A DNA stretch of 49,136 nt from Nitrosarchaeum sp. (GTDB lineage: Archaea; Thermoproteota; Nitrososphaeria; Nitrososphaerales; Nitrosopumilaceae). The translations under genes were made by a program, and so were the position numbers. Of this stretch, positions 1-49,136 are shown piece by piece; position 1 is the stretch's first letter, and each line of letters opens with the position of its first letter. The notes beneath the pieces were generated by a model. The model saw only the letters and a program-made list of their open reading frames with translations, was not told the DNA's origin and ran no database searches. Location of the stretch: assembly GCA_023265135.1 (NCBI GenBank), contig JAHFUM010000010.1, forward strand, positions 1 to 49,136, given 5' to 3'.

Positions 1-74
1 GGCGCCCCAAGGGAGAATCGAACTCCCTTCGTTGAGTAGACAGCTCAACATAATAGCCAATATAAGATTAGGGC
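1..74 (-). tRNA. tRNA-Asp (GUC)
   Basis: Read on the minus strand, the gene folds with a 7-bp acceptor stem (GCCCTAA with TTGGGGC), anticodon stem TTGAG/CTCAA, loop CTGTCTA and T arm GGGAG-TTCGATT-CTCCC. The anticodon is GTC and the discriminator base is G73, as in Asp tRNAs. The first two bases of the window encode CC of a 3' CCA. Odd points are a weak D stem and a U at position 37, where a purine is usual. It is the most downstream of four closely spaced tRNA genes. Confidence 0.75.
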
Positions 75-88
75 AAATACATTTAAAA

Positions 89-162
89 TGGTATCGCATA
101 CGGGTACCGCCCCCGTTCCTCTTGGTTGAAAGCCAAGCGACCAGCTTCTAGTCTTATGCGAT
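89..162 (-). tRNA. tRNA-Glu (UUC), unusual T loop
   Basis: The acceptor stem is ATCGCAT/ATGCGAT, the D stem GACT/GGTC, and the anticodon arm CTTGG-CTTTCAA-CCAAG, giving anticodon TTC (Glu). A73 and a full CCA are encoded at 89-92. The T stem ACGGG/CCCGT is intact, but its loop is GGCGGTA instead of a TTC-containing loop. This may lower its function or mark a degenerating gene. Confidence 0.75.
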
Positions 163-167
163 GTAAT

Positions 168-242
168 TGGTACCTAGAAAAGGAATCGAACCTTACGTTT
201 CTCGGTTATCAGCCGAACGTTCTGCCATTGAACTATCTAGGT
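168..242 (-). tRNA. tRNA-Ile (GAU)
   Basis: This is a canonical cloverleaf: acceptor ACCTAGA/TCTAGGT, D stem GTTC/GAAC, anticodon arm TTCGG-CTGATAA-CCGAG, and T arm TAAGG-TTCGATT-CCTTT. The anticodon is GAT. A73 and an encoded CCA are present. It starts 6 bp upstream of the tRNA-Glu gene, so both are probably cut from one precursor. Confidence 0.9.
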
Positions 243-282
243 ATAAAACTTAATTAGATTTGAATCATTACTAAGTGGAATT

Positions 283-370
283 AGAGCGGGCGACAGGATT
301 TGAACCTGCGTGCGACAACTAAGTCTACCTGCTTGGAAGGCAGGCGCCTGACCTCTAGGCTACACCCGCT
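283..370 (-). tRNA. tRNA-Gly (UCC) with a long variable arm
   Basis: The acceptor is GCGGGTG/CGCCCGC with discriminator U73, and the anticodon arm CCTGC-CTTCCAA-GCAGG gives anticodon TCC. G1-C72, C2-G71, U73 and C35-C36 are Gly-type features. The region between the anticodon stem and the T stem (GCAGG-TTCAAAT-CCTGT) is about 18 nt and can form a small GAC/GTC hairpin, as in class II tRNAs (Ser, Leu, Tyr). The 11 bp flanking the acceptor on each side are perfectly complementary, extending the stem. The 3' trinucleotide is CTA, not CCA. Confidence 0.8.
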
Positions 371-406
371 CTAATTCCACTCTCGCGTTATAATTCTAAC
401 ATTGAA

Positions 407-925
407 TTATGTAGACAATGTTTTCAACTCCTCCAATGAAACTGGAGTAAAGTTAATCTGCTCGACACAGACACAAATGTATCTTTTATCCTTGGTGCCA
501 TCATCTAACATTACGTTGCCTGTATGGGTATGACCATGAACGTTAGCCTTCCACCTGCTCAATGATCCTGGATGAATTGGAATATGCGTCAACAGCATTT
601 TATCCAATTGATGCGATGCTCTAACATCCTTAAAATATTCCAGATAAACACTCAGTTTTTCCTGATCGTGATTGCCTTTAATCAAAATTTTTGTACCGTT
701 CAATTTAGCAATTTTCGGCAAATGCTTTTTGGACATTGCAAGGTCACCAAGAAAATATACTTTATCACCTGGTTTCACTATCGCATTATGTCTTTCAATC
801 ATAATTTCATCGCATTCATCAGAGGTATCGAATGGTCTTTGTTTAGTGATACCATCTTCTCTGAGCCAAAGACAAGAATTTTGATGCCCAAAATGATGAT
901 CTGAAACTAAAAAGATATTGCTCAT
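407..925 (-). CDS. Calcineurin-like metallophosphoesterase
   Basis: This 172-residue protein has all the metal-binding blocks of the calcineurin-like phosphoesterase fold in order: DxH at residues 9-11, GDLA at 60-63, GNHD at 84-87, a lone His in THIP at 114, and GHTH at 131-134. Small stand-alone members hydrolyse phosphomonoesters or phosphodiesters, often in nucleotides or RNA; the substrate here cannot be read from sequence. It lies between the tRNA genes and the structured RNA region, so an RNA or nucleotide substrate is possible but unproven. An AGGA lies about six bases before the ATG. Length is typical for phage members. Confidence 0.9.
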   Translation of the reverse strand: MSNIFLVSDHHFGHQNSCLWLREDGITKQRPFDTSDECDEIMIERHNAIVKPGDKVYFLGDLAMSKKHLPKIAKLNGTKILIKGNHDQEKLSVYLEYFKDVRASHQLDKMLLTHIPIHPGSLSRWKANVHGHTHTGNVMLDDGTKDKRYICVCVEQINFTPVSLEELKTLST

Positions 926-1320
926 ATTATATTCCTATAAATGAATGGGTTGACATTTTCTGAGCAACGATATATTTTACAGTCAGTTGGCCTGCATATC
1001 TTTTAGAGGCAACACCGGCCCCTGCCCTTACTCACTTATCCGCATACATAAGCCGTATCTAACGACATGAGCCTTATTGCATGTTTCAGTCAAATTTTGG
1101 TCGAGATACTCAGTAACGCTCTGAGCTGGTTGCCTTATGAGAGCAATGCACATCTATCTATGCCATATCTCGGAAAGTGTCTGGCAGCCCCGTTTGGACT
1201 TTTACCACTCATGTATATCAGGTATTGTACTTAACCTGCTAGGCTCGGGTACCTTCTGCCTATATGAGCTTACTTTTAGGTTAATTACTCCGATTAATTC
1301 TTTAATATCTCGGCAAATAC

Positions 1321-1396
1321 TGGCGCCCTTAAGAGGAATCTAACCTCTCCACTTCCGGCCTCAAATCCGGCTAATGGCGACCAACAGATCAAGGGC
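1321..1396 (-). tRNA. tRNA-like gene, anticodon not assignable
   Basis: The acceptor GCCCTTG/TAAGGGC, G73, an encoded CCA (1321-1323) and the T arm AGAGG-TTAGATT-CCTCT are clear. The anticodon arm has only a 4-bp stem (CCGG/CCGG) around the 8-nt loop ATTTGAGG, so the anticodon could be read as TTG, TGA or GAG. The D arm pairs poorly. It may be a degenerate tRNA, a tRNA with a missing base, or a tRNA-like domain of the surrounding RNA. Confidence 0.6.
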
Positions 1397-1416
1397 AATT
1401 CTTTAAATATGTTATG

Positions 1417-1497
1417 TGGAGCACCTTGGATTCGAACCAAGCACCCGGAGGGTAAAGGGTTACAGCCTTCTCTAGTCGCCAATGCCAGTCGTACTCC
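1417..1497 (-). tRNA. tRNA-Tyr (GUA)
   Basis: The acceptor is GGAGTAC/GTGCTCC, the anticodon arm GAAGG-CTGTAAC-CCTTT with anticodon GTA, and the T arm CTTGG-TTCGAAT-CCAAG. The long variable arm (ACCC-TCC-GGGT) is expected for Tyr. A73 is followed by CAT, not CCA. The 7 bp outside the acceptor on each side (GTTATGT and ACATAAC) are perfectly complementary, extending the stem as in the tRNA-Gly gene. Confidence 0.9.
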
Positions 1498-1678
1498 ACA
1501 TAACACACTCATTTAATATGTTTTATAAACTGAATTTAGTATGTAGGAGTTGTACTTTTACTTAACCTACTTCTTCCCTCGAAAGGGGCTGTTCGCCTGT
1601 CGAACTGACACCAAATTGGATATTTTTATCGCCTTACATAAGCAGTTACTGCAGTAACATACTGACTTATCTCGAATT

Positions 1679-1690
1679 ATTATACCACAC
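1679..1690 (-). promoter_or_regulatory. Extended -10 promoter for the RNA/tRNA region
   Basis: On the minus strand the sequence TGTGGTATAAT is a consensus -10 box with the TGn extension. No good -35 hexamer lies 16-18 bp upstream, which extended -10 promoters tolerate. Transcription would start near 1672 and run leftward through the structured RNA and the tRNA genes. Confidence 0.55.
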
Positions 1691-1694
1691 AGTT

Positions 1695-1721
1695 TATAAA
1701 ACATACTCTTTCGAGTATGTA
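1695..1721 (-). terminator. Hairpin with GAAA loop and short T run
   Basis: CATACTC-GAAA-GAGTATG forms a perfect 7-bp stem with a GNRA tetraloop, followed on the minus strand by TTTTATA. It lies between the gene ending at 1832 and the promoter at 1679, where a terminator would insulate the RNA unit. The T run is short, so it may be weak or may be an RNA-stability hairpin. Confidence 0.5.
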
Positions 1722-1831
1722 AACACTGATTTTTCATCCTACAAGAAGGAATTCATCCTAGTGTCCGTCTTTGCTTTCGCTTTGATGTTTAGCGTGTAAT
1801 CAGGGGCGCCGTCCGACCCATTGCCACGTTT

Positions 1832-2323
1832 TCAGATAGAATTAAAAATATTTACTGCTCTATTCTCATCTACCTTAAACCACTCACCACAATTAATTGT
1901 GGATATTTGTTTCAAATTGTAAATTAATAATTTTTCCGATTTTATTCTATCTGCAACATTTTTAGCAGATATAAATTTAAATCTTTTCATTGGGTCATTA
2001 CAATTATATTGTATTAACCTTTTCCGAGTATTTGTAGTCATACCACATTTAACCCAGCCAACATATAATTCGTGTGTAACCAAATAAATGAAGCCTTCGC
2101 CTTTTGAATTTCTTATACCACAAACATCAGTTACATTAAATTTATCCACAATCTCTTTTCTGAGATCTTTTATCTTTTCCAGCATTCGAGTTGCTTTGCG
2201 TTCACTAAATTTTGGATAATGCCCTTTAACATCTTCAATTGTAGGCAATTCTTTCTGCAGGGCAATACTTCTAATATTTTTATATTGCCCCACAGTCCAT
2301 TTCATGGGTCTAACTGAATTCAT
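1832..2323 (-). CDS. GIY-YIG/T5orf172-type nuclease-like protein
   Basis: The 163-residue protein has a basic N-terminal region. From about residue 78 it has the compact core GFIYLVTHELYVGWVKCGMT, then RKRL, and later a Glu in SEKLLIY, matching the T5orf172/MUG113 branch of the GIY-YIG superfamily. Members are often selfish DNA-cutting or DNA-binding genes in phages. It follows the basic Ala/Lys-rich gene by 2 bp, so the two share the tandem promoters upstream. The active-site Tyr/Arg/Glu pattern is only partly canonical, so nuclease activity is inferred. Confidence 0.7.
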   Translation of the reverse strand: MNSVRPMKWTVGQYKNIRSIALQKELPTIEDVKGHYPKFSERKATRMLEKIKDLRKEIVDKFNVTDVCGIRNSKGEGFIYLVTHELYVGWVKCGMTTNTRKRLIQYNCNDPMKRFKFISAKNVADRIKSEKLLIYNLKQISTINCGEWFKVDENRAVNIFNSI

Positions 2324-2325
2324 TT

Positions 2326-2622
2326 TTATGCTGCAATTACTGTAACCTTACCAGGTTTACGAGCCTGGCGCATCGCCTTAGATCCAACTGCGCCCAAAGC
2401 TTCAGCTTTCAACTTTGCAAGACGATCTTCTGCTCGCTTAATCATTGCTGTCTTATTAGCTTCCTTTACAGCTTTCTTATCGGCCTTTGTTTTAGCACGA
2501 GCTTCCTTAGCTGCAACCCTTTCAGTCTTCGATGTTGCCCGCATATCCTTCAGCGCAGCACGCATCGCTTTAACTTCAGTTTGCTTGGCCTTAATTGCTG
2601 CCATCAGTTCTTTTCCATTCAT
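2326..2622 (-). CDS. Small basic Ala/Lys-rich coiled-coil protein
   Basis: The start is placed at the ATG at 2622 because GGAG precedes it by a good distance; a longer reading frame upstream lacks such a site. The 98-residue product is made largely of Ala, Lys, Arg and Glu in helix-forming order (for example KTKADKKAVKEANK) and is strongly basic. That composition suggests a nucleic-acid-binding or histone-H1-like role, but no family is recognised. Two tandem phage promoters lie upstream, so it is probably expressed early and strongly. Confidence 0.75.
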   Translation of the reverse strand: MNGKELMAAIKAKQTEVKAMRAALKDMRATSKTERVAAKEARAKTKADKKAVKEANKTAMIKRAEDRLAKLKAEALGAVGSKAMRQARKPGKVTVIAA

Positions 2623-2677
2623 TTTTAAATCTCCATAATTAAAATTAAACATCACTTTTGCTTCATCAATGATTAAC

Positions 2678-2705
2678 ATTATACAGAATTACGATTTAAT
2701 GTCAA
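2678..2705 (-). promoter_or_regulatory. Sigma70-type promoter, near-perfect (TTGACA-16-TATAAT)
   Basis: The minus strand reads TTGACA, 16 bp, TATAAT. It belongs to the recurrent promoter family of this window (spacer ending in TTCTG, followed by G and an ATTGAT-like start region). It lies directly upstream of the basic protein gene. Confidence 0.85.
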
Positions 2706-2779
2706 TCTTTTGTTACTTTATTCTAAAATCAACAATTTACTAATTTCTTGATGTTTCTGTTTGTTGATTCAATGATGCT

Positions 2780-2807
2780 ATTATACAGAACTCCGAATTA
2801 AATACAA
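2780..2807 (-). promoter_or_regulatory. Second tandem promoter (TTGTAT-16-TATAAT)
   Basis: It has the same architecture as the promoter 100 bp downstream, with the conserved A-rich upstream block (TTACGAAATAG). It follows the terminator at 2832-2866, so it opens a new transcription unit. The roughly 75 bp between the two promoters hold no credible gene. Confidence 0.8.
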
Positions 2808-2831
2808 GCTATTTCGTAACTTATTGATACT

Positions 2832-2866
2832 AAAACAAAAAGCCCTTAACTTTCATTAAGGGCTTC
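2832..2866 (-). terminator. Rho-independent terminator
   Basis: On the minus strand, GCCCTTAA-TGAAAG-TTAAGGGC forms an 8-bp stem followed by TTTTTGTTTT. It would end transcription coming from the queD and small-gene cluster upstream. Confidence 0.85.
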
Positions 2867-2898
2867 GATTAATACTACATTAATTCTTTAATCTTACC

Positions 2899-3033
2899 CT
2901 AATCTTCCCAACCCTCATCTTCCCAACCCTCATTTGACCCAATATTAAATACGAGTGCATTAGTCGGCATGGCTGGTGTATAATGCCACTGACTTGATAT
3001 ATTGTGTAAATTTTTGGGGAGTTGTTTATTCAT
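2899..3033 (-). CDS. Possible 44-residue acidic-tailed peptide
   Basis: An ATG ORF fills the space after the 3072-3314 gene. Its product starts MNKQLPKN and ends with a duplicated acidic unit, NEGWED-EGWED, encoded by a tandem 15-bp DNA repeat. No good ribosome-binding site is visible, so translation is uncertain. It is not recognised. Confidence 0.35.
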   Translation of the reverse strand: MNKQLPKNLHNISSQWHYTPAMPTNALVFNIGSNEGWEDEGWED

Positions 3034-3071
3034 TGATTATATTTATATGTACTTTACCTGCGAGACTCTAT

Positions 3072-3314
3072 TTAACCTAAAATAAGTTCAGTTGTTGATT
3101 GAATGTAAGTTTTCTCAATTTCTAACGGTGCATCCACAATTGATGCAACACCATTAATTTCAACTTCAGCATCAGGTGAAAGCATCATCCAAGGAATTAA
3201 ACCGCCATGACCGTTTTGATTTAAGTGAAATGCTCTAACCTTTGCAAATTTACCAGGAGATGTTTCTTTAGCCAACAATTCATCGCCGTTCTGCATTTTA
3301 ATAATTTTTACCAT
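3072..3314 (-). CDS. Conserved-looking small phage protein
   Basis: This 80-residue protein begins MVKIIKMQNGDELLAK, a strand-rich opening seen in small phage proteins with a possible Sm-like barrel. That similarity is an impression from the pattern only. No catalytic motif or membrane segment is visible. It lies 10 bp downstream of the small membrane protein gene in the queD run. Confidence 0.65.
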   Translation of the reverse strand: MVKIIKMQNGDELLAKETSPGKFAKVRAFHLNQNGHGGLIPWMMLSPDAEVEINGVASIVDAPLEIEKTYIQSTTELILG

Positions 3315-3324
3315 TATTTATCCT

Positions 3325-3507
3325 TTAAATATATCCATCAGGTTCATCGTCATCATCATTAAGAATACTCATTATAAATCCGTGAGCTGTGTTTGTCAAA
3401 AAATACATAAAAACCATGACTAACCAATCTAAAAATCCTATTGGAGTAAAAACCAATAAAACCCACATAAAATAATAAACAACCCCCATCAATATAGTTG
3501 CTATCAT
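3325..3507 (-). CDS. Small two-helix membrane protein
   Basis: Of 60 residues, about 5-25 and 28-48 are strongly hydrophobic and probably cross the inner membrane. The C-terminus is short and acidic (NDDDDEPD). Its ATG overlaps the stop codon of queD, showing translational coupling. Function is unknown; small membrane proteins of this type are common in phage early regions. Confidence 0.7.
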   Translation of the reverse strand: MIATILMGVVYYFMWVLLVFTPIGFLDWLVMVFMYFLTNTAHGFIMSILNDDDDEPDGYI

Positions 3508-4049
3508 ACTTCATATCTACAATGAGATTTCTTTGTCTCCCAAAGTTCAACTGCTGATACTTCAGCAATACCGCTCATTTTTAGACTAGCATATCTATGT
3601 AGATGTTTACAAATATTTTCAGAAGTTGGACAAAAATCAACAACAGAAAAACTTTTAACATGCAAGATACGATCTTTACCAGTTAAATCGGGAACATAAT
3701 TATATAAGTTATAGAAATTTATAAATTTTTGTTTAAAATATGGATCGGTAATAACCTCCGGAACTATACTTGTTATAAGTTCAAAGTTTGGATCATTAAT
3801 ATCAATCATAAACTTATGATCTAATGACTCATCAATGAATTTTTTCATAAAATTCAAGTTCTTAAAATCTGTTAACATACTTGATTTATCTAATGTATTA
3901 GACTTCAAAAATACTTTTAATTCATAGCTATGACCATGCAAATGTTTACATGCACACTCAGTGCTTATACTTAGTTCAGGATTATTGAGCTCTTGCTGCC
4001 AAACTCTATGCCCCATTTCAAAATTAAAACTTTTATCAATTGTCCACAT
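3504..4049 (-). CDS. queD: 6-carboxy-tetrahydropterin synthase (QueD)
   Basis: QueD converts 7,8-dihydroneopterin triphosphate to 6-carboxytetrahydropterin, the step after FolE in 7-deazaguanine synthesis. The 181-residue protein shows the zinc ligands (His14 and HLHGH at 36-40), the nucleophilic Cys in CACKHLHGH, the SSMLTDF segment, LDHKF, and the PTSENI block with its catalytic Glu. It is longer than many bacterial QueD proteins because of an insertion before PTSEN. FolE, the DpdA-like transglycosylase and QueE are encoded elsewhere in the window. The product is therefore probably channelled into DNA modification rather than only tRNA queuosine. Confidence 0.93.
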   Translation of the reverse strand: MWTIDKSFNFEMGHRVWQQELNNPELSISTECACKHLHGHSYELKVFLKSNTLDKSSMLTDFKNLNFMKKFIDESLDHKFMIDINDPNFELITSIVPEVITDPYFKQKFINFYNLYNYVPDLTGKDRILHVKSFSVVDFCPTSENICKHLHRYASLKMSGIAEVSAVELWETKKSHCRYEV

Positions 4050-4350
4050 TACTCATCTCCTGATGTAAATCAACATTCATTAAAATTTCACCTAAATCAA
4101 AACCATTGACTTCAATATAAATGCTACGAATGACCAATTTATTTTTATAATATTCCCCAGACCAGCTTTTATCTTTTACACATTCTTTAAAATCATTTGC
4201 AGATTCAAAATGTCTTGCATAGATAAAATTTGCAGTTCCATTTCCCCACCAATCAATATATCTTGGTAAAGGTGACATTTCATCAATTATAGAAACATAA
4301 AATCTCTTTTCTTTTTCATATTTTTTAGCCATTCCACTCACACACTTCAT
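4036..4350 (-). CDS. Hypothetical protein, 104 residues
   Basis: The ATG overlaps the stop of the lytic transglycosylase gene (ATGA) and has GGAG nine bases upstream. It overlaps the start of queD by 14 bp. The product is soluble, with a Trp-rich stretch (RYIDWWGNGTANF). No family is recognised. Confidence 0.75.
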   Translation of the reverse strand: MKCVSGMAKKYEKEKRFYVSIIDEMSPLPRYIDWWGNGTANFIYARHFESANDFKECVKDKSWSGEYYKNKLVIRSIYIEVNGFDLGEILMNVDLHQEMSNVDN

Positions 4351-4994
4351 GTTAATTGTCTCCTAAATTTATATGCCTTTTCACGTTCAGCCATTACCAA
4401 CTTTGCATATTTAGTTGAGATACCCAAAGAACCATTATATTTTAGAAGAGCCTTTAAATGGTTGTTAGAGCCTCTTTTATATTCATTCAATATCATTGAA
4501 CCCAAGGCAATATTTTGTTCAGGGTCAAATATATCAAAGTGACCAAATTGTCTACTCAGTATCAATATCTTTTCTTTATGCCAGAAAGGAATAACTTGAG
4601 TTAAACCTATTGCACCAGCAGATGAAATTGCATAGCGATCAAATTTAGATTCAACTTTCACAAGTCCTGCTAAAAGATATGGATCAATATCATTTCTGAG
4701 TGAGTATTTTTGGATTAACGTTGCATATTTTTCAATTTCACTATATTCGAGATCCCGGTTGGTCGTTTCTATGAACTGCTCTAATGCAATCAGTGTTTTG
4801 TTCTTTTCTTGTACTACTATTGGTATAATTTGTGGTTTTGGAAATAACTTATCTGAATTATAATATACGATATACCCAATAATACCTAATATAACTATTG
4901 TTAATGTTGTGATACGTTTTATACTAATGACATTTAATTTAATAATACCATTAGATGTCATTCTATACTCACTCAAAGGTAGAATTTTAGTCAT
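4347..4994 (-). CDS. Membrane-anchored lytic transglycosylase (SLT domain)
   Basis: One hydrophobic helix (about residues 29-45) anchors the 215-residue protein with its C-terminal domain outside the cytoplasm. That domain has SLT hallmarks: the catalytic Glu in VES (about 115), AGAIGLTQV (126-134), and a later LLKYNGS segment. Such enzymes cleave peptidoglycan between N-acetylmuramic acid and N-acetylglucosamine. Its place among replication and modification genes, away from structural genes, suggests a role in cell-wall remodelling or lysis rather than in the tail. The signal-anchor topology is unusual for phage endolysins and may delay lysis. Confidence 0.88.
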   Translation of the reverse strand: MTKILPLSEYRMTSNGIIKLNVISIKRITTLTIVILGIIGYIVYYNSDKLFPKPQIIPIVVQEKNKTLIALEQFIETTNRDLEYSEIEKYATLIQKYSLRNDIDPYLLAGLVKVESKFDRYAISSAGAIGLTQVIPFWHKEKILILSRQFGHFDIFDPEQNIALGSMILNEYKRGSNNHLKALLKYNGSLGISTKYAKLVMAEREKAYKFRRQLT

Positions 4995-5022
4995 CCTAAT
5001 ATCTCCTAGTGCAAATTAATAT

Positions 5023-5256
5023 TTATTGGAATTTCAATATAATCTGTAATCCTTGTAATTCCAATGCCGCTCGTGCAATCTTAACACATTCATAATCTTT
5101 AACTTTATCAACATTACCATACTTCTTAAAGGCGTAATTATAATTTGCCTCGACTATCTTACCAAGAGCTTGAACTAAGTTATTTGATGGTGGAATATCA
5201 AATGATGGTGGAATATCAAAGGTTATTTTTTCTAAAGTAACTTTAAAACTCTTCAT
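5023..5256 (-). CDS. Hypothetical protein with duplicated FDIPPS
   Basis: This 77-residue protein contains FDIPPS twice in a row near residues 13-24, encoded by a perfect 18-bp direct repeat (near 5191-5220). The rest is helical (VQALGKIVEANYNYAFKKYG). It overlaps the end of the kinase/phosphatase gene by 14 bp. Function is unknown. Confidence 0.65.
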   Translation of the reverse strand: MKSFKVTLEKITFDIPPSFDIPPSNNLVQALGKIVEANYNYAFKKYGNVDKVKDYECVKIARAALELQGLQIILKFQ

Positions 5257-6133
5257 GAGGATCTCCTACTTGAAAAACAAATAAACCAAGATCTCTCCAC
5301 ATACGACAAACTTGTGGACGATCATCAACTACAAAATTTACATTATAGTTCGCCGCAATGTGAGTCCAAAATAGTTCCTCTTTGACAATTGAATCTTTAC
5401 GCATGTCTCCAGCCGCTCGCATAAACAGAGAATCAAACAAAACCTCGTTATTGATTAACCAGTTTCTGGTTTCAGTTTCGCAGCAACCATCACGCCCAGA
5501 CATAATGATAATTTTATAAGAGTCACCAAACTTATTAATTATACTTTCAACTCTGCTATCAATATCATCAAGTCCAACTTTATCCCACTCAAACGCACTA
5601 CGTTTACCATTCATATGCGCTAAAGTACCATCAATATCAACTATAATTGCAATTGGCAATTCCTTAGATGGCTCATATTTTTTTCTCGGTGCCGGATCGT
5701 GTTCTTTATATTGTTTCAACTGTTTATAAATCACGTCTCGACCAACAGTATCCCGCCGCAATTCATCACGTTTCACCGCTTCCATAAAATGGATAGGGAA
5801 GTATTTAATCTCGACTTCATAACCAAGATTTTCCAGTTGATTAATGAGTATATTTCGGTATTTAATATTCAAGTTTGTATCCGCACAAATAACATTAAAT
5901 CCCTTTTTCTTGCAAAGTTCCAACTCTGAATTATACATATCTGTTACTTTATGTTCATTCTCCTTAGAAAATTTCCAGAACTTCCACATATTTTCTGAAA
6001 TAAGATTTCTACCGGATTCTCTTAGAACTTCACGGCGGAAATAATCTCGTTCCAATACACGAAAATTTGTCTGCTCCTTCGCCCAGGTTGACTTACCTGA
6101 TGCGGAAATCCCTACAGTAATTATAGCTTTCAT
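5243..6133 (-). CDS. pseT: Polynucleotide 5'-kinase/3'-phosphatase (T4 PseT type)
   Basis: At 296 residues it matches T4 PseT (301). The N-terminal kinase has Walker A GISASGKST (8-16). The C-terminal HAD phosphatase has DIDGT (166-170), a later MSGR and the acidic VVDDRP. The enzyme removes 2',3'-cyclic or 3'-phosphates and phosphorylates 5'-OH ends, preparing cleaved RNA for ligation. RNA ligase 1 is encoded just upstream, separated by one 55-codon gene. In T4 this pair repairs tRNA cut by host anticodon nucleases such as PrrC. The tRNA genes at the left end fit that role. Confidence 0.95.
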   Translation of the reverse strand: MKAIITVGISASGKSTWAKEQTNFRVLERDYFRREVLRESGRNLISENMWKFWKFSKENEHKVTDMYNSELELCKKKGFNVICADTNLNIKYRNILINQLENLGYEVEIKYFPIHFMEAVKRDELRRDTVGRDVIYKQLKQYKEHDPAPRKKYEPSKELPIAIIVDIDGTLAHMNGKRSAFEWDKVGLDDIDSRVESIINKFGDSYKIIIMSGRDGCCETETRNWLINNEVLFDSLFMRAAGDMRKDSIVKEELFWTHIAANYNVNFVVDDRPQVCRMWRDLGLFVFQVGDPHEEF

Positions 6134-6301
6134 CTAGTTCACCTTAATAATTTTAAATTCTAGATTTGGATATCTCTTTTCTGCAATCTCGATCATAAAC
6201 TCCAATAAACCACGTTCACTGCAATAAAATCTTTGCCCAAAATTAGTACAATGTCTAAAATTATCGCTTGTTCCTTTAAATCTAGCGTATGCTTCATACA
6301 T
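6134..6301 (-). CDS. Small hypothetical protein, 55 residues
   Basis: This ORF exactly fills the space between RNA ligase and the kinase. GGAG precedes its ATG by five bases, and its TAG abuts the kinase ATG with no gap. The product starts MYEAYARFKG and contains two Cys residues. It is not recognised, but the tight fit makes it a real gene. Confidence 0.7.
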   Translation of the reverse strand: MYEAYARFKGTSDNFRHCTNFGQRFYCSERGLLEFMIEIAEKRYPNLEFKIIKVN

Positions 6302-6310
6302 ATTACTCTC

Positions 6311-7429
6311 CTAGAATTTTTTATTATATACATTTTTTAATGTATATTTTTCTTTCAATATATTACGCAAGAAGTACTCCACATAGTTCGGTTCTTTGCC
6401 ACGAAATTTTGTCATAATCAACCCAAAATATGGATGTTCTTTAAATGCATTAGCCATTTCCTTAGCACCAATTTCGATACCAAATTTAGTTAGATCCGTT
6501 GGAAGTTCTGCACAAGATTCAACATTTGTACGAATTGATGTTATATCAACCATAACAGATTTTTCAATCCACTCAATCTTAGATAAATCTAAACCTGCAT
6601 CGGATACTAACGACTTGACGTCATCAAGTTGTTCCAACGCTGCCATTTCAGCCACGTCACGTTCACGCATTTGGGTGCGGACTCGATGTTGTTTCAAATA
6701 CCATTGACTTTTTACTTTGAAAAGTTCATTTTTCTTTTGATCGAATAGAACCCATCCTTCAAAATCCTCAACTACTTTAGCGGCTTCTAAAATGTCATTA
6801 CCATTCATCGTAGATTCAGTTTCACGACGAGGCATATCATCAAACCGGTCATCCACATAGTCAACACCGAGGTACATACCTTCTCTGCCACGAGCATTGA
6901 GGAGCCACATTTTTGGTTCACCGTAGTTCAATACAATTTGCCAATCTGGATGGAAGAACTCAAAAATAGGATGAATTTTCACATCAGACAATTGCTTAAT
7001 ATCATCTGCCCAGTCTTGTGCTTTTGGATGTTCCCAAAACCATTTAGTAAATGTTACAGCAACATCCGAGTAAAATGATTTCTTGGTCTTAAAAAAAACT
7101 TCGCCATCAATGACAACTGCGTTAATCATCGAACCATCAACTTTTTCTTGGGGCCACTGCAAGCTATCCCAGTCAATCATATGTGGTTGGGTATCTTCTC
7201 GTTCCCCAATGTTAAAGAATTTGTGGAATGCAGCCCCAATCAATTCGCCAGTATCTTTGCGGTAAGTATGCCCGCGCAATTCTCGTGCAAAAGGAATATC
7301 CCAAAATTCCGCATCTGCTATCATATAGCAAGGAATAACAACTTCAATCCCAGCGACAGTTTCTTCTTTAAACTGTACTCGGGGATCCGAACGGAAATGT
7401 TCCAAATCTTTTAAGTTTTGAGGTATCAT
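6311..7429 (-). CDS. rnlA: RNA ligase 1 (T4 RnlA family)
   Basis: This 372-residue protein is nearly the length of T4 Rnl1 (374). It carries the nucleotidyltransferase motif EKVDGS (95-100) with the AMP-accepting Lys, followed by FKTKKS, IFEFFHP, DFEGWVLF and LFKVKSQWY. These are the Rnl1-type motifs. The C-terminal helical domain is present; in T4 it gives tRNA specificity. It seals 3'-OH and 5'-phosphate RNA ends made by the kinase/phosphatase encoded downstream. Overlap and spacing support one operon with the 55-codon gene and pseT. Confidence 0.95.
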   Translation of the reverse strand: MIPQNLKDLEHFRSDPRVQFKEETVAGIEVVIPCYMIADAEFWDIPFARELRGHTYRKDTGELIGAAFHKFFNIGEREDTQPHMIDWDSLQWPQEKVDGSMINAVVIDGEVFFKTKKSFYSDVAVTFTKWFWEHPKAQDWADDIKQLSDVKIHPIFEFFHPDWQIVLNYGEPKMWLLNARGREGMYLGVDYVDDRFDDMPRRETESTMNGNDILEAAKVVEDFEGWVLFDQKKNELFKVKSQWYLKQHRVRTQMRERDVAEMAALEQLDDVKSLVSDAGLDLSKIEWIEKSVMVDITSIRTNVESCAELPTDLTKFGIEIGAKEMANAFKEHPYFGLIMTKFRGKEPNYVEYFLRNILKEKYTLKNVYNKKF

Positions 7430-7458
7430 TTTAATTTATCTTTGGTCAGTCTTGTTAC

Positions 7459-7659
7459 TTAATTGTAGTCAGCTTGGCCGAGTTCAATTCGTGTACCGGC
7501 ATCAATAATTTCAGCATATACCCAATTCTTCTTTGGTCCTCTATTATTGACTTTGCAAAATTCAAGTGCCAAGGTCCTGTTGTCAAACAGCATAACCTTC
7601 ACGTAATCAACGCTCTCATGCTTTCCTTCTGTTACCAACACAATCACTGATCCCATCAT
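7459..7659 (-). CDS. Hypothetical protein, 66 residues
   Basis: The start is taken at ATG 7659 (MMGSVIVLV), which has AAGAG upstream; the longer frame would need a TTG. The product is short and strand-rich. It is the first gene after the promoter at 7686-7713, suggesting early expression. Function is unknown. Confidence 0.65.
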   Translation of the reverse strand: MMGSVIVLVTEGKHESVDYVKVMLFDNRTLALEFCKVNNRGPKKNWVYAEIIDAGTRIELGQADYN

Positions 7660-7685
7660 TTTCTCTTGTTTAATCAATATGAGTC

Positions 7686-7713
7686 ATTATACAGAAATCT
7701 GAATTAAATACAA
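7686..7713 (-). promoter_or_regulatory. Phage promoter (TTGTAT-16-TATAAT)
   Basis: A member of the recurrent family, with spacer end TTTCTG, -10 TATAATG and downstream ATTGATTAAACA. It drives the gene at 7459-7659 and probably the RNA ligase and kinase operon. Confidence 0.8.
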
Positions 7714-7734
7714 GTTATTTCATACTTTGTTACG

Positions 7735-7974
7735 CTAATGCAGTCTGGACACCATTTGCGTCAGGCTCTCTATCTGAGATGCTGTGGTCTGTTTGTACGA
7801 CCTCCCGGTTATACTCACCGACCGGAAACTCTTGGCATTCGCCCTGCTGATTCGCATCTGCACCAACCAAGGACGACACTCGTAATCAAACACTGCAATA
7901 TCAATCCATTGAGAAAACCAATGCCAGCGTTTTATCTTCACATCATTAACCGTCATCACATCAATTTTCATCAT
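7735..7974 (-). CDS. Hypothetical protein, 79 residues
   Basis: The ATGATG start has GGAG four to seven bases upstream. The N-terminal half is Trp-rich (RWHWFSQW) and the C-terminus is polar and basic. Codon and base use in this and the next three genes looks less AT-rich than the surrounding phage genes, suggesting recent acquisition. Function is unknown. Confidence 0.65.
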   Translation of the reverse strand: MMKIDVMTVNDVKIKRWHWFSQWIDIAVFDYECRPWLVQMRISRANAKSFRSVSITGRSYKQTTASQIESLTQMVSRLH

Positions 7975-8036
7975 TCGTCTCCATTAAAAGTTGTCCGGAC
8001 CTGCATTCAAGACGGGCTGCGAAGCAACCGGTGAAT

Positions 8037-8216
8037 TCAACCGTTAGAAGGCTTACCATCTTGTGCCTTGCATATAGAAACAGCCCTCGGTGCCGCTGTC
8101 GAAAACTTGCAGCACCAATTATTAAATCGGCTACCGTGCAAAGCAGTTCCTTGTTTATGGCCCGCGCTGTGGTGGTGCGGGCACCCTTTGCAATGCTTTG
8201 GCTTTTGCTCACTCAT
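8037..8216 (-). CDS. Cys/His-rich small protein, probable zinc binder
   Basis: The ATG at 8216 has AGGAGAG upstream. The 59-residue product contains CKGCPHHH, WCC and a later C, a pattern of small metal-binding phage proteins. An alternative GTG frame (7961-8212) overlaps it, but the ATG frame has the better start and a sensible Cys-rich product. Function is unknown. Confidence 0.6.
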   Translation of the reverse strand: MSEQKPKHCKGCPHHHSAGHKQGTALHGSRFNNWCCKFSTAAPRAVSICKAQDGKPSNG

Positions 8217-8245
8217 GCTTCTCTCCTGTTCGGCGGGCTGGTTAG

Positions 8246-8305
8246 CTACACGTTAGTCGCCTTCACTTCACCGCGCTTAACAGGGCAGCATTCATAGACT
8301 ATCAT
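8246..8305 (-). CDS. Very short ORF with strong ribosome-binding site
   Basis: An ATG preceded by AAGGAG at an ideal distance opens a 19-codon frame (MIVYECCPVKRG...). It may be a micropeptide or the remnant of a longer gene in the acquired patch. Only the start signal supports it. Confidence 0.35.
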   Translation of the reverse strand: MIVYECCPVKRGEVKATNV

Positions 8306-8332
8306 GTTTATCTCCTTGTGTTAATCTTTACG

Positions 8333-8539
8333 TTAGACATCATTCCGCATTTGCCATGCAGTGATTAAGACGGGAATCCAAAAAATGCACATCACCGCCG
8401 TGCCGACAAATCCGCTAAAAATAAAATCTGTATCGCCGCGCTTCACGCCAGCTATAAAACCAAGAGCCATGCAAAGCGAAGCAATTGGCACGCCCGGATG
8501 CCTCTTTATGCTGCCCCAGTATTTTTGTATTTCATTCAT
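8333..8539 (-). CDS. Small two-helix membrane protein
   Basis: The start is placed at ATG 8539, two bases after the stop of the SWIM gene. The 68-residue product has hydrophobic segments at about 18-31 and 42-62. Function is unknown. It shares the less AT-rich composition of the neighbouring small genes. Confidence 0.65.
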   Translation of the reverse strand: MNEIQKYWGSIKRHPGVPIASLCMALGFIAGVKRGDTDFIFSGFVGTAVMCIFWIPVLITAWQMRNDV

Positions 8540-8541
8540 GT

Positions 8542-8898
8542 TTAGCTTTCTGTATGTTTGCAGCGTTTCTTGAACTGAAATCCTGGGCAAGTACAGGTTG
8601 TTCGACCATTAGTAGTTACCACAGTATATACATCACCCCTTGAACCTAGTACAGTTCGGACTTCTTCTTTTGGTAATTCATAGTTAAAAGTATCACCATT
8701 AAATGATACAACACTCTTAAAATCAATTACTCGAAATGGAAAATCTGCAATTTCAGTAGTTAGTCGGAATGTACTGGGCGGATCATATTTAGCACTAGGA
8801 ACAACTTTTCCTGTGTAAGTGACCAAATTATCTTTTGTTTTGTAAGGTGCATTGTATTTGCACTTTACACTGTATAATGTTCCAATACTTAGATTCAT
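8542..8898 (-). CDS. SWIM-type zinc-finger protein
   Basis: The C-terminus carries the SWIM pattern CxC...CxH (C102, C104, C113, H115; CTCPGFQFKKRCKH). SWIM fingers bind zinc and mediate DNA or protein contacts. The remainder of the 118 residues is strand-rich (about 1-95) with no recognised fold. The ATG overlaps the stop of the preceding gene (ATGA). It could be a transcription or host-takeover factor, but this is inference. Confidence 0.75.
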   Translation of the reverse strand: MNLSIGTLYSVKCKYNAPYKTKDNLVTYTGKVVPSAKYDPPSTFRLTTEIADFPFRVIDFKSVVSFNGDTFNYELPKEEVRTVLGSRGDVYTVVTTNGRTTCTCPGFQFKKRCKHTES

Positions 8899-9065
8899 TT
8901 TAAGTAGTTTTGAACTTCAACTAATGCAATCTCATTAATCAATTCTTCTTTTGTCAGAAGATTCGAGTTGATATTAAAATCTTTGTGAGCAAGTACTCTC
9001 AACTCGGTGAAAGTCATGACTTTCAATTCATTTTTGATCTGTTCAAACAATATATTGGTATTCAC
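8895..9065 (-). CDS. Small helical protein with GTG start
   Basis: A GTG at 9065 has a very strong AGGAGGT five bases upstream. The 56-residue product begins MNTNILFEQIKN and is predicted mostly helical. Its TGA overlaps the ATG of the SWIM gene, and it is the first gene after the promoter at 9096. Function is unknown. Confidence 0.7.
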   Translation of the reverse strand: MNTNILFEQIKNELKVMTFTELRVLAHKDFNINSNLLTKEELINEIALVEVQNYLK

Positions 9066-9095
9066 GTGACACCTCCTATTGATTACAATGATGTC

Positions 9096-9123
9096 ATTAT
9101 ACAGAAACCTTAATTAAATGCAA
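9096..9123 (-). promoter_or_regulatory. Phage promoter (TTGCAT-16-TATAAT)
   Basis: A member of the recurrent promoter family, 30 bp upstream of the GTG-start gene. It would drive the small-gene run down to 7735. Confidence 0.8.
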
Positions 9124-9146
9124 GAACTATTTTATATAATTATAAC

Positions 9147-9350
9147 TTATTGATTATCTACAGGAATTTCTACAAAAATATCGAGTTTTCCATCATCTGA
9201 TGGCAATGCATCAAGTCTCATTTTATCATTTAAGTATTGTTGGAAAGCTTCCACACTCATATTATAAGTGGTTCGTTGGTCATGAATAACAAGGGGTCGA
9301 CCGATTCTAGTAAAATTATGAAAACCTCTTGACTCAGAAACTTTAGACAT
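9147..9350 (-). CDS. Hypothetical protein, 67 residues
   Basis: A small soluble protein with an acidic C-terminus. It starts 9 bp after the glycosyltransferase gene on the same strand and ends shortly before the promoter at 9096. No family is recognised. Confidence 0.65.
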   Translation of the reverse strand: MSKVSESRGFHNFTRIGRPLVIHDQRTTYNMSVEAFQQYLNDKMRLDALPSDDGKLDIFVEIPVDNQ

Positions 9351-9359
9351 GAACTTCTC

Positions 9360-10430
9360 CTATTTTAAATTTAACAACATTGTGGTTGCAGAAAGATACT
9401 CACTTTTTAAGATTTTTTGTTGTTCCAATAAAGTTGATTGAACTTCTCTATTGTTATATTCATCCATCATTGTTGAAATTTTAGCTAATATCAGATCCTT
9501 GTATTGCAAATACAACTCAAATGATTCAGTCCATTTAGATGGATATTTAAACATTAAATCGTACATTTCACCATAAGAACATCTATTAGGGACTATTGGA
9601 ACACATCCCGCCATTGTTCCCTCCATTACAGAAATACCTAAATTTTCATGTAATGCACAACTAAAAATAATTTTTGATTTGGCCATTATTTCATAATATT
9701 CTTTTTTACCCAGATTCATTTTTTGAGTAATAACAACATTAAAATGTTTTGCTAAATCTTCTGCAATTTTCGGTTGCTTATCATCATTATAACGATGCGG
9801 CCACATTATAATATTTTCTTTTTTGACCTTTGGTAAATTTTCCATAAAGTCAATAATTAGTCCGTGCGGTTGTCCTGATCTGAATATTTTATCTTCGTAT
9901 CTTCCTCGTAAATCACCAAAAAGATTACGCATGAACATATTTAAGTGAAAAGTCGTCGCAAAGTAATTATAATCACATGCTAAAAACCATGCACGTTCTT
10001 GGTTACCAGCCCAATCATTACTCATCTTCATTCCTAAGATATCAGATGGATCATAATTTCCGGCGTGCCATATTCCATGTATTTTAACTGGAATATCCAA
10101 TAATTCGGACATATATCTAATAGAAGTTATAGCAAAATTCCATGCATCAGTTACAATGAAATTGTCACCAGGTTTAACTTCACCCGCTTGAAATAGCTCT
10201 GCAATTTTAATTATTTGCGATGCTTTATACGCATTGGTTGCACCAAAATCTAAAAATGCCCCCTTAGTTGTTTTATTAGGGATTGAAATTCCATCAATCG
10301 TCTCAACCAGATATTCAGTATTATCTTCCAGCCATCGAGGCAAGAAGTCGTACCATTGTTTAGTATATCTTTGATCTATAGGTTCAATGGGAACAATAAA
10401 AATTTTCTTAATATTCACAGATGCATCCAT
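9360..10430 (-). CDS. GT-B-type glycosyltransferase in the 7-deazaguanine block
   Basis: The start is set at ATG 10430 because GGAGG lies eight bases upstream; the frame continues further upstream without such a site. The 356-residue protein has a Rossmann-like N-terminal half (KIFIVPIEPI, later IHGIWHAGNYDP). Its C-terminal half has the donor-binding pattern of GT4-like enzymes (ENLGISVMEGTMAGCVPIV). It overlaps the end of the T-fold gene and lies two genes downstream of the DpdA-like gene. The setting suggests that it glycosylates the modified base or a precursor. Family members act on many acceptors, so the substrate is inference. Confidence 0.75.
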   Translation of the reverse strand: MDASVNIKKIFIVPIEPIDQRYTKQWYDFLPRWLEDNTEYLVETIDGISIPNKTTKGAFLDFGATNAYKASQIIKIAELFQAGEVKPGDNFIVTDAWNFAITSIRYMSELLDIPVKIHGIWHAGNYDPSDILGMKMSNDWAGNQERAWFLACDYNYFATTFHLNMFMRNLFGDLRGRYEDKIFRSGQPHGLIIDFMENLPKVKKENIIMWPHRYNDDKQPKIAEDLAKHFNVVITQKMNLGKKEYYEIMAKSKIIFSCALHENLGISVMEGTMAGCVPIVPNRCSYGEMYDLMFKYPSKWTESFELYLQYKDLILAKISTMMDEYNNREVQSTLLEQQKILKSEYLSATTMLLNLK

Positions 10431-10758
10431 TTTCACCATCCTCCGACACTTCAATAATAATTAAACGATTTTTATACTTCTTTAAAATTTGGGAATATAA
10501 ATCATCACAAATCATCTCGCAACTTTTATAATTTAAGTTCAAAAGTTTATCTTGATATAAACTTTCCAACCATCTTTTGAACTGAATAAACTCAATATCT
10601 CTATCAGCATGAAATACTTCAATTGAAACTTTGAAATGGAAAATATGTCTGTGAAGTTCACTTAGAAATGACACATCTTTTAATTTTGGATCTGTTGCAG
10701 CTTCGGGGTATCTATGCATGCCTTCTTTTTTAAAAGTAACCCATATCATAGTTTTCAT
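10408..10758 (-). CDS. QueD-like T-fold protein
   Basis: This 116-residue protein looks like a short T-fold enzyme: HRHIFHFKVSIEV (36-48) sits where QueD has HGHSYELKV, SCE (79-81) corresponds to the SEN block, and it ends in IEVSEDGENG (102-111), like the last QueD strand. The second zinc-type motif is HRH rather than HGH, and it lacks the catalytic Cys of true QueD. It is encoded between the DpdA-like protein and the glycosyltransferase. A role in forming or altering the deazaguanine base is likely but untested. Its stop overlaps the glycosyltransferase start. Confidence 0.65.
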   Translation of the reverse strand: MKTMIWVTFKKEGMHRYPEAATDPKLKDVSFLSELHRHIFHFKVSIEVFHADRDIEFIQFKRWLESLYQDKLLNLNYKSCEMICDDLYSQILKKYKNRLIIIEVSEDGENGCICEY

Positions 10759-10759
10759 A

Positions 10760-12037
10760 CTAAAAAAATTCCTCCAATGATGAATTTATATCTTCTACTG
10801 ATTTAGTCCTATTACTCTCCAAATATTTACCATAATTCAATTTCCAATATTTGAAGTCATCGAAATTCTTAACTTGTTCAAGTGTTCGGTAAAGACCTGC
10901 ATTCTTTTTCTTTGATTTACTAACAAAATTTGTATCACTCTTTACTTTATCAATCAAATTAAAGAGATTGTACACGGAAAACATACATGCTGCAAATCTT
11001 ATCTTATTTTGTTGTCTGCAGAATTCAGGATTAATATCCGGTTTTCCATACTTTTCATCTAACAATCCTTGACTGAATAAAAGTGCGTCATGAAATTCTT
11101 CTTCAGTAAATGTCTCGGATAGTTGTGAGTGTTGAAATGCATCGAACTTATTAAATACTTCCCAGTAAACATTATTTCTATGTCTACCAATCATTTTAAT
11201 AGATGCATCAATTTGGAATTGAGATCTAACTACCCCACCAGTATGTTTAGTTGAGTCATATGAAATAAGAGTATCATCAAACAAATGCTCTACTTTCATA
11301 AGAGTTTGAATTCTATTTGGTGAACCTACTCCAAGCAAATGGAAATGTTTAAGTAGATGTTTTGGTGCATTTAAATGTGAAAGTGTAAAGTATCGTTCAA
11401 GATCTTCAAGTTCACCATCACCAATACATGCACCACCCGATGCAATTCCTGCCAATTTATTTTGATAATCATCTGGTATATTATTTAAAATTTTATCAGT
11501 CCATTCTTGATAAGATTCTACACCGTTACCTTGAATAATCATAAAAGGTTTGCATTTAGAATTTAACTTATCAAAAATATCTATTTGCTTTATAATATTG
11601 ATTGCAGTTTGTTTTGCACACTCCGCAATCATACTTCTATCGAATTTTCTTGCATTAGACACAACATCAACCGCTTGTGATTTTCCAGTAACTCTTAAAG
11701 GAATCTCATCAAAGCACATTGCATGTGTTCCATACTTGGCCTGAACATTATATACTTTTTCACGTAGTTCATCATTTGGAGTTCTTCCTAGTGTAATCAT
11801 TTGAAGCCCACCAGAATCGACTTGAATTGAATTATTTGGAAAATACCTTTTATGATATTCAGCATCATCTGGTTCATTATAACCATTAAATAATACACCA
11901 AACTTGTGATAAGGAAACCAAGTATTTGCTTTTTGAGATGTATTATGAATAAACTTTAGATAATCTTCATTTTCACATCTCTGAACTGGCGAGGTGAAAA
12001 CAAATGAAAGTGCTGAAGCTATATATTCTAGCTTCAT
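10760..12037 (-). CDS. dpdA: DpdA-like DNA guanine transglycosylase
   Basis: Phage DpdA enzymes swap guanine in DNA for a 7-deazaguanine. The 425-residue protein has the TGT barrel motifs: QVDSGGLQM (72-80; Asp74 fits the general-acid Asp), FDEIPLR, IQGNGVESY, IASGG, LLGVGSPNRI (234-243) and SYDSTKHTGG (259-268; Asp261 in the nucleophile position). The zinc site of tRNA TGT is not obvious, as in other DpdA proteins. The last seven residues are SSLEEFF, identical to the end of the phage DNA polymerase (SSLEEFFG). That matches a sliding-clamp-binding tail and suggests action at the replication fork. Confidence 0.87.
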   Translation of the reverse strand: MKLEYIASALSFVFTSPVQRCENEDYLKFIHNTSQKANTWFPYHKFGVLFNGYNEPDDAEYHKRYFPNNSIQVDSGGLQMITLGRTPNDELREKVYNVQAKYGTHAMCFDEIPLRVTGKSQAVDVVSNARKFDRSMIAECAKQTAINIIKQIDIFDKLNSKCKPFMIIQGNGVESYQEWTDKILNNIPDDYQNKLAGIASGGACIGDGELEDLERYFTLSHLNAPKHLLKHFHLLGVGSPNRIQTLMKVEHLFDDTLISYDSTKHTGGVVRSQFQIDASIKMIGRHRNNVYWEVFNKFDAFQHSQLSETFTEEEFHDALLFSQGLLDEKYGKPDINPEFCRQQNKIRFAACMFSVYNLFNLIDKVKSDTNFVSKSKKKNAGLYRTLEQVKNFDDFKYWKLNYGKYLESNRTKSVEDINSSLEEFF

Positions 12038-12039
12038 TT

Positions 12040-12702
12040 TTAACCTCTCGCAATACTCATAAATTCTGCTCGTGTATCTGGACTCTTCATAAATTGACCG
12101 CCCAACTTATTTGTTACCGTACTCGAGTTAGCATCTTCCACACCACGACTACGAACACAATAATGCCTCGCATCAATATAAACTGCCACATCTTCTGTAT
12201 CTAGAATAAATGAAAGTGTATGCCAAATTTGATTGGTCAATCTCTCTTGAACCTGGGGCCGGCGAGAAAAGAAGTTCACAATTCTATTTAATTTGCTCAA
12301 ACCAAGAACTTTATTCTTTGGAATATACGCAACTGTTGCAACACCATCAATAGTTACGAAGTGGTGCTCACAATTAGACATAACTTTAATATTACGTTCA
12401 ACAACCATTCCGGCATCCATCTTATTTTCAATGGTTGTGCATTTTGGGAAATTTGAATAATCTAAACCTATGAAAAATTCATTGACGTACATTTTTGCAA
12501 CTCTGTCGGGAGTATCAATTAATGAATCATCTTCAAGATTCAGTTCAAGTGAAAACATTATATCACGTATTGAATTTGAAATAGATTTTATTTTTAGTTC
12601 GTTTGATATGTTAGGAACACCACAATGATTTAGAGGAGTTTCCATACCGATGGAAACTAGATATTCTCTTACTTCTAAACCTAACGTTTTATTTGATTTC
12701 AT
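12040..12702 (-). CDS. folE: GTP cyclohydrolase I (FolE)
   Basis: FolE opens GTP to 7,8-dihydroneopterin triphosphate, the first step towards preQ0-type bases. The 220-residue protein shows TPDRVAKMY, zinc ligands in SNCEHHF (Cys111, His114) and HYCVRSRG (Cys182), GLSKLNRIV and RRPQVQERL. All are signature blocks of the homodecameric type I enzyme. It lies 2 bp upstream of the dpdA-like gene, linking precursor synthesis directly to DNA modification. Confidence 0.95.
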   Translation of the reverse strand: MKSNKTLGLEVREYLVSIGMETPLNHCGVPNISNELKIKSISNSIRDIMFSLELNLEDDSLIDTPDRVAKMYVNEFFIGLDYSNFPKCTTIENKMDAGMVVERNIKVMSNCEHHFVTIDGVATVAYIPKNKVLGLSKLNRIVNFFSRRPQVQERLTNQIWHTLSFILDTEDVAVYIDARHYCVRSRGVEDANSSTVTNKLGGQFMKSPDTRAEFMSIARG

Positions 12703-12932
12703 TTATGCCCTTCCAGATAAAATCTGTTACTATTAATTTTGATACTTTTTCTTGGTTTGCCTGATTTTGTAAAATACCTATTATCAAAATAGTATTCTGA
12801 CTTACTGTGAGGTAACACGTTATGTTGTGGAACGGCATATCTCAATCTTTCACCAGTTCTACCATCATATCTATAATAGTGTGCAATATTATTATACATT
12901 CCACTAAGTTTGGTGTCAAGTTTTGAAAGCAT
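12699..12932 (-). CDS. Hypothetical basic protein, 77 residues
   Basis: A small basic protein rich in Tyr, Arg and Lys (YYRYDGRTGERLRYA). Its stop overlaps the FolE start (ATGA) and its start overlaps the exonuclease end by 17 bp. It could bind nucleic acid; no family is recognised. Confidence 0.7.
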   Translation of the reverse strand: MLSKLDTKLSGMYNNIAHYYRYDGRTGERLRYAVPQHNVLPHSKSEYYFDNRYFTKSGKPRKSIKINSNRFYLEGHK

Positions 12933-13449
12933 TAATTAATGTCCTCGCTTGAGACTTGGCATCATCTAATGCAGAATGATGTCCAGATTCCTGGGCACGA
13001 ATTTTATCGTTTCTAATACCGAGTAAATTAAATATAGTTCTGTCATCCATTTCAACCCAGTATTTCCAGTTACGTTCTACACCACATGCTTCAAATGCAG
13101 ATCGAATAACACCCAAATCGAATATAGCACCATGCGCCCAAATAAATTGATTTTTAGTAGTTCCTACAAAGTCATTAAATTTAACTAATGCTTCATCTAA
13201 TGGTTGAGGATTAAATTTCCATAAGTTAATAATTTCTTTTGGTTGAGTTAACCACCACTTTAGAGTTGCCTTTTCTACATGCAGGCCTCTTTCGATACAA
13301 GTTTTAGGAGATATGTTTATTAAAAATTCTTCTCCTAAACCATCTTCAAATGTGAACTTTACTGCACCAATTGAAACAATAGTTGCGTTCTGATGCGTGC
13401 TAAGTGTTTCCAAGTCTACCATCAGATGAGGTTTATTAAAAATATTCAT
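12916..13449 (-). CDS. dexA: DnaQ-fold 3'-5' exonuclease (T4 DexA-like)
   Basis: The 177-residue protein has the three DEDD-type blocks: VDLETLST (12-19), WAHGAIFDLGVI (about 104-115) and HHSALDDAKSQA (about 157-168). This is the DexA/Rv2179c-like branch, which trims DNA or RNA from 3' ends. It lies between the deazaguanine block and the HAD phosphatase region. Whether it degrades host DNA, RNA or repair intermediates is not visible. Confidence 0.88.
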   Translation of the reverse strand: MNIFNKPHLMVDLETLSTHQNATIVSIGAVKFTFEDGLGEEFLINISPKTCIERGLHVEKATLKWWLTQPKEIINLWKFNPQPLDEALVKFNDFVGTTKNQFIWAHGAIFDLGVIRSAFEACGVERNWKYWVEMDDRTIFNLLGIRNDKIRAQESGHHSALDDAKSQARTLINAFKT

Positions 13450-13454
13450 TAATG

Positions 13455-13619
13455 TTAATCCGATTCTTTCAACTTTTCAGTAGCAAGTTTAATGCATTTA
13501 TAACAAATGCACACATCACCTTTCTCTGTCTCTACTGCCTCTTTACCAGGATAAGGTTGTTTACAAAATGAACACTTTTTGATGATAGGTTTGGGGAATA
13601 AGTCAATAATGTTACTCAT
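13455..13619 (-). CDS. ClpX-type zinc-finger microprotein
   Basis: A 54-codon ORF with AAAGGAG upstream. The product has CSFC near residue 16 and CYKC near 39 in the spacing of the N-terminal zinc domain of ClpX, and no ATPase. A free copy of this domain could bind ClpX adaptors or substrates and influence host proteolysis; this is inference. Its ATG overlaps the stop of the frameshifted HAD C-terminus (ATGAGTAA). Confidence 0.7.
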   Translation of the reverse strand: MSNIIDLFPKPIIKKCSFCKQPYPGKEAVETEKGDVCICYKCIKLATEKLKESD

Positions 13620-14099
13620 TTGGATCTCCTTTAAAATTAACCATATTTTCTAATTGGTCATCTGGTCGACCAAATAATCTAAGAGCTTTGCAATAATCTT
13701 CACATCTAAATCCATTTATTCGTGATATATGAATAAATCTGTCTGAGATTCTAGGATATCGGAATCATCATCAAGAATTATATAAGATTCTATAGTATTT
13801 TCATTTAACCATAATTGAATCTCTTGCCCACGGTGAGATTCCCCATAATTTATAGGAGTAATATCTATTATTGGAAAATCATCCCAATCATACTTTGCAA
13901 AAATTGAAATAAACTCATCTTCTTTATATAACATTCTCCAAGTTGAACTTATAACTATTTTAGCATTAGTTATTTTGCATAACTCTTTTAATAAGCCGAT
14001 ACTAACTTTATCAAGAGAATTTTCATCACAATTGTTAAATGCAATCATGGAACCAACAGAGTTCAAAACCCCATCAATATCTAAAAAAATTATTTTCAT
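13612..14099 (-). pseudogene. HAD-type phosphatase with an apparent one-base deletion
   Basis: Residues 1-120 have HAD motifs: FLDIDGVLN (5-13), ISSTWR, RGQEIQLWL and ILDDDSD. The intact frame ends at 13716 after DILESQTDLFIYHE. The next frame continues naturally as DRFIHISRINGFRCEDYCKA and ends at 13612, overlapping the next ATG. A -1 shift near 13742-13747 would give DILESQDRFIHIS, a sensible HAD end. So one base seems to be missing. No slippery heptamer is present, which argues against programmed shifting. The family occurs as RNA-repair-associated HAD phosphatases; substrate unknown. Confidence 0.75.
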
Positions 14100-14916
14100 A
14101 CTTCTATTACTTCATGTTTAACTAAACCTTCTTGCTCAAAATGCTCCCCTTGGTAGCCTACGCAGTTATTGATTAATCTACAATGTTCAATTTGAACATC
14201 TTTTTGATAATGAGTATGACCATAGCACCACAATTTGATATTTGTATTATCAAGAATTAATTTGCTTAAATCACTTGAATAATACTCATTACCGTAAGAG
14301 AAATTCGGATCATTTAAAGTTCTTAACGGCAAATGGTGAGTTATAACAATAAGTTTCTTATCTTTATTAAGTTCAGCAACAATATTAAGATACTTTCTAT
14401 GTTTATAATGAGTAGAAACCCACTTTTCAGAAGAAAATATACTATACCGACCATCAGGACCAGTATCGTATTTTATCTTACCGTCATAAGTCATAAATTT
14501 AGGCATATTGTACATTGCTAATGTACATGCGTTGTTCATATCAGTCCAAAGAGTGCATCCTACGAATAGGTAATCACCATCAAGAAAAGTATCACAATCT
14601 AGAACCTTCACATTATGCAATTCTAAATCTTGGATCATAGAGTTAAATTTAATTCCACCATTTTTGATGGTTAAATCTCCTTGAGACCAGTAATCGTGAT
14701 TACCAAGAACAATTAAAACTTGCTTGAAGTGTCCAGCGACATTACTCAACCATGAGTCAGAATTATACCAAATAGATTTAGTCCCAATCCAAAGATCACC
14801 AGCTAAAAGTAGAGTAGTTTCTTTATCATCGGGCAATGCTGGTGGGTACCATAGAGTACCAGAATCTTGATAGTGATCCACTACAAATGCAAATCTGAGT
14901 AAACTCTGACAAGCAT
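14096..14916 (-). pseudogene. Metallophosphoesterase with an apparent one-base deletion near its start
   Basis: An ATG at 14916 with AAAGGAGGT upstream opens the peptide MLVRVYSDLHL, the exact start expected of this fold, then hits TAG at 14881. The rest continues in another frame from about 14881: LAGDLWIG, GNHDYWS, ITHHLPLR and GHTHYQ. The metal-binding DxH is therefore cut off from the other ligands. Restoring one base gives SDLHL-x-VDHYQ. It may be a sequencing deletion or a true loss. If read as a GTG start at 14881, the protein would lack the first metal ligands. Confidence 0.8.
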
Positions 14917-14954
14917 TTTTGCACCTCCTTTCTTATATTTAAGTTTATTGATAA

Positions 14955-14983
14955 ATTATATAATAACTGTTATTAATTGTCAA
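14955..14983 (-). promoter_or_regulatory. Consensus sigma70 promoter (TTGACA-17-TATAAT)
   Basis: The minus strand has perfect -35 and -10 hexamers with 17-bp spacing. It differs from the recurrent 16-bp family. It would start the transcript of the phosphoesterase, HAD, exonuclease and folE/dpdA genes. Confidence 0.85.
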
Positions 14984-15017
14984 GTATTCATAAAACTCAA
15001 TGAGTTATAATACTGCA

Positions 15018-15025
15018 TATAAATA
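15018..15025 (+). promoter_or_regulatory. T4-like late promoter TATAAATA
   Basis: TATAAATA, the T4 late -10 consensus, lies 80 bp upstream of the plus-strand homing gene. The leader that follows contains an imperfect hairpin (GCCTAT 15045-15050 with ATAGGC 15069-15074). T4 homing genes often use late promoters. In AT-rich DNA this 8-mer also occurs by chance. Confidence 0.45.
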
Positions 15026-15105
15026 TACCATATCAAGTAATAATGCCTATCGCCAGACTGGAATCTGCATAGGCTCTAACATATAACTTTAACGGAGATG
15101 TCAGC

Positions 15106-15804
15106 ATGAATATTTATAAAGAATTTCAACCTACTTATCTTTATATCAAACAACACTTTATTACCGGTAAACGTTACTTCGGTAAAACTATTAAAAATCC
15201 TGAAATTTATAATGGTTCGGGAAAATATTGGAAAAATCATATAAAGAAACATGGTAAAGAACATATAGTAACGATTTGGTATTGCCTTTTCTATGATAAA
15301 GAGTCTATTACAGAATTTGCCTTAATGTGTTCTAATCAATGGAATATAGTTGAGTCCACCGCTTGGGCAAACCAAACTCCAGAAAACGGTTTAGGTGGAT
15401 GTAGTAAAGGCCATTTAAAAGGAGTTTTAGTTGGGAATAAAAACCCAAACTATAATAATAAATGGTCAGATAAACAACGGTTATCTGCATCAAAAAGACA
15501 AACTGGTAAAAATAAAGGTAAAACATATGAAGAAATGTATGGTGAAGATAAAGCAAAAGAGTTAAAAGAACAAAAAAGAATTAGATTATTAGGTAAGGAT
15601 AATTCTGGCAAAAATAATCCCAGAGCATTAAAAATAAAAGCAATTTCACCTGACGGTGTTGAATATTTAATAGAAGGAAATGTTGATACTTTTTGTAAGG
15701 AACATAAGTTGGGCGCAAGCAATGTACGCACTTCATATAACCACAATATACCCCATTATTTAGGGTGGAAATTTATAAAATTACCTAAACCCAACAGTTT
15801 GTAA
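15106..15804 (+). CDS. GIY-YIG homing endonuclease with NUMOD motifs
   Basis: The 232-residue protein begins with a GIY-YIG-like core (YLYIKQHFITGKRYFGKT, then YNGSGKYW). It continues into a NUMOD3-like DNA-contact segment (GNKNPNYNNKWSD) and a helix-turn-helix C-terminus (VDTFCKEHKL...). It is on the opposite strand to its neighbours, typical of a selfish free-standing homing gene. The gene at 28146-28861 is a close relative over the first 90 residues. AACGGAG precedes the ATG. Confidence 0.85.
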   Translation: MNIYKEFQPTYLYIKQHFITGKRYFGKTIKNPEIYNGSGKYWKNHIKKHGKEHIVTIWYCLFYDKESITEFALMCSNQWNIVESTAWANQTPENGLGGCSKGHLKGVLVGNKNPNYNNKWSDKQRLSASKRQTGKNKGKTYEEMYGEDKAKELKEQKRIRLLGKDNSGKNNPRALKIKAISPDGVEYLIEGNVDTFCKEHKLGASNVRTSYNHNIPHYLGWKFIKLPKPNSL

Positions 15805-15820
15805 TTTCATCACATCTCCA

Positions 15821-16036
15821 TTAATACTTGAGCACTTCGTGGGGAATATTCGGAAAATTTTCGGCACAATATTTTTCAGAAGTTCCTTTAGCCAACTCCA
15901 ACTTTAAAGTTGCTGTTCCCTCAAAAGGCCAAATTCCGTTTGGCAAATCCGTATGCAGGTACACATAATCTGGTCCATAAGATTGGCTTATAGTTTGCAG
16001 TTTTATAATTTTCAATATATTCTCCCATTCAATCAA
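15821..16036 (-). CDS. Hypothetical protein, 71 residues
   Basis: A small soluble protein directly downstream of a phage promoter (16049-16076). The initiator may be TTG; an internal start is possible. It is convergent with the homing gene. No family is recognised. Confidence 0.6.
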   Translation of the reverse strand: MIEWENILKIIKLQTISQSYGPDYVYLHTDLPNGIWPFEGTATLKLELAKGTSEKYCAENFPNIPHEVLKY

Positions 16037-16048
16037 TCAATACAACAT

Positions 16049-16076
16049 ATTATACACAATTATAAATTAAATGCAA
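16049..16076 (-). promoter_or_regulatory. Phage promoter (TTGCAT-16-TATAAT)
   Basis: A member of the recurrent family with the upstream TTACGAAATA block. It drives the 71-codon gene. Confidence 0.8.
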
Positions 16077-16099
16077 GTTATTTCGTAACTTATTGAATA

Positions 16100-17488
16100 T
16101 TAATCAAAATCTATACCTGAATAATCAGTTTTTGCTTTTGACCTACTCTTATCAAACAATGGAGTATCCTTATCAGTTTTACCACCATCATCTAAATCTT
16201 GCTGTGCAGATTCACTAACATCATATAACTTAAAATGTGGTAAGTCAACACCAACTACGAATTTTCTATAATAATTTATATCTCCGTATCTAGACTTAAG
16301 TTGTTTAAATAAAATCATACCCTGTTTATCCAATTCTTCCGTACGCATTCCTCCCCATAGTAGATCTACTGTCATCGGCAAACCGAATGAATCTGAGGTA
16401 TCAGTAGAATCAATATCTGAATTATTTGCTCCGCCTCTATTAGTTTGAGTTGCAGAAATAATAGGAACATCGTACTCAACAGCCAATCCTCTCAACTCTT
16501 CTGCGATAGACTTGATGTATGCATATGAATTGACTGAACCACCCATTTTCAATCTTTGACTTGAACAAATATTGATATAATCTATAAAAATAATATCAGG
16601 AATGAAATTTTGTTTTAACTTCAACTCATCAAGAAGTAGTCTAAAATGTCCTGCATGAGCACCGCAGGTTGGGTATTCTCTTATAATCAGATTACCCTTC
16701 GCAGATGATTTAATATCTTCAAATGCAGATTTAAATACATTACCTGAAATCCTTTTTAATTCAACCGGTGTATAATCGAGTAGATTGCAATCAATTCGTT
16801 CTGCAATTTTTTCTTCTGCCATTTCAAGTGTTATGTACAGAGCTTTATATCCATTACGGATACAAAATGCTGCATGATCGCACATTGTTAAACTTTTACC
16901 CACCCCAGTTGGCATTAAATAAACATTAAGAGTTTTGCTTGATACCCCACCATTAGTAACTTTGTTCATTATATCAATAGCAAAAGGAATTTTCTTTTCC
17001 TTCAAGTGATAATATTCCCAACGATGATCCGAATCTTCCAAATAATTATGACCTACAGACTTATCAAATGATACTGCTAATGCTTCTTGAAGGATTGAAG
17101 GAATTGCTTCTTTGTTGAACTTATCATTCTTCCCATCAAGAATTTGAATTGCAGTCATAATAGAATTATATACTGCTTTATCTTTGCAGAATTTTTCAGT
17201 TCTTTCAATTAACCAATCTTTGTTTTCTTCAACTCCATTAAGTTCTGAAATTAAAATATCTGCCTCTGAAAATTCTTCTTGGGTGAACTTAGGAAATTCG
17301 CTTGCCATTAATCTAAGAATTTTAGAATTTGGTGATTTATTATGTTTATCAGCAAACGTTTTTATAAACTTAAATATTGTTCTTTCTATTCTCGAGTCGA
17401 AGTACTCTTCTTTAAGAAATGGGAGAACTTGTCGGAAAAATTCATCATTGTTGATGATATTTTCCAAAATTATTTTTTCTACTGTCAT
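16100..17488 (-). CDS. 41: Replicative DNA helicase (DnaB/gp41 type)
   Basis: The 462-residue protein has an N-terminal helical domain and a RecA-fold motor with Walker A MPTGVGKSLT (192-201), YITLEMAEEKIAERI, Walker B FIDYINI, and ATQTNRGG. Length and layout match T4 gp41, the hexameric 5'-3' helicase that works with primase. The primase gene is at 41018-42016. The protein ends with a disordered charged tail that may contact partners. Confidence 0.93.
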   Translation of the reverse strand: MTVEKIILENIINNDEFFRQVLPFLKEEYFDSRIERTIFKFIKTFADKHNKSPNSKILRLMASEFPKFTQEEFSEADILISELNGVEENKDWLIERTEKFCKDKAVYNSIMTAIQILDGKNDKFNKEAIPSILQEALAVSFDKSVGHNYLEDSDHRWEYYHLKEKKIPFAIDIMNKVTNGGVSSKTLNVYLMPTGVGKSLTMCDHAAFCIRNGYKALYITLEMAEEKIAERIDCNLLDYTPVELKRISGNVFKSAFEDIKSSAKGNLIIREYPTCGAHAGHFRLLLDELKLKQNFIPDIIFIDYINICSSQRLKMGGSVNSYAYIKSIAEELRGLAVEYDVPIISATQTNRGGANNSDIDSTDTSDSFGLPMTVDLLWGGMRTEELDKQGMILFKQLKSRYGDINYYRKFVVGVDLPHFKLYDVSESAQQDLDDGGKTDKDTPLFDKSRSKAKTDYSGIDFD

Positions 17489-17545
17489 TTTTATACTGGA
17501 GATAAAGAATATCTAATATTAATAGAATTTCATATGAATGTCAAA

Positions 17546-17818
17546 TCACTTTCCGCCTGCGTAAACTACTGATTCTTTATTGACTTGTTCTTCTAGTATA
17601 TCTAGTAGAATATTTCCAATATATTGACCAAAAGAATCTGAAGTACTATTATTAGGATCTGAAATTACATTAAAATCAAATTTTAAATGACATTCATCAT
17701 TTTTTTCTTCTATTTCAACTGCACCATAACTAAACTCAACATCTTTGAATTCACCTTCAGTTATTTTTATAATGTGGAAACCAGCATCAGTAAATTTATT
17801 TAATACTTCAAAAGTCAT
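17546..17818 (-). CDS. Hypothetical acidic protein, 90 residues
   Basis: A strand-rich N-terminus is followed by an acidic helical C-terminus. Its ATG overlaps the stop of the 199-residue gene (ATGA). The segment LKFDFNVISDPN weakly recalls the small proteins of the duplicated modules upstream. Function is unknown. Confidence 0.65.
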   Translation of the reverse strand: MTFEVLNKFTDAGFHIIKITEGEFKDVEFSYGAVEIEEKNDECHLKFDFNVISDPNNSTSDSFGQYIGNILLDILEEQVNKESVVYAGGK

Positions 17819-18414
17819 TTATTCTCCAATTCAGTTTTTGATAAAATCATATGCTTATTTTTGAATTCATGTCCACTATTAAAATATGTGTTTAAATGTT
17901 CATCAGCATTTTCTTTTGTTGTTTTATGTAGATTTGAACCGTCCCAGTGGTAAACATGATAATTATCTTTTAAAGATCTGTGAACAAGTTTCTTCCACAT
18001 ATTATGACCTGCAGTAGTTTGATTATCTGATGACCTTAATGGTAATTTGGAACCTTTAAAATGGTCATATGTAATATTGGTGGCATATCCTTTTGGCAAA
18101 TCACTACTATTTTCATTCTTCTTGCGTTCGATTAGAGACTGTTCTTGATTATCAAATGGAAAATTGTTAGATTTTTTATTGTTTGTAAAAATAGCGTGAT
18201 GTATTGCTTCTTTTTTATCATTATCTAATGTTGAAATTTCAGTTTTGTTAGGTGTTTCTAATTTATGAAGTGAAATATTGTGACTAAGTGTTTTTATTTT
18301 TGGGGAATTTATGTGATGATTGTATAATTTTTTTCTATAATCTGGAAGATCCATATCAGATACAGGTCTCCCCAAATTGTTGGCCATCTCAAATAATTGT
18401 TTAACTGTTATCAT
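17815..18414 (-). CDS. Module protein B, paralogue of the 18584-19192 product
   Basis: This 199-residue protein starts MITVKQLFEMA and shares long blocks with its neighbour: DLPKGYATN, MWKKLVHRSL, YHVYHWDGSNLHKTTKENA and KHMILSKTELENK. The pair arose by tandem duplication. Conserved His, Trp and Asp in the C-terminal half hint at an enzyme fold, but no family is recognised. The start overlaps the TGA of the 58-codon gene upstream. The shared N-terminal MITVK..EMA recalls short leaders on some phage proteins packaged in virions; this is speculative. Confidence 0.7.
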   Translation of the reverse strand: MITVKQLFEMANNLGRPVSDMDLPDYRKKLYNHHINSPKIKTLSHNISLHKLETPNKTEISTLDNDKKEAIHHAIFTNNKKSNNFPFDNQEQSLIERKKNENSSDLPKGYATNITYDHFKGSKLPLRSSDNQTTAGHNMWKKLVHRSLKDNYHVYHWDGSNLHKTTKENADEHLNTYFNSGHEFKNKHMILSKTELENK

Positions 18415-18587
18415 TTAAGGTCCTTAGTTAATGTTGTATAATAATAATCTAATGCATGTTCTATATCTAATTTATCATTAACGCAATCTTCGGGAAAAAT
18501 TTCTACTGAAAAATCAATAACATGCTTTACAATAAATCTATCTGTATCCATAGTAATTCTATGGCCTTTTACTATCACATTACTCAT
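18411..18587 (-). CDS. Small partner protein B, 58 residues
   Basis: An acidic protein (MSNVIVKGHRITMDTDRFIV...). It overlaps the stop of the upstream module gene and the start of the downstream one, each by ATGA-type junctions. The EIFPED...LDIEHALDYY segment matches DIFPMRD...VDILNALEDYF in the other copy. The pairing with a larger basic protein is conserved in both copies. Confidence 0.7.
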   Translation of the reverse strand: MSNVIVKGHRITMDTDRFIVKHVIDFSVEIFPEDCVNDKLDIEHALDYYYTTLTKDLK

Positions 18588-19192
18588 TTATTCTCCAATT
18601 CGGTTTTTGATAAAATCATGTGTTTGTCATAATGATCGTTTGATTTACCAAAAGAATTTTTCAGATGTTCTTCTGCATTTTCTTTTGTTGTTTTATGTAG
18701 TTTTGAACCATCATAGTGGTAAACATGTAAATTATCGTTTAACGTCTTATTAACAAGTTTTTTCCACATATAATGCCCTTTATCATATTGCATAACAGAA
18801 GATTGCAAAGGGTTATTTGAATGTTTAAAATGATTATAAATTACATTAGTTGCATGGCCTTTAGGCAATTCGTCGCCCCTTTTACGTTCTACTGTCACTT
18901 GTTCATCAGTTTTTAATCCTGGAATTAAGTTTTCATTAGTTCTAATTTGAGCATGATGCAAAGTTTCCTTTTTATCATGGTCATTCGTTGTCAATGTTGT
19001 TAATGATTTTTTACCTATCCCCAACGTTTGTTTATGAACTTTAATTGATGAATTACCAGTATTATAATCAATGACGGGTGATTTAGAGTGAACAATAAAG
19101 GATTTTTTTCTGGTCTGTTCATAATCTAATACATGTGAGTGTGGGGATTGCATTTCTTTTGCCATCTCCAAGATTTCTTTGACTGTTATCAT
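18584..19192 (-). CDS. Module protein A, 202 residues
   Basis: Paralogue of the 17815-18414 product. It starts MITVKEILEMAKEM and ends with KHMILSKTELENK. The middle is more divergent (HSPVIDYNTGNSSI-like). The C-terminal half (LPKGHATNVIY, MWKKLVNKTL, VYHYDGSKLHKTTKENA) is strongly conserved between copies, so selection keeps this domain. Function is unknown. Confidence 0.7.
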   Translation of the reverse strand: MITVKEILEMAKEMQSPHSHVLDYEQTRKKSFIVHSKSPVIDYNTGNSSIKVHKQTLGIGKKSLTTLTTNDHDKKETLHHAQIRTNENLIPGLKTDEQVTVERKRGDELPKGHATNVIYNHFKHSNNPLQSSVMQYDKGHYMWKKLVNKTLNDNLHVYHYDGSKLHKTTKENAEEHLKNSFGKSNDHYDKHMILSKTELENK

Positions 19193-19362
19193 TTGATATC
19201 CTTAAAATAATCTTCTAGTGCATTTAATATATCAACATTTTTAGCAGATTCATCTCTCATTGGAAAAATATCTATATGAAATTTTATTCTATAAACGGGT
19301 TCACCATCCACTTTAGCGATATTTGATTCTATTGTAAATGAATCAATTTTAACATCCGCCAT
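19189..19362 (-). CDS. Small partner protein A, 57 residues
   Basis: An acidic product (MADVKIDSFTIES...) whose ATG overlaps the UvsX stop (TAATG) and whose TGA overlaps the next start. With the following gene it forms the first copy of the duplicated two-gene module. Small acidic plus larger basic partner recalls toxin-antitoxin or inhibitor pairs, without direct evidence. Confidence 0.7.
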   Translation of the reverse strand: MADVKIDSFTIESNIAKVDGEPVYRIKFHIDIFPMRDESAKNVDILNALEDYFKDIK

Positions 19363-20405
19363 TAGTCTTCACCAGTCAAATCCTGGATGGATGTCACAGC
19401 CAATTTGTACTTGTTTTTTACAAATTCTGAAAATGTTAGATCGGATAAAACTGACAACCAAAATTCTTTATTATTGGTGTCATCTTCACGATAATTTTTA
19501 CCTTCAATTTCACCAGTGCTTCTATCAACCTTAGCATACCATCCATTTTTTGGTTTGATAACGTGGCCGGACTCTAGCGCAAGATCTAGCAATCCTGAAT
19601 ATTTGTTTATACCATCATTAAATGATACTGAGAATGGCAGTTTACTTTTCTCTCTTACAAATCTAGATTTTTCAATATTGATTGTGAACTTATACCCTGT
19701 TATTTCAGTTCCATCTTTTTCTTGGGATTTTCCTATAATGAATGCTTGATTCGCTGAGTATATTAGCCCAGTTCCACCTGAAATTATTTGTCTTGGATAT
19801 AATGTCATTTCTTGATAAGTATGGCAAATTGCAATACATGGAATATCTTTATTTACTAATGAAGGGGTTATCATTCTTGTTAAACTTTTTAAACTTTTTG
19901 CACGTTGCATATCTGCAACCGTTTTTTCATTTTCTGCATCATCCAATTCTTTTAACGACGCGGTATTTCCGATTGAGTCGATAACGAATATTACCTTATC
20001 ACCTCTATCCAACCCTTTTAACTGTTTTACAATGTCAAACTTCAACATTTCAAGGTGTTCAATTGGTATATGAATTACTCTAGTTGGGTCAACCCCTTGA
20101 CTTTTAAGATATTCCGGTGTCATTCCACCTTCCGTATCGTACAATACACATACTGAATCTTTATATTTTTTAAAATATGCTCTAACACACACCAAAGATA
20201 ATAAAGATTTGAATGATTTTGATGGTCCTGCAAATAAAGTCAATCCTGAGGTTAAGCCACCGTCTAATGATCCACTAAATGCAACATTTATAATAGGCAC
20301 ATCAGTTGAAATTAAATCCTTTTCATTGAACAACGGAGATTGCGATAAAACTGATGCATATTTTGTTGTACTATTTTCTAATAATTTTTTCATTAAATTG
20401 TTCAT
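19362..20405 (-). CDS. uvsX: RecA-like recombinase UvsX
   Basis: UvsX forms filaments on ssDNA and drives strand exchange and recombination-dependent replication. The 347-residue protein has the T4-type Walker A AGPSKSFKS (59-67), VLYDTEGGMTP, Walker B KVIFVIDSIG, and an ISGGTG loop. It is slightly shorter than T4 UvsX (391). Confidence 0.95.
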   Translation of the reverse strand: MNNLMKKLLENSTTKYASVLSQSPLFNEKDLISTDVPIINVAFSGSLDGGLTSGLTLFAGPSKSFKSLLSLVCVRAYFKKYKDSVCVLYDTEGGMTPEYLKSQGVDPTRVIHIPIEHLEMLKFDIVKQLKGLDRGDKVIFVIDSIGNTASLKELDDAENEKTVADMQRAKSLKSLTRMITPSLVNKDIPCIAICHTYQEMTLYPRQIISGGTGLIYSANQAFIIGKSQEKDGTEITGYKFTINIEKSRFVREKSKLPFSVSFNDGINKYSGLLDLALESGHVIKPKNGWYAKVDRSTGEIEGKNYREDDTNNKEFWLSVLSDLTFSEFVKNKYKLAVTSIQDLTGED

Positions 20406-21004
20406 TTGATCTCCTTTTTATTATGACCCGCAATAGACATTATTTGTTTTAGTTTCTTTTCACTCATTAACATCCCTCTTACCCAATTTTGACCAGGAGA
20501 TTTATATGATTTTTTATTGATCTCCCCATTATTCCACCATAATCGTCTACCGACTTCAATGCCACCCACTCTTCCACCTTTTGATGCATTTTCTTTTTGT
20601 TTTTCCGGATTTGATTGCATCCATTCCTTTGTCGCACAGCCTCTCCTATTACCACTCCGTTTGAGGGCAATTTGACCATCAGTACCCCAATGTTCTTTAT
20701 TATATCCATATTCCGGTATAATATTTGCAAAATCTTTATTTTTATCAACTTCAAAAAAATTACTGAATATAAGACATATACTATTAAAAATAGTTATATC
20801 ATCTGATGTATATAAAAGAGTAGATATGATACTAGAGGGATATTTATTTAATAAATATTTCCATCTGATGCCAGAACCAGTATAATCGTTCCAATTGGTT
20901 CTTTTGGTCACACAAAGATAACTTATGCCAGTTTCAAAATGCTGTTTTAACATAAGTTTATATAGAAATACTGGATCTCCAGTATTATACAGAGGTAATT
21001 TCAT
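20402..21004 (-). CDS. Putative GIY-YIG-type homing endonuclease, divergent
   Basis: The 200-residue protein opens with YKLMLKQHFETGISYLCVT, aligning with YIKQHFITGKRYFGKT of the plus-strand homing gene, then YTGSGIRW. The catalytic GIY/YIG loop is eroded (YLCV), so activity may be lost. The C-terminus (WWNNGEINKKSYKSPGQNWV) is the DNA-contact end common in phage homing proteins. It sits between uvsX and the HD-domain gene and overlaps the uvsX start by 4 bp. Confidence 0.7.
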   Translation of the reverse strand: MKLPLYNTGDPVFLYKLMLKQHFETGISYLCVTKRTNWNDYTGSGIRWKYLLNKYPSSIISTLLYTSDDITIFNSICLIFSNFFEVDKNKDFANIIPEYGYNKEHWGTDGQIALKRSGNRRGCATKEWMQSNPEKQKENASKGGRVGGIEVGRRLWWNNGEINKKSYKSPGQNWVRGMLMSEKKLKQIMSIAGHNKKEIK

Positions 21005-21069
21005 TTAAGGATTTATAAGGTTTATCGTATTTAATGTCAGAACCAACTCTGACCTATTATTTATTGCCA

Positions 21070-21684
21070 TCAATTATATCCATAACGATTAATTGAAAGA
21101 TGGTTCTTAGGTTTTCTTAATACATCTGACCAGATACTTGTGTATCTATCCAAAAATAATTGCTCCGCAGCCTTTGGTGATAATGGAACAATATCTTGAT
21201 GTTTGGGTTTAGGAATTCCATTAAAACAAGTCCATTTAAAATTATTGGAATCTGCTGGAATTAATACTTCACGTTCTAACATCAAAGCTTGCAGATCTGC
21301 AATTTTAACAACTGGATCTAATACCATATTCAAATGAAACTTATTACTTATTACTCTTTCTACATCACTTTCAATTTTCTTAAAATCTGGAAGTAATTGT
21401 TTTAATGGAGTTGGCACGTCACCCAAATATGCCTCAGCATCATCATGGTGAAGAGCTTGCCATTGTAAATTAGGGTCAGGCGCAACTAAGTTGTTAACTA
21501 AGTTGCTAACTAAAACTGAGTGTTGGGCAACTGAATAAAATTCTTTACAATGTCCACCAAATCTGGAAGTATTAGATAATGCATGGGCAATATCTTCAAT
21601 ACTAATATCGTCGATGCAAGGTTTTAGAAAATTAAAATATTTTCCTGTATAAGTCATAATAACGGGCATCATAATAGGCATCAT
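21070..21684 (-). CDS. HD-domain phosphohydrolase (YfbR-like)
   Basis: The 204-residue protein has HD-superfamily residues in order: H in FGGHCKEFYSVAQHS, HHDDAEAYLGD (the HD pair), and a late Asp (KIADLQALMLERE). The pattern PLKQLLPDF after the HD block is shared with YfbR-type nucleotidases. In a phage nucleotide-metabolism region it may dephosphorylate dNMPs. Its N-terminus starts with MMPIMM and the true start could be the internal MTYTGKYF near 21657. It overlaps the polymerase stop. Confidence 0.85.
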   Translation of the reverse strand: MMPIMMPVIMTYTGKYFNFLKPCIDDISIEDIAHALSNTSRFGGHCKEFYSVAQHSVLVSNLVNNLVAPDPNLQWQALHHDDAEAYLGDVPTPLKQLLPDFKKIESDVERVISNKFHLNMVLDPVVKIADLQALMLEREVLIPADSNNFKWTCFNGIPKPKHQDIVPLSPKAAEQLFLDRYTSIWSDVLRKPKNHLSINRYGYN

Positions 21685-24191
21685 CCGAAAAATTCCTCCA
21701 AACTTGATTGCACTTCACACTGCCATCCTGCACAATCTGTTAATGATTTAAGTGGATCCGAAAAAGTTTTAGTGAATTGTAAATCATAATCAATATACTT
21801 TTCAAGTTTTAATTCTTTTGGAATTCCTAAACTTGTTGGAAATGCAAATACATTTTCTTTTATAGGATTTGGCATTTTAAGATAAATAAACTTTATTTTA
21901 TCTCCGTTTTGAATTGATGCTAGTTTACCTTTTGTATGATAATTATACAATAAAGACCCCCTAACATGAATTGGGCAACCCTTTTTATATACTACATTAC
22001 TACCCCTCCACTTGTCAATATCAGAAACTCCTCTTGGAAATGCAATATCAGATGCATTAAGATCGACAAACTCAGATTTTATTCTACTAAACCAATCTTG
22101 AAATTCTATTTCCCCTGTTTCAAAAATCATTTTCAATCCTTCTTTTAGTTTGGCCCTACACCAGTGAGGAGTCGATGATCTAACAATTTCTATCCCCATA
22201 ACCTTTAATTTTGGAGGATTATATGCAATACCTTCCGAGTTATGAACATATAACGCATAGTTCTTTTTACCTCTAAACAAGCCACGGGATGCAATTGCCT
22301 CGCGTTTATTCTTCATCACTTTTTGGTAACAGTTCATCTTTTCAAAAACATCGTCAATTGATTCTTGAATTACTTTTTGACAAACTATTTCACCCAATTG
22401 ATCTAGAGCATTAACAATTGACTCATTAGATAATGTTTTACCTGAATTTGTTAATTCATCAACAATAGGTTGGCAATTCAAATAGATAGAATCTGTATCA
22501 CCATACATAACATAGTCAACATCTTTAGTTTTTAACATTCTATTAAATCTTGAATTCATTGCATTGGCTAAATGAATATCTGAAAATTGACCTGTTAAAG
22601 TGATTGCCGCCGCCATTCTCCAATCATAGTAATGGAACCCACTATTACCAATAGCACCATAAACGGAATTTGCTAGAATTTTAAGAGCCATTTGTTTATT
22701 ATTAAGGGCAGATACTCTAGGCAATAATGATTTATTTTTAGTTTTCTGATATTCATCCTCCAACTTCAACATCTCAGATTTTGCAATTTTGCGACCTTCC
22801 ATGCAAAATTCCATTAATTCTGCTAGAAATCCTTGTTTCTCCTTCCTATACATTGTTCCATTTGCTGCAATAGTTCTATTATATTTTATTGAATCGCTAT
22901 GAGCATTCAAAACTTTTTCACTCATATCTAACCAATCTTTAACTCCAATATCATACTCAATTGGTACAAACGTTTCAGGTGAAATATTCCATTGACGAAT
23001 AATACTTGGATATAGAGAAGCGTAATCAAATGACATTAACCAACCATACATTCCAGGTTTTGGTTCCTTAACCCATGCGCCAGGATATTCATTATCTAGT
23101 TTCGACGTTCTTGGTGGCACTGCAATTTTTGACTTTGACAAATGATTGTAAATATAAACTTCCCAAGGCAATACTGTTTTATAAACATCTTGCAAATTAC
23201 ATCTACATTGATACGCGATAGAGAAAACTAACTCAATCAACTTCATCTTATCATTTAATTCTTTAACTAAGAGAGTATCGACTGCGTTATAAGAGACGAA
23301 AGTTTGAAAATGATGATCGTATGAGTCCTTAAATGATTCCCCTGGTAATTCAATTTTTGTTTTACCAAGTTCTTCTTGTGCAATAAAACCCAATGCGTAT
23401 GATTCTTTTGCAGAATATGTAAATTTTTTATAACATTCCAGGTAGTCCAAATCCACAATACCATAAATGTCATAGGTTTGAACTTCTCTACCACGAATCT
23501 CGATTGTTTTTTCTCTTATATAACCAAATGGTGATAATTGTTTAACCATTGCATCATCAAACAATCTTGAAATCCTATTAACCATATATGGTATATCGAA
23601 ATGTGAAGTATTCCAGCCAGTCCAGATATCCGGAGCTTTAGACTTGTTATATGCAATAAAATATTGCAATAAAGCTTTTTCAGATTCAAACTTCTTATAC
23701 TCAAAATTATCTTCCGGTTGAGAAATATAATCTTTCAAACCTAATACAAGAGTTACATTTTCTAATGTATTATGAAGTGAAATAAGTGTTATAGGAGAGG
23801 ATGCGGACTGAATATCAGGAAAAGAACCATCTTCTGATATGACTTCTATGTCAATGATAAGAATTGATACCTTTGAAACGTCATACTCAATTTCATCAGG
23901 AAATTCTTCATTAATCAGTTGATATTGCCAGCGAGGAAATCCATGAATAGAAAACCCCTGAACATCCTTATACTGCTCAGTAAAATCTCGTGCTTCTTTT
24001 ATTGAATCAAATTTTATAGGTTCAAGGGGGTCATCATTATATAGAGAATGCCAAGAATTTTCAGAGTGAGTCTTAGCGGGAACAAATAGTGTCGGTTTGA
24101 ATGGAATACGTTCAGTTATTCTTTTTCCATTATTATATCCTCTATATAGGATATTATTTCCACTAACATTGCAATAGGTATAAAATATCAT
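21681..24191 (-). CDS. 43: Family B DNA polymerase (T4 gp43 type)
   Basis: The 836-residue replicative polymerase has an N-terminal 3'-5' exonuclease (IIDIEVISED, WTGWNTSHFDIPYM) and the palm motifs DYASLYPSII, KILANSVYGAIGN and YGDTDSIYLN. KLKVMGIEIVRSSTPHW is also present. The C-terminus SSLEEFFG is a clamp-binding-type peptide, as in T4-like polymerases that bind the gp45 clamp. The same peptide ends the DpdA-like protein. It is shorter than T4 gp43 (898). It overlaps the dNMP kinase stop by 4 bp. Confidence 0.97.
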   Translation of the reverse strand: MIFYTYCNVSGNNILYRGYNNGKRITERIPFKPTLFVPAKTHSENSWHSLYNDDPLEPIKFDSIKEARDFTEQYKDVQGFSIHGFPRWQYQLINEEFPDEIEYDVSKVSILIIDIEVISEDGSFPDIQSASSPITLISLHNTLENVTLVLGLKDYISQPEDNFEYKKFESEKALLQYFIAYNKSKAPDIWTGWNTSHFDIPYMVNRISRLFDDAMVKQLSPFGYIREKTIEIRGREVQTYDIYGIVDLDYLECYKKFTYSAKESYALGFIAQEELGKTKIELPGESFKDSYDHHFQTFVSYNAVDTLLVKELNDKMKLIELVFSIAYQCRCNLQDVYKTVLPWEVYIYNHLSKSKIAVPPRTSKLDNEYPGAWVKEPKPGMYGWLMSFDYASLYPSIIRQWNISPETFVPIEYDIGVKDWLDMSEKVLNAHSDSIKYNRTIAANGTMYRKEKQGFLAELMEFCMEGRKIAKSEMLKLEDEYQKTKNKSLLPRVSALNNKQMALKILANSVYGAIGNSGFHYYDWRMAAAITLTGQFSDIHLANAMNSRFNRMLKTKDVDYVMYGDTDSIYLNCQPIVDELTNSGKTLSNESIVNALDQLGEIVCQKVIQESIDDVFEKMNCYQKVMKNKREAIASRGLFRGKKNYALYVHNSEGIAYNPPKLKVMGIEIVRSSTPHWCRAKLKEGLKMIFETGEIEFQDWFSRIKSEFVDLNASDIAFPRGVSDIDKWRGSNVVYKKGCPIHVRGSLLYNYHTKGKLASIQNGDKIKFIYLKMPNPIKENVFAFPTSLGIPKELKLEKYIDYDLQFTKTFSDPLKSLTDCAGWQCEVQSSLEEFFG

Positions 24192-24757
24192 TCTGACTCT
24201 AGTAATATTGCAACAATTATTTTATTAATTTCTTCCATGCACATCTCAACTGACCAATTATTTTGCACGATAAAATCAACCTTGTCAAGCCAAATACCAA
24301 TTTCCGATGAATGTGCTATAAGACCTCCCGACATTACATGGCGTGTATGAGGATTATCACGTCTTTCTATTTTAATAATAATTCCACCCAACTCATGTAT
24401 CATATCAGCTTCATTATCAAATCTGCAATCTGTAATTACTACATTTTTTCCAGAATTTTTTAATTTTGTGATATTTTCTTTTGCAAGTAAAACCCAAACA
24501 TCATCAGCGATTAAATTACGACCCCATTCAGTACCTAATGTTTGCGCCATGAAACGAATACTTTTACCAAACTTATAATCTGGAGAATTTTTTAATTCAG
24601 GATTTTCAATATCTTCAATTGGGATATTGAACATTGAAACCAGACCGGCTTTAAGTGGTCCAGCCATAGCATACTTCACCCAATGAGGATCTACCATCAA
24701 ATGTCTTGCTACTGTATCTTTGCCGCAACCGGCTGCACCAGTTAATCCTATAATCAT
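24188..24757 (-). CDS. 1: Deoxynucleoside monophosphate kinase (T4 gp1 type)
   Basis: The 189-residue protein has P-loop GLTGAAGCGKDT (4-15), RFMAQTLGTEWGR and TDCRFDNEAD. These are characteristic of T4 gp1, which phosphorylates several dNMPs. It feeds the polymerase encoded directly downstream. Confidence 0.92.
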   Translation of the reverse strand: MIIGLTGAAGCGKDTVARHLMVDPHWVKYAMAGPLKAGLVSMFNIPIEDIENPELKNSPDYKFGKSIRFMAQTLGTEWGRNLIADDVWVLLAKENITKLKNSGKNVVITDCRFDNEADMIHELGGIIIKIERRDNPHTRHVMSGGLIAHSSEIGIWLDKVDFIVQNNWSVEMCMEEINKIIVAILLESE

Positions 24758-24767
24758 TCAATCTCCC

Positions 24768-24941
24768 TTAAATTGCATCATAAACTTCTAAAACAGTCCA
24801 CATTATATCTTCTTGTTGTTCAATAGTAATAGGATTGCAAATATCTACAAATACATTATAGCAGTTTAACATCTTCCTTGCAAATTTATCCCCGTTACTG
24901 CGTATATAATCTTCTATATCTTTAGTTGTCTTAAATTTCAC
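24768..24941 (-). CDS. Hypothetical protein, 57 residues, GTG start
   Basis: A GTG ORF with GAGGA at a good distance. The product begins MKFKTTKDIEDYIRSNG and looks helical. It ends 11 bp before the kinase gene. Function is unknown. Confidence 0.65.
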   Translation of the reverse strand: MKFKTTKDIEDYIRSNGDKFARKMLNCYNVFVDICNPITIEQQEDIMWTVLEVYDAI

Positions 24942-25047
24942 TTTAGTTCCTCACTTTTAAAGTTAATATAAATATATTATTACATCAATAAATTTCCTGA
25001 AGAATGGATAAATAAAACATTCCGTGAAGTTGGCTTCTATTTTATAC

Positions 25048-26319
25048 CTAATTGAGTTCATTCAACGAATTTGCTTTATCTTTATCTTCTCTTAGTTCTA
25101 CAAATCTTGGCAGAAAAAGAGAAACTATATTAGAGGTTTTTGATTGTATTAGTTGATTATATTTAACTGTTACTATTTTTCCGATTAATGTTTCTTTAAA
25201 AAATATCTCTCGCTGTGTATCAGAAAACCCAATCCCTACATTAACTTCTAGCAAACCATCAGATGTCTTGCACACAAACGCACCCAATTTACCAAGATTT
25301 TTTCCTGTCCCTTCTTCTATTGAAGATATGATTAAATCCGCTTCTTCAACTTCTTTAATTTTACCAGAATCTTTTGTTCTTTTACCCACCCATAAAGAGT
25401 CAATATTCTTAAGAATACATCCTTCTTGTCCAACTGCAACACAATTCTCGAAGAACTTTTGAGCTTCTAATTCATTATAAATAATTGCAGTGGGTAGAAC
25501 ATAGATTTTTTGAGGCTTGTATGCAAAATATATTTTGGTCAACTCTTCAATCCGGGCACTATATGGAATAGTTGAGGTAAAATCAACAATATCCCAAGAA
25601 GCAAACTTAATAAGTTCAGCTTCTTCTTTTGAAATTGTACCTTTAATAGCCCTATTGATTATACCATTACCAGTTTTTCTGTCAAGAACTTTACCATCTT
25701 TATAGCAAAGCAATTCACCGTCAAGTGTCTCACCTTCATTTATCAATAGTGCAAGATCTTTATCTAAACATCCATGCAGTTCGATCTCTTTACCATTTCT
25801 GGAAAGAGCCACTGCCTTTCCATTAACCAATGAAATATGTGCTCGTGCACCGTCTGACTTTATTTGTCCATAACATGGAAATTTAATACCGGAAATATCT
25901 TTATGACTGAGCATAACATCGAAAGTTGGCACAATACCAGGCCAAACTTTATTTGGAGTTGATTCTGAACAACCGCAACGGAGGTCACGTTGAATAATAC
26001 GAGACAATACTTCTTTATTTTCTGTGGTTTGTGTATTTGCCAAATTTGCGAGGAATGTTTTGGCGTCATGTCCAGTCACATTTCTATTGGACAACCCAGA
26101 TAACATTGCGAGTGCATGTTTTAAACTGTGTTGTTGCGTTGTTGGTGCAGTAATGAAAGAATCATCAATAAAACTCTGATAATATTGAATAAACGGATTA
26201 TATGCTGCCGAGAATACTGCCTTAAGCAATTCATTATCCTTTTCACGCCTTAGAATTGCTTCCTTTTCATTGCGAGAAGGAGTTGCGGCAATTTCATTCA
26301 GAATCTTCAATATACTCAT
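25048..26319 (-). CDS. 30: ATP-dependent DNA ligase
   Basis: The AMP-accepting Lys lies in YGQIKSDGARAH (about residue 154 from this start). Later motifs are LDGELLCY, EGCILKN and the C-terminal IVTVKYNQL. The start is placed at ATG 26319, with AAGG eight bases upstream; a GTG three codons earlier is possible. At about 423 residues it is shorter than T4 ligase (487). It probably joins Okazaki fragments with RNase H and polymerase. The upstream leader is unusual: a structured RNA and a seven-codon leader ORF. Confidence 0.93.
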   Translation of the reverse strand: MSILKILNEIAATPSRNEKEAILRREKDNELLKAVFSAAYNPFIQYYQSFIDDSFITAPTTQQHSLKHALAMLSGLSNRNVTGHDAKTFLANLANTQTTENKEVLSRIIQRDLRCGCSESTPNKVWPGIVPTFDVMLSHKDISGIKFPCYGQIKSDGARAHISLVNGKAVALSRNGKEIELHGCLDKDLALLINEGETLDGELLCYKDGKVLDRKTGNGIINRAIKGTISKEEAELIKFASWDIVDFTSTIPYSARIEELTKIYFAYKPQKIYVLPTAIIYNELEAQKFFENCVAVGQEGCILKNIDSLWVGKRTKDSGKIKEVEEADLIISSIEEGTGKNLGKLGAFVCKTSDGLLEVNVGIGFSDTQREIFFKETLIGKIVTVKYNQLIQSKTSNIVSLFLPRFVELREDKDKANSLNELN

Positions 26320-26324
26320 ATCAT

Positions 26325-26348
26325 TCACCTTAGATTATAATTTACCAT
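26325..26348 (-). CDS. Seven-codon leader ORF before DNA ligase
   Basis: AAGGAG six to nine bases before an ATG opens MVNYNLR and a TGA at 26325-26327, just ahead of the ligase start. The strong start signal and overlap (TGAATGATATG) suggest a leader peptide or a re-initiation device. It could also be a remnant start. Confidence 0.35.
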   Translation of the reverse strand: MVNYNLR

Positions 26349-26361
26349 TATCTCCTTATAT

Positions 26362-26510
26362 TACATAAGGTCGGGATTGGTAACAACCCTACTGCGCTCT
26401 AGATTGAGGTTCCTTGCTTGCTACGCCAGTTCGCCAAGCTCATTCACGTACCCTTTATATGGGTTCCAGACCTCTCTGTTCACCGGACTACCTACCGGAG
26501 TTTAGGGTCA
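26362..26510 (-). ncRNA. Structured RNA candidate in the DNA ligase leader
   Basis: On the minus strand, non-coding DNA between the 26513 gene and ligase folds into nested helices: CCCTA (near 26502-26506) with TAGGG (near 26383-26387), CCGG/CCGG around 26482-26497, GAGGT/ACCTC (about 26470 and 26404), ACCC/GGGT (26464-26450) and GCTTG/CAAGC (26440-26417). A further GGGTTG/CAA-CCC hairpin follows. All three frames are broken by stops. It may be a stand-alone RNA or a cis-regulator of ligase; no known family is recognised. Confidence 0.5.
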
Positions 26511-26512
26511 AA

Positions 26513-26713
26513 CTAAAATTGATATGAGTCTTGCCCTTCTTTGTACCTTTCATACCCATATTCCTTAAAAATATCAGTTGTGGTCATTTTATCATATGAT
26601 TTAAGAGACTCTTCATAACATTTTTGTTTATTTTCTATAGAGGTAAACTTTGGTATACCAATACGTGCAAGGTGTTCAATCATCTCTTTTCGTATCACTT
26701 CAAGTTCATTCAT
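26513..26713 (-). CDS. Hypothetical helical protein, 66 residues
   Basis: The start is set at ATG 26713 (MNELEVIRKEMIEHL) with GGGG upstream; the longer frame would need TTG. The product is helical and charged. It follows a phage promoter and precedes the structured RNA and ligase. Function is unknown. Confidence 0.65.
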   Translation of the reverse strand: MNELEVIRKEMIEHLARIGIPKFTSIENKQKCYEESLKSYDKMTTTDIFKEYGYERYKEGQDSYQF

Positions 26714-26746
26714 CTCCCGCCCCTGTTTAATCAATTAATATAACGC

Positions 26747-26774
26747 ATTATACAGAATTGCGAATTAAATGCAA
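26747..26774 (-). promoter_or_regulatory. Phage promoter (TTGCAT-16-TATAAT)
   Basis: A recurrent-family promoter with TTACGAAATA upstream and TTGATTAAACAGG downstream. It drives the 66-residue gene, the structured RNA and DNA ligase. Confidence 0.8.
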
Positions 26775-26794
26775 GGTATTTCGTAACTACTTGA

Positions 26795-27346
26795 TTATTT
26801 TAAAGCAACTCTATCACAAAGTTTTAATTTAAGTGCTTCCTCAGCGCTTAAATATACATCATGTTGGGGAAATAATGTAGTTTCTAACACTTTTTTAGTC
26901 AAACTAGTACACTTTTGATAATGATTGAAAATTCTATCACGAAGAAGATTGAAATTTTTCAATTCTGCATATAGCTCAAAATCTTTTCCTATTGCACCAG
27001 CAGAAAATTGATGAGACATAATACTTGTATTTGGAGTCAAAGTTCGATGTCCCGGTTGACCCGCCAAAAATATCATAAGACCTGATGACATTATTTCACC
27101 TAATCCGGTTGTATGAATTGGAATATGTGAACCTTGCATTACATCAATAATGGCAAATGCATCATTTACAAAACCACCAGCTGAGTTAATTATCAAATTT
27201 AATGACTTTGGTTTTGTATCAGAAGAGTTTGCATTTAGTATCCATTCTATAACTTCTTTTGATGATTCGTTTGAAATCTCACCAAATAATAAGTAAAATC
27301 CTGGTACAGAAAATGTTTCAACTTTTGAGATTTTATCAGTAGACAT
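26795..27346 (-). CDS. ClpP-like serine protease
   Basis: The 183-residue protein has NSAGGFVNDAFAI, the Ser in GEIMSSG (about 87) and the His in IMSHQFSAG (112), matching ClpP catalytic Ser and His. ClpP-fold phage proteases usually act in prohead maturation or regulated proteolysis. No portal or scaffold gene is near, so a host-directed or replication-stage role is equally possible. Confidence 0.85.
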   Translation of the reverse strand: MSTDKISKVETFSVPGFYLLFGEISNESSKEVIEWILNANSSDTKPKSLNLIINSAGGFVNDAFAIIDVMQGSHIPIHTTGLGEIMSSGLMIFLAGQPGHRTLTPNTSIMSHQFSAGAIGKDFELYAELKNFNLLRDRIFNHYQKCTSLTKKVLETTLFPQHDVYLSAEEALKLKLCDRVALK

Positions 27347-27354
27347 TATGAATC

Positions 27355-27645
27355 TTAAGTTTTACTTTTAATTGGGGTTATGGTACTTGTCTTATCCATT
27401 CTACTACCTGGAGTTTTATTATGTATCTGTTGCAGACGATCTTGAAATGCTTTAGGGGGTTTTATGTGACCCATTCTTACTGGGTCACCGATACTTAAAG
27501 GTGATATAACAATTGATTGCTCTACTGTGTTTTCGGAACCACATTTAGGGCAAGGTCTTGATTCTGGAATCTTTCTATCAGTAATAGAATGCATTTCATC
27601 CCAATTTTTATTACAGGCACTACAAATATAATCGTAACTTGGCAT
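27355..27645 (-). CDS. FmdB-type zinc ribbon protein
   Basis: CSAC (8-11) and CPKC (about 32-35) form a zinc ribbon after MPSYDYIC, the FmdB/putative regulatory protein signature. The C-terminal tail is basic and disordered. Such small ribbons are frequent in phages; function is unknown. Confidence 0.8.
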   Translation of the reverse strand: MPSYDYICSACNKNWDEMHSITDRKIPESRPCPKCGSENTVEQSIVISPLSIGDPVRMGHIKPPKAFQDRLQQIHNKTPGSRMDKTSTITPIKSKT

Positions 27646-28146
27646 TTATTTCCTAATCAAAGTATGAAAATCTCTCATCTTACCTTTATATTCAAAACCA
27701 GCATCTCCTAAATGTTTTTTGGCAAACTTATTAGTAAAAATACCAGAGTATAGAGAATCTAATTTTTTATCTGCAGGTTTTGTTCTTATTACATTATGGC
27801 CAAACTCATTTGCACCTTTTAATCCAACATGAAATACTTTATTTATAACTTTCATGGAATCGCCCAACCTCGATCTAGAGTCATCATAATGTTTTTCAAT
27901 ATTATTGGAAAATTTGCCGTGATGCGATGAAAATGCTAGTTCACCAGATGTTTTATTTAGTGCAACTAATACATGATGTTCTGGTGTATGGGAAAAAAAA
28001 GTGTGTTTCCAATGTTCAGAATCATACCATTTACCATTTTTGGAATCTGTACCATATTCAGTATCTCTAGGTTTTATAGATTCTTCTAATTCTATAAAAT
28101 CTGCAAATGAAATTAATTCATTTTCTATAATATATATACCACTCAT
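27646..28146 (-). CDS. Hypothetical protein, 166 residues
   Basis: A soluble protein rich in His and aromatic residues (HWKHTFFSHTPEHHVLV, LAFSSHHGKF) with a LYSGIFTNKFAKKHLGDAGF C-terminal segment. The starting ATG overlaps the stop of the homing gene. A GNAT-like or decoy role is conceivable, but no family is recognised. Confidence 0.6.
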   Translation of the reverse strand: MSGIYIIENELISFADFIELEESIKPRDTEYGTDSKNGKWYDSEHWKHTFFSHTPEHHVLVALNKTSGELAFSSHHGKFSNNIEKHYDDSRSRLGDSMKVINKVFHVGLKGANEFGHNVIRTKPADKKLDSLYSGIFTNKFAKKHLGDAGFEYKGKMRDFHTLIRK

Positions 28147-28861
28147 TAACCCTTTACCATACCTTTATAAAATTTGAGCGGTATTTCATCTTTTAAAAGA
28201 TGTTGTTTATTTATAATACCATTTGTTATCCATATTCTACTTTGTCGTATTATTTCCCCTGTTTTAACTTTACGCCAATAATCGGTCGAGATTTTTTTAC
28301 AATGACCAGATAATGCGTTGCGTTTCCCTTGGGTAGCTCCGCCTTTTCTTGTTATTGATTTTCTTAAAATGGGATCACAGAAAGCGCCTGTTTTATTCAT
28401 TTTATGATATTTGCCACCCTTTCTCCCTAACGCAATTCGATCATCACGAGTTAAAGAGTTAGTAACTTTTCTCATATTCTCTTTAACTCGGTCAAGATTT
28501 TCTCTTACATATTTTCTTCCTTGTTCCTTTATATGTTCCTTTATAAATCTCTGAGTCTCTTCGTTACATAAGTTATAAACATCGCCACCAGCAATTCCAT
28601 CTTCTAACTTCAGATTCAACCAATTATCAGATTCAACAATATTCCACTGTTTAGAACATATTAAGGCAAAGTCTTTTATAGATTCTTTATCATAGAATAG
28701 GCAGTACCATAATGTCTCAACATATAATTTTCCATGGGTTTTGATATGAGATTTCCAATGTTTACCAGAACCATGATATGTTAAAGGATTTTTATTGTTT
28801 TGCCAAAATATAGTTTTCCTGTTATAGAGTGGTGTTTAATATATAAATAAGTTGGGTTCAT
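28146..28861 (-). pseudogene. GIY-YIG homing endonuclease with one-base deletion
   Basis: The ATG at 28861 opens NPTYLYIKHHSITGKLYFGKTI, nearly matching the plus-strand homing gene. Translation then breaks in a run of five A (plus-strand T at 28789-28793), where six would continue as KNPLTYHGSGKHWKSHIKTHGK. The remaining frame runs to 28146, ending with RIWITNGIINKQ. It is close to the gene at 15106 up to about residue 90, then differs in its DNA-binding part. Confidence 0.75.
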
Positions 28862-28888
28862 TATTAATTCTTTTCTGCATGAATAACA

Positions 28889-29349
28889 TTATTTATTAAA
28901 TTTAATTATCTCTAACCCACATTTTTCAAGAAATTTCAACCCATCATTGCTTCTATAATCATCTAAATACATAACTTTTATAGTACCAGAATTAAATATC
29001 AATTTACTACAAAACATACAAGGTGAATGTGTAAGATATATAGTTGATCCTGTTGTTTTTATGCCATTTTTCAATGCTTTACCGTAACAATTTTCCTCTG
29101 CATGTACAACTTCAGGTTTAGTTACTGGAATTGGATTCGTTACTAAAAATCACCATCATCGTCTAATATTGGGACATAATGTTCACAACAGTTATCCCAG
29201 CCCCGTGGAGTCCCATTATATCCCATAACCATAACACCATCATTTACAAGTAATGATCCAACTTGCAATCTAATAGCTCTAGATTGTTGGGCTATACGTT
29301 TTACAAGATCAATATATAACGCATCATCCCTACTTGACAATTTTAACAT
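28889..29349 (-). pseudogene. dCMP deaminase with apparent one-base deletion
   Basis: dCMP deaminase supplies dUMP for ThyX. The N-terminal part (VGSLLVNDGVMVMGYNGTPRGWDNC) and C-terminal part (THSPCMFCSKL) lie in different frames. Between them LVTNPIPVTKPEVVHAEENC, containing the catalytic HAE, continues if the T run (plus-strand A at 29145-29149) is one base longer. Reading then restores the zinc site HAE + PCxxC. A TTG at 29340 with AAGGA upstream may be the true start. The enzyme fits with ThyX and dUTPase elsewhere in the window. Confidence 0.8.
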
Positions 29350-29788
29350 CCTTAACAAAATTTGGAAATACACTCTTAACAAAATCTGCGGTTATACTTG
29401 GATATAATTCTTCTAATGCTCTATCCTTTGCACTGCATAAAATTTCACAATCTTTCAATGGGCAATTGATAAGAACCTCATAAAAAATCTGTTCCTTCTT
29501 GAATTTCTTCAGATCACCACCTTTTAAACAATGACGAAGTCTGGGAAGGTTTGATGCCAAAAGACCTTGGAAATCTGGATGCGTTACACCATCCATATCT
29601 TTTAAATCCATTGCAGGCATGCCTTCAGGAAGATCCATTTGAATAGTTTTATTAAAATTTAACGATAGAATATAGTTGAGGGGTGCTCTATTACCGTACT
29701 CTTTTAATAATTCAATTTTTCTTGCGTCTTTTGCTTTTTGAATTGCATCCAATTGTTCAAATGCATGGATTAATTTTAATACTGCCAT
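29330..29788 (-). CDS. Conserved phage protein (DUF6433-like)
   Basis: The start is placed at ATG 29788 with AAGGAG upstream. The 152-residue protein begins MAVLKLIHAFEQ and has KIELLKEYGNRAPLNYIL and LPEGMPA, typical of the DUF6433 pattern seen in T4-like phages of aquatic bacteria. It is highly helical. Its stop lies within the start of the deaminase gene. Function is unknown. Confidence 0.75.
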   Translation of the reverse strand: MAVLKLIHAFEQLDAIQKAKDARKIELLKEYGNRAPLNYILSLNFNKTIQMDLPEGMPAMDLKDMDGVTHPDFQGLLASNLPRLRHCLKGGDLKKFKKEQIFYEVLINCPLKDCEILCSAKDRALEELYPSITADFVKSVFPNFVKDVKIVK

Positions 29789-29798
29789 TTTATTCTCC

Positions 29799-30689
29799 TT
29801 AGAAATCACTTGCAGAACCTAATAACAACTTCATTCTGTTTTGTGTTAAATAATTATATACTTTTATTTTACTACCTTTAATCTCATAGTCCATATATTC
29901 CTTAACTACTCTAGTATATATTGCATCAGGAATTAAATCAAAATCTATAAGTAACTCATTACGTTTATAATGAGTTCTTTCAGACTCATCTAAACAGGCA
30001 TCAATTCCTTTATTATAAAAATCAATCAGTCTAGCAGTTTTGAATGGTGATGCTCTTACAGGGCAATTATCTGCTCTTGCCTTAGACCATGTATCACCAT
30101 TTGTAATTGAGGGAATATTATCCTTTGCTTGGCCAGAGCATATATTTTCAATTAACCACTTCTTAGGATTTTTTTCAACAACAAACTTCTTTTCTATGTT
30201 TGACCATTGACGAACACCATGATATTTTTGCAATTGCCGCATATCACCATCTGAACTAACAATCATTATATCCTGAGGTTCTTCAATCAACCCAGTGTTA
30301 ATTAATTCATTTTCCTGAAAATGTTTAGTCAGTACAGCAATACAATCATCTGCTTCGGCGTTTTGTACTTCAAGCACAATATATGGGAAGTTTTCTTTCA
30401 AATCTTCTTTAAATTCATTGAGAGTTTCAAACACCAACTCCCAGTCCAAACTTGAAGAGTCCCTTGAATGTGTCCTATGACCTTTGTAATGGGGAAACCT
30501 ATCACGTCTCCAATAATTTTTAGCATCAACACAGAGGATAACTTTACCTGGAAACTTCCTTTTCAACGACAAAATTTGATTTAAACAAATATGTTTAATC
30601 ATACCTTTATCTGCGCCTCTCAATTCTTTAGATTGAACGGCGCAGGAAGATATTACAGTTTGACTAAAATCAACTAGTGTAATGGCCAA
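29799..30689 (-). CDS. rnh: RNase H / 5'-3' exonuclease (T4 Rnh type)
   Basis: The FEN-type acidic blocks are LVDFSQ, the LCVDAKN loop, NAEADDCIAVL and IVSSDGDMRQLQ. In T4 this enzyme removes RNA primers and adjoining DNA. The start is placed at TTG 30689, one base after the upstream stop; a TTG at 30722 also opens the frame. It works with polymerase and ligase genes in the window. Confidence 0.9.
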   Translation of the reverse strand: MAITLVDFSQTVISSCAVQSKELRGADKGMIKHICLNQILSLKRKFPGKVILCVDAKNYWRRDRFPHYKGHRTHSRDSSSLDWELVFETLNEFKEDLKENFPYIVLEVQNAEADDCIAVLTKHFQENELINTGLIEEPQDIMIVSSDGDMRQLQKYHGVRQWSNIEKKFVVEKNPKKWLIENICSGQAKDNIPSITNGDTWSKARADNCPVRASPFKTARLIDFYNKGIDACLDESERTHYKRNELLIDFDLIPDAIYTRVVKEYMDYEIKGSKIKVYNYLTQNRMKLLLGSASDF

Positions 30690-30690
30690 T

Positions 30691-30948
30691 TTATAGTTTT
30701 CCTTGTTCTTTGAAGATTTCAACTACTTTATTAGCAATTGGAATGCATTTCATTAAGTCATTCGCATGCCTAACTTCAACTGAACGCATTGCAACAAAAA
30801 ATGCATCTCTCCATACAACATGTTCATCGTCAATAAATGGAGTTAATTCTACCCCATTATCAATCACATTATCTTGTTTGTTTTTCTTTGCTGCACGAGC
30901 GTCTCGTGCACGTTTAAGTGCTTCTATTTGAGCTTCAGTTGCTGCCAT
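30691..30948 (-). CDS. Hypothetical basic-N-terminus protein, 85 residues
   Basis: The N-terminal 22 residues (QIEALKRARDARAAKKNK) form a basic helix; the rest is helical. It sits one base upstream of RNase H and may be co-translated with it. Function is unknown. Confidence 0.65.
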   Translation of the reverse strand: MAATEAQIEALKRARDARAAKKNKQDNVIDNGVELTPFIDDEHVVWRDAFFVAMRSVEVRHANDLMKCIPIANKVVEIFKEQGKL

Positions 30949-30990
30949 TTATACCCCCATTAGAAATTAAATTATACATTTTATTATCCT

Positions 30991-32073
30991 TTAAGTAAAA
31001 CATTTTAAAATTAACGTATCTTCCGACAATCTTCCAGTTCCACGACTTTCTGTAGCTCTAATACCATCATATAATTTATTCATCGGCCTCGATGAATATG
31101 CATCAACATCTTTCAACTGTGTCTCTGGTTTCCGCAAAATTCTTCCACCAGATTTTTCAGGGTCAATATTTATCAACGTTGTCCCTTTAATTGATATTGT
31201 ATGGCCCTGTAGTGCAGTATATCTAAATAACCTGCGAATTTTTATATTATATACCCATACCTCACTTGAATTAATAATTTTCTCTGGTCTAATAGATCTT
31301 AATTTTAATTCAGGAATTTCTGCCAAGAATTTTACATTTTTACATAGTTCACTCGGTGCCTTTGCTTTTCTCTTTCTTGGTTTTCTTGCAGCTTTTGTTA
31401 TTGCAGATGTCAGTTCGCATGAGGTAATTAAACTTTGATAACATTCCAAGAGTTTCTTTAATTCCCTCCGTGATAAATGGGAATATCCTTCTACCAATTG
31501 TTCATCTTTTTGATCTAATACATCTTTAATCTCTTTAACATTTGGTTTAAACCAAATAGAAATTTTCTTTGCCATTGGCGGCTTAATTTCATTCCTAAGG
31601 AGATAATTCTTAGTTGTTGATGTGAATATATCAACAGTTACCGCATCTCTATGGTCAATCATGGCTTCAAATTCTGCTATATGACCTGATAACATAGTAG
31701 CACCTTTTTCTTCTTTTGTTAGTTCTAGAACCGGCAATTCTTCCTTTTCAATAGGAACATGAGTTAGTAGTTCATTATACTTATTGCGGATATATAATAC
31801 TTGTTTTTCTTCAAGAGGAATTTCACGATATTTTAACATATGGATAACTGAACCAACTGTTGGAAAATACCCCTCATGCACTCTCTTTAATTGGTCAATT
31901 GGATTTCCTTGAGATTTGTAATACTCAATTGCCCAATCTTTCTTTGTTTTTGTATCAACTTCTAGATTGTAATAAGCTAAGTTTTCTGCTAAAGAATTAT
32001 TATAGTCAATTAAGTTAAATACGGGAAACTGTTGTTTAGATTTTAGTATCACATGGCCTTTTGGTGTTTTCAT
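30991..32073 (-). CDS. Hypothetical protein, 360 residues
   Basis: A large soluble protein with no recognised domain. It is rich in Lys/Glu in its N-terminal two thirds, has a KPRKRKAK basic patch near 232-240, and has a strand-rich C-terminus (VWVYNIKIRRLFRYTA). The stop lies 42 bp before the 85-codon gene. It overlaps the DsbA stop by one base. The length and position suggest a conserved replication-region protein. Confidence 0.7.
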   Translation of the reverse strand: MKTPKGHVILKSKQQFPVFNLIDYNNSLAENLAYYNLEVDTKTKKDWAIEYYKSQGNPIDQLKRVHEGYFPTVGSVIHMLKYREIPLEEKQVLYIRNKYNELLTHVPIEKEELPVLELTKEEKGATMLSGHIAEFEAMIDHRDAVTVDIFTSTTKNYLLRNEIKPPMAKKISIWFKPNVKEIKDVLDQKDEQLVEGYSHLSRRELKKLLECYQSLITSCELTSAITKAARKPRKRKAKAPSELCKNVKFLAEIPELKLRSIRPEKIINSSEVWVYNIKIRRLFRYTALQGHTISIKGTTLINIDPEKSGGRILRKPETQLKDVDAYSSRPMNKLYDGIRATESRGTGRLSEDTLILKCFT

Positions 32074-32345
32074 TATTTTACAATTGTAGTATATAACTGT
32101 TCAAATTCAGACATTTCAGTTGTTACTTTATCAAAGTTTTGTTTGTGATAAACAGAAATCAATTTGCGAATAAACTTTTTATTAAGACCTTCGTACTTTT
32201 CTGCAAGATCTTCAACAATAGTTTTTACTTGATCTTTCTCTGCTTCAATACGAATAAGAGAATTTGATGCTTCTTTGACTGCAGCCAAAATTGCCTTTTG
32301 ATCTGCTAGATTTGTTGGAATTACTACTTGTTTAATTACTGTCAT
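32073..32345 (-). CDS. dsbA: DsbA-like dsDNA-binding protein
   Basis: At 90 residues it is the size of T4 DsbA (89). It shares the layout of an early helix and a C-terminal LNKKFIRKLISVYHKQNF... segment before a helical end. T4 DsbA binds DNA near late promoters and aids their use. The initiator overlaps the macro-domain gene by 14 bp. Confidence 0.7.
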   Translation of the reverse strand: MTVIKQVVIPTNLADQKAILAAVKEASNSLIRIEAEKDQVKTIVEDLAEKYEGLNKKFIRKLISVYHKQNFDKVTTEMSEFEQLYTTIVK

Positions 32346-32988
32346 ATATTACCTCATAGTTTATAACATTTTCAATTTTAAATGAACGCCATTCTTTAAG
32401 ATCAACACACCATACTGCTAATACGTTATCATTAATTTTTCTTGCATTTTTATTATAAAGAACATCATACTCGCTGTCAATCCGTGAACTGTCTAAAGTG
32501 CAATTAATTACTCTAATATCACCGTTTACTTTAGTAAACCCAACTCTAACAACATTACTAGAAAGCACCGTCTTCAGTTCATTTCTGAGAACATGTTCTT
32601 CGAGATGCTGTTTCCAAGGTTCTGGCATTATACAATTTTCCGGAGCATTTTTAAACATCGGCGCAATATCTCCATCAGAATATCCGGCTAGCCCGCAACC
32701 AACTCGAGTAACCCAAAACACCTTTTTAGAATTCTTTGCATATTCAATAAACTGATTAATGCATAATTCTATAATATTCAAACTCATGGTATGAATATTG
32801 CAATCTTTAGTTGGAATTGCATACGATTGCCCCTGAATACCTAGACCGAGACCATATGTTGCACCAAAATTTTCCATAGCTTCTTTGGCAGCACCAGCGC
32901 CGTGTCTGCCAGCCAAATTACTACCAAAAACAAAAATCTCCCCATTTTTTGGAACTTCACCATCACTATGATATTTAAAATTACCCAT
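32332..32988 (-). CDS. Macro-like domain fused to a DUF2693-type SH3 barrel
   Basis: Residues 1-140 begin with IFVFGSNLAGRHGAGAAK and YAIPTKD, a phage A1pp/macro-like ADP-ribose-binding pattern. The C-terminal VVRVGFTKVNGDIRVINCTL region resembles small phage SH3-barrel proteins (DUF2693). These two parts are usually separate. It may bind or process ADP-ribose, perhaps countering a host defence; this is inference. Confidence 0.75.
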   Translation of the reverse strand: MGNFKYHSDGEVPKNGEIFVFGSNLAGRHGAGAAKEAMENFGATYGLGLGIQGQSYAIPTKDCNIHTMSLNIIELCINQFIEYAKNSKKVFWVTRVGCGLAGYSDGDIAPMFKNAPENCIMPEPWKQHLEEHVLRNELKTVLSSNVVRVGFTKVNGDIRVINCTLDSSRIDSEYDVLYNKNARKINDNVLAVWCVDLKEWRSFKIENVINYEVIYDSN

Positions 32989-33040
32989 TTAATCCCCTCC
33001 AAATATACTTATAATGTCAAATATTTCTATTAATCATATC

Positions 33041-33325
33041 TTAATAAATTTTTTCAGAAAAATGTTTCAGAACACTACAAATATCAGACTGCATATTAAA
33101 AAGTTTCCATCCCTCTGCATCAACATCATCCATTTTATATTTCTTTGACATTATATCATCATCAAGGAAATATTGCAAATATTTGTCTTGGACTATTAAA
33201 TCACCCCTGCATCTACTTTTAAAGTCTTCAAGTTGGTTGTTTTTTTTGTAAAATATAAACTGGTCATTCAGTATCTGAAATTGAATTGCACCATATTCTG
33301 TATTTAATCTAATTGGTAGTTTCAT
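33041..33325 (-). CDS. Hypothetical protein, 94 residues
   Basis: The start at ATG 33325 overlaps the TAA of the repeat-protein gene (TAATG), with GGAG ten bases upstream. The product is acidic with aromatic residues. Function is unknown. Confidence 0.6.
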   Translation of the reverse strand: MKLPIRLNTEYGAIQFQILNDQFIFYKKNNQLEDFKSRCRGDLIVQDKYLQYFLDDDIMSKKYKMDDVDAEGWKLFNMQSDICSVLKHFSEKIY

Positions 33326-34137
33326 TAACATGTTTCTCCATCGCATACCCCAATAACAAATAATTTTGAGCAACGAATTTTTCCTTCTTGAACTGTTATA
33401 ATGTCATTTAAATTGACTTTACAAAATAAAACTCTTTTACCTCCGTTCCCATTCCAATATGTTGCATGACTAACATGTAGTCCTGCTGCACATGATGAGC
33501 TATCAAGTTTTGGATTCCGTTCTATTGCATATTCACCGACAACATATTGAAACTTGGAATTATATAAGGAACATAAATTTTTATCTACATGCTTATAACA
33601 ATATACTTCATTGCCAATAGATTTTAAATTTGTTTGAACTTCGATATTTTGAATTAAGTTCAATGATAGATCTGATGTACAGATACCAAATTGAACAGCC
33701 ATATATTCATATACTCGTGCACTATCGTATACTTGTGCACTATCGTATACTTGTGCATTGCCGGATACTTGTGCATTGCCGGATACAAATGCAGCACCAT
33801 ATACTCGTGCATTGCCATATACTCGTGCATGACCATATACTTGTGCACTATCGTATACTTGTGCATTGCTGGATACAAATGCATCACCATATACCAATGC
33901 ACCACCATATACTCTTGCATTATCATATACCAATGCATTGCCATATACTCTTGCATTATCTAATACTCGTCCATCACCGAAAACCCAGCAATTTCCTTCT
34001 TGCGAGAGATTTGCTTCTTTTTCAATCCATCCACCAAGATCACCAGATTTAACGGCACCAAAGTCTTTAAGTGCTTGAATTTGATACAGAACCACACCAT
34101 TTGTGGTTTTGGTATTTGCAGTCAATTTGTATTTCAT
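33325..34137 (-). CDS. Hexapeptide-repeat (left-handed beta-helix) protein
   Basis: Residues about 50-146 are built from roughly 16 tandem hexapeptides of the form xARVYG/xALVYD/SAQVYD, typical of left-handed beta-helices. The repeats are also visible as degenerate 18-bp DNA repeats (33714-33960). The N-terminal 50 residues and the C-terminal 120 form separate domains; the latter has GEYAIERN...CAAGLHVSHATYW. The repeat number is likely to vary between phages. Function is unknown; structural or carbohydrate-binding roles are possible. Confidence 0.8.
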   Translation of the reverse strand: MKYKLTANTKTTNGVVLYQIQALKDFGAVKSGDLGGWIEKEANLSQEGNCWVFGDGRVLDNARVYGNALVYDNARVYGGALVYGDAFVSSNAQVYDSAQVYGHARVYGNARVYGAAFVSGNAQVSGNAQVYDSAQVYDSARVYEYMAVQFGICTSDLSLNLIQNIEVQTNLKSIGNEVYCYKHVDKNLCSLYNSKFQYVVGEYAIERNPKLDSSSCAAGLHVSHATYWNGNGGKRVLFCKVNLNDIITVQEGKIRCSKLFVIGVCDGETC

Positions 34138-34376
34138 AAATATCTCCCAAATCCTACAACATTAATAAAAATATAAAACACATTTACTGCTAAAATTGAA
34201 CGTGACACGGTACTCTGCAACATCAAGTACATTGAGGAAATACCGGAAACAATGAATAGGAAATATCCCAAGGAATTATAACCAATATTTAATGCAATTA
34301 AGGTAGACCCTCCAATTGAACCAATTATAGTTAATATATCAGCAACTATTTTTTTAAATTTTTTATAAGTTCTCAT
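34134..34376 (-). CDS. Small membrane protein, 80 residues
   Basis: Three hydrophobic segments (about 12-30, 34-50 and 57-76) follow a basic N-terminus. Similar short membrane proteins are frequent in phages. The stop overlaps the next ATG. Function is unknown. Confidence 0.7.
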   Translation of the reverse strand: MRTYKKFKKIVADILTIIGSIGGSTLIALNIGYNSLGYFLFIVSGISSMYLMLQSTVSRSILAVNVFYIFINVVGFGRYL

Positions 34377-34395
34377 TTATTTTCTGGTATATTAA

Positions 34396-34707
34396 TTACT
34401 GAGGTGGAGGTAAATGATTAAGTAATAATGTTCCAGGATGTTTAATGACATTATTAAACTTTCTCTGTAAAGTTTTCACCAAAGTTGGATCATTCCACTG
34501 AGTGGAAGCAACTGTTACATTTCCACAAATACCAAGAATAATTAATGATACTTGGTCAGTGTGAACCTGCTCGACAATATCTGCCCCAGTGCATGGCATT
34601 CTTCCATTAGACGTAATTGTATCATACAACCTACCAGCATTTGCGATAAACCTTTCCTTTGTAGAGAGTAAATCCTCACTAAACTCAACAACAGTTCTGT
34701 AACCCAT
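34396..34707 (-). CDS. Hypothetical protein, 103 residues
   Basis: A soluble protein (MGYRTVVEFSEDLL...) ending in a Pro-rich tail (LPPPQ). It is the first gene behind the promoter at 34742. No family is recognised. Confidence 0.65.
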   Translation of the reverse strand: MGYRTVVEFSEDLLSTKERFIANAGRLYDTITSNGRMPCTGADIVEQVHTDQVSLIILGICGNVTVASTQWNDPTLVKTLQRKFNNVIKHPGTLLLNHLPPPQ

Positions 34708-34741
34708 TTAGTTATCCTCATAAATATCAATCAATATGCAC

Positions 34742-34769
34742 ATTATACAGAACTCTAAATTAATGTAAA
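34742..34769 (-). promoter_or_regulatory. Phage promoter (TTTACA-16-TATAAT)
   Basis: A recurrent-family promoter, divergent from the plus-strand nuclease at 34810. It drives the gene run 34707 to 33041. Confidence 0.75.
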
Positions 34770-34787
34770 GCATTATTTTAATATACT

Positions 34788-34795
34788 TATAAATC
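34788..34795 (+). promoter_or_regulatory. Late-promoter-like TATAAATC
   Basis: Seven of eight bases match the T4 late promoter, on the plus strand 15 bp before the nuclease ATG. The short distance leaves almost no leader, so it may be chance. Confidence 0.25.
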
Positions 34796-34809
34796 ATGGA
34801 GTTATAATT

Positions 34810-35259
34810 ATGTGGTTATACAATGGCAAAGAGATAGATGATACAAAAATCCCAGCAAAAAGCATAGGATTTATATATCTTATTACAAACAATGTGACCG
34901 GTAAACTCTATCTAGGCAGAAAATTACTGACAAAGGCATCCTCTAAAACAGTTAAAGGCATCAAGAAGAAAACTAGAAAAGATTCAGATTGGAAATATTA
35001 TTGGTCATCTTCACCTGACCTACAATTACAAGTTGCAGAACATGGAAAAGAAAATTTCAAACGTGAAATACTAATGTTCTGCACAACTAAATCATCACTG
35101 AATTATTGTGAGGAGGCTGCACTTTACATTGTAGGTGCGTTAGAAAATCAAACTAAGTGGGCGAATGGAAATATTCGAGCCAAGGTTTTTAGAAGAAATA
35201 TTCAAAAAACCTTGGCTGAAATATTGGAGTTTAGAAAAATTATCTCTGATCTTGTTTAG
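34810..35259 (+). CDS. GIY-YIG endonuclease-like protein
   Basis: The 149-residue protein shows GFIYLITNNVTGKLYLGRKLL, a GIY-YIG core, then DWKYYWSSSP, a pattern common in small T4-like phage nucleases. GGAG precedes the ATG. It lies on the strand opposite to neighbours and overlaps the next gene's end, as homing genes often do. Host target sites are unknown. Confidence 0.8.
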   Translation: MWLYNGKEIDDTKIPAKSIGFIYLITNNVTGKLYLGRKLLTKASSKTVKGIKKKTRKDSDWKYYWSSSPDLQLQVAEHGKENFKREILMFCTTKSSLNYCEEAALYIVGALENQTKWANGNIRAKVFRRNIQKTLAEILEFRKIISDLV

Positions 35260-35395
35260 AAACTTCCTTTTTAGTAACATCACTTTCTTCTATTGGTTTA
35301 TTCTTTTTACCAAAAATTTTATCCCAATTATCTGAAAGTGTTTTTTCATCAACAAATGTAGGTCTTCTTGATGAACCTTTTCCACCATCACTCAT
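35240..35395 (-). CDS. Small charged protein, 51 residues
   Basis: MSDGGKGSSRRP followed by LSDNWDKIFGKK is a short pattern recurring in many phages. Its ATG overlaps the stop of the zinc-ribbon gene, and its 3' end overlaps the convergent nuclease gene by 20 bp. Function is unknown. Confidence 0.7.
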   Translation of the reverse strand: MSDGGKGSSRRPTFVDEKTLSDNWDKIFGKKNKPIEESDVTKKEVSKQDQR

Positions 35396-35577
35396 TAGTT
35401 TTTACTTTCATTGAGAAGTTGATTAGTAAGAGCAGATTGGTCTTTATTTGTTCTCTCTTGTTGAGGATTGCAATTCTCGCACGTCTGAACATGTGGTGAA
35501 TATACTCTACCACATTTTGGACACTCCCAACCTTTATCGTATGATGGTATAGGTTGATATATGTGAGTATGCACCAT
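35395..35577 (-). CDS. Small zinc-ribbon protein
   Basis: CPKC (19-22) and CENC (33-36) form a zinc ribbon in this 60-residue protein. It lies between the 51-residue gene and the reductase. Function is unknown. Confidence 0.75.
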   Translation of the reverse strand: MVHTHIYQPIPSYDKGWECPKCGRVYSPHVQTCENCNPQQERTNKDQSALTNQLLNESKN

Positions 35578-35631
35578 TTTAGAACCTACGGTAAGTCTTA
35601 AGACTTATAAGTCTTTCTATAAATTTATATC

Positions 35632-38418
35632 TCATATATTAATCTCACATGCGCCGCCCGAACATGAGACCTCTCCCTTTAGGTTTGTATTATCTTCTAT
35701 TTCTACAATTTTGGTTAAGTCGATTGCATGTAACTGTTTGACCATTTCATTATAATGTTCTTTTGTACAATCCTCAAAAGGAGGTTGTTTATAAGAACCA
35801 CCATCATAGGGAAGAACACTAATTCCAGTATAAAATTCTCGATTTTTCCACATCCAGCGGCCTGCCCTGTACCACTCATTATTTTTAAGTGAAATTGTAC
35901 AACTTACATTGTGATAATTTGCACCTTCTCTATGACCATTTTGAATCCATTCTATATTGAATCTTTTAACGCGTTCTAACAGATTAGAAAAGGATTCAGT
36001 TCTCAGAATAGCACCATCTGGGGCTTTTTGTGGGAAACTTACAATTGCTTCCAAGTGAGGTTTATAGTAACAATCTTCAACTAAATCAGGCAACTCAGCT
36101 TTAATATAATTATAAAGAGGTTCATTTTTTCCTACACGCATTCGACGGATATAATAATCATTATGCCATGCATGAATACCCGATGATGTACCAAGAACAA
36201 GCGATGTGGTACCAGAAGGTTTAACCGTAGTAGTTCTTGCGGCCTTATTTATTCCGATTATTTGTGCTAATTTTTCATTTGTCTCTAATACTACTTTAGC
36301 AGCCTCCTTCAAATCTAGTTTCAATACGGCACCTGATGCAATTCCAGTCATACCAATACCTAGCAATGCATCACGTTCTGCATTTTCTTTCCATATATTA
36401 CGTAGATAATGAAAATTTGTATATCCTGCTTGAAGTGTGCCTAGGAACGCCGCTGCGGATACTCTTTCATTCAAATCCTGTTGATCTGCAACATCGGATA
36501 CATTAACTTCAGTCAAATTACAGAACGAACAACTAGGTAAAGAAATTTCTGCACAAGGGTTTGTAAGTAATTCATAATCATTAGTCCAAAATATACCAGG
36601 TTCGCCTGCATTTGATGCTTGAACTCTTTCCCATACATCAGCAAACTCATCTTCATTAGTATCATTACGATGAAGAACAATTGAGTTATTTGCCCTTCCA
36701 CGTTGAGGGTTTAACTCCCACCAATTTCCAGATTTGCAAGTAAGTAAATCCATATCATCTTTACTAAAAAGACTAATCATTGCTGCTCTACGAATTCCAC
36801 CACTTAATACAGCATCTGCAATATAACATAATATATCATGAACTTCCAGTGATGTTAATTTACGTCCAACCGCATCATTTAATTTTGATCGTATATGTTC
36901 TAGACAAATACGAAGTGGATCGGGACCAGGCGCCTTTCCACCAGAAGTTACTAATCTAGCACCTTTTTTGCGGATGTCTCTAAAATCAAATACCGGATCT
37001 GATTTATTATGAAAAAATGCTTCTACAAGAATCTTAATAGAATCGGCCCACCCTTCAATAGAGTCACCAATTAAAAATCTTCGAGTTCTTTCAATGGGAC
37101 CTTTTATAAGTGGAAGTTTATCAATATGATGAGATTGAACACTATAACCAACACCACTCCCGCCTAAAAGCAAAAACATAATTTCACTAAATGCATCTGG
37201 ATGATCTATAGCGATAGCAGAGCAGTTGCCAGTTACAATACCCCCAGATAAGATAAATGAGTGATTATCCTCAACCTCCAAACACCAAACTTCCTCTTCT
37301 CTATCTGTCTCAGTAACTGATTGAACTCTCCATAATGAATTTCTATGATTGTTTATGCTATGTTTTATACCAAATCTTTTAGTATAAGGTCTAGTACCAA
37401 AATTAGTAACTTGCCCTGTTAAGTCGTCCTCACTTAAGATATATAATCCTGCTAGTTCAAAACAATTTTTTATAAAATTGATATATTTTTCTCCGGTGGC
37501 TTGGATTCCGATATACTTAGAGCAATTTCCATTTTTATACCAATTAGGATTTTTACCTGCGTCCGCACTGCAATATCCATCTACAAATGCTCGGATTAAT
37601 TCATAATTATCTTCTATAGGATTTGGTGCGGTTTTCAAATATTTACCAGTATATGCAATAAAATCACCATTACATGACAAAGGTGCAGATGTTGAAAATC
37701 CCATTTCTTCAAATCTGGTCTTATATTTCGATTCTTTTTCCCCACATAATCTAACCATCGAATGTTTTAACTCACCATTTTTATCTTGTACACATGTCCC
37801 ATCACCAAAAACATAACCATAACACCAATATAATTTTTCAAAGGGTGTTGCACATTCATAATCAAATTCAGAAAATAAATCGGGAGCTTTACATATAAAA
37901 TCACCAGATTTTATATTAGTTGTGGCTGTACCATTATCTAAAATCCATCTGTGATTTTCGGTTGCGTAAATTTCTCTAACTTTATGTCCCATTTTCATTA
38001 CAATTTTAAACAACTTTTGAGATCCATAAGATCTAACTATTGCAGGTTTCCATTCTCCAGTATGAGTTGGAACTATAACAGTGTCACCATTATTAAAATC
38101 ATTGAATGATTTAGTTCCAATTGATGTAATAAATTTAGTATCACTGCTCAAACAGTTAAACATGCGGTTATTAGACAATTCTATTGAGGCCCCTGCAAAT
38201 TGAAGACTTCTCATAGAAGGTAACACCTTCTTTGTCAAAATAAAGTTTTTATAAATGTTCTGAATTTCTGTTTTAACTTGAGGATATTTGTGAATATGCA
38301 TCTGCATATTACGTTGGCAAATTTCTTCCCATGTTTCTCTGCGATTTAGTTCTGGAATGAATTTTGCGTATTTGTTAAAAATTACAATTTCACTCAAAAT
38401 ATTTTGAGATGTTGGCAT
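35632..38418 (-). CDS. nrdJ: Class II ribonucleotide reductase (NrdJ) containing an intein
   Basis: The 928-residue precursor makes dNTPs from NTPs by an adenosylcobalamin radical mechanism, without a separate small subunit. Reductase blocks include MRSLQFAG, GGSGVGYSVQ, NPCAEISLPS, TTTVKPSGTTS and the C-terminal redox SCSGGACEI. An intein of about 310 residues interrupts it at FN|C (residue 89) and ends at TGN (398). Removing it gives about 618 residues. A reliance on host B12 is implied. A late-promoter-like TATAAATA lies 33 bp upstream. Confidence 0.92.
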   Translation of the reverse strand: MPTSQNILSEIVIFNKYAKFIPELNRRETWEEICQRNMQMHIHKYPQVKTEIQNIYKNFILTKKVLPSMRSLQFAGASIELSNNRMFNCLSSDTKFITSIGTKSFNDFNNGDTVIVPTHTGEWKPAIVRSYGSQKLFKIVMKMGHKVREIYATENHRWILDNGTATTNIKSGDFICKAPDLFSEFDYECATPFEKLYWCYGYVFGDGTCVQDKNGELKHSMVRLCGEKESKYKTRFEEMGFSTSAPLSCNGDFIAYTGKYLKTAPNPIEDNYELIRAFVDGYCSADAGKNPNWYKNGNCSKYIGIQATGEKYINFIKNCFELAGLYILSEDDLTGQVTNFGTRPYTKRFGIKHSINNHRNSLWRVQSVTETDREEEVWCLEVEDNHSFILSGGIVTGNCSAIAIDHPDAFSEIMFLLLGGSGVGYSVQSHHIDKLPLIKGPIERTRRFLIGDSIEGWADSIKILVEAFFHNKSDPVFDFRDIRKKGARLVTSGGKAPGPDPLRICLEHIRSKLNDAVGRKLTSLEVHDILCYIADAVLSGGIRRAAMISLFSKDDMDLLTCKSGNWWELNPQRGRANNSIVLHRNDTNEDEFADVWERVQASNAGEPGIFWTNDYELLTNPCAEISLPSCSFCNLTEVNVSDVADQQDLNERVSAAAFLGTLQAGYTNFHYLRNIWKENAERDALLGIGMTGIASGAVLKLDLKEAAKVVLETNEKLAQIIGINKAARTTTVKPSGTTSLVLGTSSGIHAWHNDYYIRRMRVGKNEPLYNYIKAELPDLVEDCYYKPHLEAIVSFPQKAPDGAILRTESFSNLLERVKRFNIEWIQNGHREGANYHNVSCTISLKNNEWYRAGRWMWKNREFYTGISVLPYDGGSYKQPPFEDCTKEHYNEMVKQLHAIDLTKIVEIEDNTNLKGEVSCSGGACEINI
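37225..38154 (-). mobile_element. Intein with LAGLIDADG-like domain in NrdJ
   Basis: Splicing blocks: Cys1 (CLSSDTKF), a TxxH block in ATENHRWI, VWCLEVEDNHSFIL and the final TGN before Cys+1. The middle includes WCYGYVFGDGT and LIRAFVDGY, the two helices of a LAGLIDADG endonuclease. The penultimate residue is Gly instead of the usual His, which may slow Asn cyclisation. The insertion is next to a conserved reductase Cys segment. Confidence 0.9.
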
Positions 38419-38450
38419 TATATTCCTTGTTTTATTTTTATATGGAAAAG

Positions 38451-38458
38451 TATTTATA
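38451..38458 (-). promoter_or_regulatory. Late-promoter-like TATAAATA upstream of nrdJ
   Basis: The minus strand carries TATAAATA 33 bp before the NrdJ start, a distance suited to a T4 late promoter. In AT-rich DNA chance matches occur, so support is limited. Confidence 0.3.
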
Positions 38459-38460
38459 TA

Positions 38461-39126
38461 CTATCTGAAATACATGCAGGTTTTATATATATATTGCACT
38501 TCTAATGCATCATATATACTGGCAAATGAAAAATCCTTATTTGTTATCTTAAAATTATTAATAATGTTTACTAATACTTCGTTATCTTCAACACCATTCC
38601 AAACTTTTATATATGTACCCAATTTATATCCATGATCTTGTCTAAAAATATTTAAAACATTCTTTGCAATATATTGAATATATAGTTCATCCCATGTTAA
38701 ACCAACTTTATGCATTGCTACTTGAAAAAAATTGAAAGTTTGGTAATCAAATATCCCATTAGCTGAATCTGAAATAATTTTTTTCATAGTATCATTAAAT
38801 GATAATGTGGCATGTAAATTAGGATTAAATATCTCCATGTGGTGTAGTACAGATTCGCATCTTAAATCAATATCAATGATGGGTTTGGTTTGAACTAGCT
38901 GAGATATAATAAAATGAAAAATATCAACCAGTTCTAACTTAACTTGATCTAAATTTGGTTCTTGTTTTTTCCACCACTTCCATCCATAATGGTCAATAGC
39001 CTCTACTGATTCTGCCATAATAGCATCCGTCCATTTGTAACCAGCATTTTCCCAATCTGGATTTATTTTCTCATTTAAAGAATTTTGCAACTCAAACATT
39101 TCTTTTAGTTGTTCAATTGTAATCAT
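38461..39126 (-). CDS. dut: Dimeric all-alpha dUTPase (MazG-like fold)
   Basis: The 221-residue protein shows LQNSLNEKINPDW, AESVEAIDHYGWKWW and ELVDIFHFI, motifs of all-alpha dUTPases. The C-terminal RQDHGYKLGTYIKVWNG block supports the same family. It hydrolyses dUTP to dUMP, giving the substrate for ThyX encoded nearby. It abuts the PGDYG gene. Confidence 0.88.
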   Translation of the reverse strand: MITIEQLKEMFELQNSLNEKINPDWENAGYKWTDAIMAESVEAIDHYGWKWWKKQEPNLDQVKLELVDIFHFIISQLVQTKPIIDIDLRCESVLHHMEIFNPNLHATLSFNDTMKKIISDSANGIFDYQTFNFFQVAMHKVGLTWDELYIQYIAKNVLNIFRQDHGYKLGTYIKVWNGVEDNEVLVNIINNFKITNKDFSFASIYDALEVQYIYKTCMYFR

Positions 39127-39398
39127 TAATTAGTTACCGGTTCATATGTTGCAATGAAAATATCAGGTTTGCATGGATATTGTTCACCTTGTACCCCTGT
39201 TATAATCCAATCTCCTGGTGTAACAACATGCCCAGCCTCCAATGTCCCAACCCAACCCAAATCTTTATTAAATAAATCAGTTGTTCTTGATTCCCAAGTA
39301 TGACGAACTTTACTTGGAACTTCAATAACATTTGGATGATCACCCAATTTAAACCATTGTGTTGCTTCGATTACTACAGGTTTCTTTCTAAATCTCAT
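39126..39398 (-). CDS. PGDYG-type small phage protein
   Basis: MRFRKKPVVIEATQW, HVVTPGDWIITG and YPCKPDIF are typical of a widespread small phage family. Function is unknown. It shares a base with the dUTPase stop. Confidence 0.8.
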   Translation of the reverse strand: MRFRKKPVVIEATQWFKLGDHPNVIEVPSKVRHTWESRTTDLFNKDLGWVGTLEAGHVVTPGDWIITGVQGEQYPCKPDIFIATYEPVTN

Positions 39399-39573
39399 TT
39401 TTTTTTATTTCCCCAATCCTAATGAAACGATTATCATAAACATAGTAAACCTTAGTATCCTTATTTTGAAGATAATCTGTCTCAATCATTATACCAGTTT
39501 CTTTATCATAAATTTCAACATATACTTCTGTATCTTCTGCACAATGAGCATTTACTGTAACGTTAGTTGTCAT
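39388..39573 (-). CDS. Hypothetical protein, 61 residues
   Basis: A strand-rich acidic protein overlapping the PGDYG gene start by 11 bp and lying 3 bp after the ThyX stop. Function is unknown. Confidence 0.65.
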   Translation of the reverse strand: MTTNVTVNAHCAEDTEVYVEIYDKETGIMIETDYLQNKDTKVYYVYDNRFIRIGEIKKNEI

Positions 39574-39576
39574 TAT

Positions 39577-40251
39577 TTAACTCCATTCATCATTATCAAA
39601 ATTAACAATTTCCATTGCAGGATGAGTATGTTCTGTGTTTCCAACATCATCGAATAAAATCGGCCACATCTGTCTAAACTTTTGCAATAGTGGGCACATA
39701 ATCTGTCGAATTTGCGGATGAGCTTCTTTAGAAGTTCGCAAAGTCATAATATGACGCCATTCACGCATATTTGCCGTTACAACAATTTCCGTTTTTAAAG
39801 AATTTGGCAGAATAGATCTGGCTTCCTGTGGTTTTGAACCAGTCGCAAGTAATGCAAGATATGTTTGTTCAGATTCTTCGCAAGACTTTTTCCAAAGACT
39901 ATAAGTTCCAGAATACCCAATATAAAAGAAAGGTTCAATTACTGTAATTTCATTTCCAAATTTACCTTTTCCATAATTGCAGTATCTAGTACTTTCTTGA
40001 GTAAAAGATGCAATTCTATGACGAACAAGTTCATGAGTGACACCCCTGTCAGTGACGAAATGAACTGTTATTGCAGCATGTTCTAATGTAGATTCATGCT
40101 TGAAGTTTTTAATACGACCAATAATTTCAATATCACTACCTTCTTCAATCTTATCTTCTGATTTATAAGCAGTTCTAATCCCTCTTTCAATCACTTTAGT
40201 CATTTCTGGTGTATATGCCAGAATTTCAAAACTAGGTTGTACAATACGCAT
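39577..40251 (-). CDS. thyX: Flavin-dependent thymidylate synthase ThyX
   Basis: The ThyX motif RHRX7S is present at 77-87 (RHRIASFTQES), with HESTLEHA and the substrate-binding Arg later (MREWRH). At 224 residues it is a standard ThyX that methylates dUMP using FAD, NADPH and methylene-THF. Together with dCMP deaminase and dUTPase it forms a thymidylate pathway. Confidence 0.95.
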   Translation of the reverse strand: MRIVQPSFEILAYTPEMTKVIERGIRTAYKSEDKIEEGSDIEIIGRIKNFKHESTLEHAAITVHFVTDRGVTHELVRHRIASFTQESTRYCNYGKGKFGNEITVIEPFFYIGYSGTYSLWKKSCEESEQTYLALLATGSKPQEARSILPNSLKTEIVVTANMREWRHIMTLRTSKEAHPQIRQIMCPLLQKFRQMWPILFDDVGNTEHTHPAMEIVNFDNDEWS

Positions 40252-40308
40252 GATATTACTTCTCCTTTAAATATGTAATAAGTTTAATAAATGTTTCTTC
40301 TTTATTGT

Positions 40309-40533
40309 TCAATTATCTAATATCCAATGTTGGTTAAACCCATTAATCATATCTGACATGACCTTATTACCAGATATAACATCTTTAAGTAATCCTTTGG
40401 CAGCCGCTTCTAATCCACGACTAGTTAAATATGCATGATATGCAATCAAGTCATCCCAACAAGTAGGGAAAACTATTTCGCCTGTTTTGCCATTCACAAG
40501 GCACTTATTTTCATGGTTTATATAAATTGTCAC
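40309..40533 (-). CDS. Hypothetical protein, 74 residues, GTG start
   Basis: GTG is preceded by GAGG. The product has two helical halves (YHAYLTSRGLEAAAKGLL). The start context ATTGTGAAGTGACA is nearly identical to that of the gene at 41021. Function is unknown. Confidence 0.6.
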   Translation of the reverse strand: MTIYINHENKCLVNGKTGEIVFPTCWDDLIAYHAYLTSRGLEAAAKGLLKDVISGNKVMSDMINGFNQHWILDN

Positions 40534-40560
40534 TTCACAATCCTCTGGGCATTATTTAAA

Positions 40561-40821
40561 TTACCAACTGGCAAATCTAAGTTTAGTTGCTTTTTTGACA
40601 ACACCATTAGGTGTTTGTATATCATATTCCCCTTGGTCCAAATACGCAAAATTTTTAGAAGTTGCAGCTATATTTTTTGCAATTTCTATTTCTTCATTAG
40701 GGACATCACGACATGCTATGGTAACTGTTAAATGTATGCCATCATCTGGCTTTTCCATATCTAAATGGATTTTAACATTTCTTTCAGTTAAACAATCTTT
40801 GAGTTTATCAACATCAATCAT
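40561..40821 (-). CDS. Hypothetical protein, 86 residues
   Basis: A mixed alpha/beta small protein (IHLTVTIACRDVPNEEI). Its ATG overlaps the stop of the upstream gene. No family is recognised. Confidence 0.65.
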   Translation of the reverse strand: MIDVDKLKDCLTERNVKIHLDMEKPDDGIHLTVTIACRDVPNEEIEIAKNIAATSKNFAYLDQGEYDIQTPNGVVKKATKLRFASW

Positions 40822-41021
40822 TATGACTTCTCCATTGTATAAATTTCATTTGATCCTGAGGTCCTTTTTAGATATTCGCGATATCCATTTTTTCTAAGTA
40901 ATTCTAGCATCAGTGTGCCTTCATCTATTCCAAGTAAAGCTTGTGCATCAGTTAATAGTTCTTTTGATATTGGTTGGATAGTTTCACAAAATTCTTCATA
41001 TGATAATATTTTAGATGTCAC
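40821..41021 (-). CDS. Hypothetical protein, 66 residues, GTG start
   Basis: The GTG at 41021 overlaps the primase stop (GTGA) and has GGAG nine bases upstream. The product is helical (EEFCETIQPISKELL). Function is unknown. Confidence 0.6.
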   Translation of the reverse strand: MTSKILSYEEFCETIQPISKELLTDAQALLGIDEGTLMLELLRKNGYREYLKRTSGSNEIYTMEKS

Positions 41022-42016
41022 TTCACAATTCTCCACATATTAAATTTAAGTTGGGCTTCCAATCCTTGAAAGGTGTTTTTCTTAATCATATCAAGAATTT
41101 TAGATTGACTCCATCCCGCTTGGACTAAACCGTTCAAATCTTTATCTGGCAACCCATCAGGCATTAAACAAACTTTTAAATTCAAGTCTATCATATCCTT
41201 AATAATTTTACAAATATGAGGATTTCTTTTGTCTGCATCTGGAACGTAAATGGCCTGCGCGTTATGGTATACATGAAGTTTACCGTTAGCGATAGCTACA
41301 GCATTTGGGATCATCAGTGAATCGAGTTCGCCCTCGAGGACAAATACTTGTTTTTTTTCATCAATCCTATCTAGACCGAAAAAATGTTCTTTAACAGAAT
41401 CAATGAAAATTCGGTAATATCTCGGTTCATCCTCTTTATGCAATGATCTAGCAGAGTAACCAATAATGTGTCCATCCCTACATCTCCAAGGAATAACCAT
41501 TCTAGGGTGATCTTCGCCCCTCCAATTCTTAAATTTATCTGAGTTTCCTTTACTCCACTCTATAAAATTGGGGGCAAAGTAAAAATCAAATGTTTGAACT
41601 GGAAGTTTGCGTTCATCAGCAATTATCCTACATTCATTGTCAAGTGGAAGATCTTTAACATTTTCTAAACCAGAAAAAATGTTGGGAATATACTTACGAG
41701 TTTCCACTGGAAGAATTGGATCTTTTGTGTCCTTATTTAGATTTTCTTTGAACATTTCCATAGTAAACTGTTTATATAGTGAGTAATCAAATTTATATAA
41801 AAAGGTACTGAATTTTTCAGATATGCCACAATTTTGGCAAAAATATAGGAGAGTTCCACCTTTTTGGAAAAAGTAGCCTCTTTTCTTATTTTTATTTTTT
41901 GCTGAGTCGCCGCAATAACTACATCTACAATTGTAACGATGGTTACCTTTATCAGTAAAACCTTCCAATCTAGGCCCCAACTGTTTCAAATATTTCTCAG
42001 AAATCCATAATGACAT
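41018..42016 (-). CDS. 61: DNA primase (T4 gp61 type)
   Basis: The 332-residue protein has an N-terminal zinc ribbon (C32/C35, C60/C63; CSYCGDS and FCQNCG). A Toprim-like core follows with EGELDSLMI and YVPDADKR. With gp41 helicase it makes RNA primers for lagging-strand synthesis. Length matches T4 gp61 (342). Confidence 0.92.
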   Translation of the reverse strand: MSLWISEKYLKQLGPRLEGFTDKGNHRYNCRCSYCGDSAKNKNKKRGYFFQKGGTLLYFCQNCGISEKFSTFLYKFDYSLYKQFTMEMFKENLNKDTKDPILPVETRKYIPNIFSGLENVKDLPLDNECRIIADERKLPVQTFDFYFAPNFIEWSKGNSDKFKNWRGEDHPRMVIPWRCRDGHIIGYSARSLHKEDEPRYYRIFIDSVKEHFFGLDRIDEKKQVFVLEGELDSLMIPNAVAIANGKLHVYHNAQAIYVPDADKRNPHICKIIKDMIDLNLKVCLMPDGLPDKDLNGLVQAGWSQSKILDMIKKNTFQGLEAQLKFNMWRIVK

Positions 42017-42021
42017 AATGA

Positions 42022-42525
42022 TTACCCGTGTTTGTCAGCCCAATTTAAATCTAAATCTTCTTTATATTCTTTTTCAATAGTAAGTAAATTATGCATTTTT
42101 GGGAGATCTGAAATATCAAAATCGCCAATATCATACGATAGCGTTATATGAGTTTTATACTCAGGATAATCAAATGTTGCTTCATGTTCATCCATCAACT
42201 CTTTATGTCTTTTAATTAATTTTGGAGCATTAATTTCTAATACTAAACAATTCTTTGAATCTTTATGTTCAAGAGATTGTGTTTTCCATATGTGGAACCC
42301 AACTGTTTTAGCACTCATTGGGTATGATGTTTGACTTGGTTTATAATTTGGTAAATATTTTCTACTATATAATAATGTAATATGAAGTTTATCAGTCGGT
42401 ACCCGATTTGGAACATCATGTTCCTTCATATAAGTTTCAATTAAATTATTAGATTTTTTATCTAGGCGCACACCGGCATATGTGCCTTTCATCTCTTCCA
42501 TCAGTTGTTTATATGTTTTTGTCAT
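42022..42525 (-). CDS. acb1: Acb1-type anti-CBASS 2H phosphodiesterase
   Basis: The 167-residue protein carries two HxT motifs (HIT at 48-50 and 126-128) of the 2H phosphoesterase fold. Flanking blocks LLYSRKYLPNY and LSYDIGDFDISDLPK match the T4 Acb1 (57B) pattern. Acb1 degrades cyclic nucleotide messengers of CBASS and stops abortive infection. Its promoter directly upstream suggests early synthesis, as defence evasion requires. Confidence 0.88.
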   Translation of the reverse strand: MTKTYKQLMEEMKGTYAGVRLDKKSNNLIETYMKEHDVPNRVPTDKLHITLLYSRKYLPNYKPSQTSYPMSAKTVGFHIWKTQSLEHKDSKNCLVLEINAPKLIKRHKELMDEHEATFDYPEYKTHITLSYDIGDFDISDLPKMHNLLTIEKEYKEDLDLNWADKHG

Positions 42526-42549
42526 ATGTCAGTTTTATGTTGTAATGAT

Positions 42550-42577
42550 ATTATATAGAACTCTGAATTAAATGAAA
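42550..42577 (-). promoter_or_regulatory. Phage promoter (TTTCAT-16-TATAAT)
   Basis: A recurrent-family promoter 25 bp upstream of the acb1 start. Its -35 is weaker than in the other copies. Confidence 0.7.
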
Positions 42578-42597
42578 GCACTTTATCGGTTTTTATG

Positions 42598-42798
42598 TTA
42601 TTGATTTACAACAATATCTTTGTCTAGTTTTTCATCAAATTGCTCAAACTCATGCATTGATAGCAAAACATATTTTATTAGTGTATTATGAGCATAAACT
42701 GCATTTGGGAGCTTACAAATTAAGTGGATATTGTTATCAATATTTACTTGGCCTACAACTTCAACATTTGTACCATTATATAGTTTTAATATTTGCAT
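42598..42798 (-). CDS. Hypothetical protein, 66 residues
   Basis: The ATG at 42798 lies one base beyond the nuclease stop. The product is strand-rich (MQILKLYNGTNVEVVGQV) and could be an SH3-like barrel. Function is unknown. Confidence 0.6.
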   Translation of the reverse strand: MQILKLYNGTNVEVVGQVNIDNNIHLICKLPNAVYAHNTLIKYVLLSMHEFEQFDEKLDKDIVVNQ

Positions 42799-42799
42799 T

Positions 42800-43495
42800 T
42801 TAATTGAAATGTAATCCAGTTGCAATCTCAATTTCTTTGACTGTTACCTTATACTTCTTGAAAGTATCATTTTTATGTTCAACATTGGGAATCAAATATG
42901 CCTCTACTGTTTGGAAAGAAGGAATTTGAATTACTTTCCATGAATATTCAGGAACTGTTACACCTCTTCCTATATGATTCGATTTTGATCCATAAACAGT
43001 TCCAGAAATGATATAGATAGTATCATTTTTAGCTAAATTATGAGTATAGGTTTCTAATGACTTCCAAATTCCTCGGTTAAAATTTGCAACTTGAGGATGC
43101 ATATTGCTCATTAAAAATGATTCATCCATTGCTTCATTATCGGTTGTAAATAATTCGGCCTCCGCTAGATGACCTTTATCATAAGGCGTACCGACATAAT
43201 CAGAAGGTTTAACCGCATAATCAGGACTCATACTTCCATCAACTCTAAAATTATTTCCTCTGATAATTTTTCCACTCATCATGGAAGGATTAACTTTTGT
43301 TGCAACATAAATTGTAATCTTGTTCACATCATCATATGCCAGTGCATACTTCTTATGGCATACGTATTCAACTTTCACCTGATGCGAAACAATTGGGTAC
43401 TTTCTGAGTGAAAATGACGGGCAATTATTATCTAGAGTATTGGCAAACGTACTTAAAGACAATGCCATTAAAGATACAAATAAAATATTTTTCAT
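42800..43495 (-). CDS. Secreted DNA/RNA non-specific endonuclease
   Basis: The first 18 residues form a clear signal peptide (MKNILFVSLMALSLSTFA), so the enzyme is exported. The beta-beta-alpha-metal core is seen as YDKGH (105-109, DRGH type), LMSNMHPQVANFNRG (129-142) and IWKSLE. It would degrade DNA or RNA in the periplasm or outside, perhaps to scavenge nucleotides or destroy competing DNA. The ATG overlaps the previous stop. Confidence 0.88.
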   Translation of the reverse strand: MKNILFVSLMALSLSTFANTLDNNCPSFSLRKYPIVSHQVKVEYVCHKKYALAYDDVNKITIYVATKVNPSMMSGKIIRGNNFRVDGSMSPDYAVKPSDYVGTPYDKGHLAEAELFTTDNEAMDESFLMSNMHPQVANFNRGIWKSLETYTHNLAKNDTIYIISGTVYGSKSNHIGRGVTVPEYSWKVIQIPSFQTVEAYLIPNVEHKNDTFKKYKVTVKEIEIATGLHFN

Positions 43496-43647
43496 TACGC
43501 TAATCGTTGTTCAATGTGAGTAAAATTTTCAGAATCTCTGGAAGGGAGTTCCCCGTGTTCAATCATCAAGTCAATATATAGACCCATATATTTTTCAGGA
43601 ACTTTACCAAGCCATTTATCTTCATACAAAATATCAAATACAAGCAT
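43495..43647 (-). CDS. Small hypothetical protein, 50 residues
   Basis: GGGAG precedes the ATG, and the TAA overlaps the nuclease ATG (TAATG). The product is acidic and helical. Function is unknown. Confidence 0.65.
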   Translation of the reverse strand: MLVFDILYEDKWLGKVPEKYMGLYIDLMIEHGELPSRDSENFTHIEQRLA

Positions 43648-43694
43648 TTCTATTCTCCCAATTATTAAGTTAATAAATCTATATAAATATCATT

Positions 43695-44150
43695 TTAATT
43701 GTAATTTTCCCAGGGAAATCTAAGCCAACGTTCATCTTGTTTTCTAGATATAGTATTTGCCCAAAAATTGATATTAATAGGACAATCTATATTGTACCAC
43801 ATAGCAGCATACTTCATGCTGTTACAATCGAATGAACGTTCTTTTAATTGTTCCAATGTTACACCCGAATCAATAATATCTTCGACAACTAGAACTTTTT
43901 TATTATTTGCTACTGCACAAATTAAATCCCATTTTTTAGTTTCTTTGTTACAGGAATTGCGATTAGACCATTCTACGAATCTAACATCAGGAACATTCAA
44001 AGAATGACTTAAACAAATCGCTGGAACTGCACCGCCTCGAACAATACCAACAATAACTTCCGGAACCCAAGAAACTGATCGTAATTTTTGAGAAATATTT
44101 TGAATATCTAAATCAAATTGTTCCCATGTATATTTTATATAATCACACAT
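43695..44150 (-). CDS. Phosphoribosyltransferase
   Basis: The PRPP loop VLVVEDIIDSGVT (86-98) and the early VGIVRGGAVPA define a type I PRTase of 151 residues. Close homologues salvage purine bases such as xanthine, guanine or hypoxanthine. It overlaps the QueE stop by 8 bp. This coupling suggests it might act on a deazapurine base or free a competing guanine. Substrate is not visible. Confidence 0.85.
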   Translation of the reverse strand: MCDYIKYTWEQFDLDIQNISQKLRSVSWVPEVIVGIVRGGAVPAICLSHSLNVPDVRFVEWSNRNSCNKETKKWDLICAVANNKKVLVVEDIIDSGVTLEQLKERSFDCNSMKYAAMWYNIDCPININFWANTISRKQDERWLRFPWENYN

Positions 44151-45021
44151 CTATCGCATTTCCTAAGTTAAGACAGTGTAGTCTACCAGAAATATGATAT
44201 CCTTCATTGATAGCTCGTTTTGTTATCTCTTCAATTTCTTTAATGTTTGTTTGCTGATCACGGGTACTTCCAACTGGCATAATAAAGATTGGTGGCATAT
44301 AATCAGGATGATCTAAAACGTCTACTAACTTTTGTAAATGCATCTCAAGTTCATTCCAGGATTCATCCCTATTATTAATAACAACTTTTAAAGTTGTATA
44401 ATTACTGCGATAACCATAACTAGCAATTGCCTTATAATTCCAAGCATATTTTTCACCAGAAACATTGAATAACTTTGGTGATATATTAAACATTGTTCTG
44501 AATGAACATGCATCTAATATTGATCCGAAAGTTCGACTAATATCTGTTGTGCCATTTGTTTCTATTTGAACTGTTTGTGGTGTATAACCAAATGGCTCTT
44601 TATTTAATAGTGTAAATAAGTTACCCAATTCATTTTGCTGCAATAGAGGTTCACCGCCCGTTATACATAGATCAATATCATTACCTGTTTTTGGATGAAT
44701 AAATTTACCATCTGGCAAATAACTGATAACTTCTTTAATAGCATCTTCGACTTTCATATCTCTTCTGAGATGTTTGAATCTTGGATCTATTGCATACAGC
44801 GTATCACAACCATATTCAATGACAGGAAAATCATCTAAAGTTTTAATATCAACAGGATTAATGTTAATTGGGATATAAGTCGATTTATCAGTCGGATTTT
44901 GCTGGGAAAAACCCGGGCAACGAAGATTGCAACCAAACAAGCGCAACCATACTGCTAAGTTACCAGTCCTTGCACCTTCACCCTGAAAACTATAAAATAT
45001 CTGTGAAACGTGTAATGTCAT
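44143..45021 (-). CDS. queE: 7-carboxy-7-deazaguanine synthase (QueE)
   Basis: QueE is a radical SAM enzyme converting 6-carboxytetrahydropterin to 7-carboxy-7-deazaguanine. The 292-residue protein has FQGEGARTG, GCNLRCPGF and a third cluster Cys far away at CDTLY (Cys72), then TGGEPLLQ. The 36-residue gap between second and third Cys is unusual compared with CxxxCxxC and recalls other phage QueE proteins. It ends the chain FolE, QueD, QueE towards DNA modification. QueC is not seen in the window. Confidence 0.93.
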   Translation of the reverse strand: MTLHVSQIFYSFQGEGARTGNLAVWLRLFGCNLRCPGFSQQNPTDKSTYIPININPVDIKTLDDFPVIEYGCDTLYAIDPRFKHLRRDMKVEDAIKEVISYLPDGKFIHPKTGNDIDLCITGGEPLLQQNELGNLFTLLNKEPFGYTPQTVQIETNGTTDISRTFGSILDACSFRTMFNISPKLFNVSGEKYAWNYKAIASYGYRSNYTTLKVVINNRDESWNELEMHLQKLVDVLDHPDYMPPIFIMPVGSTRDQQTNIKEIEEITKRAINEGYHISGRLHCLNLGNAIDV

Positions 45022-45065
45022 TATATATCTCCTTCATCACATCATACAACATTATTTAATTAAAA

Positions 45066-45278
45066 TCAAGTCACTCGACTATTTCCTGAGTATAAAGGCC
45101 CCAAATTATTAACCCATTCTCTTGCTGATTCAATATCAGGAAAAGACTTGAGTTCAAAATAGTTTTTTTCAAGAGATACTGAAAATATAAGAATATATCC
45201 ATCGTATGTATTCATAGAAAGTTTCAACTTAATATCAAACCTCTCAATTACATTAGTTGATATTAAGTCAAAAATCAT
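45066..45278 (-). CDS. Hypothetical protein, 70 residues
   Basis: A small alpha/beta protein ending with SAREWVNNLGPLYS. It lies 2 bp after the neighbour's stop. Function is unknown. Confidence 0.6.
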   Translation of the reverse strand: MIFDLISTNVIERFDIKLKLSMNTYDGYILIFSVSLEKNYFELKSFPDIESAREWVNNLGPLYSGNSRVT

Positions 45279-45280
45279 TA

Positions 45281-45586
45281 TTAACTTTTCTTAGTTTTTT
45301 TAGATTTCTTTTCTAATTCGACTTTATTAGCAAGAATCCATTCACCAGTGTTATCATGGTGAACGTTACTTAAAAAACTAAGATTACCTAGTGCAGTATA
45401 CAAAGCAACGTAAGGATTCTCGCCCTCAATATATGGAGAATTGATAGAAAAGGTTTCTAAAATATGAGATTTCTTACTATCACTAAATACATTCGCCCAA
45501 GCATTCCAATTTTCGGACTTACTACCCCAAATGCGGTCTATTTTTAATATCACCTCACGGGAATTATACGTTGCTTTGATTGCCAT
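45281..45586 (-). CDS. Hypothetical protein, 101 residues
   Basis: A soluble protein with a lysine-rich tail (KSKKTKKS). It contains RIWGSKSENWNAW and is mostly strand with helices. Function is unknown. Confidence 0.65.
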   Translation of the reverse strand: MAIKATYNSREVILKIDRIWGSKSENWNAWANVFSDSKKSHILETFSINSPYIEGENPYVALYTALGNLSFLSNVHHDNTGEWILANKVELEKKSKKTKKS

Positions 45587-45589
45587 TAG

Positions 45590-45778
45590 TTATCCCCTAT
45601 CTGATGTTTCAGGTATTTCATCAGAGCCTTGCTGTGCTTGAACTTGTGCAACAGCATCAGCCTTAACGCGATCGAATAAATCCCTTGATACCTCTAGAGG
45701 TAGTTTGGCTAATCCAGCTAAAACTGCTTCTGTTTCTGGTATTGAAAAATTCAATGTAATTTTCACTTCTGTTCCCAT
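45590..45778 (-). CDS. Hypothetical protein, 62 residues
   Basis: A small acidic protein beginning MGTEVKITLNFSIPETEAV and ending in a disordered acidic tail. It is the leftmost-transcribed gene behind the small plus ORF. Function is unknown. Confidence 0.65.
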   Translation of the reverse strand: MGTEVKITLNFSIPETEAVLAGLAKLPLEVSRDLFDRVKADAVAQVQAQQGSDEIPETSDRG

Positions 45779-45866
45779 TCACTTCTCCTTAATTATTGTT
45801 AATTATTGTTACCTATTGTATAGTTGAATTCCAATTATTCAATAAATACTAAACAAGGAATATTCA

Positions 45867-46049
45867 ATGAATAATATTTATATTAAAAATATCGAATATA
45901 ATTGCAACTACAACAAATATTCTACATGGTATATCAATATTTGTCAAAATGCATGTCTACGCATTAAATCTGATAACTTATTAGAAGCTAGAAAATACAA
46001 AAATTGGATATTAGAAATTATTGACTGCCAATCGAATATTTTTGAATGA
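45867..46049 (+). CDS. Small plus-strand ORF, possible homing-gene remnant
   Basis: AAGGA precedes the ATG. The product (MNNIYIKNIEYN...EARKYKNWILEI) ends like AP2-type DNA-contact segments of phage homing genes. It overlaps the RegA stop by 32 bp on the opposite strand. An AATAAATA sequence lies just upstream. Uncertain. Confidence 0.35.
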   Translation: MNNIYIKNIEYNCNYNKYSTWYINICQNACLRIKSDNLLEARKYKNWILEIIDCQSNIFE

Positions 46050-46398
46050 GGTCCCAACTTTCCTTATCTTTGTAAGATAAGATTTTTATTGGGGGTGGCT
46101 GACTACTTATTTGAACCTTTTCGGGTTCAATAATTGTCAACAATCCCCAATCCTGCATAAGAGAACAAATATGGTTTCTTCTCTCATAATCTTCATCCGT
46201 TATATTTGCTGGTTTACCATCAAGTTTGAAAAGTTCTTTAAAATGCATGATATAGTATTCACCACGTTTATGAAATATATGAACACTTTGATATAAAGTT
46301 TTTGTTCTGTTTGAAGCAACACCAATTCTAGTTAAAGTCTCTTTAACTAGCAAAAATGTATCAGGCTTATCTATAGTTATTTTAATTCCAAAGTCCAT
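46018..46398 (-). CDS. regA: Translational repressor RegA
   Basis: The 126-residue protein matches T4 RegA (122) in length and blocks: KPDTFLLVKETLTRIG, TLYQSVHIFHKRGEYYIMHFKE, LDGK and the ending YSIGSQ. RegA represses many early mRNAs by binding initiation sites. As in T4 the gene follows gp62. Confidence 0.95.
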   Translation of the reverse strand: MDFGIKITIDKPDTFLLVKETLTRIGVASNRTKTLYQSVHIFHKRGEYYIMHFKELFKLDGKPANITDEDYERRNHICSLMQDWGLLTIIEPEKVQISSQPPPIKILSYKDKESWDLIQKYSIGSQ

Positions 46399-46766
46399 TA
46401 TCTTCCACCAGTATTCATTTTTTCTTCAAATTGTTTAATATCAGTAGGACTCATAAGTTTATGATAAGTCTCTGCCACTTGTCTGTTGCATTGATATTTA
46501 TTCATAATTAATCCAACTATATTATTTATATCAGATTGTTTTGTCCACTTACCCCAACGTTTTCCTTTTGGTATACCAAAATATAAGAAATCTCTCTGAA
46601 TGTCTTTATCCAAGGAATAATATTTATTCATAGCTTCAGCAAAAAATACAGTATCCATCATATTACTAAATCCTCTATTCACCATCCAAGGATTATATTG
46701 GGAAATTTCATACTCTAATGGAGTTTTTTCACTCAAATGTTTAATTATATCAAATGGGGAAATCAT
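46398..46766 (-). CDS. 62: Clamp loader small subunit (T4 gp62 type)
   Basis: The 122-residue protein contains SPFDIIKHLSEK, YNPWMVNRGFSN and GKRWGKWTK, the signature of gp62. It is shorter than T4 gp62 (187), as in some distant relatives. It works with gp44 in loading the clamp. Its stop overlaps RegA's start by one base. Confidence 0.9.
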   Translation of the reverse strand: MISPFDIIKHLSEKTPLEYEISQYNPWMVNRGFSNMMDTVFFAEAMNKYYSLDKDIQRDFLYFGIPKGKRWGKWTKQSDINNIVGLIMNKYQCNRQVAETYHKLMSPTDIKQFEEKMNTGGR

Positions 46767-46800
46767 ATTAATCTCTAAATTTAGAAATGATTCTCACTTA

Positions 46801-47556
46801 TTACTTCCACTCTATAGATGGACTAATTAATATACTTGTTAGAAACGCCACACGATTAATTTCCTTATCAGCGCAGAAATAATCTTTGTAAGAATATTCC
46901 CCTAATAAAAGTATCATATCAGGAATAGACTTAGAAATCAACTTTTCTGACGCATAATCATAAAACATCCTAAATAAGTGAGTCGAATCTATATCAGAAT
47001 GTTCACTAACCCATTTACGCATATCACCAAACTTTTTGTTCTTTAGTGATGTGATTAATTGATTAAATGACTCATCGGATAAATTGAGTAAAACACTAGC
47101 ATCAATCTTACCGCCTGCGGCATATCCCTGAAGTTCATTCAACACAGAACGAAAATCTGGAAACTTTTTCATAATAAGTTCCGCTACAGGTTTCTTTTCA
47201 TAATCAACACCCTCTTTATCAAGAATAAAGAATACTCTTTTAAGAAACTGTGCCGCAATATTTGTTTTTTCATCTCTGTTAATTTTAAAATCTATAACCT
47301 TGCAACGACTACGAATAGGGTCAATTATTTTTGCGGCGAAATTAGCTGTCAGAATTACACTGTGATTTTTTGAAAATTCTTCAATAAATCCACGAAGTGC
47401 TTGTTGCCCTTGAGCTGACATCCCATCACAATTATGTGTTAACACTGGCTGAGCGCCAATAAAAAAACAATTATTTTTAGGAACATGCAAATCATATACA
47501 TGATGAGTTGATTCAACTCTTTTAATTGACTTTATCCGTAACAAAGTATGATCCAT
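46801..47556 (-). CDS. 44: Clamp loader gp44, C-terminal half with intein-C
   Basis: The first 42 residues (VYDLHVPKNNCFFIG, then VLTHN) are the C-terminal part of a split intein, with its own start codon and AAGGGG. After Cys+1 the clamp loader continues: CDGMSAQGQQALRGFIEEF, ILTANFAAKIIDPIRSRC (sensor 1 and SRC). It must be joined in trans to the N-terminal half encoded upstream. The HEG gene lies between and overlaps this start by 35 bp. Confidence 0.92.
   Translation of the reverse strand: MDHTLLRIKSIKRVESTHHVYDLHVPKNNCFFIGAQPVLTHNCDGMSAQGQQALRGFIEEFSKNHSVILTANFAAKIIDPIRSRCKVIDFKINRDEKTNIAAQFLKRVFFILDKEGVDYEKKPVAELIMKKFPDFRSVLNELQGYAAGGKIDASVLLNLSDESFNQLITSLKNKKFGDMRKWVSEHSDIDSTHLFRMFYDYASEKLISKSIPDMILLLGEYSYKDYFCADKEINRVAFLTSILISPSIEWK
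47431..47556 (-). mobile_element. Split intein, C-terminal part
   Basis: A 42-residue segment ending in the canonical His-Asn and followed by Cys. VYDLHVPKNNCFFIG is intein block F. Its length is typical for split intein C fragments. Confidence 0.9.
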
Positions 47557-48571
47557 TTTTAATCCCCTTTTTCAATTTTTTTAATTGTAACACATTTTCC
47601 CCAATGAATAAAAATTCATCAATATAATCTAGAATATTATCTTCATTTAACCATATAAATTTTATATTATTTTTCAAACAATATGATATAATCTGCTGCA
47701 ATTTCGCATTGCTTTGAAGCCATTGAGATTTTGGTTTTAGTTCATATAAAATATTATTTACATTATCGAAAAAATCTGCAATATATGTTCGCTCAACTTG
47801 TTTTTGACAATCAAAATAAGGAATTCTCAATTTTTCAAATAACAAGTGCTGATTGCAAAAATAAAAACATGCTTCCCATGAACTTCTGAATTTTTTTATC
47901 TCCCCAGAGTTTAATAAAATTTTTGCATCCCAATGAGTAAAGGAATTTGTTATAGGAGGAGTATAATTCCCCAATGCAATCTTTTCTCTCATTAATTTAG
48001 AGTTACGATTCGCATTTTTTCTAATATTATCTTTACCTTTATCAGTTTTATTGAATTCCTTCATTTTAACTGAGTTATGTTTTCCTAAATTTTTATATAA
48101 TTCTTCACCTATTTTTGTTTTTGCAAACAATTTTAAAGAATTTGATGTTTTGTTATATTGAACTAAGCGATCTTCAATTGACTTCATTTTATGAATCCAT
48201 GGTCTGGATTTATAACATTCAACACAAAATTTATTATATTTTTTAGTTTTTAAATTAAATTCTGTCTCACATTTGCAATAATTACAAATATTACAATTTA
48301 TATCATCAAGTAACAATAACTCTTTTATTAATAGTACTTGTTGATATTCAAATAAATGTCTAGATATGTCCCATTTAAATCCAGATTTTGAAACAATATT
48401 TCTACTAAATAACCCCTTCAAGACATTTGAAGATTTATCATTTTTATACAAAGTAATAATATTAGATATTTCATCAATAGTTAAAACAGTTCTTTTTAAC
48501 CTAGATCCTCCAAGTTTTTTAAGTTTAGCATTTGTACTACGTAAGTCACGAAGTTGTTGAGATATTGTCAT
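47522..48571 (-). CDS. Vsr/PD-(D/E)XK-type homing endonuclease between intein halves
   Basis: The 349-residue protein has a four-Cys zinc module (CNYCKCE ... CVEC) in its middle and a C-terminal nuclease fold (YIADFF, then ILYELKPKSQW, and IKFIWLNEDN), a D...ExK signature. Free-standing genes of this kind inside split inteins have been described as fractured-gene arrangements. It overlaps both intein halves' coding ends. It likely spreads the split intein by cutting intein-less gp44. Confidence 0.85.
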   Translation of the reverse strand: MTISQQLRDLRSTNAKLKKLGGSRLKRTVLTIDEISNIITLYKNDKSSNVLKGLFSRNIVSKSGFKWDISRHLFEYQQVLLIKELLLLDDINCNICNYCKCETEFNLKTKKYNKFCVECYKSRPWIHKMKSIEDRLVQYNKTSNSLKLFAKTKIGEELYKNLGKHNSVKMKEFNKTDKGKDNIRKNANRNSKLMREKIALGNYTPPITNSFTHWDAKILLNSGEIKKFRSSWEACFYFCNQHLLFEKLRIPYFDCQKQVERTYIADFFDNVNNILYELKPKSQWLQSNAKLQQIISYCLKNNIKFIWLNEDNILDYIDEFLFIGENVLQLKKLKKGIKNGSYFVTDKVN

Positions 48572-48884
48572 TAATCATTCCATCTGTAATAATCATATTA
48601 TATTTATATAATTCAGATGTATCAACAACAATAGTTTTCGAGTTTTCTTCAACAAACCATTTATGCTCTGGGGTGCAGATTATTTTTTCACCATTTTCAA
48701 ATTCTATCTCATAGCAATCATCCCGCAACCCTTTATCCATTAGATAAAATGGCACCCATTCAATTTTACCTGTTTTGATATCTAAAGATCTAACCAAATC
48801 AGTTGCATCATTCAAATTGGAAATTTTATCAGTGCATACTATACCATCCCGAATGATGTGTACTATTGTGGATTCGTCTAAACA
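48546..48884 (-). mobile_element. Split intein, N-terminal part
   Basis: 112 residues from Cys1 to the stop, including blocks A (CLDEST) and B (TPEHKW). No endonuclease domain is fused; the nuclease is a separate gene. Together with the 42-residue C part it makes a full-size intein. Confidence 0.9.
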
Positions 48885-49136
48885 TTCATCAAGAACTGTT
48901 ATTTTCTTTGCATCTGAAAATGAAACAGTTGAAGCAAACTGAACTAACTTAGTACGAATAAGATCAACATTACCTTCACTTGATGCATTCACGAATAAAA
49001 TATCCGCCCCCATTTCATTTGCAATTGCTCGGGCGACAGTCGTTTTTCCGCAGCCAGCGGAACCTGTAAAAAGGAATGATGGAACATTTCCACTCTTTAT
49101 AAGACCTTTTATTTGGTTTTTAGTGGATTCGGGAAG
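48546..49136 (-). CDS. 44: Clamp loader gp44, N-terminal half with intein-N (partial)
   Basis: The gene runs beyond the window. Upstream of ATG 49013 the frame stays open to the window edge with Walker A TGSAGCGKTT. Walker B follows as ITVLDE. Directly after the Glu the intein begins (CLDESTIVHII), with TPEHKWF as block B. The host protein is cut right after its Walker B Glu, so without splicing neither half can be an active ATPase. Confidence 0.92.
   Translation of the reverse strand, partial: LPESTKNQIKGLIKSGNVPSFLFTGSAGCGKTTVARAIANEMGADILFVNASSEGNVDLIRTKLVQFASTVSFSDAKKITVLDECLDESTIVHIIRDGIVCTDKISNLNDATDLVRSLDIKTGKIEWVPFYLMDKGLRDDCYEIEFENGEKIICTPEHKWFVEENSKTIVVDTSELYKYNMIITDGMINDNISTTS

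Follow-up and report, generated by a model that had tools for sequence, protein, structure and literature searches.

A DpdA2-type enzyme of a T4-like phage quite probably exchanges guanine for a 7-deazaguanine in DNA while its C-terminal SSLEEFF tail is bound, on the gp45 sliding clamp, at the site used by the tail of the phage DNA polymerase. This reading comes from comparison of sequences and predicted structures, centered on a stretch of 49,136 nucleotides (hereafter, the window; contig C17 in a 1.8 Mb assembly). The first-pass annotation had pointed out that the DpdA-like protein and the polymerase share a seven-residue segment at their ends. Inspection of both ORFs confirmed this identity, with the endings INSSLEEFF (DpdA) and VQSSLEEFFG (polymerase), in which the extra terminal G of the polymerase sets the common SSLEEFF one residue out of register. 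The accompanying proposal that this tail binds the clamp stood up on sequence (i.e., tail conservation and specificity, likeness to the polymerase tail, occurrence of gp45, and tails on glycosyltransferases) but did not extend to the KVP40/nt-1 clade, where the tail is absent.

The phage and its 7-deazaguanine genes

The end of the window and the start of a second contig (C3, 104 kb) have 120 identical bases in common. C3 carries the gp45 clamp and ORFs resembling T4-like structural genes, and the two contigs add up to ~153 kb, related phages being ~156 to 160 kb long. The phage is T4-like, and its polymerase is nearest to those of cyanophages (43.7% identity). The features relevant to the tail and to base synthesis are as follows.

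3504..4049, minus strand: QueD-like 6-carboxytetrahydropterin synthase (Pfam PTPS, 7e-27)
9360..10454, minus strand: glycosyltransferase-like cassette protein, 364 aa, without tail (weak Pfam GT1 match, 6e-4)
10408..10758, minus strand: 116-aa cassette protein, phrog_17812, directly downstream of dpdA
10760..12037, minus strand: dpdA2-like gene for a putative DNA guanine transglycosylase, 425 aa, phrog_10773 (homology, fold)
10763..10783, minus strand: codons of the DpdA tail SSLEEFF (putative clamp-binding peptide; GGAGGA inside)
12040..12702, minus strand: FolE (GTP cyclohydrolase I), directly upstream of dpdA (Pfam, 1.7e-58)
21681..24191, minus strand: family-B DNA polymerase, gp43-like, 836 aa, ending QSSLEEFFG (Pfam DNA_pol_B, 1.9e-34)
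21687..21710, minus strand: codons of the polymerase PIP box QSSLEEFF
44143..45021, minus strand: QueE-like radical SAM enzyme (phrog_2076, 1e-46)
46801..49136, minus strand: clamp loader gp44, intein-interrupted, running past the contig end
G000:C3:590-1249, minus strand: gp45 sliding clamp, just beyond gp44 (RB69 gp45 match, E 2.8e-22)

The 116-aa phrog_17812 protein is kept near dpdA in a 70-kb relative (G001), ACP17, and BUCT-ZZ01. The apparently split gp44 has its N-terminal part fused to an intein-like N-half and its C-terminal part to an intein-like C-half, with a separate ORF of 349 aa between them, an arrangement reminiscent of fractured genes that encode split inteins. A ribonucleotide reductase-like ORF (35632-38418) contains an apparent in-frame intein, and the ORFs at 1832-2323, 15106-15804, and 20402-21004 resemble homing endonucleases or other mobile elements.

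The 425-aa DpdA-like protein had no Pfam match, and PHROGs gave only a family of unknown function. Its homologue in Vibrio phage nt-1, which we take to be DpdA2, matched with E 4e-37 over residues 3 to 285, and a joint alignment yielded 27% full-length identity to it, with the DSGGLQ and YDS (YDST/YDSS) segments and D261 invariant or conserved. A profile search against PDB sequences returned nothing useful, so we turned to fold comparison. The best Foldseek matches of the predicted structure were TGTs (Zymomonas mobilis TGT, 6e-9) and the bacterial DpdA 7ui4 (9e-7). DpdA2 was defined in phage nt-1 (PMC6884629), whose protein has full-length homology, DSGGLQ and YDST/YDSS, and neighboring 7-deazaguanine genes in common with the window protein; in contrast, the clamp-like tail of the window protein is absent from the nt-1 and KVP40 proteins. 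Homology to nt-1, the TGT/DpdA fold of the model, and the 7-deazaguanine pathway genes encoding FolE, QueD, and QueE together place the 425-aa protein with the DpdA2-type transglycosylases, with a predicted activity of base insertion into DNA. No QueC was noticed among the window ORFs, and the exchanged base is thus likely to be 7-carboxy-7-deazaguanine or a derivative. Campylobacter phage CP220, which belongs to a group with heavy guanine replacement, gave no match to the DpdA2 profile, a negative that carries no weight.

Conservation and specificity of the C-terminal tail

The polymerase ending QSSLEEFF is a textbook PIP box (consensus QxxLxxFF; PMC3012046), and NSSLEEFF of DpdA departs from it only in having N in place of Q, in line with a PIP-like or T4-type C-terminal motif (Qxxhxxaa or SLDFLF-like). 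The AlphaFold model consists of a folded TGT-like body and a disordered tail (pLDDT <50 at residues 420 to 425), which is attached, according to the alignment, by a variable, gapped linker. Most of the linker positions 412 to 419 are among the poorest conserved, and L421 and F425 rank 55th and 63rd in conservation among the 425 positions (after 70% clustering). From composition, an exact match between the polymerase tail and any other of the ~196 ORF models is expected ~1.5e-6 times, a figure that is too favorable, since the codons of each tail double as a Shine-Dalgarno site for a downstream gene that overlaps.

Conservation among homologues, the check proposed by the first-pass annotation, is more telling, and the tail proved to be conserved. 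We collected 64 distinct homologues from phage records, IMG/VR, and one MAG contig, mostly 28 to 37% identical to the window protein, and an LxxΦF C-terminal end (counted with up to six further residues after the motif) was present in 54 of them. After clustering at 70% identity, 19 of the 25 clusters, window protein included, keep the tail. An Anaerolineae MAG provided the single homologue from a scan of genome contigs (tail TLDDFFE), and one clade (L082 and L087) has a longer DpdA end that finishes in TLELF. The tail is degenerate in pf16-type DpdAs and some IMG/VR types, and it is missing from DpdA2 of the KVP40/nt-1 group, whose polymerase does have it. This loss shows that the tail is dispensable for some DpdA2 proteins.

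Specificity was assessed with a tighter pattern ([STN]L[DE]x[LFM]F plus at most two further residues) on 1507 non-overlapping ORF models, which are models rather than curated genes, from seven genomes: the window plus C3, G001, BUCT-ZZ01, Moby, ACP17, X1, and pf16. The pattern occurred 13 times, i.e., in seven polymerases, five DpdAs, and one glycosyltransferase, against a composition-based expectation of 0.07 in total. Conservation and specificity of the tail rule out a chance match. Nor do we favor a transfer of the polymerase tail to dpdA by gene conversion, as homologues use different tail codons.

The type of tail agrees between DpdA and polymerase within a phage. Among phages with both tails known, the pairs were FF/FF in 3 (with FL of G001 assigned by its first residue, F) and LF/LF in 13 (Fisher p 0.0018, which is too small given that the phages are related). 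Both tails are atypical in one further genome, G004 (polymerase VLLDFG, DpdA SLELEF). A gp26-like ending that keeps FF whatever the polymerase tail is served as negative control. It belongs to a gp26-like baseplate hub protein, which in C3 (G000:C3:89322-90008) ends CxxC...GLEGFF; endings of the form GL(E/D/Q)xFF were also found in its counterparts from BUCT-ZZ01, Moby, ACP17, X1, pf16, and G001. This ending is possibly a structural motif or a partner site, and its existence means that such an ending alone proves nothing. A gp45 query identified the clamp in G001, BUCT-ZZ01, Moby, ACP17, and pf16. The pocket described for the RB69 clamp (PMC3012046) is partly kept in the gp45 of the window phage, with Ile107 and Phe109 retained and Tyr39 replaced by Met.

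Tails of this kind also occur on glycosyltransferases of the cassette. In BUCT-ZZ01, the glycosyltransferase with the tight tail is encoded directly upstream of dpdA, and at ~30 IMG/VR loci a GT-B glycosyltransferase (assigned by a Foldseek match to GT-B enzymes, 6e-11) precedes dpdA and ends in (S/T/N)LESLF or close to it. At other loci, the same slot is taken by a non-homologous 300-aa glycosyltransferase-like protein, and the seven of these read to the end finish in SSLESLFL. GT-B relatives in X1 and L210 were not found beside dpdA and are tail-less. At two loci, L109 (1622-2995) and L216 (3001-3903), non-homologous glycosyltransferases occupy the slot upstream of dpdA with nearly the same tail codons, so the 300-aa protein may have inherited its tail at a recombination junction instead of acquiring it independently.

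Alternative readings of the tail

It is unlikely that the tail is a structural part of DpdA, such as a dimer contact or an active-site cap, or a site for another partner. TGT enzymes are dimers, and gp26-like proteins end in GLEDFF or similar without a known replication role, both of which count for such a function; however, the linker is variable and gapped, model confidence at the tail is low, and unrelated glycosyltransferases carry the same tail. The gp26 ending itself differs from that of DpdA in that it follows a zinc-ribbon-like strand, retains FF regardless of the polymerase, and has G instead of S/T before L.

Binding to the host β clamp, instead of or besides phage gp45, appears very improbable. 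What speaks for it is the resemblance of LEDLF/LDELF to the bacterial β-clamp pentapeptide. Against it, the tail resembles the polymerase tail of each phage, all five genomes queried encode gp45, and the same tail recurs across phages of very different hosts.

We give as little credence to the view that tRNA is the main substrate of the enzyme, even if its tail binds the clamp, or that the tail affects modification negligibly. The authors of the Menderavirus study named the gene a queuine tRNA-ribosyltransferase and discussed tRNA (PMC9025141), and the contact of T4 α-glucosyltransferase with gp45 has little effect on the share of glucosylation (PMC13216743). Yet a tRNA enzyme has no obvious use for a clamp tail, and the family includes DpdA2 of nt-1, a phage whose DNA holds dPreQ0 (PMC6884629).

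The least credible explanation attributes the tail to translational coupling alone: the next gene overlaps, and the Shine-Dalgarno site (GAGGA/GGAGG) and AT-rich spacer that serve it would be translated as LEE(L/F)F. The tails of dpdA (10760-10783) and the polymerase (21681-21707) are alike in 17 of 21 bases, including TTGGAGGAATTTTT, which is closely followed by a start codon in both; GGAGGA in the tail codons constitutes a Shine-Dalgarno-like site for the next gene, whose start coincides with or adjoins the stop codon. A Shine-Dalgarno-like 4-mer also lies in the tail codons of 43 of 53 tailed homologues, most of them with an ATGA overlap. However, only two of 155 coupled ORFs with a Shine-Dalgarno site near the end (seven genomes) finish in LxxΦF, namely the window polymerase and DpdA, and the tail lacks any such 4-mer in 10 of the 53 homologues; among the 10, BUCT-ZZ01, Moby, and X1 are also devoid of a downstream start. 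Homologues and polymerases use all six Leu codons for the tail L and both Phe codons for F, and the glycosyltransferase tails (LESLF) have no Shine-Dalgarno site inside. The coupled-ORF count and the tails devoid of such sites largely refute this explanation, which we rejected as the source of the motif, although we do ascribe part of the nucleotide identity to it: the site present in both window tails is a second reason for EE and for part of the exact match.

Proposed clamp tethering and known systems

In the mechanism that we favor, i.e., tethering of DpdA to gp45, FolE, QueD, and QueE would make a 7-deazaguanine base, for which DpdA would exchange guanine in DNA. The disordered SSLEEFF peptide on its variable linker would dock at the same gp45 site as the polymerase tail, and the tether would then let the enzyme exchange bases processively on freshly replicated phage DNA. 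In relatives with a tailed glycosyltransferase, base insertion and a further sugar step could take place on one shared clamp. For a large group of T4-like phages, we tentatively extend this to a clamp-borne hypermodification assembly, in which DpdA and glycosyltransferases would act in sequence on one gp45 ring trailing the fork, a proposal that we rate somewhat short of an even chance. In the relative nt-1, with a tail-less DpdA2, ~0.16% of G is modified (sum of the values in PMC6884629), which we count in support of the tether, although nt-1 may differ otherwise.

T4 gp43, gp55, and gp33 bind gp45 by interchangeable C-terminal peptides, and the clamp epitope of gp55, exchangeable with that of gp43, follows a divergent linker (PMC2988020). 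The end of gp43 is ASLDFLFG, and SLDFLYE occurs close to the C-terminus of gp55. DpdA shares with these proteins the short hydrophobic-acidic C-terminal peptide, and its linker anatomy is as in gp55; the T4 proteins are, however, a polymerase and transcription factors, whereas here the carrier is a base-modifying enzyme. T4 α-glucosyltransferase was reportedly found bound to gp45 by Sommer in 2004. This binding was confirmed in a study in which the gp45 interaction was not the main determinant of α-glucosylation (PMC13216743), a result that we count against a strong tether effect. Both α-glucosyltransferase and DpdA are phage DNA-modifying enzymes, the former gp45-bound and the latter presumably so, judging from its tail, but they differ in chemistry and in the base concerned. 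The T4 enzyme was discarded as a positive control for the tail, since it has no such C-terminal extension. DNMT1 is likewise a DNA-modifying enzyme brought to new DNA by a PCNA-binding motif (PMC9690074); recruitment by a clamp motif is alike, whereas DNMT1 is a cellular methyltransferase, and enzyme and clamp are unrelated to those of the phage.

Our survey of the open-licence literature found no report of a clamp-tethered DpdA, in agreement with the first-pass annotation. A clamp-bound phage modification enzyme is a known idea, from T4 α-glucosyltransferase, and the proposed clamp-tethered deazaguanine cassette would be of that kind. Tethering offers a testable mechanism by which a transglycosylase whose substrate is finished DNA could act on large numbers of guanines during a single infection, and a possible way to confine modification to replicating phage DNA. 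It argues that the annotated tRNA-ribosyltransferases of these phages act on DNA and suggests clamp recruitment as a general principle of phage DNA modification, for which KVP40 and nt-1 are natural tail-less controls. Finally, a phosphoribosyltransferase-like gene (43695-44150) adjoins queE and is present too in G001 and BUCT-ZZ01; its product might salvage the guanine released by DpdA.
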